A DNA stretch of 64,000 nt, from positions 11,223,726 to 11,287,725 of the forward strand of contig OZ024876.1 in the NCBI GenBank assembly GCA_964017185.1, written 5' to 3'. Source of the DNA: Rugalucina vietnamica (lineage: Eukaryota; Mollusca; Bivalvia; Lucinida; Lucinidae). Position numbers and translations under genes: made by a program. The notes below the pieces were generated by a model. That model was not told the origin of the DNA and did no database searches. It was given only the letters and a program-made list of their open reading frames with translations. Positions 1 through 64,000 of the stretch are shown here, in pieces (the first letter of the stretch is position 1; each line of letters opens with the position of its first letter).

Positions 1-205
1 GTCCGTATACTAGCACCCCGAAGAAATCAACAAGAAGTTTGATTATGATAGATCATAGCTATGCACAAGCGAATACAAAATCCATTGGCACCAGCATTTC
101 ACAAGCTCAACATTAAACAGCAGGCATTTCCTTCAATACTTTTCAAATTGGACATTGAATCATTTCAAAATTGCTCATTTTTAAGGTCAAATTGACCACC
201 TAGTT

Positions 206-1004
206 TGCAAATTGACCATACTGTAATTCTAGTGGGCTTTTTTCGAGTCAATGCGAACTAGGTATATACATTCAATGCATCTTGCTTGAGGTAGTATTTG
301 TATTGCTGTGGTTACCAAAAATTAGTAATAAATACATCCGATATTGCTAAACTAAGTTTCTAAATGGCTAATGGACAAACGAAATTGAATTATGAGGACA
401 CCGGCGGCATTAATTTGGATTTGGTTGTGTTTAGTATGCATCTCCATGAATGTTGCCGTGCCCCCTAACAGAAAACGACATCAAGTTGCATTTTTGCTGG
501 CTTTCTCTCACGATGAAAATTTACATTGTAATCCCCATTGATCAATACGACCACCGCAACTTCAAGTTGACCACCGGTACAAAATCGATCTAAGTGTTGA
601 AAGGAAAGCTTGAAAGATTTTAGAATTATGTCTGAAAAGCTAATTTAGTGTTCATTTAACTAACTGCAACTACCATTGGCTACAGAAAGCTTGCAAAGAC
701 ACGATCAGGGCAATTTAACTTGTGTTTGACAAGTTTCTACTTTCGTTTTCACCACCGATCAAACGGGCCGGAAAGGATTGCAGAAAAACGGTTTATTGAT
801 TTCAACTACCATTTCGGCTAGACATTCAACGGCAAAAAACTGATAGCCTGACATTCTTTGATTTTTAAAATACGTTTTTGAACAAAAAATATCTTACCTT
901 CCACATCCACCAACTCGCGAAAACTAGTAACAGGATACGCTCAAAATGACCACCGGATGTATATCAACTTTTTTTACGTTGACCACCGGCGGTGGTCAAT
1001 TTGC
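206..1004. mobile_element. Candidate 0.8-kb TIR element
   Basis: Ends look like gcaaattgacca on the left and tggtcaatttgc on the right, with several internal copies of gaccaccg. No coding region is recognisable. Bases 1-205 show nothing I can name. Confidence 0.4.
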
Positions 1005-1253
1005 ACTTTACCGGGCGTGTGTTTAGTGGAGATTTACTGTGTTAAAGAAGTAGAACAAAATCCGTTACCAAAAAGTCAAACAAAACCTTTTTATATTGGG
1101 ACCAAGGAAACCCCCAGTGCATCAGTTGTGCCAAGCCTATCATCATGATAGTTTTTCTCTGCACAGCTTGTTCCATATAATACCTCTTTTTCTTAAATCT
1201 GAAATTTCAAGCCCAGTTTTAGTCAGACCTTGTCTGAAACCCTATAGACAAGT

Positions 1254-1511
1254 CATCAGGAAAACATGTCCATGGAAAGTATATCCCCTTAAACCCCTCT
1301 TTCATATAGCAAAACTGGGGTGTGAAGGGGTATACCTATTTTTCTTATTTTTGCTCCAAAACATAGATTGTGGATATTCGTTAGAGGACGTGAAAATGCA
1401 ATTTAGATGTTGTGAGCAAAAATAATAAAGATGTCAATTTTTTTTATTGAAATTTTTAATTTTTACAAGCGAAAAAAAATCTGTATATTGCATGGGCAAA
1501 TTTTCATAATG
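1254..1511 (+). mobile_element. Palindromic TIR family C, copy 1
   Basis: Family C runs from catcaggaaaacatgtcc through accccacttttatatag and a central inverted repeat (gttagaaccgcctc/gaggcggttctaac, partly lost here) to gggcatgttttcgtaatg, about 280 bp, with no coding capacity. It is inserted in a decayed copy of MITE family A (about 1165-1253). It ends about 36 nt from the donor of the IPO11 exon at 1548. Confidence 0.8.
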
Positions 1512-1547
1512 TTTCTGGTGACACTGTTCAGACAGTGTTGATCTTAC

Positions 1548-1649
1548 TCGAGTTGTATTGAGGCCTCCTCATCCACAGGGACCCTGCACACGTCGTGTAA
1601 AACTTCCACACATACTGAGATTATGTTTCCAAAGTTCTCTTTCACAACC
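1548..1649 (-). CDS. IPO11: Importin-11 exon (VVKENFGNIISVCVEVLHDV), last exon found
   Basis: A 102-nt exon with acceptor tcaatttcag|G and donor CTCGA|gtaaga. It encodes VVKENFGNIISVCVEVLHDV followed by CRVPVDEEASIQL, aligning with vertebrate VIQDKFCGIINISVEGLHDV. One base at the start and two at the end belong to split codons. The remaining acidic and C-terminal part of importin-11 was not found in 1-1547 and presumably lies to the left of the window. The exon is flanked by two oppositely oriented copies of the palindromic element family. Confidence 0.92.
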
Positions 1650-1697
1650 CTGAAATTGACAATATCGGTAAACATCGGCAAACAAAACCTTTAAACA

Positions 1698-1979
1698 CAT
1701 TACGAAAACATGCCCATGCAATATATAGGATTTTTTGAATCTGTAAATATTGAAAATTTTCAGAAGAAATTTTTTGAATTTTTTTCTTATTTTTGCTCAA
1801 AACATAGATTGTGGGTACATGTTAGAACCGCCTCAAAGAGGCGGTTCTAACGAGTACCCCACAATCTATGTTTTGCAGCAAAAATAAGAAAAACAGGTAT
1901 ACCCGTGCATACCCCAGTTTTACTATATAATAGTGAAGTATAAGGGGGTATACATTTCATGGGCATGTTTTCCTGATGA
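1698..1979 (-). mobile_element. Palindromic TIR family C, copy 2 (inverted relative to copy 1)
   Basis: A full-length copy with an intact central hairpin gaaccgcctcaaagaggcgg (about 1828-1848). It begins about 47 nt upstream of the acceptor of exon 1649-1548. Confidence 0.85.
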
Positions 1980-2049
1980 TCCTTCAAAATAATTGTTGTT
2001 TTTTTTTACCTTTTTTAAGAAAGCCAACAATACTGTGATCATCCTTAAT

Positions 2050-3209
2050 CAGAGGACCAATGGTTCTGTAGACTCTCATCTGAGATCTGGGATATATGCC
2101 AAAAAACTTGTTTGACAATCATATACATTACATGTCTATATAGCTCCAGGGTTCTGATACTTCCTATAAAATTTGGCTTTGACTGGCCAAGCGGTTTCAG
2201 AGAAGATCTTTGCATACTATGGTAATATACATGTATATTGCCCTAGGGCAGACCAACCCCTGGGGTCCAAATTTTTTTGAGAATCATAAATCATCAGTCC
2301 ATTTGCCCATTTCCTGCAAGTTTTTTTCCATTCCTATGACATTTTAATCATTTTCCTGTGACGCTGAAAACAAATATCTGCAAATATCTAATAGAGGCAT
2401 TAAAGTTAAGGTCTGAATTATTATTGATGCACAGAATATAAGAAGTATGTATTACATGTATATTATCCATATATTGGGAATTAGAATAGGTATGCCTTTA
2501 GTTAAGCAATGGTATCACATGTTTGAGTTACGTCGTTATGCAGCCTGTTTTTTGCAGTTCATCTAGTGAGATTCGGAGCTGGTAACGTTGATCATTTTGG
2601 TGCTACACCTTTTTCTGACACAGCTTTTGGCTAAGTGATCTCACCAGGGTAAAATATGGTAAATGTTATACGAGGCTTCCTGACGTCGGAACTCATGCAT
2701 GCATTATTCTTGATATAATGTCGCACTACTGTATATTACCAAATATTATTTGTATTGTATGATTTGTATTTTGGGCCGGTGGCCTTTATTACAATAAAGT
2801 TACTTTAACAATTTTCTCCCATTCAAATACATAGGCAACCTATGTTGACCTTGCTGTAAAATAAATCACGGTCATCACAGGGTTATGATTTATAAACACA
2901 TTGTTTTTAGTACTCTAGTCCCCAATGCTACATGCCAAGTTTTGTAAAATTGGTCCAGCAGTTCCAGAGAAAAAGAATTTTTAAGGTCTTTTTAATCATA
3001 TATGAACATGGTGACCATCTTGGTCATATTTATAAACACATTGGTTTCCTCTAACTATAGATGCTTCATATAAAATTTGGCTTTGATTGGCCAAGGGGTT
3101 TCAGGGAAGATCTAGAAAATGGTAGACAACTTACGAGAGGACAGACACCTGGTGCCTGGCTGGATATCCTATAAGCTCACCTCTGAGCCTTCGGCTCAGG
3201 TGAGCTAAA
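2050..3209 (+). mobile_element. Composite element family B, copy 1
   Basis: Family B starts near cagaggaccattggtcct and gctcacctga and ends tcaggtgagctaaaa, so the termini hold gctcacctga in inverted orientation. Between them are diverged internal units with phrases such as ggtcaaggtcatc, ggttctggagaagaagattt and gccatcttggtcatgtgacc. Short open frames inside are not conserved in frame. This copy is an old one with about two internal units. Confidence 0.8.
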
Positions 3210-3845
3210 GATATATGAATTGATGATAGGGCACTTTATGAATGATAATAGGGTACTTTATGCATACTTTTTTCACCACTCACTAACACATGCTCTTTTT
3301 GAAGAGATGCAGTGGAAGAATGAACCTGATCAAATCTTCATGAGAGAACATGCTGGAAAAAGTAAAAGTAGGCAATGATCAGTAAATGGCGCAATTAGAA
3401 AGAAATTACCACTCCAAAAACTGAGGTAGGAAAAGAACTAAACACTAAGGTACTTATACTGAGAAACCATATTGTAAGCCGAGTGAGCAGCTATTTCCCA
3501 ATAGGCGGCCACTCAGTTACCCAAACTGTGAAAATATGAAAATACACATAAGGTGCAAACAGCACAAAAATTCAACAACAAAACATAAAACAATTAGCGT
3601 CACTACAGAAGTATCGCCTTGGAACGATAAAAAAAAATTACTGGGGGGTGGGACTAAACTAGTTTTACAGGCACCTAACCTCACCCTCAGTTTCTGCAGT
3701 GGTTCACAACATTTAGTTGGTTGTTCGGTCCACGTGGTGAATCTCTATCTAGTCAATGAATCATCATGGAAAACAGATAAATTATGATAACTACTAAGAT
3801 GAATTAAAACTGAAGACTCACAGATTATCATGGAGCATAGAGATG
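3210..3845. other. Intronic sequence, nothing recognised
   Basis: Part of the IPO11 intron between exons at 5585 and 1649. A frame of 83 codons at 3536 has no splice context or family resemblance and is not called. Confidence 0.5.
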
Positions 3846-5330
3846 TGAATCAATCATGAGTCCACTTTGCCCAGACATGCCACCAAGTTATCGTGGATCA
3901 ATCGTGGGCCCACTTCACACAGACATGCCACCGATCTATCATGAATCAATCATGGGTCCTATTTGCTGACGCTCAGACACGCCACCAATCTATCATGGAT
4001 AAATCGTGGGTCCACTTCGCTCAGACATGCAGCCAAGCTATCGTGGATCAATCATGGGTCCACTTTGCTCAGACATGCAGCCAATGTATCGTGGATCAAT
4101 CATGGGTCCACTTCGCTCAGACATGCAGCCAAGCTATCGTGGATCAATCATGGGTCCACTTCGCTCAGACATGCAGCCAATGTATCGTGGATCAATCGTG
4201 GGTCCACTTCCCTCAGACATGCAGCCAATCTATCGTGGATCAATTGTGTGTCCACTTTGCTCAGACATGCAGCCAATGTATCGTGGATCAATCGTGGGTC
4301 CACTTCACTCAGACATGCAGCCAATCTATCGTGGATCAATAGTGGGTCCACTTCGCTCAGACATGCAGCCAATGTATCGTGGATCAATCGTGGGTCCACT
4401 TCGCTCAGACATGCAGCCAAGCTATCGTGGATCAATCATGGATCCACTTCGCTCAGACATGCAGCCAATGTATCATGGATCAATCGTGGGTCCACTTCCC
4501 TCAGACATGCAGCCAATCTATCAGGGATCAATTGTGTGTCCACTTCGCTCAGACATGCAGCCAATGTATCGTGGATCAATCGTGGGTCCACTTCACCCAG
4601 ACATGCAGCCAATCTATCGTGGATCAATCGTGGGTCCACTTCGCTCAGACATGCAGCCAATCTATCGTGGGTCAATTGTGGGTCCACTTCGCTCAGACAT
4701 GCAGCCAATCTATCGTGGATCAATTGTGTCCATTTCGCTCAGACATGCAGCCAATGTATCGTGGATCAATCGTGGGTCCACTTCACTCAGACAAGCAGCC
4801 AATCTATCATGGATCAATCGTGGGTCCACTTCGCTCAGACATGCAGCCAATCTATCTCGGATCAATCGTGGGTCCACTTTGCTCAGACATGCAGCCAATC
4901 TATTGTGGGTCCACTTCGCTCAGACATGCAGCCAATCTATTGTGGATCTATCGTGGATCAATCATGGGTCTACTTTATTCAGACATGCCCCCAAGCTATC
5001 ATGGATCAATCATGGGCCCACTTCGCTCAGACATGCCTCCAAGCTATCATGGATCAATCATGGGTCCACTTCACTCAGACATGCCGCCAAGCTATCGTGG
5101 ATCAATCATGGGTCAACTTCAGTCAGACATGCCGCCAAGCTATCGTGGATCAATCATGGGTCCACATTGCTCAGACATCCTGACAAGCTATCTTGAATCA
5201 ATCATGGGTCCACTTTGCTCAGGTATGCCACCAAACTAACATCGATCAATAGTGGGTCCACTTTGCTCTTACATGCCGCCAAGCTATCGTGGATCAATCA
5301 CGGGCCCACTTCGCTCAGACATGCTGCCTC
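3846..5330. repeat. 48-bp minisatellite, about 30 units
   Basis: The unit reads atcgtggatcaatcgtgggt then ccacttcgctcagacatgca and gccaatct. It lies in an IPO11 intron. Since 48 is divisible by three and the unit lacks stops in several frames, long open frames appear on both strands (about 400 codons on plus, up to 95 on minus) without being genes. Variants alternate (aagct/aatgt/aatct after cagcc), hinting at a multi-unit higher-order period. Confidence 0.95.
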
Positions 5331-5584
5331 GTAAAACTTTGTACTGCTATATATGTAAAACATTAACCAAAACAAACATGAAAACAAACATTAACATTTA
5401 AAAGTAAGTACAAAGGGAGTGATGAACATATCTAAGCCGAGCCACGCGCGCTTTTGCACCTGTTCAGGAAAGATGTGGTATGAAGTAGCTGGGACATCAT
5501 TTGTAAACTTAAATAACAGTAAAAAATTTTGTCTTAACATTTCTAATGCTAGAAACAGGACAAATTATTGTAATGGTAACTCAC

Positions 5585-5706
5585 TTCATATTAACAGGTA
5601 GCAGACTAGCTAATGCTAAGGCTGATAGTTTCCGACGTTCTGGTTGTGTCATACAATCTATACTGTCGAACCATGCTGTGAAAACAGACTGTACCATTGT
5701 GTTCAG
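5585..5706 (-). CDS. IPO11: Importin-11 exon (LNTMVQSVFTAWFDSIDCMT)
   Basis: A 122-nt exon, starting in phase 0 and ending with two bases of a split codon: acceptor tttgtttcag|CTG, donor ATGAA|gtgagt. It contains CMTQPERRKLSALALASLLP against vertebrate NITQPERRKLSALALLSLLP, an almost unbroken match. The split AA plus G of the next exon gives Lys. The intron beyond the donor holds the 48-bp minisatellite at 3.85-5.33 kb. Confidence 0.95.
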
Positions 5707-5816
5707 CTGAAACAAAAACATCAACAAAACCATTAAAGGCATGAAATTTCAGCCACTCATAAATACTGAAATAGTCAAAAGGATCTGAAACTTCAGGTTT
5801 AGATACTAAAGCCTGT

Positions 5817-5888
5817 AATTTATCCTGCTAATAAATGTTAAAATGCCAACGGTTGTTGGCATTTTAACATTTTATTAGCAGGATAAAT
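5817..5888. repeat. Hairpin repeat (aggataaatt family)
   Basis: Inverted arms tttatcctgctaataaatgt / acattttattagcaggataaa around ttggcattttaac motifs. Related hairpins occur at about 19284-19357 and 25471-25540. Nearby 5889-6068 shows only the associated gctcagctgagctgagc piece. Confidence 0.7.
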
Positions 5889-6068
5889 CTTAGTCTCAGC
5901 TGAGCTGAGCATGAAATGTTTTATAACCTCGGGGCCTGGTCAAGAGGCTCGTTATTCAAACCCCACTGGCACTGATTTGTACCCTTGTGCAAGACAAAGT
6001 GACAAATATTATTTATTTCTAAAACTTTATTTAATTATTACCATATTTGTTTTATTTAGCAAACAGAC

Positions 6069-6415
6069 TACCGTATTCGTTCTAATTAGCACACAGTGCG
6101 CTTAACATTTCAAAATAACTCAAAGTTAAGTTAACAAAATACCGTTCTAATAAGCGCACACTAGGAACGAAACCACACGTAAAGTGTTGATATTACAATG
6201 TCAAAATTACCAATGATGATGTCATTTAAGTGTTTCGAACCTGGCGAAATACCGTTTGATCAGCTAAGATAAAGTTTTAATGCAGTATAAAAGTGTAAAA
6301 TTGCTGAAAATATCATTATCTTCGTCGAGCAGTGTGCACTTATACACATTGTTTTCGGATCCGACAGGGTGTGCGCTTATTGGAGCATGTGGGCTAATTA
6401 GAACGAATATGGTAT
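6069..6415. mobile_element. TIR element, ends taccgtattcgttctaatta
   Basis: A 347-bp MITE. The left end taccgtattcgttctaatta and the right end taattagaacgaatatggta are inverted. Partial relatives lie at about 6820-6935, 34550-34660 and 39525-39610. Confidence 0.75.
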
Positions 6416-6571
6416 TTAAGTTTTCAAAGTTGCCTCCATAAAATATTGTTTGAATAAGGCCACATTAAAGCCACAGAGAACGCATTAAATTACTGGTCCA
6501 AAACTTCAAGTAATAGTGATGCATTCATTATATTCAACCTTTGCAAAATACTGAAGTGTTATAGTTCACCT

Positions 6572-6803
6572 ATTAACTCATATAAGCCTTGCATCCTTTT
6601 TATGGGGCATAGGCAAACAAAATAGCCCCAGATGTGATGCCGCAGAACGCGGCGTCCCATCTGGGGCTATTCTGTTTGCTAAGAGGAATTTCATCGAAAA
6701 ATGGAATGAAAATTAAAAATCACTCCTGATGCCCCTATAAATGACAGTGGACACACAGAAATGATAACAATGGGAAAGTCCATTCGTTATATATGGGTTA
6801 AGA
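6572..6803. mobile_element. MITE family J, copy 1
   Basis: Ends ttaactcatataagcc / atatgggttaa. A strong internal hairpin pairs ccccagatgtgatgccgc with gcggcgtcccatctgggg. Confidence 0.75.
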
Positions 6804-7206
6804 TGTGTGAAAATTTGTGTACAATACCAATATGCCAGGGAGCCAGTGTGTGCTTATACACAGATTGTTGGGAAAAAGGCTTGCATATGCGCTAATTGAA
6901 GCATGTGCACTAATTAGAACAAATACAGAAATTCCTCTTCTTGTTAAAATCAAATTTCAGCCTTCTAGCCTTTTATTGTGACTATACAGCCTGATTTGTG
7001 TCAGACCTGGTCGGAGCCCAAATTGTTGATTTCTCACGCGAAGGCGCAAATAAGAAATATCAAGCCTCTTGTGGCCTTCTACAATTCTGTATAGACTTCT
7101 GGCTGAAAAGGGTCCTGCTTCCCCTTTTCCCCCACCCCCACAGGAAATTTTGCATAGTCTTTCTTAAAGAGCAGTCTTTTCTGAAAATTCCCCCAACTTG
7201 CTAAAT

Positions 7207-7442
7207 GAGCCACCGCATGGGAAAACCAACAATCTGCATAGGCGAAAACAAAGGCGCAGATCAGCTTCGCGCTAACCGCGAAGCTGATCAGCGCCTTTGT
7301 TTTCGCTACTCGGACAGTACAATTCCTCCTCTACTTAACTCCAAAATTTCAAGCCTCTAACCATCTTCTGTGACTGTACAGGCAGGTTTGTGTCGGACCC
7401 TGTTCGAAAACCACATTGTTGGTTTTTCCACGAGGAGGCTCA
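7207..7442 (+). mobile_element. MITE family A (240 bp), reference copy
   Basis: Family A: tgagccgcatcatgagaaaa, then ccaacaatctgcataggcg, a central palindrome gatcagcttcgcagttactg / cgaagctgatc, gatagtacaattcctcttct, tttcaagcttctagcctgct, cggacctggtcggaaacc and an inverted end ttggttttctcatgcggctca. No coding capacity. It is the most abundant repeat here (more than 30 copies or fragments). This copy ends 16 nt from the donor of the IPO11 exon at 7459. Confidence 0.9.
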
Positions 7443-7458
7443 AATGTTGTACACTTAC

Positions 7459-7572
7459 ATCTGTGTGCATCTCTGAGGCTACTTGATCCATGAAGCCCCA
7501 GAAGAACTCCTGGTTTTGTAACACTATCCTACCAAACAAGGTCAGGTAAAGGGACATTACTACTGGGTGCTC
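7459..7572 (-). CDS. IPO11: Importin-11 exon (EHPVVMSLYLTLFGRIVLQN)
   Basis: This 114-nt exon (38 codons, phase 0/0) has acceptor atttgcag|GAG and donor GAT|gtaagt. EHPVVMSLYLTLFGRIVLQN is close to vertebrate IPO11 RYPVVMSTYLAVMGRVLLQN, followed by FFWGFMDQVASEM against FFSSLLNEMAHKF. Copies of the 240-bp MITE lie on both sides in opposite orientation (7207-7442 and 7638-7870), the nearer one 16 nt beyond the donor. This is one of the most conserved exons and anchors the identification. Confidence 0.95.
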
Positions 7573-7637
7573 CTGCAAATGATGATAAAAGGTGCGCATG
7601 TAAGACAAGGATACAAATTTCTAACACAAAGACAAAT

Positions 7638-7870
7638 GAGCCTTCACGTGGGAAAACCAACAATTTGGGTTCCGACCAGGTCTGACACAAACTGGGCTGT
7701 ACAGTCACAGAAGATGGTTAGAGGCTGGAAATTTTGGATTTAGAAAGTAGAGGAATTGTACTATCTGTGTGGAAAACAAAGGCACTGATCAGCTTCACAT
7801 TTACTGCGAAGCTGATCTGCACCTTTGTTTTCACCTATGCAGATTGTTGGTTTTCCCATGCAGAGGCTCA
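7638..7870 (-). mobile_element. MITE family A, reversed copy
   Basis: Opposite in orientation to the copy at 7207, so the two bracket the 114-nt IPO11 exon as an inverted pair. Confidence 0.88.
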
Positions 7871-8396
7871 AATCTGATACAGATTAACCTCATTATAACA
7901 CTACCATTGTGGTTCATAGAGACAGGCCATTTTATAAGAGAAACTGTGTTGCATCAGGGACAGTAGATTTACAGGGATATGAAACTTCAGTACTGCTATT
8001 ATCATGTTCCAATTTATGCCTGACTTGGAGTCAGGCCAGGTTTTAGAATATGCCCAATAGGTATTTACATGGAGAATAAGTAAGAAAATATGTGTTTATA
8101 GTGGTCAGTTTCTACGAACTACTCCTTCTTCTATATTGCATTTTTATTCAAGCAAAACATGTCATCTGTTTAAGCACATATTGGACTGTTGTTTGATGTC
8201 AAGTTTGAATGTATACACCAAAAATTACACCTAAGCTATCTGTATAAAAAATGAAGAAAAAAGTGTTTTCTTCCAGAAGAAGTTTTTTACCTCTTTTTTA
8301 ACAGCCTTTTTATATAAAAGTATTCACTCAATATATTTGAATTTTACATAAAACAACACTGGGGCAGTTCATCTTTCGAATGGTATATTATACAAT
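7871..8396. other. Intronic sequence, nothing recognised
   Basis: AT-rich, without repeats I can name or splice-bounded coding. Confidence 0.5.
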
Positions 8397-9392
8397 TATT
8401 GACTATTGAGTCATTGAATATGATGTGTTATTATATAACTATAAATAGACAGTATTTCAGACAATGCTTTCAGTCCATTGCATATTTTGTCATATTCTAT
8501 AACCTGGGGTTTTTCCCATTGAATATTTGTTACTAAATTTAGAACTCCCTCTGTCATTGGAAAAGTACACTGATTGCTGTCAAGCAGTAATGCCAATGAA
8601 GTACAAATGATGTTTATTTGAATTTAGACTTTAATAATGTCCCAATAAACATTTTTCAGTCATGCTGGGACTATAAGTAAACTAAATGTATACACTAATT
8701 CATTTACAGATAAAAAATAGTTATTTTAAAATTATTTTTATCATGTTTGTATAAAAAGAGTGTTATATAATAAAACAATTGTTGACTATTGAGTCATCGA
8801 ATATGATGTGATATCCAACAGAGACTACCAATATTGACCTCGGCTTCGCCTCGGTCAATATTGGTAGTCTCTGTTGGATATCACATCATATTCGATGACT
8901 CAATAGTCAATAATTGTATAATATCCAACAGTGACTACCAATATTGACCGAGGCGAAGCCGAGGTCAATATTGGTAGTCTCTGTTGGATATCACATCATA
9001 TTCAATGACTCAATAGTCAACAATTGTTTTATTATATAACACTTTTTTTATACAAATATGATAAAAATAATGTTAAAATAACTACATGTATTTTAATCTG
9101 TAAATAAATAGTGTATACATATAGTTTACATATGGTCCCAGCATGACTGAAAAATGTTCATTGGGACATTAAGTCTAAATTCAAATAAACTAAACAGTAA
9201 TAAACACCATTTGTACTTCATCCGCATTACTGCTTGACAGCGATCAGTGTACATTTCCAATGACAGTGAGAGTTCTAAATTTAGTAACATATATTCAATT
9301 GGAAAAACCCCAGGTCATAGAATATGACAAAATATGCAATGGGCTGAAAGCATTGTCTGAAATACTGTCTATTTATAGTTATATAATAATTC
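8397..9392. repeat. Giant palindrome, about 1 kb, with hairpin cores
   Basis: Arms of roughly 450 bp (8397-8890 versus 8940-9392) are inverted copies with several percent divergence. The centre holds two near-perfect hairpins centred at about 8850 and 8958 (gacctcggcttcgcctcggtc and its complement), each flanked by atccaacag.gactaccaat and actattgagtcat. Both arms retain an open stretch containing KPQVIEYDKICNGLKALSEI. Confidence 0.85.
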
Positions 9393-9982
9393 TTTTTAAG
9401 TTATGTTCAGTATGCTTGTAGGAGTATTTTGTAAAACACAGGCAGTGTTTGGAATATTTTGCCTTATTTAATTGCATAGTCAATTATTGGAATACCTGTC
9501 CAGCCCAGTCCAGTTGGCAAGACAGTCATATTCTATTAAATAGGGCTAGACTCCAATCACTTGTATTATAGATCACTGGTTACATGGTATAGTCTTAAAG
9601 CAAAAACAAACAACAAAAAAACAGCATGATTGTGTTTACCTATCTCACTGAAATGCAATCCTACCTGCAGTCTCATTAAATGAATATTTATGCCACAATT
9701 TCACGAGTTTACGCATATTTGTCTCAGAACAGATGATTGATAATCACGAGACTCACATACAACAGTCATGAGAGTGTCTCACGATGTTGCACAAATATCG
9801 CTAAAATTCAGTTTCTCTCATACAAAAAAAAATAGTCATGAGACATTCATGAGAGTGTCACATAACATTTGCAAAACTGTCGCTTAGTTTTATTTTTTCA
9901 CCAAATAGTCGAGACCTAATCAACAGTACTTGGTATTTTTGTCTATAGACTTTAGTGAGAGTGTTGCAAAATTAACACATTT
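9393..9982. other. Intronic sequence without recognised genes
   Basis: Between about 9690 and 9880 the phrase gtcatgagagtgtc recurs a few times in diverged form. Otherwise nothing identifiable. Confidence 0.4.
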
Positions 9983-10207
9983 AAGCCTGTGAATAATTTG
10001 GGTTTTCAACCAGGTCCGACACAAACCGGCTGTAGAATCTCACGAGCAGGCTAGAACCTAGAAATTTCAGATTTAAGAACAAGAGGTACATGTATTACAC
10101 TATGGAGCGAAAGCAAAGGCGCTGATCAGCCGTGCATTTACTGCACGGCTGATCTGCGGCTTTGTTTTCGCATAAGCAAACTGTTGGTTTTCTTACGCAG
10201 CGGCTCA
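9983..10207 (-). mobile_element. MITE family A copy
   Basis: The central palindrome is the gccgtgca/tgcacggc variant rather than the gcttcgca variant. Confidence 0.82.
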
Positions 10208-10427
10208 TTTATTCTTCGCCAAAATTTCATGGGGACAGAATTATGTGGGATTCGCCACAGGTTCGAGACAAGGTTTGCCACTGGTTCACGATGACTATGC
10301 AACAGGTTTGCAAAATATTTTGTCACATTTGGCATAAATTTTCAGCCATGTTTCAACTTAAATTTTCTTTTACAAATTGTTGGCAACCAGTTCATGCGGT
10401 GATCATGCCAAATCTTCCATATCCAGT

Positions 10428-10517
10428 GCTTTCTAGCCATCTTCAGTGCTTGCACAGCTCTGTTTGTGTCGCACCATTTCAAAAACCATATTGTTGGTTT
10501 GCTCATGACATGGCTCA
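10428..10517 (+). mobile_element. MITE family A, right-end fragment
   Basis: Only the right third remains. Its TIR is complementary to the left TIR of the next copy, across the IPO11 exon 10560-10655. Confidence 0.75.
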
Positions 10518-10559
10518 ATTATGTACATCAAAATGTTCATACTGGTAACATTCACTTAC

Positions 10560-10655
10560 ATCTTTACTCAGCATAGTTTGTAGAAATGCTGGTAGCTTTA
10601 TTCTAAATACCTCTGGACCTTCTGTCGGGAATGATTTAAACACCAGCTCTATTAT
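10560..10655 (-). CDS. IPO11: Importin-11 exon (IIELVFKSFPTEGPEVFRIK)
   Basis: A 96-nt, 32-codon exon, phase 0/0, with acceptor tctgcttcag|ATA and donor GAT|gtaagt. IIELVFKSFPTEGPEVF continues the helical repeat and matches the vertebrate stretch VVENALKVNPILGPQMF in position and pattern. It joins in frame to EHPVVMSLYL of the next exon, equivalent to vertebrate ERYPVVMSTYL. MITE termini of about 32 bp, complementary to each other, lie on both sides (ending 10517, starting 10679). Confidence 0.92.
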
Positions 10656-10678
10656 CTGAAGCAGAAACAACACTATAT

Positions 10679-11166
10679 GAGCCGCATCATGAGAAAACCA
10701 ACATGTTGCATAAGCCATAACAATGGCGCAGATGAGCTTCGCAGTAACTTGATCAGCACCTTTGTTTTCCATTACGAAAACATGCCCATATGATATACAG
10801 TAATTTTTTCAGGTCAAAAATCGATACTTTTCAGAGGAAAATTTTTGATATTTTTCTTATTTTTGCTCAAAACATAGATTGTGGGTACACGTTAGAACCG
10901 CCTCGCCGAGGTACCCACAATCTATGTTTTGGAGCATAAATAAGAAAAATAGGTATATTCCTGCATACCCCAGTTTTACTATATAAAAGTGGGGTTTAAG
11001 GGGGTATTCATTGCACGGACATGTTTTCCTGATGGCTACATGGGTGTAAGTACAATTCCTCTACTTTCTAAATCTGAAATTTCCAGCCTCTAGCCATCTT
11101 CTGTACTTGTGCAGCTCAGTTTGTGTCAGACCTGTTCAGAAACCACATTGTTGGTTTTCTCATGAT
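10679..11166 (+). mobile_element. MITE family A copy interrupted by a family C element
   Basis: The left part (10679-10770) and right part (about 11048-11166) belong to one MITE. A family C element sits between them. Confidence 0.8.
10771..11034 (-). mobile_element. Palindromic TIR family C, inserted in a MITE A
   Basis: Runs cattacgaaaacatgccc ... acatgttttcctgatg with the central hairpin collapsed. It is younger than the surrounding MITE. Confidence 0.82.
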
Positions 11167-11329
11167 GATCATATTTATTTGATTAGTCTTTAACAACCCT
11201 GTCAACAACGTTTAAGCAGCATTGGGATGGCATCAACTACTCGTGGTGCAATTCTATCCAAAAACAAAATTTTTAGCATGTCAATGCAGCTCAGTTTGTG
11301 TCTGGTCTAGTTAGTAACTGCACTGCTGA

Positions 11330-11475
11330 TCGGCACCTTTGTTTTCGCTACACAAATAGTACAATCCCTCTTCTTCTTAAATACAAAATTTCAAGATTCT
11401 AGCCTTTTTCTGGGGACTGTACAAGTCGGACCTGGTCGGAAATCCCTAAGACCAGTTTTCTTGCCTCACAGCTCA
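11330..11475 (+). mobile_element. MITE family A, right part
   Basis: Starts near the central ctgcactgctgatcggc and runs to cacagctcat; the left third is missing. Confidence 0.7.
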
Positions 11476-11586
11476 TACTGATGGGTTTTTTTAGAGATAA
11501 GGTTCAATACTCATAACACCAGTTTTCCAGAGACAACCAATGCAACCAATGCAACTTGGAACAACCAATACAGATGAAAACAATAT

Positions 11587-11811
11587 GAGTCGCATTGTGG
11601 GAAAACCAGATTTTTGCCTATGCGAAAACAAAGGCGCAGATCAGCTTCGTAGCTGATCATTGCCTTTGTTTTCACTACACGGATAGTACAATTTCTCTTC
11701 TTCTTCAATAGGAAATTTCAAGCTTCTAGCCTGCTTCTGTGACTGTACAGGTCGGTTTGTGTCAGACCTGGTTGGAAACCCCAAAGACCGGTTTTCTCAC
11801 ATCACGGCTCA
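11587..11811 (+). mobile_element. MITE family A copy
   Basis: Left end tgagtcgcattgtgggaaaa, right end atcacggctca; the central palindrome is shortened. Confidence 0.85.
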
Positions 11812-12025
11812 TAAGGCCGTAAGATTATACTTACCTGGGAACAACTTACCATGGATCAGAGTGAGCCTTAGTAAGTTGTTCGCAGACAGGTACTTTCTCC
11901 TATTTTCTGTTATTGATTTCATCTGCATTGGTTGTTCTTAACCGAATCCGTTGTCTTTGGATGGCCAGTGTGATGATCTGCCTGACAGCTGATGATGGGT
12001 TCCGACCAATATTCAAACAATAACT

Positions 12026-12242
12026 GAAACTTCCTATGAGAAAACCAACAATTTGGGTTTCCGACCAGGTCTGACATAAACCAGCTTGTAGAGTCACAGA
12101 AGAAGGCTGGAAGCTTTAAATTTTGGATTTAAGAAAAAGAGAGACAGTACTATCCTTGTGGCAAAAACAAAGACGCTAATCAGCAGCTGAACTGCCCCTC
12201 TGTTTTTGCATAATGCAGATTGTTGGTTTTCCGATGCGGCGG
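12026..12242 (-). mobile_element. MITE family A copy
   Basis: Reversed copy about 47 nt from the donor of IPO11 exon 12290-12370; left TIR degraded. Confidence 0.8.
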
Positions 12243-12289
12243 ATATATTTATCATATTAAATGGAGTAAACAATCCAAATGGAACTTAC

Positions 12290-12370
12290 TCTTAAAATAA
12301 GAAGCACTCCTTCTGTTCTGATATCTGTCATCAATGACGTTAATGATGTGACCAGTTCGGAGGCATAACG
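12290..12370 (-). CDS. IPO11: Importin-11 exon (RYASELVTSLTSLMTDIRTE)
   Basis: This 81-nt exon encodes 27 residues, phase 0/0, with acceptor atatttcag|CGT and donor AGA|gtaagt. The peptide RYASELVTS...DIRTEGVLLILR corresponds to vertebrate IPO11 TYAVGLCQS...EITTEGQVQVLK. No long open frame marks it; it was found from its splice sites and homology. It lies between a reversed copy of the 240-bp MITE (ending 12242) and a TIR element at 12428, leaving about 47 and 57 nt of native intron. Confidence 0.9.
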
Positions 12371-12427
12371 CTGAAATATATAAAGATAGTTGAGTATATA
12401 GTCACAAAAAGATAGTTGAGTATACAG

Positions 12428-12605
12428 TCCAACCTCATTATAACATGCCTCACTATAATGTGGTTTTCAATATAACTTGGCCATGCCATGGCTCCCAAAA
12501 AAATCATTTTGCTATAAGTCTATTGTAAGTAATCTCTTTATAACACAGTTTCACTTATAACACAGTCTGTATCTATGGACCGCAGACATAGCGTTATAAT
12601 GAGGG
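12428..12605. mobile_element. MITE family K, copy 1
   Basis: Ends caacctcattataac / gttataatgagg, about 178 bp. Other copies lie at about 53594-53776 and 60461-60642. Confidence 0.8.
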
Positions 12606-12672
12606 CGACCATAGTCACAAAAAGAGTTGAGTATAGCCAGGTTTTGACATATGCAGTTCCCTCACTGCTGTG

Positions 12673-12697
12673 GACCCCCCCCCCCCCCCCCCCCCTA
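12673..12697. repeat. Poly-C run of about 24 bases
   Basis: A homopolymer in otherwise plain intronic sequence (12606-13059), in which I recognise no gene or element. Confidence 0.9.
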
Positions 12698-13100
12698 AAT
12701 GATGGGGCAATATCCTAGGTTAGTAATTATATACACATTATATGGCAGATTGAAGCCCTTTATCAATGTAATAAGTTTTCATTGGCCTTGATGGGCAAGC
12801 CATTTTTTAAACAATGGAAGGTGACTGTGCACAGCCTTGTTAAGATGTTTGATGCTGGCGAACAGGACATTACAATGAACTAATATACTATATGTCTAAG
12901 CTTTTTTGTTAGTATTTACCCATTTTATTTAATTAAATTAAAATTAGAACTAGATAAGACATAATAAATAATGACGTCCTAATGGTTTGATTGTGTACCA
13001 TGCCCATGTTAACATGGTTCTTCCTAGTGCCTGTGTTTCTGGATCATACCTCGTATATAAGCTGCATCATGAGAAAACTGGATGTTTGCCTATGTGAAAA

Positions 13101-15260
13101 GACCAGAGGACCATTGGTCCTGAGAACGCTCACCTGAAGCCTGATCCTGGAGTATTAAGTCATCATGAAATGACCTTGACCTTGAATACTCACCCACCTT
13201 TATTGAATTCATAAGTTGTCTGCATCTGCAAAGTTTCAGGTCTCAGGCTGCAATAGTTTCCAAACCCAGTGATTTATGAGAAAACCATAATTTTAATTTT
13301 GATATTTAAATGACTTTGGGTCAAGGTCAAGAAATGACCTTGGCCTTCATTAATTACTTACCTTCATTGACTCCATTGGTTGTCTGCATCTAGCAACTTC
13401 CAGGTCTCAGACTGCAACAGTTTCCAAAGTATCCATTGTTTTCGCCTTTTCCCATGTAAAAGCCTATGTTTCCAAAATTAACCTTGCCGTAAAATAGGTC
13501 AAGGTCATCCTATGGTCATCATTTTATCAAACTATGATGGCCTGTAGTCCCAAATGCTACATACCGTTTCGCGAAAATTGGCCTGCCGGTTCTGGAGAAG
13601 AAAATTTTTGAGTGGTTTTTACCATATATGGGCGTGGCAGCCATCTTGGTCATGTGACCTGGATTTTGCGATCAAACTTTCGTCTCCCCTGCCCATGGAT
13701 GCTCCACATAAAATTTCACTTTGATTGGCCCAGCAGTTTCAGAGAAGAAGATCTTTGAACAGTGTGTATGGACGACAGACTGGCCAAGGTCAAGAGATGA
13801 CATTGACCTAAATTAATCACATACTCCATTAATCTACTCCATTAGTTGTTTGCATCTACCACTTTTCAAGCATCAGGCTGCAATAGTTTTCAAAAAATCC
13901 ATAGTTTTCACCTTTTCCCATGTAAAAGCCTATGTTTCCAAAATTGACCTTACTGTAAAATATGTCAAGGTCATCCTAGGGTCATCATTTTATCAAACTA
14001 TGATGGGCTGGAGTCCCAAATGCTACATACTAAGTTTCATGAAAATCGGCCTGCCGGTTCTGGAGAAGAAGATTTTTGAGTGGTTTTTACCATATATGGG
14101 CGTGGCAGCCATCTTGGTCATGTGACCTGGATTTCGCGATCAAACTTTCGTCTCCCCTATGCATGAATGCTCCATATAAAATTTCATTTTGATTGGCCCA
14201 GCAGTTTCAGAGAACAAGACCTTTGAACAGTGTGTATGGACAACAGACTGGCCAAGGTCAAGAGATGACCTTGACCTACATTAATCACATACCTTCATCT
14301 ACTCCGTTAGTTGTTTGCATCTACCATTTTTCAGGCATCAGGCTGCAATAGTTTTCAAAAAATCCATAGTTTTCACTTTTTCCCATGTAAAAGCCTATGT
14401 TTCCAAAATTGACTTTGCCGTAAATTAGGTCAAGGTCATCCTAGGGTCATCATTTTATCAAACTATGATGGGCTAAAGTCCCAAATGCTACATACCAAGT
14501 TTCATGAAAATCGGCCTGCCGGTTCTGGAGAAGAAGATTTTTGAGTGGTTTTTACCATATATGGGCGTGGCAGCCATCTTGGTCATGTGACCTGGATTTC
14601 GCGATCAAACTTTCATCTCCCCTACCCATGCATGCTCCACATAAAATTCACTTTGATTGGCCCAACAGTTTCAGAGAAGAAGATCTTTGAAAAGTGTGAA
14701 TGGACGACAGACTGGCCAAGGTCAAGAGATGACCTTGACCTAAATTAATCACATACCTTCATCTACTCCATTAGTTGTTTGCATCTACCACTTTTCAGGC
14801 CTCAGGCTGCAATAGTTTTCAAAAAATCCATAGTTTTCACTTTTTCCCATGTAAAAGCCTATGTTTCCAAATTTGACCATGCCGTAAAATAGGTCAAGGT
14901 CATCCAAGGGTCATCATTTTATCAAACTATGATGGGCTGAAGTCCCCGATGCTACATACCAAGTTTCGTGGAAATCGGCCCACCGGTTCTGGAGAAGAAG
15001 ATTTTTGAAGGGTTTTTACCATATATGGGCGTGGCGGCCATCTTGGTCATGTGACCTGGATTTCGCGATCAAACTTGAAATGCCACTACCCAAGGAGGCT
15101 CCACATAAAATTTCAACTAGATCGGCCAAGCGGTTTCAGAGAAGAAGATCTTTGAAATTGTGGACGACGGACGGACGACGGACGACGGACGGACGGACGG
15201 ACGCCGGATCATGGCCATCCTATAAGCTCACCTTGTGAGCCTTCGGCTCAGGTGAGCTAA
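13101..15260 (+). mobile_element. Composite element family B, copy 2
   Basis: Four to five internal tandem units of about 465 bp, most sharing tactccattagttgtttgca, ccatatatgggcgtggc and gccaaggtcaagagatgacc; the last ends in a ggacggacgacggac purine-rich run before the terminal cggctcaggtgagctaaa. Inserted in a MITE A. Confidence 0.88.
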
Positions 15261-15406
15261 AAAGTGCAGATCAGCTGTGCAGATACTGCACAGCTGATCA
15301 GCGGCTTTGTTTTCACTACATCAATAGTGCAACCCCTCTTCTTCTTAAATCCAAAATTCCAAGCTTCTAGTCTTTTCTTCAGTGACTGCACAGGTCAAAT
15401 TAAGTT

Positions 15407-15586
15407 CATGCGCGGATCCAGAGGGGGGGACCGGGGGTCCGGACCCCCCCCCCTGGAATTTGAAAATTTTACTTAAAAAAAGGTAATTTCGGGATTTTTG
15501 GGGGGTTGGACCCCGCCCTCGTCTGTGACCAAAAATTATCATTTTCCTTGGACCCCCTCTCATGAAAATTTCTGGATCCGCGCATG
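15407..15586. mobile_element. 180-bp TIR element, ends catgcgcggatccaga
   Basis: Left catgcgcggatccagagg, right inverted tctggatccgcgcatg, with G/C-rich runs inside. AAGTT is present on both sides (15402-15406 and 15587-15591), a probable target duplication. It is nested inside the MITE A at 13060-16136. Confidence 0.85.
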
Positions 15587-16311
15587 AAGTTGGACCTGGT
15601 AGGAAAGCAAAAATAGAGGGACCAGGAATAGATGCAATTAAATTTATAGTCCCAACATAGACACCAGGTGGGAAAGAAAATACATAAAACACAACAAAAC
15701 ATTTTTCCAACAACACACACGTAGAGCAGCATGACCAGCTGTTTCCCAACAAGGTAGCATCCGGCTAAGTTTCAACCAAAATGAAGGCAACAAGCACGAC
15801 AGAGAGGCAGACACAATAAACAGTAGAATAATGAAGATAAACTACTTTTCCTGGGACACCAATTATCGTTTTACTTGGGACAACGACAAAAACTATTTTT
15901 CCTGGGGACATCCCTTTTTTTCCTAGAGACATCCTTGATTTCATAAAGAAAGAAAATTAAATAAAAACAAACAATAATCATAGAGTTCAACTAGAGAACA
16001 CATGTGACAAAAAAAGTGCAACCAAGTTAAAATCCCAACTAAAGACACCAGAAATACAGAGATTATCATTATCATTAATAAAACCATTTTTACTAGGACG
16101 GTGCAATTACCCTGATTTTTCTCCCATCATGGCTCATATGAATCCAGTGGCAGGAAGAGACAGACTCTATGTGAACTTTGGCTTTGATTTGCCAAGGAAT
16201 TTCAGAGAAGTTTTTGAAGGTGTACATGTACTGATGGACAGACAACAGATACCATTCATAGGTATAACATTGTAACTGGTCTGCCTATGACTTTCGTGAA
16301 CTAAAAAAAAT

Positions 16312-16546
16312 GAGCCGCTGCATCAGAAAACCAACAAACTGCTTATGTGAAAACAAAGACGCAGACCAGCTGTGCAGTAACTGCACAGCTAATCAGTATC
16401 TTTGTTTTCGCTACACAGATAGTACAATACCTCTTCTTTTCAAATCCCAAATTTCAAGCTTCTAGCCTGCTTTTGTGACTGTATAGCCTGGTTTGTTTCG
16501 GGCCTGGTCCGAAGCCAAAATTGTTGGTTTAGTCATGCGAAGGCTC
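16312..16546 (+). mobile_element. MITE family A copy, inside a duplicated segment
   Basis: Its counterpart in the second copy of the segmental duplication is the MITE at 24258-24534. Confidence 0.85.
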
Positions 16547-16725
16547 AAATGTCTGAAAATAATCTTCTTCACCAACAAACTTGCTAATTAGAACAAAATA
16601 ACAATTAATCTTTTTTAATGAAAGTCATGTTCACATGCAAATATGATATTATTATTGACGTCAGTGATATATTCATGATATAATTAACAATTTTCACTTT
16701 TCCAATGAAGGTGATAATTTTCATT

Positions 16726-16912
16726 TTGTGTCAGAAAACCGGTATGTGTGGCTACAGAAGATGGCCAGAAGCTTGAAATTTCGGATTTCGGAAGAAGAGG
16801 AATTGTACTATCCGTGTAGCGAAAACAAAGGAGCTGATCAGCTTCGCAGTTACTGCGAAGCTGATCTGTGCCTTTGTTTTCGCACAGGCAAAATTCTGGT
16901 TTTCTCATATTT
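16726..16912 (-). mobile_element. MITE family A, reversed partial copy
   Basis: Intact central palindrome gatcagcttcgcagttactg; the outer left third is missing. Confidence 0.75.
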
Positions 16913-17186
16913 GCCACAATACCACAATGCCTGTCAGTTCCTATCCATTTTGTATTTGCACAAAGCAAGTTTTCTCATGAAGTGACCGATATTACCATTT
17001 TCAATTTGTGCGATTGTAACAATACATACGCCAGAAATTCAAATTTACCGAGGGGGAGGGGGTGCAGCTGTCCATTTCTAAATTTTAGGTAATGTTTCTT
17101 TACATCCCATGGCCAAGAAACTGAAATAATTTATCCCATCAGGCCCCCAGGATATTAAACTTTTTTAATGCTCATGTCTCCTGCAA

Positions 17187-19280
17187 AAGTCCAATTCGCA
17201 TGCGCCAAAAATACACGCGTTCGACTGTAAATGTACTCCGGTGTGCAAATTTTACTCGGGGTAAGAAAATGGCGTGTGCGAACGCAAATACACACCGGAG
17301 AATATTTACATATGGGTAAATTTACTCCTGGGTCTGACCAGATGCAAATTTTATTTTTACAAATACACATGTGTAAATTTACTATTTTGTCCCATGCGAA
17401 AACAAAGTAAGATTTACCCATGAGTATTTTTATTTCAAGTCAACATTCTGCTTTCAGATCACAAATTTTCACATTTTTTGTTCAGAACTGATTATATGAC
17501 AGTTGCTGAAACTGTGGACATTGTTGCTAAATAAGAGTTTATTGCCATTCATCACATTTTAGATCATATGGAGTGCAAACAGCCACACTATTTCTTCATC
17601 ATCCTTGGTGAAAATTCTTGGGACATTTTTTAAAACAGTAATTCCTTGTGAAAGGATGATAAAAGGGAACTGTATTACTGCTAAGGTTCCCTACTGAAAA
17701 TATCCATTGTAATTTCACTGAAATTTCAGTGTAATTTCAGTGCAAAAATTCCCCCTCATTTCAATGAAATTTCAGTGCAATATCATTGAAATTTCAGTGC
17801 TATATCACTCAAATTTCAATGAATTTCATTGAAATTTCAGTGCTATATCACTGAAATATCACTGAAATTTCAGTGTAAAAATTCCCCCTCATTTCACTGA
17901 AATTTCAGTGATATAGCACTGAAATTTCAATGATATAGCACTGAAATTTCAGTGAAATTTCAATGCTATATCACTGAAATTTCAATGAAATAGCACTGAA
18001 ATTTCAGTTTAACCCTGCCAGACACCTAGTTGCAATATGTCTGGAGGATTGGCTAGAAAATGCAAACAAATACAAATATATAAAACAAACATCCATATTT
18101 TCATTTAACACAACTTTTTAGATCCTTCTTGATATCTATATGTACTGTCAGTTTTGCTGCTACTTGGCCTTCCATCCATTTAGCTGTTTAGTTTTCAAGG
18201 CCTTATAGGACTGACTTGTGATTTGTAACTCTGAGAGGTAATGGGTGCGGGAATGGGGTTGTGTTCACATTCTTGGCTGTTTTAATGACCTATGTGCATT
18301 GCAAGGATGTGCCTGTACCCAGAAAGGAAAAGGTACCTGGTCAAATGTCTCTAAATTAGAGACTATAAATTATGAAATCTAACCTTCCCCAGCCAGACAG
18401 TATGACAAATGAGAAACTATGTTGAGAACAACATGCACATATTTTCATATCTTAAAAATAGTAGTTCTTCAAAGTAACTTACATATACCAGCCCTATATA
18501 GCCTTTATAATTTTTTTCTATCCATGATTGTTTTCTCATTCCCTCATGTCTTCTACATAAACATCCTCTTGACCACTTCCCATCAATGTTTCCTTTTCCT
18601 GTTACTAACTCTGAACTTGTCTGCTGTTTTGTCTTCAAATTTCTAGTTTGTAGTCATTCTGATGCCTTGGATGTTTGAAGATTTAGTTCAGGTTAGATTT
18701 TTGTTTGCCTTTCAAAATTATGTGCAACAGGAAAAGGAAGTAGGGTCAGAGGTCATGGGATTATGGGTAATGTGGTTTTGGTCATGTGATCATTGAAATT
18801 TCATTGAAATAGCACTGAAAATTTCAGTGATATTTCATTGACATTTCACTGAAATTTCAATGGAATATATCATTGATATTTCACTAAAATTTCATTGACA
18901 TTCCATTGAAACATAGAAGTTCACTGATATTTCAGTGATATTTCATTGCTAATAAGGGTTCCATTGCAATTCACTGAAATATCATTGAAATTTCAGTGAT
19001 ATTTCACTCATATTTTCAGTAGGGTTATGCCTGACCATTACATGAATCTCCTCTGCTGCTACACCTTGAAGCAGCCTCTTCTTGTTTTGCAAATACAGAA
19101 AATTTAAATGAACAGGTTTTAATCCAGAAATGATAAATTTACATACAAAAATACTCCTGGTGATAAAACCCATGCGAACGCAATTTAAATTTACTCACAG
19201 GTTGATTTGCACACCGGAGTATATTTACACACTGGAGTATATTTACACGCGTGTATTTTTTGCGCATGCGAATTGGACTT
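17187..19280. mobile_element. 2.09-kb TIR element, ends aagtccaattcgcatgcgc
   Basis: Left aagtccaattcgcatgcgc and right gcgcatgcgaattggactt are perfectly inverted; longer subterminal arms include aaatacacgcgt and gtgtgcaaatttactc motifs. The empty site is preserved in the duplicate at about 25455-25462. No transposase is visible. A foldback element lies within it. Confidence 0.9.
17689..19024. mobile_element. 1.34-kb foldback element with ttcactgaaatttcagtg arms
   Basis: Ends ccctactgaaaat / attttcagtaggg. The arms (17700-18010 and 18795-19015) are arrays of short self-complementary motifs such as cactgaaatttcagtg. The middle (18010-18790) is ordinary AT-rich sequence without a gene I can recognise. 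Nested in the 2.09-kb TIR element. Confidence 0.8.
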
Positions 19281-19600
19281 AAAATTTATCCTGCTGATCG
19301 ATAAATGTTCAAATGCCAACAATAATTGTGGCATTTTAACATTTACCAGCAGGATAAATTACAGGGTTTGGTGAAATTTCAATTTATTTGGGCAATTTCG
19401 GTATTTGTAAGCAATTGAAATTTTATGCTCAGCTGAGTTGAGCATGAAAAATGTTTAATAACCTTGAGACCAGCTACTTTGAGGGAACTCCTTGGACCTC
19501 TAAATCTGCCATTACACATAAACATCCAAAAGGCAAAACTTTTTCAAAGTTAAATGAATTTCATATGATGATCTGACCACGAGTGTATGATACTTTTTAT

Positions 19601-20127
19601 CAATTTAACATGGCTGTTAATGTCGTTAGGGGCATCCGGAAGGCTATGCCAAGTGAATCTTCACGGGAACTTCGATCGATCCGAACATGAGCCAGATCAG
19701 ATAAAATGTCAACAGCCAAGTGAGTTTTTACGTTTTATATTTTTTCACAATATTGCAGATTTATATACACAAATAGGAGAATACTATTCTCAATAGTATT
19801 TATGACTGCATCAGTAACGAATGAATTGGGCACACAAATGTCAATAGCTTACTTGCGATCCACTTTCTCCCGTGTGTGGTGTTTCGGTGTAATTAGATTT
19901 CGTGGTTGCAAGTGAGGGCGTTCGGTACAATAAATGCATTAAAATGCACTTTTGCTACATATAACCATATCCTAATCCACTTTGTTTTGCAATTTGTCAA
20001 AATTAATTTTTAAAAGTCACATGTGTAGATGCAGAGCTTGGTTGCCTCTATAAACACTATTGCCCCTTACAAGATGAATTTTTGTGGTTGCAAAGTCCCA
20101 TTTAATAAAGATTATTTTATAAGAAAA
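19601..20127. other. Intronic sequence with weak coding-like segments
   Basis: Around 19612-19725 a minus-strand frame reads LSDLAHVRIDRSSREDSLG and runs to a stop, without a good acceptor. A plus-strand ATG frame there stops after 26 codons. I do not call a gene. Confidence 0.35.
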
Positions 20128-23100
20128 CCAGAGGACCATTGGTCCTGAGAACGCTCACCTGAAGCCTGATCTTGGAGTATTAAGTCATAATGAAATGACC
20201 TTGACCTTGAATACTCACACACCTTGATTGACTTCATAAGTTGTCTGCATCTGCAAAGTTTCAGGTCTCAGGCTGCAATAGTTTCCAAACCCAGTGATTT
20301 CTGAGAAAACCATAATTTTAATTTTGATATTTAAATGACCTAGGGCCAAGGTCAAGACATGACCTTGGCCTTCATTAATTACTTACCTTCATTGACTCCA
20401 TTAGTTGTCTGCATCTAGCAACTGTCACCTGGTCTCAGGCTGCAACATTTTGTTTTCGCCTTTTCCCATGTGAAAGCCTATGTTTCCAAAATTGACCTTG
20501 CCGTAAAATAGGTCAAGGTCATCATACGGTCATCATTTCAACAAACTATGATGGGCTGGAGTCCCAAATGCTTAACATACCAAGTTTCATGAAAATTGGC
20601 CTGCCGGTTCTGGAGAAGATTTTTGAAAGGTTTTTACCATATATGGGCATGGCGGCCATCTTGGTCATATGACCTGGATTTCGCGATCAAACTTTCGTCT
20701 CCCCTACCCATGGATGCTCCACATAAAATTTCACTTTGATTTGCCAAGCAGTTTCAGAGAAGAAGATCTTTGAAAAGTGTGTATGGACAACAGACTGGCC
20801 AAGGCCAAGAGATGACCTTGACCTATATTAATCACATACCTTCATCTACTCCATTAGTTGTTAGCATCTACCACTTTTCAGGCCTCAGGCTGCAATAGTT
20901 TTCAAAAAATCCATAGTTTTCACTTCTTAATTCCTATGTAAAAGCCTATGTTTCCAAATTTGACCATGCCGTAAACTAGGCCAGCGTCATCCAAGGGTCA
21001 TCATTTTATCAAACTATGATGGGCTGAGTTCCCCGATGCTACATACAAATTTTTGTGGAAATCGGCCCACCGGTTCTGGAGAAGAAGATTTTTGAGTGGT
21101 TTTAACCATATATGGGCGTGGCGGCCATCTTGGTCATGTGACCTGGATTTCGCGATCAAACTTTCGTCTCCCCTACCCATGAATGCTCGACATAAAATTT
21201 CACTTTGATTGGCCGCGCAGTTTCAGAGAAGAAGATCTTTGAAAACTGTGTATGGACAACAGACTGGCCAAGGTCAAGAGATGACCTTGACCTATATTAA
21301 TCACATACCTTCATCTACTCCATTAGTTGTTTGCATCTACCACTTTTCAGGCCTCAGGCTGCAACAGTTTTCAAAAAATTCCATAGTTTTTACTTTTTCC
21401 TATGTAAAAGCCTATGTTTCCAAATTTGACCTTGCCGTAAAATAGGTCAAGGTCATCCAAGGGTCATCATTTTATCAAACTATGGTGGGCTGAGGTCCTT
21501 GATGCTACATACCAAGTTTCGTGGAAATCGGCCCACCGGTTTGGAAAAGAAGATTTTTGAGTGGTTTTTACCATATATGGGCGTGGCGGCCATCTTGGTC
21601 ATGTGACCTGGATTTCGTGATCAAACTTTCGTCTCCCCTACCCATGGATGCTCCACATAAAATTTCACTTTGATTGGCAGCGCAGTTTCAGAGAAGAAGA
21701 TCTTTGTAAAGTGTGTATGGACAACAGACTGGCCAAGGTCAAGAGATGACCTTGACCTATATTAATCACATACCTTCATCTACTCCATTAGTTGTTTGCA
21801 TCTACCACTTTTCAGGCCTCAGGCTGCAATACTTTACAAAAAATCCATAGTTTTCACTTTTTCCTATGTAAAAGCCTATGTTTCCAAATTTGACCTTGCC
21901 GTAAAATAGGTCAAGGTCATCCAAGGGTCATCATTTTATCAAACTATGATGGGCTGAAGTCCCCAATGCTACATACCAAGTTTCGTGGTAATCGGCCCAC
22001 CGGTTCTGGAGAAGAAGATTTTTGAAGTGTTTTTACCATATATGGGCGTGGCGGCCAGCTTGGTCATGTGACCTGGATTTCGCGATCAAACTTGAAATGC
22101 CACTACCCAAGCAGGCTCCACATAAAATTTCACTTTGATTGGCCAAGCAGTTTCAGAGAAGAAGATCTTTGAAAAGTGCATGTGTATGGACAACAGACTG
22201 GCCAAGGTCAAGAGATGACCTTGACCTATATTAATCACATACCTTCATCTACTCCATTAGTTGTTTGCATCTACCACTTTTCAGGCCTCAGGCTGCAATA
22301 GTTTTCAAAAAATCCATAGTTTTCACTTTTTCCCATGTAAAAGCCTATGTTTCCAAATTTGACCTTGCCATAAAATAGGTCAAGGTCATCCAAGGGTCAT
22401 CATTTTATCAAACTATGATGGGCTGAGGTCCTTGATGCTACATACCAAGTTTCGTGGAAATCGGCCAGCCGGTTCTGGAGAAGAAGATTTTTGAGTGGTT
22501 TTTACCATATATGGGCGTGGCGGCCATCTTGGTCATGTGACCTGGATTTCGCGATCAAACTTTCGTCTCCCCTACCCATGGATGCTCCACATAAAATTTC
22601 ACTTTGATTGGCCGCGCAGTTTCAGAGGAGAAGATCTTTGAAAAGTGTGTATGGACAACAGACTGGCCAAGGTCAAGAGATGACCTTGACCTATATTAAT
22701 CACATACCTTCATCTACTCCATTAGTTGTTTGCATCTACCACTTTTCAGGCCTCAGGCTGCAATAGTTTTCAAAAAATCCATAGTTTTCACTTTTTCCCA
22801 CGTAAAAGCCTATGTTTCCAAATTTGACCTTGCCGTAAAATAGGTCAAGGTCATCCAAGGGTCATCATTTTATCAAACTATGATGGGCTGAAGTCCCCGA
22901 TGCTACATACCAAGTTTCGTGGTAATCGGCCCACCGGTTCTGGAGAAGAAGATTTTTGAAGTGTTTTTACCATATATGGGCGTGGCGGCCATCTTGGTCA
23001 TGTGACCTGGATTTTGCGATCAAACTTGAAATGCCACTACCCAAGGAGGCTCCACATAAAATTTCAACTAGTTCGGCCAAGCGGTTTCAGAGAAGAAGAT

Positions 23101-23208
23101 CTTTGAAATTGTGGACGCCGACGGACGGACGGACGACGGACGGACGGACGCCGGATCATGGCCATCCTATAAGCTCACCTTGTGAGCCTTCGGCTCAGGT
23201 GAGCTAAA
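20128..23208 (+). mobile_element. Composite element family B, copy 3 (largest)
   Basis: About six internal units of roughly 467 bp between the terminal ccagaggaccattggtcct and ctcaggtgagctaaaa. Units are highly similar to each other, indicating internal tandem amplification or homogenisation. The last unit again ends in a ggacggacggac run. Confidence 0.9.
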
Positions 23209-23282
23209 AACAAACCGAGTCCTTAAAGTTCGATCTGTGCCGGCGGTAAAGAATTTGGTGTTCGTACACGCTTCCCTTCGTG

Positions 23283-23417
23283 TCATTTGAAGAGACGACA
23301 TGAGTAAATTACTTCTGCTAACGTTTCTTCTGTAGCAACATTCTTAAGCAGAATTTCCATGGCAAATTCTTTGGACAGGGCATTATACAGTGAAAGGCTT
23401 GAATGAATTATGTTAGT
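23283..23417 (-). CDS. Possible orphan terminal exon (LYNALSKEFAMEILLKNVAT)
   Basis: A minus-strand open segment of 44 codons plus TGA, preceded by an acceptor-like cttatgtag. It contains LYNALSKEFAMEILLKNVAT and ends AEVIYSCRLFK. The composition is protein-like and not part of any repeat family seen here. It starts in phase 0, so it could be an alternative last exon of IPO11 (spliced from 52414) or a fragment of another gene in the same intron. I do not recognise the protein. Confidence 0.3.
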   Translation of the reverse strand, partial: TNIIHSSLSLYNALSKEFAMEILLKNVATEETLAEVIYSCRLFK

Positions 23418-23429
23418 CTACATAAGCTC

Positions 23430-24062
23430 ATCGACCACGGGAGGTTCTATACAAATAGCCTGCAAAACTCAAAGAAATGAGTATGATAGAGATCACAATA
23501 AATTCTCACATCTACAAAAGAGGCATTGTTAATTTCTTACATTACTTTTCAGTGCCTGCTCAAATTGCTTACAATGGTCTCATATGTTAGCTGGCTGGTC
23601 ACAGGTTCTTGTGACATGGGTGCGATCTATATAGAGGCGGTTCTAACGAGTACCCACAATCTTTGTTTTGGAGCAAAAATAAGAAAAAATAGTTATACCC
23701 TTGTAAACCCCAGTTTTACCACATAAAAGTGCAATAAAAGTGGGGTATGAGAGGGTATGTTTTTCACAGGCAAGTTTCCTGATGCCCATTTCTGTCAACC
23801 AGCAATGCTAAAAATCTGGCTTTCTCCTGGTATGGCTCATGCAAAAAAGTAATCAGCACTACAAAATTAATAGCAACATAACCTACACATTACAAGGTGT
23901 TGAATATAATGCACACCTTCTTTTCACTTTCTCTTTTTTAATATACTGTATCTATCATAATACATAATTATCCAGGGAAAGTAATTCCTGATCTATTTCT
24001 CAACTGAATTATCTCGAGAAAACCAGTTTATATATTTGCTAAAACAAAGCCGCAGATCAACA
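23430..24062. repeat. Segmental duplication, copy 1 (partner 26620-29520)
   Basis: Shared text from gcctgcaaaactca.agaaatg through tcacatctacaaaagaggca, a right part of a family C element (about 23628-23782), and tcgagaaaaccagtttat. The partner copy is split by a family B element and a family C element. Confidence 0.85.
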
Positions 24063-24088
24063 TCAGGAAAACATGTCCGTGCAAAGTC

Positions 24089-24183
24089 TTCCTCAAGGAC
24101 ACAACACGATGATGCCTGTGGGGATTGAACCCAGGACCTCTCGATTAAGAGTCCGACGCTCTACCGCTACGCCACCGCGCTCC
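24089..24183 (-). mobile_element. tRNA-derived SINE head
   Basis: On the minus strand: an A-box-like tggcgtagcggtagagcgtc, an anticodon-like loop actcttaatc and a B-box ggttcaatccc. The acceptor-stem halves do not pair, so this is a SINE head related to tRNA-Lys, not a tRNA gene. The insertion is absent from the duplicate at 16.24 kb. Confidence 0.75.
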
Positions 24184-24257
24184 CTCAGACAACAGATACC
24201 GATCACAGGTATAACATTGTTACTGGTCTGCCAATGACTGTCGTGAACTAAAAATAT

Positions 24258-24534
24258 GAGCCACTGCATCAGAAAACCAACCATCTGCTTATGTGAAAAC
24301 AAAGAGGCAGACCAGCTGTGCAGTAACTGTGCAGTTTGGTGATATTTCAATTTATTTGGGCAATTTCGGTATTTGTAAGCAGTTAAAATTTTATGCTCAG
24401 CTGAGTACGATACCTCTTCTTTTCAAATCCCAAAATTCAAGCTTCTAGCTAGCCTGCTTTTGTGATTGTACAGGCTGGTTTGTTTCGGGCCTGGTCGGAA
24501 ACCAAAATTGCTGGTTTAGTCATGCGAAGGCTCA
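24258..24534 (+). mobile_element. MITE family A copy with a 70-bp inserted piece
   Basis: Around 24336-24405 it contains gatatttcaatttatttggg ... atgctcagctgag, a stretch otherwise found next to the aggataaatt hairpins. Its partner at 16312 lacks it. Confidence 0.8.
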
Positions 24535-24617
24535 TATGTCTGAAAATAATCTTCTTCACCAACAAACTTGCTAATTAGAACAAAATAACAATTAATCTGA
24601 TTTTATTATTGATGTAA

Positions 24618-24931
24618 TGCACCAGTCATTTGCAACCATGGCCCCCTCGGGGCCGGGAATAGCGGGGGCATAGCCAGGCTTAACTGCAGGGTTTTGACTT
24701 CAGCATTGTCCTCGCAGTGCCGTGGAATAGCAGGGGTTTTGATTCCTGTCCCAAAATGGCCATGAAAATTTACATTTACCTGCCGGGATTTGAGCGGGGA
24801 CTTTGGCAGAGCTTTGACCATAAGAGTATCCCTGCAGTGCTGGGCATATACCCGGGCTTTGGAAAGAGAAAAGTCAATATCCCCGCTATTCCCCGGCCCC
24901 GAGGGGGACGTGGTTGCAAATGACTGGTGCA
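24618..24931. mobile_element. 314-bp GC-rich TIR element with TAA target duplication
   Basis: Ends tgcaccagtcatttgcaacc / ggttgcaaatgactggtgca, extended by cccctcggggccggg arms. TAA lies on both sides, and the duplicate at 16.66 kb preserves the empty site (gtcagtgata against gtaagtgata). A 3-bp TWA duplication suggests the PIF/Harbinger type. No coding region. Confidence 0.85.
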
Positions 24932-25015
24932 TAAGTGATACATTCATGATAAAATTAACAATTTTCACTTTTCCAATGAAGGTGATAGTTTTCATTTCCT
25001 CTTGTCTTGCCATAT

Positions 25016-25189
25016 GAGCCGCAACGCGAGAAAACTGGTCTATGAGGTTCCCGACCAGGTCCGACAGAAACTGGTCTGTGCAGCTACAGAAGAGGGCTAG
25101 ATCCTTGAAATTTCGGATTTAGGAAGAAGAGGAATTGTACTATCCATGTAGCGAAAACAATATTCCAGTTTTCTCAAGATGCAGTTCAT
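25016..25189 (-). mobile_element. MITE family A, internally deleted copy
   Basis: The central palindrome is gone; both ends remain. Confidence 0.75.
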
Positions 25190-25833
25190 AATTGCCACAA
25201 TACCACAATCCCTGTCTGGAGTTCCCATCCACTTTGTATTTGCACAAAGCAAGTTTTCTCATTAAGTGACCAATATTACCATTTTCAATTTGTGCACAAA
25301 ACATACGCCAGAAATTCAAATTTACAGAGGCTGGGTGCAGCTGTCCATTTCTAAATTTTAGGTAATTTTTCTTCAAATCCCATGGCCATGAAACTGAAAT
25401 AATTTAGTCCAATCTGGCCCCGAGGATATAAAACTTTTTTAATGCTCATATCTCCTGCTGAGACTAAAATTTATCCTGCTGATAAATGTTCAAATGCCAA
25501 CAATTGTGGCATTTTAACATTTACCAGCAGGATAAATTACAGGCTTTGGTGAAATTTCAATTTATTTGGGCACTTTCGGTATTTGTAAGCAGTTAAAATT
25601 TCATGCTCAGCTGAGTTGAGCATGAAATATGCTTTATAACCTCGGGACCAGCTACTTGAGGGAACTCCCTGGACCTCTAAACCTGCCAATAATTTACACA
25701 TAGCATACAAAAGACAAAACATTTTGACAGTTAAATGAATTTCATATGATCTGACCTTGAGTGTATGATTCTTTTCAGCAATTAAATGATTGTTTCAATG
25801 TAATTTGAAAAAATGGCCTCCACAGTTGACATA

Positions 25834-26056
25834 TGAGCCGCCCCATGGGAAAACCAACAATCTGCATAGTCGAAAACAAAGGCGCGGTAACCGCGAAGCT
25901 GATCAGCGCCTTTGTTTTCGCAACTCGGATAGTACAATTCCTCCTCTACTTAACTCTAAAATTTCAAGCTTCTAGCCTGCTTCTGTAACTGTACAGGCAG
26001 GTTTGTGTCAGACCTGTTCGGAAACCACATTGTTGGTTTTTCCACGAGGTGGCTCA
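25834..26056 (+). mobile_element. MITE family A copy
   Basis: Close to the variant with ccgcgaagctgatcagcgcc and gaggtggctcat. Confidence 0.85.
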
Positions 26057-26259
26057 TATTTTTGTCAGACTGTCTTTGGCGACTTATCTCCTGTAGCACA
26101 TGGTGTATGGTACAATATCCAGGAGGCTTTGCTGTCCAACATTTGCATAACAAGAAGTTGTCTATAAGGTTTTACATTGAATTAAACTTTCTTACAGTAT
26201 TTTTTCATGTTGTCATGCGAAAGTGCCCAGTGCTGTAAATGGAAATAGAACCTACATAT

Positions 26260-26502
26260 GAGCTGCGACATAAGAAAACCAGTCTTCCCCTTTTCCGGCC
26301 AGGTCCGACGGTTACTGAAGATGGAAAGGAGCTTGAAATTTTGGATTGAAGAAGAAGAGGTATTGTACTATCCGTGAAGCGAAGCTGATCAGCGCCTTTG
26401 ATTTCGCTACATGGATACTAAAATTCCTCTGTGGATGTACTGCTTGGTTTGTGTCTGACCAGTTCGGAATCCACAATGTTGGTTTTCTCATGTCGCGGCT
26501 CA
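26260..26502 (-). mobile_element. MITE family A copy
   Basis: Reversed; the central palindrome is reduced to gaagctgatcagcgcc. Confidence 0.8.
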
Positions 26503-26906
26503 AATCCTTATTTGGTCATATTGTTGATCTCCAAACATTTTCTGAAATCTGAGATCCACAAGAATTACTATTTACACAGTGTTAGAAACTTGATCGCTGG
26601 CCGAGGGTGGGGTATATACAGCTAGTGCCTGCAAAACTCATAGAAATGAGTACAATAGAGGTCAAAATAAATTCTCACATCTACAAAAGAGGCATTGTTA
26701 ATTTCTAACATTACTTTTCAGTGCCTGCTCAAATTGCTTACAATTGGTCTCACATGTTAGCTGGCTGGTCACAGGTTCTTGTGACATGGGTGCGACTATA
26801 TAGAGACGGTTCTAACGAGTACCCACAATCTCTAAATCATGCTCCTGTTTTGGAGCAAAAATTAGAAAAATAGTTATACCCTTGTAAACCCAAGTTTTAC
26901 TACATA

Positions 26907-28936
26907 CCAGAGGACCATTGGTCCTGAGAACGCTCACCTGAAGCCTGATCTTGGAGTATTAAGTCATCATGAAATGACCTTGACCTTGAATACTCACACA
27001 CCTTTATTGACTTCACAGGTTGTCTGCATCTGCAAAGTTTCAGGTCTCAGGCTGCAAAAGTTTCCAAACCCAGTGATTTCTGAGAAAACCATAATTTCAA
27101 TTTTGATTTCTAAATGACCTTGGGTCAAGGTCAACAAATGACCTTGGCCTTCATTAATTACTTACCTTCATTGACTCCATTAGTTGTCTGCATCTAGCAA
27201 CTTTCAGGTCTCAGGCTGCAACAGTTTCCAAAATATCCATTGTTTTCGCCTTTTCCCATGTAAAAGCCTTCGCGTAAATCGGCCAGCCGGTTCTGGAGAA
27301 GAAGATTTTTGAGTGGTTTTTACTATAGTTGGGCATGGCGGCCATCTTGGTCATGTGACCCAAATTTGGCGATCAAACTTTTGTTCCCCCTACCCATGGA
27401 CGCTCCACATAAAATTTCACTTTGATTGGCCAAGCAGTTTCAGAGAAGAAGATCTTTGAAAAGTGTGTATGGACGACAGACTGGCCAAGGTCAAGAGATG
27501 ACCTTGACCTAAATTAATCACTCCATTGGTTGTTTGCATCTACCACTTTTCAGGCCTCAGGCTGCAATAGTTTTCAAAAAATCCAAAGTTTTCACTTTTT
27601 CCCATGTAAAAGCCTATGTTTCCAAAATTGACATTGCCGTAAAATAGGTCAAGGTCATCCTATGATCATCATTTGATCAAATTATGATGGGCTGGAGGCC
27701 CAAATGCTACATACCAAGTTTTATGAAAATCGGCCAGCCGGTTCTGGAGAAGAAGATTTTTGAGTGGTTTTTACCATATATGGGCGTGGCAGCCATCTTG
27801 GTCATGTGACCTGGATTTTGCAATCAAACTTTCGTCTCCCTACCCATGGATGCTCCACATAAAATTTCACTTTGATTGGCCAAGCAGTTTCAGAGAAGAA
27901 GATCTTTGAAAAGTGTGTATGGATGACAGACTGGCCAAGGTCAAGAGATGACCTTGACCTAAATTAATCATATACCTTCATCTACTCCATTAGTTGTTTG
28001 CATCTACCACTTTTCAGGCCTCAGGCTGCAATAGTTTTCAACAAAATCCATAGTTTTCTCTTTTTCACATGTAAAAGCCTATGTTTCCAAATTTGACCTT
28101 GCCGTAAAATAGGTCAAGGTCATCCAAGGGTCATCATTTTATCAAACTATGATGGGCTGAAGTCCCCGATGCTACATACCAAGTTTCGTGGAAATCGGCC
28201 CACCGGTTCTGGAGAAGAAGATTTTTGAGCGGTTTTTACCATATATGGGCGTGGCGGCCATCTTGGTCAAGTGACCTGGATTTCACGATCAAACTTTCCT
28301 CTCCCCTACCCATGGATGCTCCACATAAAATTTCACTTTGATTAGCCAAGCAGTTTCAGAGAAGAAGATCTTTGAAAAGTGTGTATGGACGACAGACTGG
28401 CCAAGGTCAAGAGATGACCTTGACCTAAATTAATCACATACCTTCATCTACTCCATTAGTTGTTTGCATCTACCACTTTTCAGGCCTCAGGCTGCAATAG
28501 TTTTCAAAAAATCCATAGTTTTCACTTTTTCCCATGTAAAAGCCTATGTTTCCAAATTTGACCTTGCCGTAAAATAGGTCAAGGTCATCCAAGGGTCATC
28601 ATTTTATCAAACTATGATGGGCTGACGTCCCCAATGCTACATACCAAGTTTCATGGAAATCGGCCCACGGGTTCTGGAGAAGAAGATTTTTGAGCGGTTT
28701 TTACCATATATGGGCGTGGCGGCCATCTTGGTCATGTGACCTGGATTTCGTGATCAAACTTGAAATGCCACTACCCAAGCAGGCTCCACATAAAATTTCA
28801 ACTAGATCGGCCAAGCGGTTTCAGAGAAGAAGATCTTTGAAATTGTGGACGACGGACGGACGACGGACGGACGGACGCCGGATCATGGCCATCCTATAAG
28901 CTCACCTTGTGAGCCTTCGGCTCAGGTGAGCTAAAA
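26907..28936 (+). mobile_element. Composite element family B, copy 4
   Basis: About four internal units; inserted within the family C fragment of the duplicated segment. Confidence 0.88.
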
Positions 28937-29181
28937 ATTGGGGTATGAGGGGGTATGCATTTCACAAAGTTTCCCGATGCCCATTTCTGTCAACCAGCAA
29001 TGCTAAAAATCTGGCTTTCTCCTGGTATGGCTCATGCAAAAAAGTAATCAGCACTACAAATAGCAACATAACCTACACATTACAAGGTGTTGAATATGCA
29101 CACCTTCTTTTCACTTTTTCTTTTTTAATATACTGTATCTATCATAGTACATAATTATCCAGGGAAAGTAATTTCTGAGCT

Positions 29182-29459
29182 CATTACGAAAACTTGCCCA
29201 TGCAAAATACAGAGAAATTTTTTAGTTGTAAAAATGAAAATTTTCAGCAGAAAAATGTTGATATTTTTCTTATTTTTGCTCAAAACATAGATTGTGGGTA
29301 CACGTTAGAACCGCCTCGGTGAGGCGAGGCGGTTCTAACGAGTACCCACAATCTATGTTTAAGAGCAAAAATAAGAAAAATAGGTATACCCCTGCATACC
29401 CCAGTTTTGCTATATAAAAGTGGGGTTCAAGGGGGTACACATTACATGTTTTCCTGATG
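29182..29459 (-). mobile_element. Palindromic TIR family C copy
   Basis: Full length, central hairpin gaaccgcctcggtgaggcga intact. Confidence 0.88.
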
Positions 29460-30133
29460 ATTTCAGCTGAATTACATCTCGAGAAAACCAGTTTATGTAT
29501 TTGCTAAAACAAAGCCGCAGATCAACTGCAGAGCTGATTAGCCTGTTTTATTTTTGGCCATACAGATAGTTCTTTCTTCTTCTACTTAAATCTGAAATTT
29601 GAGCCGCCCCATGGGAAAACCAACAATCTGCATAGGCGAAAACAAAGACACAGATCAGCTTCGCGGTAACCGCGAAGCTGATCAGCGCCTTTGTTTTTGC
29701 TACTCGGATAGTACAATTCGTGGGTTCGGCGCAATACGGTCGTAACTGCAATTTTTTTCAAAACTCATGTTTTGGCATCAATGAATTTATCTTTCATAAA
29801 TACATAACCTGGTGAAAAGCATAAGTTTACATATGACACTTGTTTCCATGGAAACCAATATTGTTCCAAAGGTTGTAACTGCAAGAGGCACTAATGTTCA
29901 GCGCAATAGGGTTGTAACTCAAGTTACAACCTTATTGCGCTGAAATACTTTATACTTCTTGGCATTTTTCTCAGTGCAAAACAGTTGTAACTGGAGTTTC
30001 AACCCTTAATTTCTCTTTGATATTGACCTTATTATATAGATCTGTGACTTTGATAATCTACATTCTAGATTGCTTTTAAGATTAGATGCTTAGAAAATTC
30101 TAAAAGTAATGATTATTTTGCAATTTCAAACAG

Positions 30134-30294
30134 GGTTCCCACTGCATTTTGAAACTGAGGGTATATTTGACCTTTTTCCTCATTTTTGTACCCCCAATGT
30201 ATAGAACTATATAGAGGCCCCCTTTAATTTTGGGGGTACAAGCCTAATTTTGGGAGTAAAAAACCCTCTGCAGAGGGTAAATGGGAATGCTGTT
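30134..30294. mobile_element. 160-bp insert with agggttcccactgc end
   Basis: Bounded by cagggttcccactgcattt and ggtaaatgggaatgctg, with internal tttgggggtacaa repeats; probably a small MITE inserted in the left arm of the foldback element. Confidence 0.45.
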
Positions 30295-30334
30295 CAAACT
30301 TTTTGTACTATCCACATCTATCCTTTGTGAGAGG

Positions 30335-32830
30335 TAGTTAGCCTGCCATGATGCCAATTAGTGAGCCTAGATAGGTAGGCTGTTTTTATGGCTGGTTGGT
30401 TAGCCTAGATAGGCAGTATGTCATGATGGCGGGATAGTTAGCCCGGGATGGATAGGCTGGTATAATGGCCAGTTAGTATGCCTTGATACCAGTAGAAAGA
30501 TTGTTACAATGGTCGGCTAAATTGGTATGGATGGGTTGTTACAATGGTCAGTTAGCCTGGATAGGTAAGCTGTTATGATGGTCAGTGAGTTAGCCTGGCT
30601 AAGTAAACTGTTACAATGCAGGGTGAGAGCCTGGATAGGTAAGATGTTATGATGGTCGGTTAGTTAGCCTGGATAAGTAGGCTGTTACGATGGTCGGTTA
30701 GTTAGCCTGGATAAGTAGGCTGTTACAATGTCAGTAAGTTAGCCTGGATAGGTAAGCTGTAAGGGGGTCGTTTAATTAGCCTGAATAGGTAGGCTGTTAT
30801 GATGGCCAGTTAGTCTGGATAGGTAAGCTGTTATGATGAGCGGTTAGTTAGCCTGAATATGTAGGCTGTTACGATGGTCGGTAAGTTACCCTGGATAGGT
30901 AGGCTGTTATGATGGCCAGTTAGTCTGGATAGGTAAGCTGTTATGATGAGCGGTTAGTTAGCCTGAATATGTAGGCTGTTACGATGGTTGGTAAGTTACC
31001 CTGGATAGGTAGGCTGTTATGATGGTCGGTTAGTTAGCCTGGATAGGTAAGCTGTAAGGTGGTCATTTATAAGCCTAGATAGGTAGGCTGTTATGATGGC
31101 CAGTTAGTGTGGATAGGTAAGCTGTTATGATGTTCGGTTAGTTAGCCTGGATAGGTAGGCTGTTACGATGGTCAGTTAGTTAGCCTGGATAGGTAGACTG
31201 TTAGTGAGTTAGCCTTAATAGGTAGGCTGTTACGATGGTCGGCTAGTTAGCCTGGATAGGTAGGCTGTAACGATGGTCGGTTAGCTAGCCTGGGTATGTA
31301 GGCTGCGACAATGGTCAGTTAGTTAGTTAGCCTGGATAGGTAAGCTGTAAGGTGGTCGTTTAATTAGCCCGGACAGGTAGGCTGTTATGATGGCCATTTA
31401 GTCTGGATAGGTAAGTGTTATGATGGTCGGTTTGTTAGCTGGATAGGTAGGCTGTTACGATGGTCGGTAAGTTAGCCTGGATAGGTAGGCTGTTATGATG
31501 GTTGGTTAGTTAGCCTGGATAGGTAAGATGTTACGATGGTCATTAAGTTAGCCTGGATAGGTAGGCTGTTATGATGGTCGGTTAGTTAGCCTGGATAGGT
31601 AAGCTTTTACGATGGTCGGTAAGTTAGCCTGGATAGGTAGGCTGTTATGATGGTCGGTTTGTTAGCTGGATAGGTAGGCTGTTAGGATGGTGGGTAAGTT
31701 AGTCTGGATAGGTAGGCTGTTATGGTGGTAGGTTAGTTAGCCTGGATAGGTAAGCTGTAAGGTGGTCATTTAATTAGGCTGGATAGGTAGGCTGTTATGA
31801 TGGCCGGTAGCCTAGGCTGTCATGATGACGGTGTATCAAGTCCAGGTAGGTAGGCTGTCATGATCATTTGTTAGTAAGTCTAGATATGTATGCTATCTTG
31901 ATGGCTGTAAAAGCAGATAGGTAGTCTGTCATGATGGCTGGATAGTTAGCTCTGGATGAGGAGGCTGTAATGATGGCTGGTTAATTAGCCTGGGATAGGT
32001 AGGCTGCCATGATGGCCGTAAGGTAAGTCCAGATAAGTAGGCTGTCATGATGGCTGATTAGTGAGCAGGGATAGGTAGGCTATCATGACTGTCAGTTAGT
32101 TAGCCTGATAGGTAGGCTTTCATGATGGGTGTTTAGTTATTCCGGATAGGAAAGCTGTTATGATTAACAGTAAGTAAGCTAGGATAGGTAGGCTACCAGT
32201 TTGTTACATTGCATAGGCAGGCTGTTATAACAGATGGCTGGATAGTTAGCCAAGATGGATAGGCTGTTATGATGGCCTGATAGTTACCCTGCATAGGCAG
32301 TCTGTTATGATGGCCAGATAGGCAGGCTGTTATGATGGCCAGATAGTACGCTAGTATTGGTAGGCAGGCAGCTTTGATGGTTGGTTGGTTAGTTAGCCCA
32401 GATATGTAGGCAACTATGAATCATTGGTTCATAAGTTATCCAGGATAGGTAGGCTGTCGTGTTGGTTGAATAGTTAGCCTGAATTGGTCGGTTTTTATGA
32501 TGACTGGTTGTTAGATGACATAGGTGGGCTGTCATGATGGACAGTAATTTACCTAGGCTGATAGGTAAGCGGGTATGTTGGCTAGTTAGTTGTCCCATAC
32601 ATAGATATGGTTGTATGACAGTCAAATGGTCAACCCAGATAGTATTAAAGGCCTGTAGAATGGCTGGTACATCATCTCAGTAGACATGTTAGTATAATGA
32701 TTGGTAAGTTGAACCAAATAGGGTTACTCAGCTCGGTAGGCTGGTATGATTGCTGGTTAGTTAAATTATCCCTCATGATGGTGGCTGGTTTAGGTCATTA
32801 TCCTTAACCAGTCTAATTTTGGGGTAGTCC
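30335..32830 (+). repeat. 38-bp tandem array, left arm of the foldback element
   Basis: The unit is gttagcctggataggtaggc followed by tgttacgatggtcggtta, about 65 diverged units; units near the middle of the element are the most degenerate. The spacer 32830-33110 between the arms shows nothing recognisable. Confidence 0.9.
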
Positions 32831-33114
32831 AGATAGATGAGTGGGTATGCATATTGGTTAAGCATTTTTGGGTACAAATTGAATTCTCTTTGGTAAGCAT
32901 TTGGGAGGTTCATGTAGGTTATCAAGTAGTTGAAGGGATAAGTTGATCTATATGGTCACACAGAAAGGTAGGATGGCATGCACATTGTTTTTGTTTTTCC
33001 ATAGAGACAGGAATGCAAGCATGTCTCTAGTAAAACCAAGATAAGTAGGCTTAAACCACCAAAATAAATGCAGGTAGTAGATCCGTAGGGCACGAGAGTC
33101 ATGGTCAAATATCT

Positions 33115-34530
33115 GAAGCCAGCATACCAACCTATCTATCTGGGGTCACTTAACTGGTTATGGGCGCCCGGATAGCTCAGTCGGTAGCGCATGTGGCTTC
33201 TGACTAGCTATGTACCTCTGCCGTGCAGGTTCGAATCCCACTGGCGATGCCAGTAAAAACTATCAATTATTGAAAAAACTATCAATGGTTCCTGCCTCGG
33301 TATGTACCAATGGTTTGACTGTCACCTTCCGGGCGCGGTGGTTTCACAGGTTATTTCCCGACCGAACGTCGAGAACTGCCCTGGCTTTCCCCCACCATAA
33401 GACAGTCGGCGTCTAAGAAGCAGAAATGCTTAGCTAAGTAGAAATGCCTAGCTTGACGTCTATTTCCAGTAAGAACTAACCAACATAACTATACCCCCTG
33501 CCCCCCCTACATGGGTTACCAATCTATCCAATATACCATCCTTCATGCACCTGCCTAGGTCACCTTACCATCCATCATGATACTAACCTTCCTAACTGAC
33601 AAGTTTATCAACCTATCTTGGTTACCTATATCCAACCAGTATACCAACCTACCTATCTGGTTTACATAATTGACCAACTGACCAATATACCAACATAGTT
33701 ATCTGGTTAATCTAACCGGCCAGTATACCAAACTACCAATCTGGTTAATTTAACCAACCAGTAAACCAACCTACCTATCTGGTTTATCTAATCGACCCAA
33801 ATACCAACAGTATACCATCCTACCTATCTGGTTAACCAACCAGTATATCAACCTACCTATCTGGTTTACCTAACCGACCAGCCTGCCTATCTGGTTAATT
33901 TTTCTGATCAGTATACCAACCTACTACCTACCTGGTTCATCAAACCAACCAGTACAGTGTATACCAACCTACTTATATGGTTCATCAAACCAAACAGTAT
34001 ACAAACCTACCTATCTGATTTATCTAACCAACCAGTATACCAACCTGGTTTACATAACAGATCTGTATACCAAGCTACATCTTCGGGGTCACCTAAAAGA
34101 CCAGTATACCAATCTACCTATATGGTTAATCTAACCAGCCAGTATACCAACCTACCTATGTGGTTAATCTAACCAGCCAGTATACCAACCTCAACCTATG
34201 TGGTTAATGTAACCGACCAGTAAACCTACCTATCTGGTTTACCTAATTGATCCATATACCAACCTACATGTTGGGGGTCACTTAACTTACCAGTATATCA
34301 ATCTACCTATATTATTAATCTAACCAACAAGTATACCAGCCTACCTATCTGGTTAATCTAACCAACCAGTATACCAACCTACATGTACCTATGTGGTTAA
34401 TGTAACCGACCGGTAAACCAACCTACCTATCTGGCTTACCTAACTGATCCATATACCAACTACCTATCTGGTTTACCTTAATTAAACCAGTATACCAATC
34501 TACATCTTTGGGTCACTTAACAGACTTATT
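33115..34530 (-). repeat. 38-bp tandem array, right arm (inverted)
   Basis: The unit ctatctggtttacctaaccg / accagtataccaacctac is the reverse complement of the left-arm unit apart from fixed differences. It is interrupted by a SINE at 33164-33479. Confidence 0.88.
33164..33479 (+). mobile_element. tRNA-derived SINE
   Basis: The head has gatagctcagtcggtagcgc (A box) and ggttcgaatccc (B box), but the acceptor-stem halves do not pair, so it is not a tRNA gene. The body continues through gggcgcggtggtttcacagg to agtaagaactaacc. Inserted in the right arm of the foldback element. Confidence 0.75.
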
Positions 34531-35550
34531 TCAGCGCATTTATGTGTTGTCTTCGTTCCTAGTGTGCACTAAGTAGAACAAAATTTTATTACCCAATCTT
34601 TCAGTTATTTTGAAAAGTTAAGCACACTGTGTGCGTATTAGAATGAATACAGTAATTTTGTATTAGGTAAATGAAAAATGTTTAGTTCAACAATTTAGCT
34701 CTGTAAAAATGCAGTATGTTGTAAATGAAAACAGTTGTAACTAGGTAATTTTAAGCTGACTTTAGGCTAATTTGCAGCGCAATATGGTTGTAACTTAAGT
34801 TACAACCATATCGCGCCGAAATACAGCACTGGAAAATGTTGCATTTCGGAGGGTAAAAGGTTGTATCTCAAACATTTACAAATATCTACTTTGAAAATTA
34901 AATTCTATGCAAAAATATGTTTTGCCATTAATTTAATTGCCATTTAACATCTAATAGCTAAATTTCAATACATTGCAATCTTTAAGTAAAAAACAGCAAA
35001 GTTTTTTGTCTCTCCTGAAAAATTTTGAAAAATTGAGTTACAACCGTATTGCGCCGAACCCACGAATTCCTCTTCTACTTAAATCCAAAATTTCAAGCTT
35101 CTAGCTCTTTTCTGCGCTTGTACAGGTCGGTTTGTGTCGGACCTGTTCGGAAACCACATTGTTGGTTTTTCCACGAGGCGGCTCATTTCAAGCTTCTAGC
35201 TACCTTCTTCTGTAACTATAAAGACTGGTTTGTGTCTAACCTGGTCCTTGAGGACTGATTTTTCCGTGTCAAGGCTCATTTCTAGACGGTGATTCTCTGC
35301 AAAAGGTACAAACACTGATCAGCCTCTTCTCTCTTAGTCATTGTCTGCATCTTTTGTTTACACATACTGTTTAAAGCAAAGTCAAATTCTAAATAATTTT
35401 GATGACATTCCTTATTGCCTCTCATTGTCCATTTTGTGTGGTTTAGGTATTTTATGGTGAGAGACATGTCCTTGCTGCACTAATTCAAAAAAGGTAATAG
35501 CGCTATAAAAAGATTCTGAATAGAAAAACTGGACTGCGGCAACTATTATA

Positions 35551-35787
35551 TGAACCTTCGCGTGAGAACACCTACAATCTGGGTTTCTGACCAGGTTCTG
35601 CACAAAGCAAGCTGTACAGTTACAGAAGCAAGCTAGAGCCTTGAAGTTTTGATTTTGAATAGAAGAGGAACTGTACTATCAGAGTAGCGAAAATAAAGGC
35701 GCTGATCAGCTTCGCAGTTACTGCGAAGCTGATCTCCGCCTCTGTTTTCGTATATGCAGATTTTTGGTTTTCTTATGCGGAAGCTCA
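35551..35787 (-). mobile_element. MITE family A copy
   Basis: Reversed copy with an intact central palindrome. Between 35279 and 35550 nothing else is recognisable. Confidence 0.85.
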
Positions 35788-35835
35788 GTTTTGGAATGTT
35801 CAAAAAACTATCCTTCCCACTGGATAAGGCATACA

Positions 35836-36069
35836 TGAGCCGCGTCATGAGAAAACCAACATTTCGCCTATGCGAAAACAAAGGCGCAAGTTAGCTTCAC
35901 AGTGACTACAAAGCTGATCACACCTTTGTTTTCACTACACGGAAAGTATAATTCCTCTACTTTCTAAATCCAAAATTTTTCAGGCTCTAGCCATCTTCAG
36001 TGCTTGTACAGCTTGGATTGTGTCAGACCTATTCTGAAACCACATTGTTGATTTTCTCATGATGCGGCT
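35836..36069 (+). mobile_element. MITE family A copy
   Basis: Left end tgagccgcgtcatgagaaaa; weakly preserved centre. Confidence 0.85.
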
Positions 36070-36125
36070 GACATGGTATTGTGACAGGCTACTGTAGGCT
36101 ATTCCTATTGGTGCCAATAATAATA

Positions 36126-36364
36126 TGAGCCGCATCATGAGAAAACCAGATTTTTGCTTATGCGAAAACAAAGACGCAGATCAGCTGTGCAGTGACTGCA
36201 CAGCCGATCAGCGCCTTTGCTTTCGCCACTCGGATAATACAATTCCTCTCCTACTTAAAATCCAAAATTTCAAGAATCTAGCTTTTTTTCTGTGACTGTA
36301 CAGTGCGGTTGGAGTCGGACCTGGTCGTAAACCCCGAAGACCCGTTTTCTTGTGTCACGGCTCA
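36126..36364 (+). mobile_element. MITE family A copy
   Basis: Central palindrome of the gctgtgcag/ctgcacagc type. Between this copy and 36650 lies AT-rich sequence with a T/C-rich run near 36448-36480 and nothing else named. Confidence 0.85.
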
Positions 36365-36649
36365 TATGAAAAAGGTTGCGTTACAGATCCAACATTTATT
36401 TATTCTACTTTCAACCTCGTAATAAAATTCGAGGAGTACCTGTATTTTTTTCTTTTTTTCTTTTTATTTTCTTTTGCAGTATTACTTTGGAATTATATGG
36501 ATAATTTTAATGGACAGACAATCAGATAAATGGAGTAATTTGGAGATAATTAAGGTGATTTTTGTTAGTTCTTCATAAAAAGCTTTAAAAAAAAAAATAA
36601 ATTAGCCAAGTTAACCTTTTTATTATCATTAATTATCACCAACTACACA

Positions 36650-36927
36650 CATCAGGAAAACATGTCCGTGTGATGTATACCCCCTCAAACCCCACTTTTA
36701 TATAGCAAAACTGGGGTATGCAGGGGTATACCTATTTTTCTTATTTTTGCTCAGAACATTGATTGCGGGTATACGTTAGAACCGCCTCGCCGAGGCGATT
36801 CTAACGAGTACCCACAATCTATGTTTTGGAGCAAAAATAAAATATGTATACCCCTGCACACCCCAGTTTTACTATATAAAAGTGGGGTTTGAGGGGGTAT
36901 ACATTACATGGACATGTTTTCCTGATG
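36650..36927 (+). mobile_element. Palindromic TIR family C copy
   Basis: Nearly full length, upstream of the 26-bp repeat and the nested gene. Confidence 0.88.
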
Positions 36928-36944
36928 CATGTGAAATCATGGAA

Positions 36945-37315
36945 GACTGATATTAATCTATGGAAAATTAATGACTTAAAAATATTGAAAATAGATGTGA
37001 CATAAAAATATGAAAATATGGAAAATAGATGTGACGTAAAAATATTAAAAATAGATGTGACTTAAAAATATTGAAAATAGATGAAAATAGATGTGACTTG
37101 AAAATATGGAATTAATGACATAAAAATATTGAAAATTGATGAGACTTAAAAATATTGAAAATTGATGTGACTTAAAAATATTGAAAATAAATGTGACTTG
37201 AAAATATGGAATCAATGACATAAAAATATTGAAAATAGATGTGACTTAAAAATTGATGTGACTTAAAAATATTGAACACTTGTGTGACTTCAAAATATGG
37301 AAACCTGACATGACT
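36945..37315 (+). repeat. 26-bp degenerate tandem repeat abutting the nested gene start
   Basis: The consensus is roughly gatgtgacttaaaaatattg followed by aaaata, about 13 imperfect units with deletions. It ends about 25 nt before the ATG of the nested gene, so it occupies the place of the 5' UTR or core promoter. I see no TATA-box arrangement that stands out from the AT-rich background. Confidence 0.8.
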
Positions 37316-37338
37316 TAAGATTTAAAGATCTTCTCAAA

Positions 37339-38586
37339 ATGGCCACAGTGCTCATCATTTTTCTGTGGCAACTAACTGTTCCATTTATACAATCAAGTGA
37401 AGTTTCAGCAACTAGAGATGCTCTGCTGTCAGAATTGTTGCTGCTCCAACAAGACTATTGTGGAGAAGTGATTCTGTGTAATGATTCCAGACATGTAGAA
37501 CCCGATTACAGCGAGTTGATTCTGCCCTGTTGTGTGCCTTGCTCTTGTTTACCTTCATGCCAGGCATTAGACATCTGCTGTCCAAATTTCAACAATGCTT
37601 TGCTCAATGCCAGTGAAAGCAGAATCAAAAGCGGAATTCGAACTACATATCATTTCAATACTTATGAAGAACTGTTACACGAAGATAACAGCACAGACAG
37701 AATAAATGAGGTTCCCATAGAAAGGAACATCACCAAAGAAGGTGCTGATACTATGAAGGAAAGACTTGCATGTATAAGGCCACAAGTTCAACGACTACAA
37801 GAGACGTATCTTGATTCTCCAGCGTATCTAATGATAGGTGACTGCCCAGCCGAGCAGTCTGATACAGATCTAGATGAACAATGTAAGATAGGCTTTGATA
37901 ATGTCGGTCTCAAGAACATGTTGCCTGTGACATCTGCTGCAAGCAACATGACTTATGTGAATATACACTGTTTGAAGTGCAATGAAAACACAACCACTGA
38001 GATTCAGATAAGGTACTGGATGCCTCTGATAACAATTCAAAGTCGGCTATTTAATAACTACCAGTTCTTTACAAATCCTGATGATATTGTATCTTACCTA
38101 CTGAAACATAAGTTTTTCAATGGAATGAAAACAGGAAACATTCATTTTCTGCCCCCTAATCCCCAGCTTTTGCATCAATGTCAGCTCTATGATGTCATTT
38201 CCTGTAACAAGACAGGGCTCTGGGATATATACAACAAGACGACAGAACAAGTTTGCCTGTCAGGACACAGCCTGCCAGTGATCAGGCCCATTGAAGGTAA
38301 AAAGCTACTCTTCAGAAATGTTGCATGTCTTTACTGCAACCAACCAGATGACGTGTACGGAAAGTTAGCGATACTGAAACAGTCCATCTGTTCATCAGGA
38401 CCTGATACTATCTCTGGACCAGTTCCAAGGTTCAATATTACAATCTATGTTCCTGACCTGAACCCCAAAACGCTAGAACAGGAAGATAAAACCACTCCTC
38501 TCAGCAGCGAATACATAGACGCCACAACAGCACTGACACTGATAAAACAGACCAAAACATGTCCTGTTGGTGATATAGCCATTCTG
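37339..38586 (+). CDS. Nested gene, exon 1: secreted/anchored Cys-rich glycoprotein with SMB-like motif
   Basis: This exon encodes residues 1-416. Residues 1-20 (MATVLIIFLWQLTVPFIQSS) form a signal peptide, which supports this ATG. Residues 41-81 hold nine cysteines; CSCLPSCQALDICCPNF has the C-x-C-x3-C-x5-CC spacing of the second half of a somatomedin-B domain. Many N-glycosylation sequons follow (NDS, NAS, NST, NIT, NMT, NTT, NKT). The donor is CTG|gtaagt, phase 0. The layout resembles ectodomains of molluscan Methuselah-like or adhesion-type receptors, which is family memory, not a proven match. The gene lies antisense in the 40-kb IPO11 intron. In human, LRRC70 also lies in the IPO11 locus, but this protein has no leucine-rich repeats. 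Confidence 0.82.
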
Positions 38587-38607
38587 GTAAGTAGGTGTAG
38601 TAATATT

Positions 38608-38835
38608 TGAGCTCAGCAACACGAGAAAACATTCTTTGAGATTTCCGACCACGACAGACACAAACTGGCCTTTACAACCGCAGAAGCAAGCTAGAATCTT
38701 GAAATTTTCGGTGTACGTAGAGGAGGAATTTGTACTATCAAAGTAGTGAAAACAAAGGCGCTGATCAGCTTCGCAGTTACTGCAAAGCTGACCTGTGCCT
38801 TTGTTTTCGCTTAGGTTTTCTCAAGACAAGGCTCA
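38608..38835 (-). mobile_element. MITE family A copy in the nested gene intron
   Basis: Reversed, starting 21 nt after the splice donor of exon 1. Confidence 0.85.
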
Positions 38836-39002
38836 TTTTCTAAGATCACGGTTTTGCTTTCGGTTTTGCTTTCGGCCTTCAGCTACATATGAGCTGCATC
38901 GTGAGAAAAACCAGATTTTAACATACTGTAAACCAATTTATTAGCTAGAGGTTTATTTTTGCTCTATTTGCGAGGAACAAAAAATCGTGATAATAAAAAG
39001 GT

Positions 39003-39421
39003 TTGCCACGCTTGGATGGAAACAAAATTCCTTGACATTTCCCTGACAATTCCCTGACAGAATTTCAAATTTCCCTGACATCGACATCTTGTCGCGTGGT
39101 CTCTAATGACAATTTAATTAGACAATTCTTGAAACTTGGAAATTAAGTCAAGTTTACTACAACACACCTATCAGAACTTTCCAACATAAAATACACTTCA
39201 GGATACTATCTTATTTAAGACTGCCTCAAAAACACTGATGGGATGTAGACAAATTCACTATGTAATCTGACTTAAATCTGGTGTTTTCAAAATTCCCAGA
39301 GAATTCCCTGACATTTGCCAACAATTCCAAATTTCCCTGACAGTTTGCAAAATTCCCTGACAATTCCCTGACCTCGAAAAAAATTAAATTTCTCTGACTT
39401 TTCCCTGACGTGTGGCAACCC
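39003..39421. mobile_element. TIR element with TTCCCTGACA repeats
   Basis: Ends tttgccacgc / gtgtggcaa are inverted, and the interior is dominated by ttccctgaca and its variants, about ten copies. Confidence 0.65.
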
Positions 39422-39611
39422 TGATTATTAAATCGCCGTTAAAATGTTCTTGATAGCTGGGCAAGCTGTAAAGGTTGACTAACCCTCCAAAACGACCAGC
39501 AATAGAAAGGTTAAATGTCGGCCTATTAGAAAGATACACACATTTTATTACCTCAGCTTAAAGTTATTTTGAAAAATTAAGTGCATTGTGTGCTAATTAG
39601 AACATACCACA

Positions 39612-39847
39612 TGAGCCGCCTGATGAGAAAACCAACAATCTGCATAAGCGAAAACAAAGACGCAGATCAGCTTCGCGGTAACCGCAAAGCTGATCAGCAC
39701 CTTTGTTTTCGCTACATGGATAGTACACTTCCTCTTCATCTTAAATCCAAAATTTCAAGCTTCTAGCCTGCTTCTGTTACTGCACAGACCAGTTTATGTC
39801 GGACCTGTTCGGAAATAACATTGTTAATTTTCCCATGAGGCGGCTCA
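39612..39847 (+). mobile_element. MITE family A copy in the nested gene intron
   Basis: Ends about 30 nt before exon 2 of the nested gene; opposite in orientation to the copy at 38608. Confidence 0.88.
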
Positions 39848-39878
39848 TATAATATAGTATACTTTTTCTTGTTTACAG

Positions 39879-40862
39879 GGAACCTGTAGAAGAATCCTTT
39901 GTCCCCGGGGACATTATGATCAAGATGGCTACTGTGTACCACTGTACGACACTCTCTCAGGCATCAATCTTCATGTCAAGTTGGAGATCACCCCTAGTCA
40001 AAGTATTGCCCCTGCAGATAGACTGGACTTCGCCAAGATATTGACATCCATGGTGAATTCAACTCTAAATGAGACAACCAGTCTACAACACCATTCTTTG
40101 TCAGTCTGGTATCTACCACGGTCAGACGCAAACCCAGAAGAGTTCTATTTGCTAAGCATCTACATGTCAGGTCGTGGCGGCATTAGTACCTTTGACCAGT
40201 CAATAAAAGAAATCAAGGACTTTTACATTGCCATGAAAAGTAAGTCAAAACTTATGCATAAGACTGGGTCTGAGGTAAAACTTCAAATTAAATTTGGCAA
40301 CCGTGTGGACTTTATAGGAGACAAACCTATATGTTACATACTAGGCGGTGTTTCACTCACACACTTGTATACCTCTGGCAGCACTATACATGAGGCAGAG
40401 CCAGGGATGATCATATCCGAGGCCAACTGGTGTTACAGAACAGTTATAACCCGACGTGTCGACACTGAGTTTGTCACCAAAAATGTTCTAACTATCAAAG
40501 GAACCAGCATCCAACTTTACTTTGACCAGTTTGAAAGAAATAAGTTGGACTATTATGTCTGCTTGGAGTTACTTCATGAGGGTACTGAAAAACTGACAAC
40601 AGAACTAAAGACTGTACGCCGTACCGTCGCAAAAGGACCTGCTGGAGCTGACGACACTACAGACAACACACCCTGGTATAGCAACCAATTATTCATCATA
40701 GCCATTTGTATTGTTGCAATGGGTATACTAACTTTTATCTTTTGTAAAATCAAGGCAAAACGTTTTAACAAAGATCTGAACCGTTTCCAGGACACCGAAA
40801 ACCCAGAGGCTATGAACAAAAGGGAGAGTACTGAGCTTCATCAGGTTGAAACACCAATGTAA
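39879..40862 (+). CDS. Nested gene, exon 2: membrane-proximal ectodomain, single TM, short tail
   Basis: The acceptor is ttgtttacag|GGA, phase 0, giving 327 residues (417-743) and a TAA stop. It opens with GTCRRILCPRGHYDQDGYCV, a Cys-rich motif typical of stalks in molluscan receptor-like proteins. A hydrophobic segment LFIIAICIVAMGILTFIFC (about 684-705) is the only transmembrane helix, followed by a basic stop-transfer KIKAKRF and a tail of about 38 residues. A seven-helix domain, expected if this were an adhesion GPCR, is absent. No AATAAA is visible just after the stop before the next MITE at 40938. Alternatives: a decoy or single-pass receptor, or a GPCR gene truncated by a premature terminal exon. 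Confidence 0.82.
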   Translation, partial: GTCRRILCPRGHYDQDGYCVPLYDTLSGINLHVKLEITPSQSIAPADRLDFAKILTSMVNSTLNETTSLQHHSLSVWYLPRSDANPEEFYLLSIYMSGRGGISTFDQSIKEIKDFYIAMKSKSKLMHKTGSEVKLQIKFGNRVDFIGDKPICYILGGVSLTHLYTSGSTIHEAEPGMIISEANWCYRTVITRRVDTEFVTKNVLTIKGTSIQLYFDQFERNKLDYYVCLELLHEGTEKLTTELKTVRRTVAKGPAGADDTTDNTPWYSNQLFIIAICIVAMGILTFIFCKIKAKRFNKDLNRFQDTENPEAMNKRESTELHQVETPM

Positions 40863-40937
40863 TTTTGACATTGTGACTATGGTATAATTTGAAAGCCTGT
40901 TTGGACAAGCACCTTATATGTTTTGTTTTTTTTTAAA

Positions 40938-41173
40938 TGAGCCGTGACGTGAGATAACTGGTCTTTGGGGTTTCCAACCAGGTCTGACACAAACCAATCT
41001 GTACACTCACAGAAACTAGCAACTAGAAACTTGTCTAGAAACTTGAAATTTCGAATTTAAAAAGTAGAGGAACAGTACTACCAATGTGGCAAAAACAAAG
41101 GTGCTGATCAGCTGTGCATTAATGCCTTTGTTTTCATATAGGCAAAACTCCTGTTTTCTCATGTTGCGGCTCA
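40938..41173 (-). mobile_element. MITE family A copy
   Basis: Begins about 75 nt after the stop of the nested gene, so the 3' UTR or polyadenylation site probably involves this copy. Confidence 0.85.
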
Positions 41174-41255
41174 AATCTGCTTGAAATTCCTGTTGATGCT
41201 AACTTCATATACATGTACATTTTTTCTTGTGATACAGCTAATTTTAAGTTCCAAA

Positions 41256-41497
41256 TGAGCCTCTGCATAAAAAAAAAAACACAAAAATATGCCTGGGTGA
41301 ATACAAAGGTGCAGATCAGCTGTGCAATAACAGCACAGCTGATCAGCGGCTTTGTTTTCGCTACACAGATAATACAATTCCTCTTCTACATAAATCTGAA
41401 ATTTGAAGCTTCTAGCCTGCTTCTGCGACTGTACCGGCTGGTTTGAATCCGACCTGGTCGGAAACCAAGATTGTTGGTTTTCTCATGCGATGGTTGA
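41256..41497 (+). mobile_element. MITE family A copy
   Basis: Contains an a11 run just inside the left end. Confidence 0.8.
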
Positions 41498-41632
41498 AAT
41501 AACAATCTCCTACCTCTGCTGTTCAAGTGCCAGTTCGGCTGGATTGGTCAGTAGAATGTCAAGCCTAGTGTTAATGAGTTTGCAGTGATTTGTACCTGAC
41601 TGAGACTTATTGTTTCCCTTTTTGAGCCACCC

Positions 41633-41831
41633 CATGGGAAAACCAACAATCTGCATAGGCGAAAACAAAGGCACAGATCAGCGCCATTGTTTTCGCTACT
41701 CAGATAGTACTATTCCTCTTCTACTTAAATCTGAAATTTCAAGCTTCATGCTCTTTTCTGTGCTTGTACAGGTCGGTTTGTGTCGGACCTGTTCGGAAAC
41801 CACATTGTTGGTTTTCCCACGAGGCGGCTCA
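41633..41831 (+). mobile_element. MITE family A copy, centre deleted
   Basis: The palindrome is reduced to cagatcagcgcc. Confidence 0.83.
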
Positions 41832-41840
41832 TTTATCATT

Positions 41841-42072
41841 TGAGCCACTGCATAATTAAGAACAACAACAACATGCATAGGCAAAAACAAAAGGTGCAGA
41901 TCAGCTGTGCAGTAACTGCACAGCAGCTGATCCGCGTCTTTGTTTCCGCTACACGGTCTTCTTCTAAAATCCTTAATTTCAAGCTTCTAGCATGCTTCTG
42001 AGACTGTACAGCCTGGTTTTTGTCGAACCTGATCAGAAACCGAAATTGTTGCTTTTCTCATGCAAAGGCTCA
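41841..42072 (+). mobile_element. MITE family A copy
   Basis: Lies 10 bp from the preceding copy, head to tail. Confidence 0.8.
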
Positions 42073-42124
42073 TTTATTGGTGAAATGTGGGGCTTCTACT
42101 ACTAGATAACTGAACAGTTGATTA

Positions 42125-42444
42125 GCGCCTTCTTTTTGATCGGGGCCTAACGAAATAGATGGGCTGCTTGTGTCTCCAGGCTAAGCTTCTACGCTACCAA
42201 CTGCCCATCTGATTACTGGTTAACCACTCAGGTTTGAGCCTGCCCAGGAAAAGTGGTTCACGTCAAACCAGCCATACATATAAGCCTTGTTGGTTTAGTT
42301 GGGTGGTTATATTTGAAGCACTTGTTGGATGACATGGCGTCCTCATTTTGGGTAAGAGTCCCATAAAATGGAGGCAACGTCCTGACATGACCGTAGCTGT
42401 TGACTGGGACGTAAAGCATCAATTCAAACAAACAAACAAACTTT
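42125..42444 (+). mobile_element. SINE-like element with (caaa)n tail
   Basis: A B-box-like ggtttgagcctgccc near 42230, a body ending gactgggacgtaaagcatc and a tail of caaacaaacaaac. A clear A box is not visible. Confidence 0.55.
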
Positions 42445-42570
42445 TTGATAACTATTTTATTTTATTGTTCATCTTTTTCTAAGACCAAATTTTCAAGTCT
42501 AGCAATTGTACAGCCCAGTTTGTGTCTGACCAGTCCCCAAGATATAAAAAGTTTTTTTCATTCTCAACTC

Positions 42571-42802
42571 AATTAACTCATTTAAGCCTGGCGTCCCTTT
42601 TATGGGACATAGGCAAGCAGAATAGCCCCAGATGTGACGCCGCAGAACGCGGCGTCCCATCTGGGGCTATTCTGTTTGCTTGGTGGAATTTTATCGAAAA
42701 ACTGAATAAAATTTAAAAATCACTCCTGACGCCCCTAAAAATGAAAGTGGACCCACCCAAATGGTAATGATGGGAAAATCCATTCGTCAAATATGGGTTA
42801 AG
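42571..42802. mobile_element. MITE family J, copy 2
   Basis: The hairpin ccccagatgtgacgccgc / gcggcgtcccatctgggg is perfectly kept. About 90 percent similar by eye to 6572-6803. Confidence 0.8.
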
Positions 42803-43578
42803 CATGCTATCTAAATTGCCCAATAATTCTGAGATAACAAAATATGTTCATGGAACTTAAAAGTTATCAGGCATTACTATGGGGCTAATGACAGTAAGTT
42901 TACTTTGTATAAATAAGCATCTGTATTTTGTCACGGAATAAAGACTTCACAAACATCAATTACATTTCAGTCTATATCCTTTTCACAACCAGAGCGTTTT
43001 TATGCGTAATTGCTGCCAGACACTTTTTGAACGACCCTCAGGACATTGTTACAGCTAGCGCTAGCATGTGCGATCTTTTCATGTTTCGATTGCCCTGTAC
43101 GTAGGCTTTACCCGATATAAAGCGTAATTGCACAGTGCATCAAACAAGCGAGTTAGAGGCCCAGAAAATTAGGGAAAAAAAAACGTGAATTTTCTGTGTT
43201 AAAAAGGTTGAGTTTACCCTGTTTCTTTTGAATCGCAACCACACTCAAACCAAACAAGTGCGACCAACTGCCAGGGCTAAAAAGACACAAGAAGAGAGAG
43301 AAGAAAGAGAGATAGAAACAGAGGAGAAAGGAGAAAATTGTGAATCAAATCGAAAAAAAAAAATCCATGTGCATTGATTTTTCCACAGTGAACCCTGTGC
43401 TGTTACTTTTCAGCAGTCAAACCAAAACAGCTTACACTATGTTAAGGAACGGTCTTTCTGCTTTCTAAATTCAATCCCAGCATTAGTCTTGCTTCTGAGA
43501 CTCAAAGAAATGATTTTATGGACAATTAACCAACCCCAACCCCTTTTTATGTGCATTTTGTGGTCCTAAGGATATAAC
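42803..43578. other. Intronic sequence, nothing recognised
   Basis: Comparatively free of repeats, with an a/g-rich stretch at about 43285-43340. No splice-bounded coding segment found. Confidence 0.45.
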
Positions 43579-44460
43579 TAGAAAATGTGTTTATGAAACA
43601 CTATGCCCCCAACTGGTAAGCCACTTTCAAGATGTAAAAATGTCCCAAAAATGACTAAGTTCAAATTGTAAAAAAGTGACAAAAATTAATCTGAGGAGTA
43701 TATCCCAACCACATGCATATCTTCAAAGCATGGTCACAATGTCTACAAAGTTTCAAAAGTATCGGTATTAAATTGTAGGAGGAATTGCACACACAAGCTA
43801 CCCTCTATCAATCCACTAAAATGCCCGAAAAAATGACTATGTTCAAACTATGAAAAAATGACAAAAAATAATCCAAGGATTATATCCAAACCACATGCAT
43901 ATCTTCAGACCATGCCCATAATACATGTAAAGTTTTAAATGAATTGGCATGAAACTGTAGGAGGAGTTGCGCACACAAGGTACCCACTGCACAATGCCCG
44001 AAAAATGGCTAAGTTCAATTTGCCAAAAAAGTGACAAAAATTAATCTGAGGATTATATCCAAACCACATGCATATCTTCAAAGCATGGTCACAACATCTG
44101 TAAAGTTTCAAGAGAATCGGAATAAAACTGTAGGAGGAGTTGCGCACACAAGGTATCCACTATCTATTCACTTTATCAAGAATCAAAAAGGGAAATAACT
44201 TTCACAGAATTGGCCCCTAGCCCCTTGAATCTACCTGAAAGAAAAAATATGGGTCCTTTTAATTTTCATATACAAACTACAAACCAAATTTCAAGATCCT
44301 AGCTCTAACGGTTCCTGACCGAGTGCTCACACATGCTCACGCATCACAGACTGACTGACTGACTGCACGCACTCACTCACTGCACTGCACGGACAGACCC
44401 AAACCAATATGCCCCCTCAACTTCTTCGAAGTTTTCAACTTCTTCGAAGTTGGGGGCTTA
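43579..44460 (+). mobile_element. Element family G, tandem units of about 180 bp
   Basis: Starts actagaaaatgtgtttatga and ends in cccctcaacttcttcgaagt / tgggggc. Units share atatcc.aaccacatgcata, tcttca and aggaggagttgcgcacacaa. A gactgactgactg tract precedes the end. Confidence 0.8.
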
Positions 44461-44506
44461 AAAACCGAAAACAGACAGATTGACAAGAACTCCTGTGCTT
44501 TTCCTA

Positions 44507-44675
44507 TGAGCCGCATCACGAGAAAACCGGTCTTTGGGGTTTCCGACCAGGTCTGACACAAATCGGCCTGTACAGTCACAGAAGCAGGCTAGAGGCTTGA
44601 ACTTTTGGCTACAAGTAGAAGAGGAATTGTACTATCTGTGTAGCGAAAACAAAGGCACTGATCAGCTGTGCAGGA
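44507..44675 (-). mobile_element. MITE family A, truncated copy
   Basis: Breaks off after gatcagctgtgcag; 44676-44832 shows nothing further. Confidence 0.75.
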
Positions 44676-44832
44676 TATATACCTTCCTTGCCTTTTAGTT
44701 CACAGTTGCACAATACACAAATAAATGCACAACAAGAAATAAAATGATTTTATGAGGTTTTTATACACAGACAACTCTATACCGTTCCATATTTTTTATA
44801 TTTATATTTCCCGCTCAAGTCCTGTAGGTATT

Positions 44833-45097
44833 TGAGCTGCCTCATAGGAAAACCAACAATCTGCATAGGTGAAAACAAAGACGCAGATCAGCTTCGCGGT
44901 AACCGCGAAGGTGATCAGCGCCTTTGTTTTCGCGCGAAGCTGATCTGCGTCTTTGTTTTCGCTACTCGGATAGTACAATTCCTCTTCTACTTAAATCCGA
45001 AATTTCAAGCTTCTAGCTCTTTTCTGTGCTTGTATAGGTCGGTTTGTGTCGGACCTGTTCGGAAACCACATTGTTGGTTTTCCCACGAGGTGGCTCA
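44833..45097 (+). mobile_element. MITE family A copy with a duplicated centre
   Basis: The block gcgaag.tgatc.gcgcctttg is present twice (44898-44966), lengthening the copy. Confidence 0.85.
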
Positions 45098-45194
45098 TTT
45101 GTAAATACATGTACAAGCAAACTAACCTTGGTAATGTTAATGAATCATGCAGGTACAGGATAAGGCAATTTGATCACTCGGGTGCAGTTATGGC

Positions 45195-45473
45195 CATCAT
45201 GAAAACATGTCAGTGTAATGTATACCCCCTTGAACCCCACTTTTATATAGCAAAACTGGGGTATGCAGGGGTATACCTATTTTTCTTATTTTTGCTCCAA
45301 AACATAGATTGTGGGTACTCGTTAGAACCACCTCGGCGAGGCGGTTCTAACATGTACCCAAAATCTATGTTTTGAGCAAAAAAAAGAAAAATATTGAGAA
45401 TTTTCAGCTGAAAATTTCCAATTTTTAAAGCACAAAAAAACTCTGTATATTGAATGGGCATGTTTTCGTAATG
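45195..45473 (+). mobile_element. Palindromic TIR family C copy
   Basis: Full length with hairpin gaaccacctcggcgaggcgg. Confidence 0.88.
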
Positions 45474-45646
45474 GCTAATTGAAGATTTTCTACAGAAACA
45501 CAAGTAGTATCAAACCTGTGGTCGATTTCTGACCAGGTCCAACTCAAACTTGCATGTGTCGATCACAGAAAACTAGCAACTTGAACTTCTGATTTAAGAA
45601 GAAGAGCGATTGTACAAATCCATGAAGGGCAATAAAAGATGCTGAT

Positions 45647-45812
45647 CAGGGGTTGGTATCTCAAAGCCAACCTTAGCATCGTCTTATCTTACGGAGTGGC
45701 AACTTTCATTTCAAAAAGTTGCAATAGCTTTGAGTAACTGGAATAGCAAGGGCATAAATTTTAAGGTGGTCATCTTAAGACCATCGTAAGTATGTCAAGC
45801 TACTAACCCTTG
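45647..45812. mobile_element. Element family N, short copy
   Basis: Ends aggggttggta / ctactaaccct. A longer relative with atggtcttaac and gtaagttgatcttaag motifs lies at about 61997-62303. Before it, 45500-45640 is a decayed MITE A. Confidence 0.5.
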
Positions 45813-45859
45813 CTCTGTAATTACTGCACCAGTTTTATCTGCATTTTCGTTTATGCATA

Positions 45860-46100
45860 TGAGCTGCGATGCGAGAAAACTGGTCTTCGGGGTTTCCGAC
45901 CAGGTCTGACACAAACTGACCTGTACAACCACATAAGCAGGCTAGAAGCTTGAAATTTCTGATTTAAGAAGAAGAGAGATTGTACTATCAGTGTAGCGAA
46001 AACAAAGGCGCTGATCAGCTTCACAGTTACTGCGAAGCTGATCTGCACCTTTGTTTTCGCATACGAAAAAAAAAATCTGGTTTTCTCACAATGCGGCTCA
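45860..46100 (-). mobile_element. MITE family A copy
   Basis: Intact central palindrome; an a9 run near the right end. Confidence 0.85.
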
Positions 46101-46191
46101 TATATAAAGCAGGCTTTTCCAAGAAGTGTCTCATACAAATAAGGCTTGTGCTGTCTGAAACTTTCATAGCCAGAAAAATTCTAGAACTAAA

Positions 46192-46435
46192 TGAGCCATG
46201 AGGCAAGAAAAAAAAACAGTCTTTGGCGTTTCCGACCAGGTCTGACAAAAACCGGCCTTTACAATCACAGAAGACGGCTAGAAGCTTGAAATTCATCATT
46301 TAAAAAGAACTAGAATTAGATATTCTATCAGTGTAACGAAAACAAAGGCGCAGATAAACTATGTAGTTTCTGCACAGCTGATCTGCCCTATTGTTTTTGC
46401 AAAGGCAAAAATCCAGTTGTCTCTTGAAGCGGCTC
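46192..46435 (-). mobile_element. MITE family A copy
   Basis: Diverged copy with an a8 run near the left end. Confidence 0.8.
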
Positions 46436-47189
46436 ATATATTGTTGTAAAGCCATGATTAAAAAATAAATAATAATAATATGATAATTATTGTATCAAAT
46501 AGCTATAATTATATCTAGAAAATAGTCTTAATTATCTGTTGCTAGGTAACTTTCTTACAGTAGTTTTATTTATGGGTAGATTTTTTAAACCTGACCCATT
46601 GTTGCCTTTTTCTGTCTAGGATGTAGCAAATTACAACCCACGGTTTACATTGAATCATTAGTTGAAAGTAAAAAATCAACAAGAACGACAAAGAAAGGGA
46701 AGACAGTGTTAAATTAGACCTCGTTCAACACATATGACTTGAAAACTGACTATTCAAATGCAAAGTTTGTGTAGAGTTGTTTATATATGCGAAAGCATGT
46801 GACTTTGCTGTTAAGAAAAAAACCACGGCGTTGGCCATGTGTGGCCCCGCCACGCCGTATCGGGACCTTATGCGCACGTGACATTGTTGTTGTCAGGACT
46901 CTTGCCGTGGAATACATGCGGAATACCTTGCTTTCTTCGAAACAAATGTACATCTGTAATCCCATAATTCATAGGGGGAAAATTATAATGTTAGGTCACA
47001 TGATTGTAACGTCACTGTAACTTAAGGTCACATGACTGCATATGATGTCAAATGTGAAATGAAAGAATGATGTCAAACATCATGAAAATGACGTAGAACG
47101 TCACAAGCTTAAAAAGTCATATGTCACACTCCAATCAGCAAATTTCAACAATGAAATCACTAGTTCAACTGGTTCAGCTGGGTAATAAT
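46436..47189. other. Intronic sequence with a GC-rich patch
   Basis: At 46820-46885 there is a CpG-rich patch (acggcgttggccatgtgtgg ... gcgcacgtgac) unlike its surroundings. Further on, 46990-47110 has many cacatga and tgatgtca motifs. No exon is recognised. Confidence 0.4.
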
Positions 47190-47191
47190 TA

Positions 47192-50100
47192 AACTAGAAA
47201 TTGGCTGCAAGCAAGGCTTTCATGTACATCCTCAGTATGCCAGTCACATCTATAAGATATTAAAAGACTATATTGAAAGCTTGAGGTTGATTTCACTGTA
47301 TGCCCTATGATCATTATTGTTTATCATGAGAAATGGTAAAAAGTTGGCTAAGTTAAATGAAAGCTGTAAATTTGTCAAAAATTAACTTTTCAGCATGAAA
47401 ATTATTCATGCACATCTACAATATATCTGGAACAAATCTACAAAGAATAGGAGCTGATTTCACAAAGTATGCACTACCAACCATTATTGTATGTAAGCAA
47501 TGGTCAAGAAACGGCTATATTGAAAAATGATGTAAATTTGTCAAAAATCACTTTTTCAGTATTATAATTCTTCATGCACATCTTCAATATGTGTGGAACA
47601 TGTATGCAAAGTATTGAAAAGAAATACTGAAAGCTCTAGGAGGAGTTGATTTCACAAACTATGCACTACCAACCATTATTGTATATAAGCAATGGTAAAA
47701 AATGACTGTGTTGAAAAATGCTGTAAATTTGTCAAAAAATATTTTTTCATCATTATAATTCTTCATGCACATCTTCAATATGTGTGGAACATGTCTGCAA
47801 AGTATTGAAAAGAAATACTGAAAGCCCTAGGAGGAGTTGATTTCACAAAACATGCACTACCACCCATTATTGTATAAGCATTGGTCATAAAATGGCTATG
47901 TTAAAAATTGCTGTAAATTTGTAAAAAAATATTTTTTCATCATTATAATTCTTCATGCACATCTTCAATATGTGTGGAACATGTCTGCAAAGTATTGAAA
48001 AGAAATACTGAAAGCCCTAGAAGTTGATTTCACAAACTATGAACCACCAACCATTATTGTATATAAGCAATGCTAAAAAAATGGCTATGTTGAAAAATGC
48101 TGTAAATTTGTCAAAAATTATTTTTTCATAATTATAATTCTTCATGCACATCTTCAATATGTGTGGAACATATGCAAAGTATTGAAAAGAAATACTGAAA
48201 GCCCTAGGTGGAGTTGATTTCACAAACTATGCACTACCAACCATTGTTGAATATGACAATTATCGAAAATTGGCTAAGTTCAAAATGCTGTAAATTTGTC
48301 AAAATTCATTTTTTCAGCATAATACTTCTTCATGCATATCTTCAATGTCTCTGGCACATGTCTGCAAAGTATTGAAAAGAAATACTGAAAGCCCTAGGAG
48401 GAGTTGATTTCACAAAACATGCACTACCAACCATTATTGTATAAGCAATGGTCAAACAAGAGGACCAATGGTCCTATAAACGCTCACCTGAGATCTGCTG
48501 AATACGAATGATATAGAAAATAGTCTCAGTATAGGGGCAGATGAAGCCCTTGGGCCATTTTTTTTTTCAGAATAATCAATATACTATACATACGTTTTTC
48601 CCTTCAAATGACATTTTAACAGTTTACCCATTCAAATACATAGGCAACCCATGCTGACCTTGCCTTAAAATAGGTCAAGGTCATCACAGGGTCATGATTC
48701 ATACATACATTGTAGTACTTGAGTCATCGATGCTTCATGCCAAGTTTCTTCGAAATCGGTCCACCGGTTCCGGAGAAGAAGATTTTTGAAGGGTTTATAC
48801 CATATATGGGCATAGCGGCCATCTTGGTCATGTGACCTGGATTATTTATATATACATTGATTTCCCCATTCTATAGATGCTTCATATGAAATTTGGCTTT
48901 GATTGGCCAAGCGGTTTCAGAGGAAAGGATGTTTGAATATTTTTGTAATATACATGCATAATGCCCCGGGGCTGGGGCAAATGAGTCCCTGGGGTCCAAT
49001 TTTTTTCAGAATCATTAATATTCAGTCCTACTGCCCATTTCCTGCAAGACTTTCACTTAAAATGACATTTTAAAAGTTTTCCCCATTCAAATGCATTGGC
49101 GACCTATGTTGACCTTGCCGTAAAATATGTCAAGGTCATCCAAAGGTCATAATTTATAAACATGTTGTAGTACTCTAGTCCCCAAAGCTTCATGCCAAGT
49201 TTCGTTGAAATCGGTCCAGTGGTTCCGGAGAAGAAGAATTTTGAAGGGTTTTTACCATATAAGGGCATGGTGGCCATCTTGGTCATGTGACCTGGATTAT
49301 TAATAATCAAATTGGTTCCCCCTTCCTATAGATGCTTCATATAAAATTTGGCTTTGATTGGCCAATTGGTTTCAGAGAAGAAGATCTTTGAATATTTTTG
49401 TAATATTCATGTATATTGCCCCGGGGTGGGGGCAGACCAACCCCTAGGGTCCAAATTTTTTCAGAATTACCTACCTTCAGTCCATTTGCCCTTTTCCTGC
49501 AAGATTTGCCTTTCAAATGACATTTTAACAATTTTTCCCATTCAAATGCATGGGCGACCTATGTTGACCTTGCCGTAAAATATGTCAAGGTCATCCAAAG
49601 GTCATAATTTATAAAAACATTGTAGTACTCTAGTCCCTGATGCTTCATGCCAAGTTTCGTTGAAATCGGTCCAGTGGTTCCGGAGAAGAAGAATTTTGAA
49701 GGGTTTTTACGATATAAGGGCATGGTGGCCATCTTGGTCATGTGACCTGGATTATTAATAAACAAATTGGTTCCCCCTTCCTATAGATGCTTCATATAAA
49801 ATTTGGCTTTGATTGGCCAAGTGGTTTCAGAGAAGAAGATCTTTGAATATTTTTTAATATACATGTATATTGCCCCAGGGTGGGGGCAGACCAACCCCTA
49901 GGGTCCAAATTTTTTTCAGAATTACCTACCTTCAGTCCATTTGCCCATTTCCTGCAAGATTTGCCTTTCAAATGACATTTTAACAATTTTTCCCATTCAA
50001 ATGCATGGGCGACCTATGTTGACCTTGCCGTAAAATAGGTCAAGGTCATCCAAAGGTCATAATTTATAAACACATTGTAGTACTCTAGTCCCCGATGCTT

Positions 50101-51418
50101 CATGCCAAGTTTCGTTGAAATCGGTCCAGTGGTTCCGGAGAAGAAGAATTTTGAAGGGTTTTTACCATATATGGGCATGGCGGCCATCTTGGTCATGTGA
50201 CCTGGATTATTTATAAACACATTGATTCCCCCTTCCTATAGATGCTTCATATAAAATTTGGCTTTGATTGGCCAAGTGGTTTCAGAGAAGAAGATCTTTG
50301 AATATTTTTGTAATATACATGTATATTGCCCCGGGGTGGGGGCAGACCAACCCCTAGGGTCCAAATTTTTTTCAGAATTACCTACCTTCAGTCCATTTGC
50401 CCATTTCCTGCAAGATTTGCCTTTCAAATGACATTTTAACAATTTTCCCCATTCAAATGCATGGGCAACCTATGTTGACCTTGCCGTAAAATAGGTCAAG
50501 GTCATCCAAAGGTCATAATTTATAAACACATTGTAGTACTCTAGTCCCCGATGCTTCATGCCAAGTTTCCTTGAAATCGGTCCACCGGTTCCAGAGGAGA
50601 AGATTTTTGAAGGGTATTTACCATATATGGGCATGGCGGCCATCTTGGTCATGTGACCTGGATAATTTATAAACACATTGGTTCCCCCTTCCCATAGATG
50701 CTTCATATAAAATTGGGCTTCAATTGGCCAAGCAGTTTCAGAGAAGAAGATCTTTGAAAATGGTGGACGACGACGACGGACGCCGGATCATGGCCATCCT
50801 ATAAGCTCACCTTGTGAGCCTAACGGCTCAGGTGAGCTAAAAATGGCTATGTTAAAAATTGCTGTAATTTGTCAAAAAATATTTTTTCATCATTATAATT
50901 CTTCATGCACATCTTCAATATGTGTGGAACATGTCTGCAAAGTATTGATAAGAAATACTGAAAGCCCTAGGAGGAGTTGATTTCACAAGCTATGCACTAC
51001 CAATCATTGTTGAATATGGCAATTATCGAAAATTGGCTAAGTTCAAAATGCTGTAAATTTGTCAAAAGTAATTTTTTCAGCATAATACTTCTTCATGCAT
51101 ATCTTCAATATCTCTGGCACATATCTGCAAAGTATCAAAAGAGAATATTGAAAGCTGTAGGAGGAGTTGATTTCACAAAGTAAGCACTATTAGCACTATG
51201 GCAAACATTCTATGTATAGGTGTAAAAAGTCCCATAACTCTTGCAAAACTGACCCTTTGGCCCCTAAATTCATATCATACATGTGTTGTCTAATAGTGCA
51301 GGTGTGTTGAAAATTTGAAGAACATTGGGCAAAAACTACTTAAGTTATTAAGCAAAGATGTCAAAATGTTGACGGAATGACGGAATCACGGAATCACGGA
51401 ATCGTTTTGCGGGGGGTA
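47192..51418 (+). mobile_element. Element family F, about 190-bp tandem units, interrupted by family B
   Basis: Starts ctagaaattggctgcaagca and ends acggaatcacggaatcgt / tttgcggggggta. About seven units share attcttcatgcacatcttca, atatgtgtggaacatgtctg and ctaggaggagttgatttcac. A family B element separates 47192-48466 from 50844-51418; the join reads ggtcaaa/aatggctatg as in intact units. Confidence 0.85.
48467..50843 (+). mobile_element. Composite element family B, copy 5
   Basis: About five internal units of the subfamily with aaatttggctttgattggcc and gccccggggtgggggcagac. Ends in ggacgacgacgacgg and the shared terminal block. Confidence 0.9.
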
Positions 51419-51725
51419 TAATAAATCTGATATTTCAGCTAGTTTGTAAAAACTCTGTTCCTTGAAGCCAGTGTCAACTTATAACAACCATAAGGTACTT
51501 ATTTTCAACCATATACATACTTGTTTCTCGTGTCTAGGATGCACAGTAAAAGCTATGTATTTCATATCAAATTATTGGTGAGCTCGCCCTTAGGCTGTGC
51601 CTAATTTCATATTAATACAATGCTGTAATACAGGTTCTGCCAATATAAAATTGGTATATAAATAGGCATGGGCGTGTAACAAATGCACAGCCTACAGATT
51701 TTAAATGCAGCCATCAAAAACAAAA

Positions 51726-51940
51726 TGAGCGACATCATGAGAAAACCAACAATTTGCATATGGGAAAAACAAAGAGGCAGATCAGTTCGCAAAGCTGATA
51801 AGCACCTTTGTTTTCACTAGAGATAGCTGTACAATTCATCTGAAATTTCCAGCCTCCAGCCATCTTCTCTGCTTGTACAGCTCAGTTTGTGTTGGACCTA
51901 TTAAAAAACCACACTGTTGGTTTTCTCATGAGACAGCTCA
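51726..51940 (+). mobile_element. MITE family A copy
   Basis: The centre is shortened to cagttcgcaaagctgataag. Confidence 0.82.
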
Positions 51941-52119
51941 AATAACACTATTACACACAGGACTGTTTTCCAGATCACTATTTTTCTTTGACATTTTAAC
52001 ATTAAAAATCTGTGGGCTGTGCATTTATTAAGCAGCTCCTGCCTGAATGTGCAGCTTTGCTCAGGGCTTAGTAATTGCATGTTATTCAATTTGATACAAT
52101 TCAAACGACAGCACACTTA

Positions 52120-52403
52120 CATCATGAAAACATGCCCATGAAATATGTATCCCCTAAAAACCCACTTATATATAGTAAAACTGGGGTATACAGGGATACA
52201 AATTTTTTCTTATTTTTGTTCTAAAACACAGATTGTGGATGCTTGTTAGAACCGCCTCGCTGAGGCAGTTTTTACCATTACCCACAGTCTATGTTTTGAA
52301 CAAAAATATTGAAAGAATAGTATACAAAAATTTTCAGCTGAAAATTTTCAATTTTTAAAGAATTAAATATTGCTGTTTATTACATGGGTGTGCTTTCATA
52401 GCA
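52120..52403 (+). mobile_element. Palindromic TIR family C copy
   Basis: Its right end lies about 10 nt beyond the donor of IPO11 exon 52414-52493. Confidence 0.8.
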
Positions 52404-52413
52404 TTTTACATAC

Positions 52414-52493
52414 CTCCATAAATTCTCTGGGTCCCAATAAAATATAGGCATCTATCACTTTTAAACACAGGCGTAGATTCTCGGTGCCCAATT
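52414..52493 (-). CDS. IPO11: Importin-11 exon (LGTENLRLCLKVIDAYILLGPREFME)
   Basis: An 80-nt exon with acceptor ttgtttcag|AA and donor GAG|gtatgt. Its first two bases complete GAA (Glu) with the G left by the preceding exon, giving LLE-LGTENLRLCLKVIDAYI against vertebrate LLE-LSSENLRTCFKIINGYI. It is the last exon before the 40-kb intron that hosts the plus-strand gene. Only about 10 nt of non-repeat intron separate the donor from a palindromic 280-bp element, and about 17 nt separate the acceptor from a 1.07-kb composite element, so splicing signals other than the core sites must lie in transposon DNA or in the exon. Confidence 0.93.
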
Positions 52494-52510
52494 CTGAAAC
52501 AATGTCCAAA

Positions 52511-53583
52511 CCAGAGGACCAATGGTCCTGTAAACGCTCACCTGAGACCTGAGATATATACCAATAAACTTGTTTGACTAGAATGGTAATATACATGTAT
52601 ATAACCCCAGGGCAGGGTCAGAGTAACCTCTGGAGTCAATTTCCTTTTTAAATCATAAAGATTCAGTCCATTTGCCAATTTACTGCAAGTTTTGCCCTTC
52701 AAATGACATTGTAACAATTTTCCCCATTCAAATGCATGGGCGACCTAAGGTGACCTTGCCGTAAAATAGGTCAAAGTCATCCAAGGGTCATGATTTACAC
52801 AAAATTTGTAGAACTCTATTGCCTGATGCTTCATGCCAAGTTTCAAAATCATAGGCCTTCTGGTTCTGGATAAGAAGATTTTTAAAGATTTTTGCTATTT
52901 GTAGCCATGGCGGCCATCTTGGTCATGTGAGCTTAACTTTCATTGCACCTTCCTAACAATCCTCCACAGAAAGTTTGGCTTTGATTGGCCAAGCGGTTTC
53001 AAACCAGATGATGTTTGAATATTATGGTCATGTACATATATATAGCCCCGTGGCAGAGGCAGACAAACCCCTGGGGACAATTTTTTTTTTCATAAACATA
53101 AATTTTCTGTCCATTTGCCAATTTTCTGGCAATTTTCCCCTTCAAATCATATTTTAACAATTTTCCCCATTCAACTGCATGGGCAACCTATGTTGACCTT
53201 GCCATAAAATAGGTCAAAGTCATCCAAGGGTCATGATTTACATAAACTTTGTAGAGCTCTATTGCCTGATGCTTCATGCCAAGTTTCAAAATCATAGGCC
53301 TTCTGGTTCTGGAGAAGAAGATTTTTAAAGGTTTTTGCTATTTATAGCCATGGTGGCCATCTTGGTCATGTGACCTGGACCATTTACAAAAACTTTCCTT
53401 CCCCCTTCCTAAGGATGCTCCACATGAAATTTGGTTTTGAATGGCCAAGTGGTTTCAGAGGAGAAGATGTTTGAAAAGTATGGACAACGACGACAACGAC
53501 AACGACAGACAACGGAGCATGGGTATACTATAAGCTCACCTGTGAGCCTTTGGCTCAGGTGAAAAGGCTCAGGTGAGCTAAAA
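52511..53583 (+). mobile_element. Composite element family B, copy 6
   Basis: Two internal units. Its left end is 17 nt upstream (in transcription) of the IPO11 exon 52493 acceptor. The terminal block caggtga is duplicated. Confidence 0.85.
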
Positions 53584-53593
53584 AAAGTTACAG

Positions 53594-53776
53594 TTCAACC
53601 TCATTGTAACATGCCTCTTTATAGTGCAGTTTTCAATATAACATGGCCATGTCATGGCTTCCAAAATGATTATTTTGCTACAAGTCTATTGTAATCAACC
53701 TCATTGTAACATGGTTTCACTTAAAACACTGTCTGTTTCCATGGACCCCAAAGATAGCGTTATAATAAGGTTGGGC
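53594..53776. mobile_element. MITE family K, copy 2
   Basis: Directly after the family B element; ends caacctcattgtaac / gttataataaggttg. Confidence 0.75.
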
Positions 53777-54002
53777 TGTACCTGCTATACTTATTAAACC
53801 TGTGGCCACACCATAGAATGCAGACTAGGGGTAAAGTGACCAAGTCTTAGAAACCCCATGTATTTCTCCAAAGCGTTTTTTAGAATCCGTTCACTATGGT
53901 AGCTGCTACAACTTGCCCTGGGAGTTTATTCATTTTAGTTAAAACACATCATTGATCTACTGATTTTGAATAACCGTCGAGTTGCACTTAGTATTCACTG
54001 CT

Positions 54003-54236
54003 TGAGCCACTTCATGAGAAAACCAACAATCTGCATAGGCGAAAACAAAGGCACAGGTCAGCTTCACCGTAACTGCGAAGCTGATCAGTGCCTTTGTTTT
54101 CACTACACAGATTAGTACAATTCCTCTACTTCTTAAATCCAAAATTTCATGCTTCTAGCCATTTTCTGTGACGAAACAGACCAGTTTGTGTTGGACCTGT
54201 TCGAAAACCACATTGTTGGTTTTCTCATGACATGGT
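54003..54236 (+). mobile_element. MITE family A copy
   Basis: Right end degraded (catggtttgt). A second short reversed piece lies at about 54290-54320. Confidence 0.82.
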
Positions 54237-54428
54237 TTGTTTGTCTTTTTTGATTGTTTTTATTGTTACTTTTAAAATATCTCATGTGGCTTCCGAACAG
54301 GTTCGACACAAACTGAGATTTGTTATTTCCGATTCTATAATATTTAGACAATATTAAGTTTTTGTAACCAAAATGAATTTGGAACAGAAATCTGTCTAAG
54401 CAGGGGAGAAAAACATGATCATATTTTT

Positions 54429-55497
54429 AACAAGTCGATCGCTCACCTGAGAGACAGGAAACACAGTCATTGGACAAAAGAAAAGTAGTTGGGCTTTTTA
54501 CATTCCAGTAAATGGGCATGGTGGGCATCTTACGTGACCTGGATTTTTTATACATATTGCAGGGGGGAGGGGGGGAGATCAGATGAGCCCCTGGGGCCCA
54601 ATTATTTTTTTCAAAATTATTAATATTCTGTCCTACAGCACAATTCCTGCAGATGTTTCATAAAAAATTTGTCTTTGATTGGCCGAGCGGTTTCATAAGA
54701 GAAGAAGTTGAAGATTATGGTAATATCCATGTATACTGCACCGGGTAGGGGCAGATGAGCCCCTGGGGCCCCATTGTTTTCAGAATCATTGACATTCAGT
54801 CCTACTGCATATTTCCTGCAAGATTTTCCCTTTAAATGACATTTTAACAGTTTTCCCCATTAAACTGCATTGGTAACCTATGTTGACCTTGCTGTAAAAT
54901 AGGTCAAGGTCATCACAGTGTCAAGATTTATATACATATTGTAGTACTTTACTCATCAATGCTTCAAGCCAAGTTTCGTTGAAATCTGTCCACCGGTTCT
55001 GGAGATGAAGTTGTTTTTTTTATTTATTCAGTTTAATGTCCTTTTCAAGATTATTTCAGCTCATATAAGATGGGCCAATCTGTAGGTAGGGTGAAAACGG
55101 GAGAACCCTGAGAAAACCATCTGGCACACCCACAAGCAGAACTTGGCTTGTCTCACATGTGCTCCATGTATATTTACAAATATACATATTGTAGTACTTT
55201 AGTCATCAATGCTTCAAGCCAAGTTTCGTTGAAATCTGTCCACCAGTTCTAAAGATGAAAATTTTTGAAGGGTTTTTACCATATATGGGCAAAACGTCCA
55301 TCTTGGTCATGTGACCTGAATGATTTATATATACACTGGTTCCCCCATTATACAGATGATTCATATAAAATTTGGCTTTAATTGGCAATGCGGTTTCTGA
55401 GAAGATCTTTGAAAATGTGCACTCAAGCATGGACCAACGCCAGCTCAAGGGCCATACTATAAGCTCCCTATGAGCCTTCGGCTCAGGCAAGCTAAAA
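54429..55497 (+). mobile_element. Composite element family B, copy 7, old
   Basis: Diverged. Split around 55007-55190 by an insert containing ttatttattcagtttaatgt; about 70 bp of the B sequence (gtagtactttagtcatcaat ...) is present on both sides of that insert. Confidence 0.7.
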
Positions 55498-55684
55498 ATT
55501 ATACATTCATTTTAAGTTTATAATGGCCAAGTTCACTTGAATTTGGTATTCTCTTCCACAAAAATTGACCAATCAACAAGGATGTATCAACAATAGTCCG
55601 GGCAATCCGAGGAGGCCTTAAAAGCATTTCAATGTTGCTTAACCAGCTGGAGAGTGGCCAATATAGCCAATGTCAAGCATTAGA

Positions 55685-55919
55685 TGAGCCCCGACGCGAG
55701 AAAACCAGTCTTCGGGGTTTCCGACCAGGTCTGACACAAACCAACCTGTACCGTCACAGACGCAGGATAGAAGCTTGAAATTTCAGATTTAAGAAGAAGA
55801 GAGATTGTACTATCCGTGTAGCGAAAACAAAGGCACTGATCAGCTTTGCAGTTACTGCAAAGCTGATCAGCGCCTGTGTTCGCATAGGCAAAAATCCGGT
55901 TTTCTTACGATGCGGCTCA
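55685..55919 (-). mobile_element. MITE family A copy
   Basis: Reversed, near full length, 190 nt from the donor end of the IPO11 minisatellite exon. Confidence 0.87.
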
Positions 55920-56110
55920 AATGACAGCATTATAGCCGTAGCTACAGCCATTCAGTTGAGGCTATAGCTGAGGCAAATAGCCATTATAGCCCCAACAAAA
56001 CTCAACCAATAAGTCTCAAGTTTATAACTTGTGTAATTTTTATGATAATTGCAAGTAGTTATGATGATATATCAAAAATTGAAAATTATGCAGGGGAAAT
56101 TCTCTCTTAC

Positions 56111-58628
56111 CTAGCAACTCGGGCATGTTTTTATAAAGATCTAGGAGTTCAGGTGTAGCACAGGGGGCGTTCAGCAATGTAACATGCCACAACTCTAGAC
56201 CATCCTCAACAAGATACACATGCTGTGGTTGTGTCACATCTGTAGAGGACTGTATCACAGGCAAGAGGAAATCATACATTGCAGTACTGGTTGGACCAAA
56301 ACCCTGCAAGAGGAAATCATACATTGCAGTACTGGTTGGACCAAATCCCTGCAAGAGGAAATCATACATTGCAGTCCTGGTTGGACCAAAACCCTGCAAG
56401 AGGAACTCATACATTGCATTACTGGTAGGACAAAAACCCTGCAAGAGGAAATCATACATTGCAGTACTGGTAGGACCAAAACCCTGCAAGAGGAAATCAT
56501 ACATTGCAGTACTGGTAGGACCAAAACCCTGCAAGAGAAAATCATACATTGCAGTACTGGTTGGACCAAAACCCTGCAAGAGGAAATCATACATTGCAGT
56601 ACTGGTAGGACCAAAACCCTGCAAGAGGAAATCATACATTGCAGTACTGGTAGGACCAAAACCCTGTAAGAGGAAATCATACATTGCAGTACTGGTTGGA
56701 CCAAAACACTGCAAGAGGAAATCATACATTACAGTACTGGTTGGACCAAAACCCTGCAAGAGGAAATCATACATTGCAGTACTGGTTGGACCAAAACCCT
56801 GCAAGAGGAAATCATACATTGCAGTACTGGTAGGACCAAAACCCTGCAAGAGGGAATCATACATTGCAGTACTGGTTGGACAAAAACCCTGCCAGAGCAA
56901 ATCATACATTGCAGTACTGGAAGGACCAAAACCCTGCAAAGGACCAACACCCTGCAAGAGGAAATCATACATTGCAGTACTGATTGGACCAAAACCCTGC
57001 AAGAGGAACTCATACATTGCAGTACTGGTTGGACCAAAACCCTGCAAAAGGAAATCATACATTGCAGTACTGGTTGGACCAAAACCCTGCAAGAGGAAAT
57101 CATACATTGCAGTACTGGCTGGACAAACACACTGCAAGAGGAAATCATACATTCCAGTACTGGTTGGACCAAAACCCTGCAAGAGGAAATCATACATTGC
57201 TGTACTGGTATGGCCAAAACCCTGCAAAAGGAAATCATACATTGCAGTACTGGTTGGACGAACACCCTGCAAGAGGAAATCATGCATTAAACTGCTGGTA
57301 GGACAAAAACACTGTAAGAGGAAATCATACATTGCAGTACTGGTTGGACCAAAACCCTGCAAGAGGAAATCATACATTGCAATACTGGTAGGACCAAAAC
57401 CCTGCAAGAGGAAATCATACATTGCAGTACTGGTTGGACCAAAACCCTGCAACAGGAAATCATACACTGCAATACTGGTAGGACCAAAACCCTGCAAGAG
57501 GAAATCATACATTGCAGTACTGGTTGGACCAAAACCCTGCAAGAGGAAATCATACATTGCAGTACTGTTAGGACCGAAACCCTGCAAGAGGAAATCATAC
57601 ATTGCAGTACTGGTAGAACCAAAACCCTGGAAGAGGAAATCATACATTGCAGTACTGGTAGGACCAAAACCCTGTAAGAGGTAATCATACATTGCAGTAC
57701 TGGTTGGACCAAAACCCTGCAAGAGGAAATCATACATTGCAGTACAGGTAGGACCAAAACCCTGTAAGAGGAAATCATACATTGCAATACTGGTAGGACC
57801 AAAACCCTGCAAGAGAAAATCATACATTGCAGTACTGGTAGGACCAAATCCCTGCAAGAGGAAATCATACATTGCAGTACCGGTAGGATCAAAACTTGCA
57901 AGAGGAAATCATACATTGCAGTACTGGTTGGACCAAACCCTGCAAGAGGAAATCATACATTGAAGTACTGGTAGGACCAAAACCCTGCAAGAGGAAATCA
58001 TACATTGCGGTACTGGTAGGACCAAAACCCTGCAAGAGGAAATCATACATTGCAGTACTGGTTGGACCAAAACCCTGCAAGAGGAAATCATACATTGCAG
58101 TACTGGTTGGACCAAAACCCTGCAAGAGGAAATCATACATTGCAGTACTGGTTGGACCAAAACGCTGCAAGAGAAAATCATACATTGCAGTACTGGTAGG
58201 AGCAAACCCTGCAAGTGGAAATCATACATTGCAGTACTGGTTGGACCAAAACCCTGCACAAAATCATACATTGCAGTACTGGTAGGACCAAAACCCTGCA
58301 AGAGGAAATCATACATTGCAGTACTGGTAGAACCAAAACCCTGCAAGAGGAAATCATACATTGCAGTACTGGTTGGACCAAAACCCTGTAAGAGGTAATC
58401 ATACATTGCAGTACTGGTTGGACCAAAACCCTGCAAGAGGAAATCATACATTGCAGTACTGGTTGGACCAAAACCCTGCAAGAGAAAGTCATACATTGCA
58501 GTACTGGTAGGACCAAAACCCTGCAAAGGACCAACACCCTGCAAGAGGAAATCATACAATGCAGTACTGATTGGACCAAAACCCTGCAAGAGGAAATCAT
58601 ACATTGCAATACTAGTAGGACCAAAACC
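56111..58628 (-). CDS. IPO11: Importin-11 exon whose 5' part is a 45-bp minisatellite with reiterated splice acceptors
   Basis: The unique part (56303-56111) encodes 64 residues starting GFGPTSTAMYDFLLPVIQSS and containing HVYLVEDGLELWHVTLLNAP, co-linear with vertebrate GLGADSKNLYPFLLPVIQLS and HVYLLEDGLELWLVTLENSP. The donor is CTAG|gtaaga (phase 1). Upstream of 56303 the first 45 bases of the exon, including the acceptor, are repeated about 52 times; the outermost acceptor is tttcctcatgcag|GG at 58628. The frame MYDFLLQGFGPTSTA is open from about 57872 to 56111, so acceptors in roughly the last 35 units keep the IPO11 frame. Units further upstream are separated from it by units that are not 45 bp long and shift the frame. 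Which acceptor the cell uses cannot be read from DNA. The minimal exon is 56111-56303. Confidence 0.9.
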
Positions 58629-58640
58629 CTGCATGAGGAA
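56258..58640 (-). repeat. 45-bp minisatellite, about 52 units, derived from the IPO11 exon start plus acceptor
   Basis: Each minus-strand unit runs from GGTTTTGGTCC through GCAATGTATGATTTCCTCTTG to CAG. It encodes QGFGPTSTAMYDFLL, the beginning of the IPO11 exon, and ends in a pyrimidine-rich tract plus CAG that acts as a 3' splice site in the outermost and presumably the ancestral copy. Units differ mainly at a GTT/GTA position (Asn/Thr codon change) and scattered substitutions. A few units are longer or shorter than 45 bp. Two rare composite units (around 56931-56960 and 58516-58545) and other shared variants show that multi-unit blocks have been copied. Confidence 0.95.
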
Positions 58641-58749
58641 ATTTCAGATAGGCAAAAGTCTCGTTTCTCATGACGCAGCTGAAATTGCCCATGGGCATTT
58701 CATAAAAGTTGATTATCATATTGCAAGCATGGACGATCAACAACAAATG

Positions 58750-58964
58750 TTCCGCGTCATGAGAAAACCAACATTTTGCATAGGCAAAAACAAAGGCGCA
58801 GTTACTGCGAAGGTGATCAGCTTTTTTGTTACACACATAGTACAATTCCTCTACTTTCTAAATTCAGAATTTCTAGACTCTAGCCATTTTCTATGCCTGT
58901 GCAGCTCGGTTTGTGTCGGACATGTTTGGAAACCACACTGTTGGCTTTCTCATGACATGGCTCA
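58750..58964 (+). mobile_element. MITE family A copy in the 352-nt IPO11 intron
   Basis: Ends 16 nt from the donor of exon 58981-59145. A second MITE A terminal fragment (about 58643-58682) lies some 12 nt from the outermost repeat-unit acceptor. Confidence 0.83.
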
Positions 58965-58980
58965 AACCCTCTGTACCAAC

Positions 58981-59145
58981 CTGTACTAGATGAATCAGTG
59001 TGGTTAAAATGGCACATCGTAGCATGTTGTGTTCCGCCGACTCTTGCCAAAGGCTGGGGAGGTAGGATATAAGAGAGGAAGCAAAAGGTCGGATCTGAGC
59101 TCCAACACGTTCTATCACAAATGATATCACATGCAATATTTGCAT
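58981..59145 (-). CDS. IPO11: Importin-11 exon (MQILHVISFVIERV ... LIHLVQ)
   Basis: A 165-nt exon (55 codons, phase 0/0) with acceptor ttattttcag|ATG and a weak donor CAG|gttggt. It contains VISFVIERV, QIRPF and EHNMLRCAILTTLIHLVQ, close to vertebrate IPO11 VLSCVIERV and EHNMLRCAILTTLIHLVQ. Importin-11 is a RanGTP-regulated import receptor; known cargoes in mammals include UBE2E3, RPL12 and PTEN. The alternative donor four bases further (gttg|gtacag) would shift the frame and is rejected. A MITE starts about 16 nt inside the following intron, which is only 352 nt long and mostly MITE sequence. Confidence 0.95.
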
Positions 59146-59337
59146 CTGAAAATAAGGCGCAAGAAAAACATCAACTATAAGTCAAGATGTATAGCTTTTA
59201 TCATAAATCATTCACATATAAATTATTTTAATGCTTGTCTCATAATTTAAAGTCAAATTTTTTTCATTCTTGTCAAGAAAGAGCCGATTCCTTTGGGTAT
59301 TAACTAGCACAATCAGAAGTTAATGTGTCTTGCTCAA

Positions 59338-59612
59338 CATCAAGAAAACATTTCCGTGTAATGTATACCTCCTTATACCCCAATTTTATATAGCAAAACT
59401 GGGGTATGCATGGGTTTGCCTATTTTTCTGTATTTGATCCAAAACACACATTGTGGGTACCCATTAGAGCCGCCTCTACTCATGTGGTTCTAATGTGTAC
59501 CTACAATGTTTGTTTTGAGCAATAATATCAAAAATATCTTCTTTTTTTGTGAAATTTTCAATTTTTACAGCTGAAAAAATCTTTTTATACTGCGTGGGTA
59601 AGTTTTCCAAAT
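59338..59612 (+). mobile_element. Palindromic TIR family C, diverged copy
   Basis: Central hairpin decayed (gagccgcctctactcatgtg). Confidence 0.75.
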
Positions 59613-59617
59613 GTGGA

Positions 59618-59702
59618 CACAATGTGGCACCAACGGGTGTTTGAGCCAAGGACCTCTTGATTTTGAGTTTGATGCTCTCTTATAGTGCCACCATGCTCCC
59701 CT
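59618..59702 (-). mobile_element. Degenerate tRNA-derived SINE head
   Basis: On the minus strand, gagcatggtggcactataag ... caagaggtccttggctcaaa resembles the SINE head at 24089-24183 with many substitutions. Confidence 0.5.
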
Positions 59703-59847
59703 ATTCACAGGTATGAATTGAATATTTTTTACTTCAAGATGTTATTTAGATGGAACTACAATATTGTCTGGTTCAGACCATTTGTTTTGATGGAAGATAC
59801 AAGGGACACATTCAAAATGGCTGTCATTTTTATGTGCAAGTACCTTA

Positions 59848-60056
59848 TGAGCCATGTCATGGGAAAACCCGATTTTTGCCTATACAAAAACAAGTAACTG
59901 CACAGCTGATCAGCGCTTTTGTTTTGGCTACACGGATAGTACAATCCCTCATCTTCTTAAGTCCTAAATTCCAAGCTTCTAGCCTGCTTCTGTGACTGTA
60001 CAGGCCGGTTTGTGTCAGGCCTGGTCGGAAACCCTGGTTTTATCCTGTTGCAGCTC
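59848..60056 (+). mobile_element. MITE family A copy
   Basis: Left half of the central palindrome missing. Confidence 0.8.
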
Positions 60057-60163
60057 TTATCTTTATACAACCTGCTTTGATATTTAACCAGACATTTTTG
60101 CAACCAACATTTTAGCCAGGACATTATCGTCAGGGACAATATGACTAATTTTGATGATATAAA

Positions 60164-60399
60164 TGAGCTGCCTCATGGGAAAACCAACAATCTGCAAAGG
60201 CGAAAACAAAGACGCAGATCAGCTTCGCGGTTACCGCGAAGCTGATCAGCGCCTTTGTTTTCGCTACTCGGATAGTACAATTCCTCTTCTACTTAAATCC
60301 AAAATTTCAAGTTTCTAGCTCTTTTCTGTGCTTGTACATGTCGGTTTGTGTCGGACCTGTTCGGAAACCACAATGTTGGTTTTCCCACAAGGAGGCTCA
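60164..60399 (+). mobile_element. MITE family A copy
   Basis: Near-consensus copy with a perfect central hairpin gatcagcttcgcggttaccg. Confidence 0.9.
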
Positions 60400-60460
60400 T
60401 ATATTTGCAAACCAGACTATGATTCTGAAAGGCTATTTGTAGTTGTTCCCCTTTACAGGT

Positions 60461-60642
60461 CAACCTCATTATAACGCTATCTTTAATTTGGGGTCCAAGG
60501 CAACAGACTGTGTTATAAGTGAAATCATGTTATGAGTTTATTTACAATAGACAGATAGCAAAATAATCAATTTGGGAGGCATGAAAGGGCTGCTTTATAT
60601 TGAAAACCAAACTGTAGTGAGGCATATTATAATGAGGTTGAA
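60461..60642. mobile_element. MITE family K, copy 3
   Basis: Ends caacctcattataacgcta / attataatgaggttg. Confidence 0.8.
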
Positions 60643-60658
60643 CTATTCATAACAAACA

Positions 60659-61833
60659 TGAGCCACCGCATAAGAAAACCAACAATATGCATAGGCAAAA
60701 ACAAAGGCACAAAAATCAGCTGTGCAGCTGATGAGCGCCATTGTTTTGGCTACACAGACAGTACAGTCCCTCTTCTTCTTAAGGATGTTCGCTGCCAATG
60801 AAAAAGTATTCAAACTTTTTTTCTAACCATTCTTTTTTGATTCCAAAATACAACACAAGACATTTGAAAACAAAATAAATATAGGGTAGTGTGCATTTTT
60901 TCAAGCTACAGGCCTCTGAATGAGACCTCTGAGCACCATGTTTTAAATTTGGTAAAACTAATTTAATTTTTAATTCTTTGGAACATACCTGTCTTGAACA
61001 AACATACACGTAGAATGCTTTCAAAAGTCATAATATTTACGTAACGCAGACTATTTTGGACCTAAAGCATAGAAAAATTTGCAACTTGGAGTGGCTGACA
61101 AAATTTTACGATTCCTTTTTCAACCCTACCCCCATACTTGAAAAGTTGGAAAAAATCAATATTTTGAAATATGTCAAATTCATATTTGTTGATTCAAACT
61201 TTTTCTTGTATTTTCACACAACATAGAACTTGGTAATATTGTTCGAATAAAAGAAAGAAATATATAGGGTAGTGAGCATATAAGAGAGAACCAACAACTT
61301 GAAAATCGCCATTTTCAGCCTTTCTTCGGCTGTTTTGTTTCTAGAAGCCCATTTCATAAAACCACCTAAAATTTTAAAACCATCACACTAAAGACACAAA
61401 GACTGACTTAGAAGACCATGCACACACATACTGCTGCTAAAATAAACATCGAACTAGTGCAATTAATTTTAAGATGTGTAATATTCAAGTTTAATCTACC
61501 CTACCCCCTAAATTTTACTGACAACTAAAATTTTCTGAAAAGTTGCAGAAAATGGGGTGAAAAAATGAAGTTTCTTAGATTGACAATTTTCATGGCTCAT
61601 TCAATGCATATCATCAATATGTATCCAAATATAAAATATTAGGAAAATATCTGCAACCGTTTACGAGATATTCAAGAAAAGAAAAACCGGAAGTTCCGAA
61701 ATGTCAAATGTTAGCAGCGAACATCCTTAAATCTGAAATTTCAAGATTCTAGCTTGCTTCTGTGGCTGTACAGCTCGGTTTGTGTCGTACCTGGTCAGAA
61801 ACCAAGATCGTTGATTTTCTCCTGCAAAGGCCG
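60659..61833 (+). mobile_element. MITE family A copy split by a 944-bp TIR element
   Basis: Left part 60659-60782, right part 61727-61833. The right end is about 20 nt from the donor of IPO11 exon 61855-61920. Confidence 0.82.
60783..61726. mobile_element. 944-bp TIR element with TTAA target duplication
   Basis: Ends ggatgttcgctgc / gcagcgaacatcc, flanked by TTAA on both sides (60779-60782 and 61727-61730). TTAA duplication is the hallmark of piggyBac-type insertion, but the ends do not begin with the usual CCY and no transposase is present. Confidence 0.85.
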
Positions 61834-61854
61834 AGTCATAGAAGAGTAAACTAC

Positions 61855-61920
61855 CTTAGTATCACATTCTTTGACTTCTTTGAGCAATTGAAACAACTGG
61901 GAGAAAGAGGAATTCAAGAA
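61855..61920 (-). CDS. IPO11: Importin-11 exon (FLNSSFSQLFQLLKEVKECDTK)
   Basis: This 66-nt exon is phase 0 at both ends, with acceptor ctgtttcag|TTC and donor AAG|gtagtt. It encodes 22 residues ending QLLKEVKECDTK, matching vertebrate IPO11 QLLQQVTECDTK. It is helical HEAT-repeat sequence of the karyopherin-beta fold. The exon is boxed in by repeats: the 240-bp MITE ends about 20 nt past the donor, and a fragment of the palindromic 280-bp family begins about 17 nt before the acceptor. Splice phase, hydrophobic heptads and the match to the next exon make the call firm. Confidence 0.92.
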
Positions 61921-61937
61921 CTGAAACAGAAGTGGAA

Positions 61938-61978
61938 ACATCAGGAAAACATGTCCGTGAAATATATACCCCCTTGTA
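61938..61978 (+). mobile_element. Family C left-end fragment
   Basis: catcaggaaaacatgtccgt followed by gaaatatataccccctt, truncated; 17 nt from the acceptor of exon 61855-61920. Confidence 0.7.
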
Positions 61979-61996
61979 AACTTATCTTCAGCTGAC

Positions 61997-62303
61997 TACC
62001 AGGGGTTAGAACACAAGGCATCTTAAGTTTCCTTACTTACAACATACTTACGATGGTCTTAACATGGCCACCATAAAATCTACACTCGTGCTATCCCAGT
62101 AACTCTAAGCTATCGTAACTTTCTGAAATAAAAGGTGCCACCTCGTAAGATAAGATGGCGCTAAAGTGGGCTTGAGTCGACCATAAAGTTACAATGCTGT
62201 TAAGTTGTCACCATAACTTAAGGAATAATACCTAAGAGATACTTAAGTTGGTCGTAAGTTGATCTTAAGCTTAAGATGGCTTTAAGTTACTAACCCCAGG
62301 TTT
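61997..62303. mobile_element. Element family N, longer copy
   Basis: Ends ccaggggttag / ctaaccccagg; interior rich in cttaag and its inverted forms. Confidence 0.6.
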
Positions 62304-62469
62304 AAACCAGTTTGTACAATCACAAAAGAAAGCTAGGGGACTGAAATTTCAGATTTAACAAGACAAATTATACAATCCATTAAGTGAAGAAAAGAAAGGA
62401 GCTGATCAGCTGTGTAGTTACTGATCGGCCTCTTTGTTTTTGTGTAAACGTTTTCATACGATGTGGCTA
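62304..62469 (-). mobile_element. MITE family A, decayed copy
   Basis: Reversed; ends about 11 nt from the donor of IPO11 exon 62481-62521. Confidence 0.65.
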
Positions 62470-62480
62470 AAAATACTTAC

Positions 62481-62521
62481 AGGTAAAAACTGGTCAACAC
62501 TGAACTCAAAATCATCAACCG
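62481..62521 (-). CDS. IPO11: Importin-11 exon (VDDFEF segment), first exon visible in this window
   Basis: A 41-nt exon encoding VDDFEFSVDQFLP after two bases that complete a split codon. It aligns with vertebrate IPO11 AVDDFEFRTEQFLP as I recall it. The donor is CCT|gtaagt. No AG lies between the exon and an in-frame stop just upstream, so a normal GT-AG acceptor is not available. Instead the upstream bases read TTCCTTAAC, nine bases ending in ..ggatac, then the exon. That is the branch-point motif and AC terminus of a U12-type AT-AC intron. A previous exon ending in G would give GCG (Ala), the residue expected here. The MITE remnant downstream ends about 11 nt from the donor. Upstream exons are outside the window. 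Confidence 0.85.
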
Positions 62522-62545
62522 GTATCCATAGTTAAGGAATATTTT
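62522..62545 (-). promoter_or_regulatory. Putative U12-type branch point and AC acceptor of an IPO11 intron
   Basis: Read on the minus strand the bases are tattccttaactatggatac, then the exon. TTCCTTAAC is the textbook U12 branch-point consensus, and the branch A lies about 10 nt before the terminal AC, within the narrow spacing typical of minor-spliceosome introns. The matching 5' splice site (consensus ATATCCTT) was not located and would be outside the window or hidden in repeats. Confidence 0.65.
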
Positions 62546-62571
62546 TACTCCTGTCATTAATTGAGACTTCA

Positions 62572-63147
62572 CACTAGAAATTGGCTGCAAGCAAGGCTTT
62601 CAGTATACCCCCCGCAAAATTATCTGAAGCTGGCCAATAACTTCCTAAGTCAAACATGCAGAAAATTTGTCAAAGATATCTTTTCAGCATTATAATTCTT
62701 CATGTACATCCTCAGTATGCCAGTCACATCTATAAGATATTAAAAGAATATATTGAAAGCTTGAGGTTGATTTCACTGTATGCCCTATGATCATTATTGT
62801 TTATCATGAGAAATGGTAAAAAGTTGGCTAAGTTAAATGAAAGCTGTAAATTTGTCAAAAATTAACTTTTCAGCATGTAAAAAAACTATAGGAGGAGTTG
62901 CGCACACAAGGTATCCAGTATCTATTCACTTTATCAAGAATTAAAAAGGGAAATAACTCTCACAGAATGGGCTTAATTTTCATATACAAACTACATACCA
63001 AATTTCAAGATCCTAGCTCTAACGGTTCCTGACCGAGTGCTCAGGCATCACAGACTGACTGACTGACTGCACTCACTCACTGCACTGCACGGACAGACCC
63101 AAACCAATATGCCCCCTCAACTTCTTCCGAAGTTGGGGGCATAAAAA
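62572..63147 (+). mobile_element. Hybrid element with F-type start and G-type end
   Basis: Begins with the family F phrase ctagaaattggctgcaagca and ends with the family G block cccctcaacttcttccgaag, joined around 62878-62884, so F and G units form one superfamily. Confidence 0.7.
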
Positions 63148-63195
63148 TTCCAAGAAAAAAATATCAGCAAAAAAGTGCAATACATCGTAGCCATC

Positions 63196-63246
63196 ATGAA
63201 AACATTTCCGTGAAATGCATACCCTCTTAAATCCCACTTTTATATA
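63196..63246 (+). mobile_element. Family C left-end fragment
   Basis: catcatgaaaacatttccgt ... cccacttttatatag, broken by the family G element that follows. Confidence 0.7.
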
Positions 63247-64000
63247 GAACTAGAAAATGTGTTTATGAAACACTATGCCCCCAACTGGTAAGTCACTTTC
63301 AAGATGTAAAAATGTCCAAAAAATGACTAAGTTCAAATTGTAAAAAAAGTGACAAAAATTAATCTGAGGAGTATATCCCAACCACATGCATATCTTCAAA
63401 ACATGGTTACAATGTCTGCAAAGTTTCAAAAGTATCAGTATTAAATTGTAGGAGGAGTTGCGCACACAAGGTACCCTCTATCCATCCACTAAAATTCCCG
63501 AAAAAATGACTATAAAGTTCAAATTGTGATAAAAATGACAAAAAATAATCCAAGGAGTATATCCAAACCACATGCATATCTTCAAAGCATGGTCACAATG
63601 TCTGCAAAGTTTCAAAAGTATCGGTATTGAATTTTAGGAGGAGTTGCGCACACAAGGTACCCTCAAAATGGCTAAGTTCAAATTGTGAAAAAAATGACAA
63701 AAAATAATCCAAGGATTATATCCAAACCACATGCATATCTTCAGACCATGCCCATAATACAAGTAAAGTTTTAAATGAATTGGCATGAAACTGTAGGAGG
63801 AGTTGCGCACATAAGGTACCCACTGCCCATTCACTTTCATTGTGAAAATGCTCGAAAAATGGCTAAGTTCAAATTGCGAAAAAAGTGACAAAAATTAATC
63901 TGAGGTTTATATCCAAACCACATGCATATCTTCAAAGCATGGTCACAACATCTGTAAAGTTTCAAGAGAATCGGAATTAAACTGTAGGAGGAGTTGCGCA
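63247..64000 (+). mobile_element. Element family G, second copy, runs off the window
   Basis: Four units of about 180 bp visible, very similar to 43579-44160, starting with the same actagaaaatgtgtttatga. Confidence 0.82.

Follow-up and report, generated by a model that had tools for sequence, protein, structure and literature searches.

Minisatellite-like tandem duplications of intron-exon boundaries, known as mirages, have been described in amphioxus, where they are unstable in length and where splicing was found to be normal by RT-PCR (passages of PMC3087553). The described cases include Adh3 and the globins BflGb6 and BflGb9, to which TnC and PGBD5 have been added (PMC3902484), and the cited parts of both papers report that mirages do not interfere with splicing. 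Related situations are the gain of an intron in a potato RdRp gene, where a tandem duplication across the acceptor copied the splice signals (in the cited part of PMC4974935), and the in-frame choice between neighbouring acceptors at NAGNAG and other close tandem sites (in the cited part of PMC3250501). Here, we describe an array of 52 units at the boundary of one importin-11 (IPO11) exon in a mollusc, and argue that it is probably a minisatellite of the mirage kind, consisting of tandem intron-exon boundary copies in one IPO11 locus, of which the acceptors proximal to the exon would be used while the rest is treated as intron.

The window, by which we mean the whole stretch of 64,000 nucleotides analysed, carries IPO11 on the minus strand as eight joined exons of 80-193 nt each. 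Their joined translation matches the Pfam family TPR_IPO11 (PF25758, E 4e-69), which bears out the assignment of gene and exon to importin-11 in a preliminary description of this DNA. The closest named relatives of the segment, among the matches listed, are bivalve proteins (Sinanodonta 65%, Dreissena 66%), which suggests a bivalve host, and a 208-residue protein reaches 84% over 41% of the query. When the genome (1.09 Gb, 47 contigs) was searched with the Sinanodonta IPO11 protein, all 19 matches (E 0.01) were found in order on contig C8, spanning residues 2-965 of 967 of the query with gaps between matches, and therefore the array lies in the only IPO11 locus found in this 1.09 Gb. A retrocopy, which would reveal the natural splice, was not among these matches, all of them belonging to one locus. 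The features of the locus are the following, all on the minus strand, with the basis of each in brackets.

58981..59145, minus strand: IPO11 exon upstream of the array, ending in CATCTAGTACAG followed by the phase 0 donor gttggt (joined-exon model, Pfam family)
58738..58966, minus strand: interspersed repeat, MITE-like by eye, forming much of the intron (tens of window matches, many places in the genome)
58642..58685, minus strand: fragment with window matches at 13060-13099 and 41132-41176, adjoining the 14-nt partial unit (sequence matches)
58629..58642, minus strand: 14-nt partial unit atttcctcatgcag, with the tract and AG of acceptor 1 (unit alignment)
57852..58628, minus strand: units 1-17, whose acceptors lead to a stop (unit starts, frame test)
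56304..57851, minus strand: units 18-51, whose acceptors are in frame, with a predicted gain of 1-34 units, approximately GFGPTSTAMYDFLLQ each (unit starts, frame test)
56111..56303, minus strand: IPO11 exon proper, beginning with unit 52, continuing CCTGTGATACAG and ending in TAG before the donor gtaaga (joined exons, homologue alignment)
52414..52493, minus strand: next IPO11 exon (joined-exon model)
1548..12370, minus strand: five further IPO11 exons at 12370-12290, 10655-10560, 7572-7459, 5706-5585 and 1649-1548, included in the yardstick for splice-site scores (joined-exon model)

The 52 unit starts run from 58628 down to 56303, and the lengths of units 1-51 are 45 bp (45 units), 44 bp (three), 63 bp (two) and 42 bp (one); Tandem Repeats Finder scores of 1212 and 2646 were obtained on the array, which is thus no chance pattern. 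The roughly 52-fold amplification of the preliminary description is thus real, while the bounds given there, 56111..58640, have to be redrawn: the exon ends at 56111, and the array, counted from its partial first unit onwards, extends from 58642 to about 56261. Unit 52 is the first 43 bases of the IPO11 exon itself, after which CCTGTGATACAG continues up to the donor at 56111. That the last unit is the start of the exon and joins it in frame, as described earlier, is upheld by 119 of the 120 listed homologues, which align gap-free across the junction, the remaining one (P0036) being without the segment. The 63-bp variant occurs at units 2 and 37, which points to past exchanges, and each of the two carries an extra acceptor (58538 and 56951), making 54 acceptors in total. 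An AG is present at all 54, displaced by 1-2 bases from the unit start at three places (58208, 57939 and 57894), and frame-breaking 1-bp deletions lie at the unit joints 9/10, 15/16 and 16/17. As cut for comparison, 40 of the 52 unit sequences are distinct, and no run of at least three identical consecutive units at a fixed offset was found in the array. A genome-wide satellite built of this unit is unsupported: the exact gapped unit pattern had 51 matches, of which 29 are in this array and 22 have spacers that are unrelated by eye.

The sequence separating the upstream exon from the partial first unit is 338 bases long (58980-58643). The interspersed repeat in this intron is about 220 bp long, with 6246 first-look candidates genome-wide, 40 of them scored, and the fragment at 58642..58685 probably belongs to the same repeat family.

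On the two features tested, the array appears to belong to the mirage kind: it is a tandem minisatellite-like repeat, and its unit comes from and adjoins an intron-exon boundary of the same gene with the splice signal copied. The intronic share of the 45-bp unit is small, consisting of the AG and a tract that also occurs in the exon. Like the amphioxus cases, the IPO11 arrays (a second one is described below) consist of tandem boundary copies with duplicated splice signals, on the acceptor as well as the donor side (cited parts of PMC3087553 and PMC3902484). They differ in scale, with haplotypes of 3 and 6 units at BflGb6 and 52 units and 55 donor-like sites here, and in that normal splicing was judged by RT-PCR in amphioxus (PMC3087553, cited part) and is a prediction for IPO11. 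Additionally, the host is a mollusc, and extra copies of the 45-bp unit could be translated, since it keeps the frame and resembles exon sequence almost throughout. The duplication spans an acceptor, likewise as in the potato RdRp gene (PMC4974935, in part). In contrast to that intron gain, no new intron is evident in IPO11, and the unit was rejected as a mini-intron, its best donor-like GT scoring 3.7 against 5.7-9.0 for eight real IPO11 donors. Older models of intron gain by tandem duplication are reportedly those of Rogers, of Zhuo, and of Gao and Lynch. The repeats of Epstein-Barr virus EBNA-LP also carry splice signals and give variable numbers of protein repeats, but there each repeat holds whole translated exons, and the origin is unrelated. 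In-frame choice between neighbouring acceptors, as at NAGNAG sites, is possible in IPO11 too, with two sites 3 nt apart in the former and 54 sites mostly 45 nt apart in the latter (PMC3250501, in part). Among the papers listed by our literature searches there was no IPO11 array and no mollusc mirage; new here are the mollusc host, the copy number, a second array on the donor side in IPO11 and two arrays in a CCT gene.

The data support the conclusion that the IPO11 exon requires an acceptor within the array, because each of the 19 AGs in the intron outside it leads to a stop. The best of these scores 5.9, and as the weakest real IPO11 acceptor scores 4.3, score alone would leave it possible; the stop excludes it. 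Within the array, the acceptors are strong when scored with an approximate matrix: their median is 10.7 against 4.3-9.5 for seven other IPO11 acceptors, and by the same approximate measure 0.3% of 3621 minus-strand AGs exceed that median. All but one of the listed array scores round to at least 7.3, the lowest being 3.4. The dozens of sites proposed earlier as equal are thus nearly so in tract and AG, but not in branch sites, as a yUnAy match is absent at -60 to -10 in 46 of the 54, including 56303, which has only a weaker TATGAT at -14. All seven other IPO11 acceptors have at least one yUnAy within 60 nt. Acceptor 1 has a branch-like site at -16, and the array holds none better.

Reading frames divide the array in two. 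From unit acceptors 18-52 (35 of the 52) the frame stays open and continues correctly into the exon, with 0-34 extra units, while acceptors 1-17 all run into a stop; both the approximately 35 in-frame units and the failure of acceptors beyond about 57.9 kb in the preliminary description are thereby confirmed. With the extra acceptors, 56951 giving an open frame and 58538 a stop, the totals over 54 are 36 in frame and 18 with a stop.

As to origin, the exon contains ATTTCCTCTTGC, nearly identical to the tract atttcctcatgcag at acceptor 1. An in-frame 45-bp unit ending in an acceptor could have arisen from these two by slippage or unequal exchange, and would then have been multiplied into the array. 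We propose this origin with reserve, because a repeat fragment adjoins the array and the comparison covered this one assembly. In splicing, the spliceosome would match an acceptor to the donor at 56111 over the length of a short exon. The acceptors closest to the exon core would then be used, above all 56303 (exon of 193 nt), with the remaining array excised as part of the intron, and a small fraction of the protein may gain 15 or 30 residues through occasional use of the next acceptors. Exon definition favours acceptor 52 and its neighbours, and the window exons of 80-193 nt fit exon definition with acceptor 52 better than they would exons of 1.7-2.5 kb. Further, acceptors 1-17 would truncate the protein. 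What speaks against the use of exon-proximal acceptors is the lack of a yUnAy match at most array acceptors, 56303 among them. Moreover, if the branch point were upstream of the array, scanning for the first AG (passages of PMC1431707) would select acceptor 1 and truncate the product. We hold exon definition to be likelier than first-AG scanning because the IPO11 gene is intact where examined.

A variant with some chance of being right, although we would not expect it, is that splicing leaks between the last few acceptors and yields minor, functionless isoforms with 15, 30 or 45 extra residues that vary between alleles with array length. Acceptors 52, 51, 50 and 49 score 10.7, 10.7, 9.3 and 10.7 and would give exons of 193, 238, 283 and 328 nt, all of which suits such leakage; against it stand the amphioxus mirages, reported in the cited parts of PMC3087553 and PMC3902484 as splicing normally.

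A spread-out choice of acceptors, yielding a graded series of functional IPO11 proteins with 0-34 extra 15-residue units, is improbable. It draws on the 35 in-frame unit acceptors, near-identical and strong, and on the distribution of differences between units. These differences amount to 96 substitutions of 47 types relative to the consensus, counted with the last two bases of unit 52 omitted and odd-length units aligned by hand. The AG is spared by all 47 types (P about 0.07), as is the CAG as a whole (P about 0.02), and 16 types fall in positions 24-45 (P about 0.009, for a window picked post hoc and with equal rates assumed). As weak hints, these patterns favour upkeep of the splice signal over upkeep of the protein, weak because the units share ancestry. 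Another weak hint, in this case at protein upkeep, is that units 18-52 have no frame-breaking indel, all three falling among units 9-17.

Against a functional series, the differences between units show no sign of selection on the protein: 13 of the 47 types (28%) are synonymous overall and 10 of 39 (26%) in units 17-52, where 21-27% would be expected without selection, so the protein-level constraint that a functional cassette should show was not found in the optional units. The open frame was rejected as coding evidence because the consensus unit is stop-free in five of its six frames, and the absence of stops in the units, where about 1.3 (counting types) or 2.7 (counting instances) were expected, is not telling. 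In an AlphaFold model of the Sinanodonta relative (24 sequences; mean pLDDT 88.1, pTM 0.69), the junction Q625/G626 falls within helix 610-645, where an insert would be expected to be disruptive. No insert was seen at the junction in any of the 120 listed homologues, nor was an array-bearing public protein among these 120 of 537 matches (7998 candidates scored, lengths limited). When the last array units served as query, three candidates came up, with only an ordinary relative and no array-bearing protein among them. The series would also need exons of up to 1.7 kb. The protein-diversity reading of the array is consequently weak, and the earlier proposal that acceptor choice could diversify the protein is not supported, in view of neutral substitutions, frames that are open anyway, a junction inside a modelled helix and the lack of an array-bearing protein in these searches.

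Frequent use of acceptor 1 or of other 5' acceptors, which would make stop-bearing transcripts and lower IPO11 output via transcript decay, is very unlikely in our view. First-AG scanning (PMC1431707, in the passages cited), the branch-like site at -16 of acceptor 1 in an array offering no better one, and the stops reached from acceptors 1-17 would all agree with it, yet exons of more than 1.7 kb would be required, and the Ipo11 knockout is embryo-lethal in mice (PMC7085267, cited part), so that selection against strong loss would be expected. Finally, an assembly artefact is scarcely credible, for although tandem arrays are hard to assemble and this is a single assembly, 40 of the 52 unit sequences are distinct, the array sits in a 63.7 Mb contig and three more boundary arrays with other units occur in the same assembly; the copy number, for its part, could be off.

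One of these three further arrays lies in IPO11 itself, on the donor side and outside the window (C8:11291718-11294250, minus strand). There, the exon for IPO11 residues 404-451 ends in GGATGCTG followed by gtgagtg at C8:11294250, after which a run of donor-like sites begins. This array has 55 sites including the authentic one, spaced by 47 bp (48 times) or 46 bp (six times), and 49 of the 55, again with the authentic one included, match the authentic donor score. The first, exon-proximal site alone gives an open product with the exon that follows, and the other 54 lead to a stop, the same logic as that proposed for the acceptor array and a point in favour of exon-proximal splicing there.

Arrays of period at least 9 cover 25% of the 100.7 kb studied, and therefore chance overlap of array and boundary would be common. 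A tandem array is present no more than 30 bases away from two of the 19 IPO11 exon matches, so exon boundaries are, if anything, spared, but the repeats of these two arrays are made of the boundary. A survey of the CCT family gave 57 matches, of which 30 yielded a locus and 27 did not; since three of the 30 represent the same exon in copies, 28 places remain. Boundary arrays were found at two of the 28, both in one gene, which we take from its sequence to be CCT3-like:

L059, C8:61636713-61637110: CCT3-like, 2.8 copies of a 144-bp unit that contains an entire exon and its two splice sites
L060, C8:61644564-61645927: CCT3-like, 178-bp units, 7.7 copies, a donor in each full unit seen

Small tandem repeats were additionally seen near three CCT exons (L029, L055 and L056).

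The IPO11 locus represents a natural experiment in 3' splice-site choice, in which a single exon is preceded by 54 similar acceptors one after another, and the unit variants and frame marks would tell from a read which acceptor was used. Mirages are extended from amphioxus to a mollusc, and the IPO11 and CCT arrays together suggest that array-rich genomes strike splice boundaries repeatedly and that exon definition copes. A bolder and tentative idea, to which we give a small share of belief, is that this genome repeatedly makes splice-site arrays, that the exon core guides splicing past dozens of decoys and that array length per allele tunes minor IPO11 isoforms. If true, splice-site choice would be titrated naturally at this locus.

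Within the window (1-64000), tandem arrays of period at least 9 cover 29% of the sequence in 33 merged arrays, several of them with units of 455-465 bp, and at 3845-5328 a 48-bp unit is repeated about 31 times. Additionally, long open frames on the plus strand at 37309-38610 and 39858-40862, inside the 40-kb IPO11 intron, represent a probable other gene, and the second of these frames ends in a membrane-like stretch.
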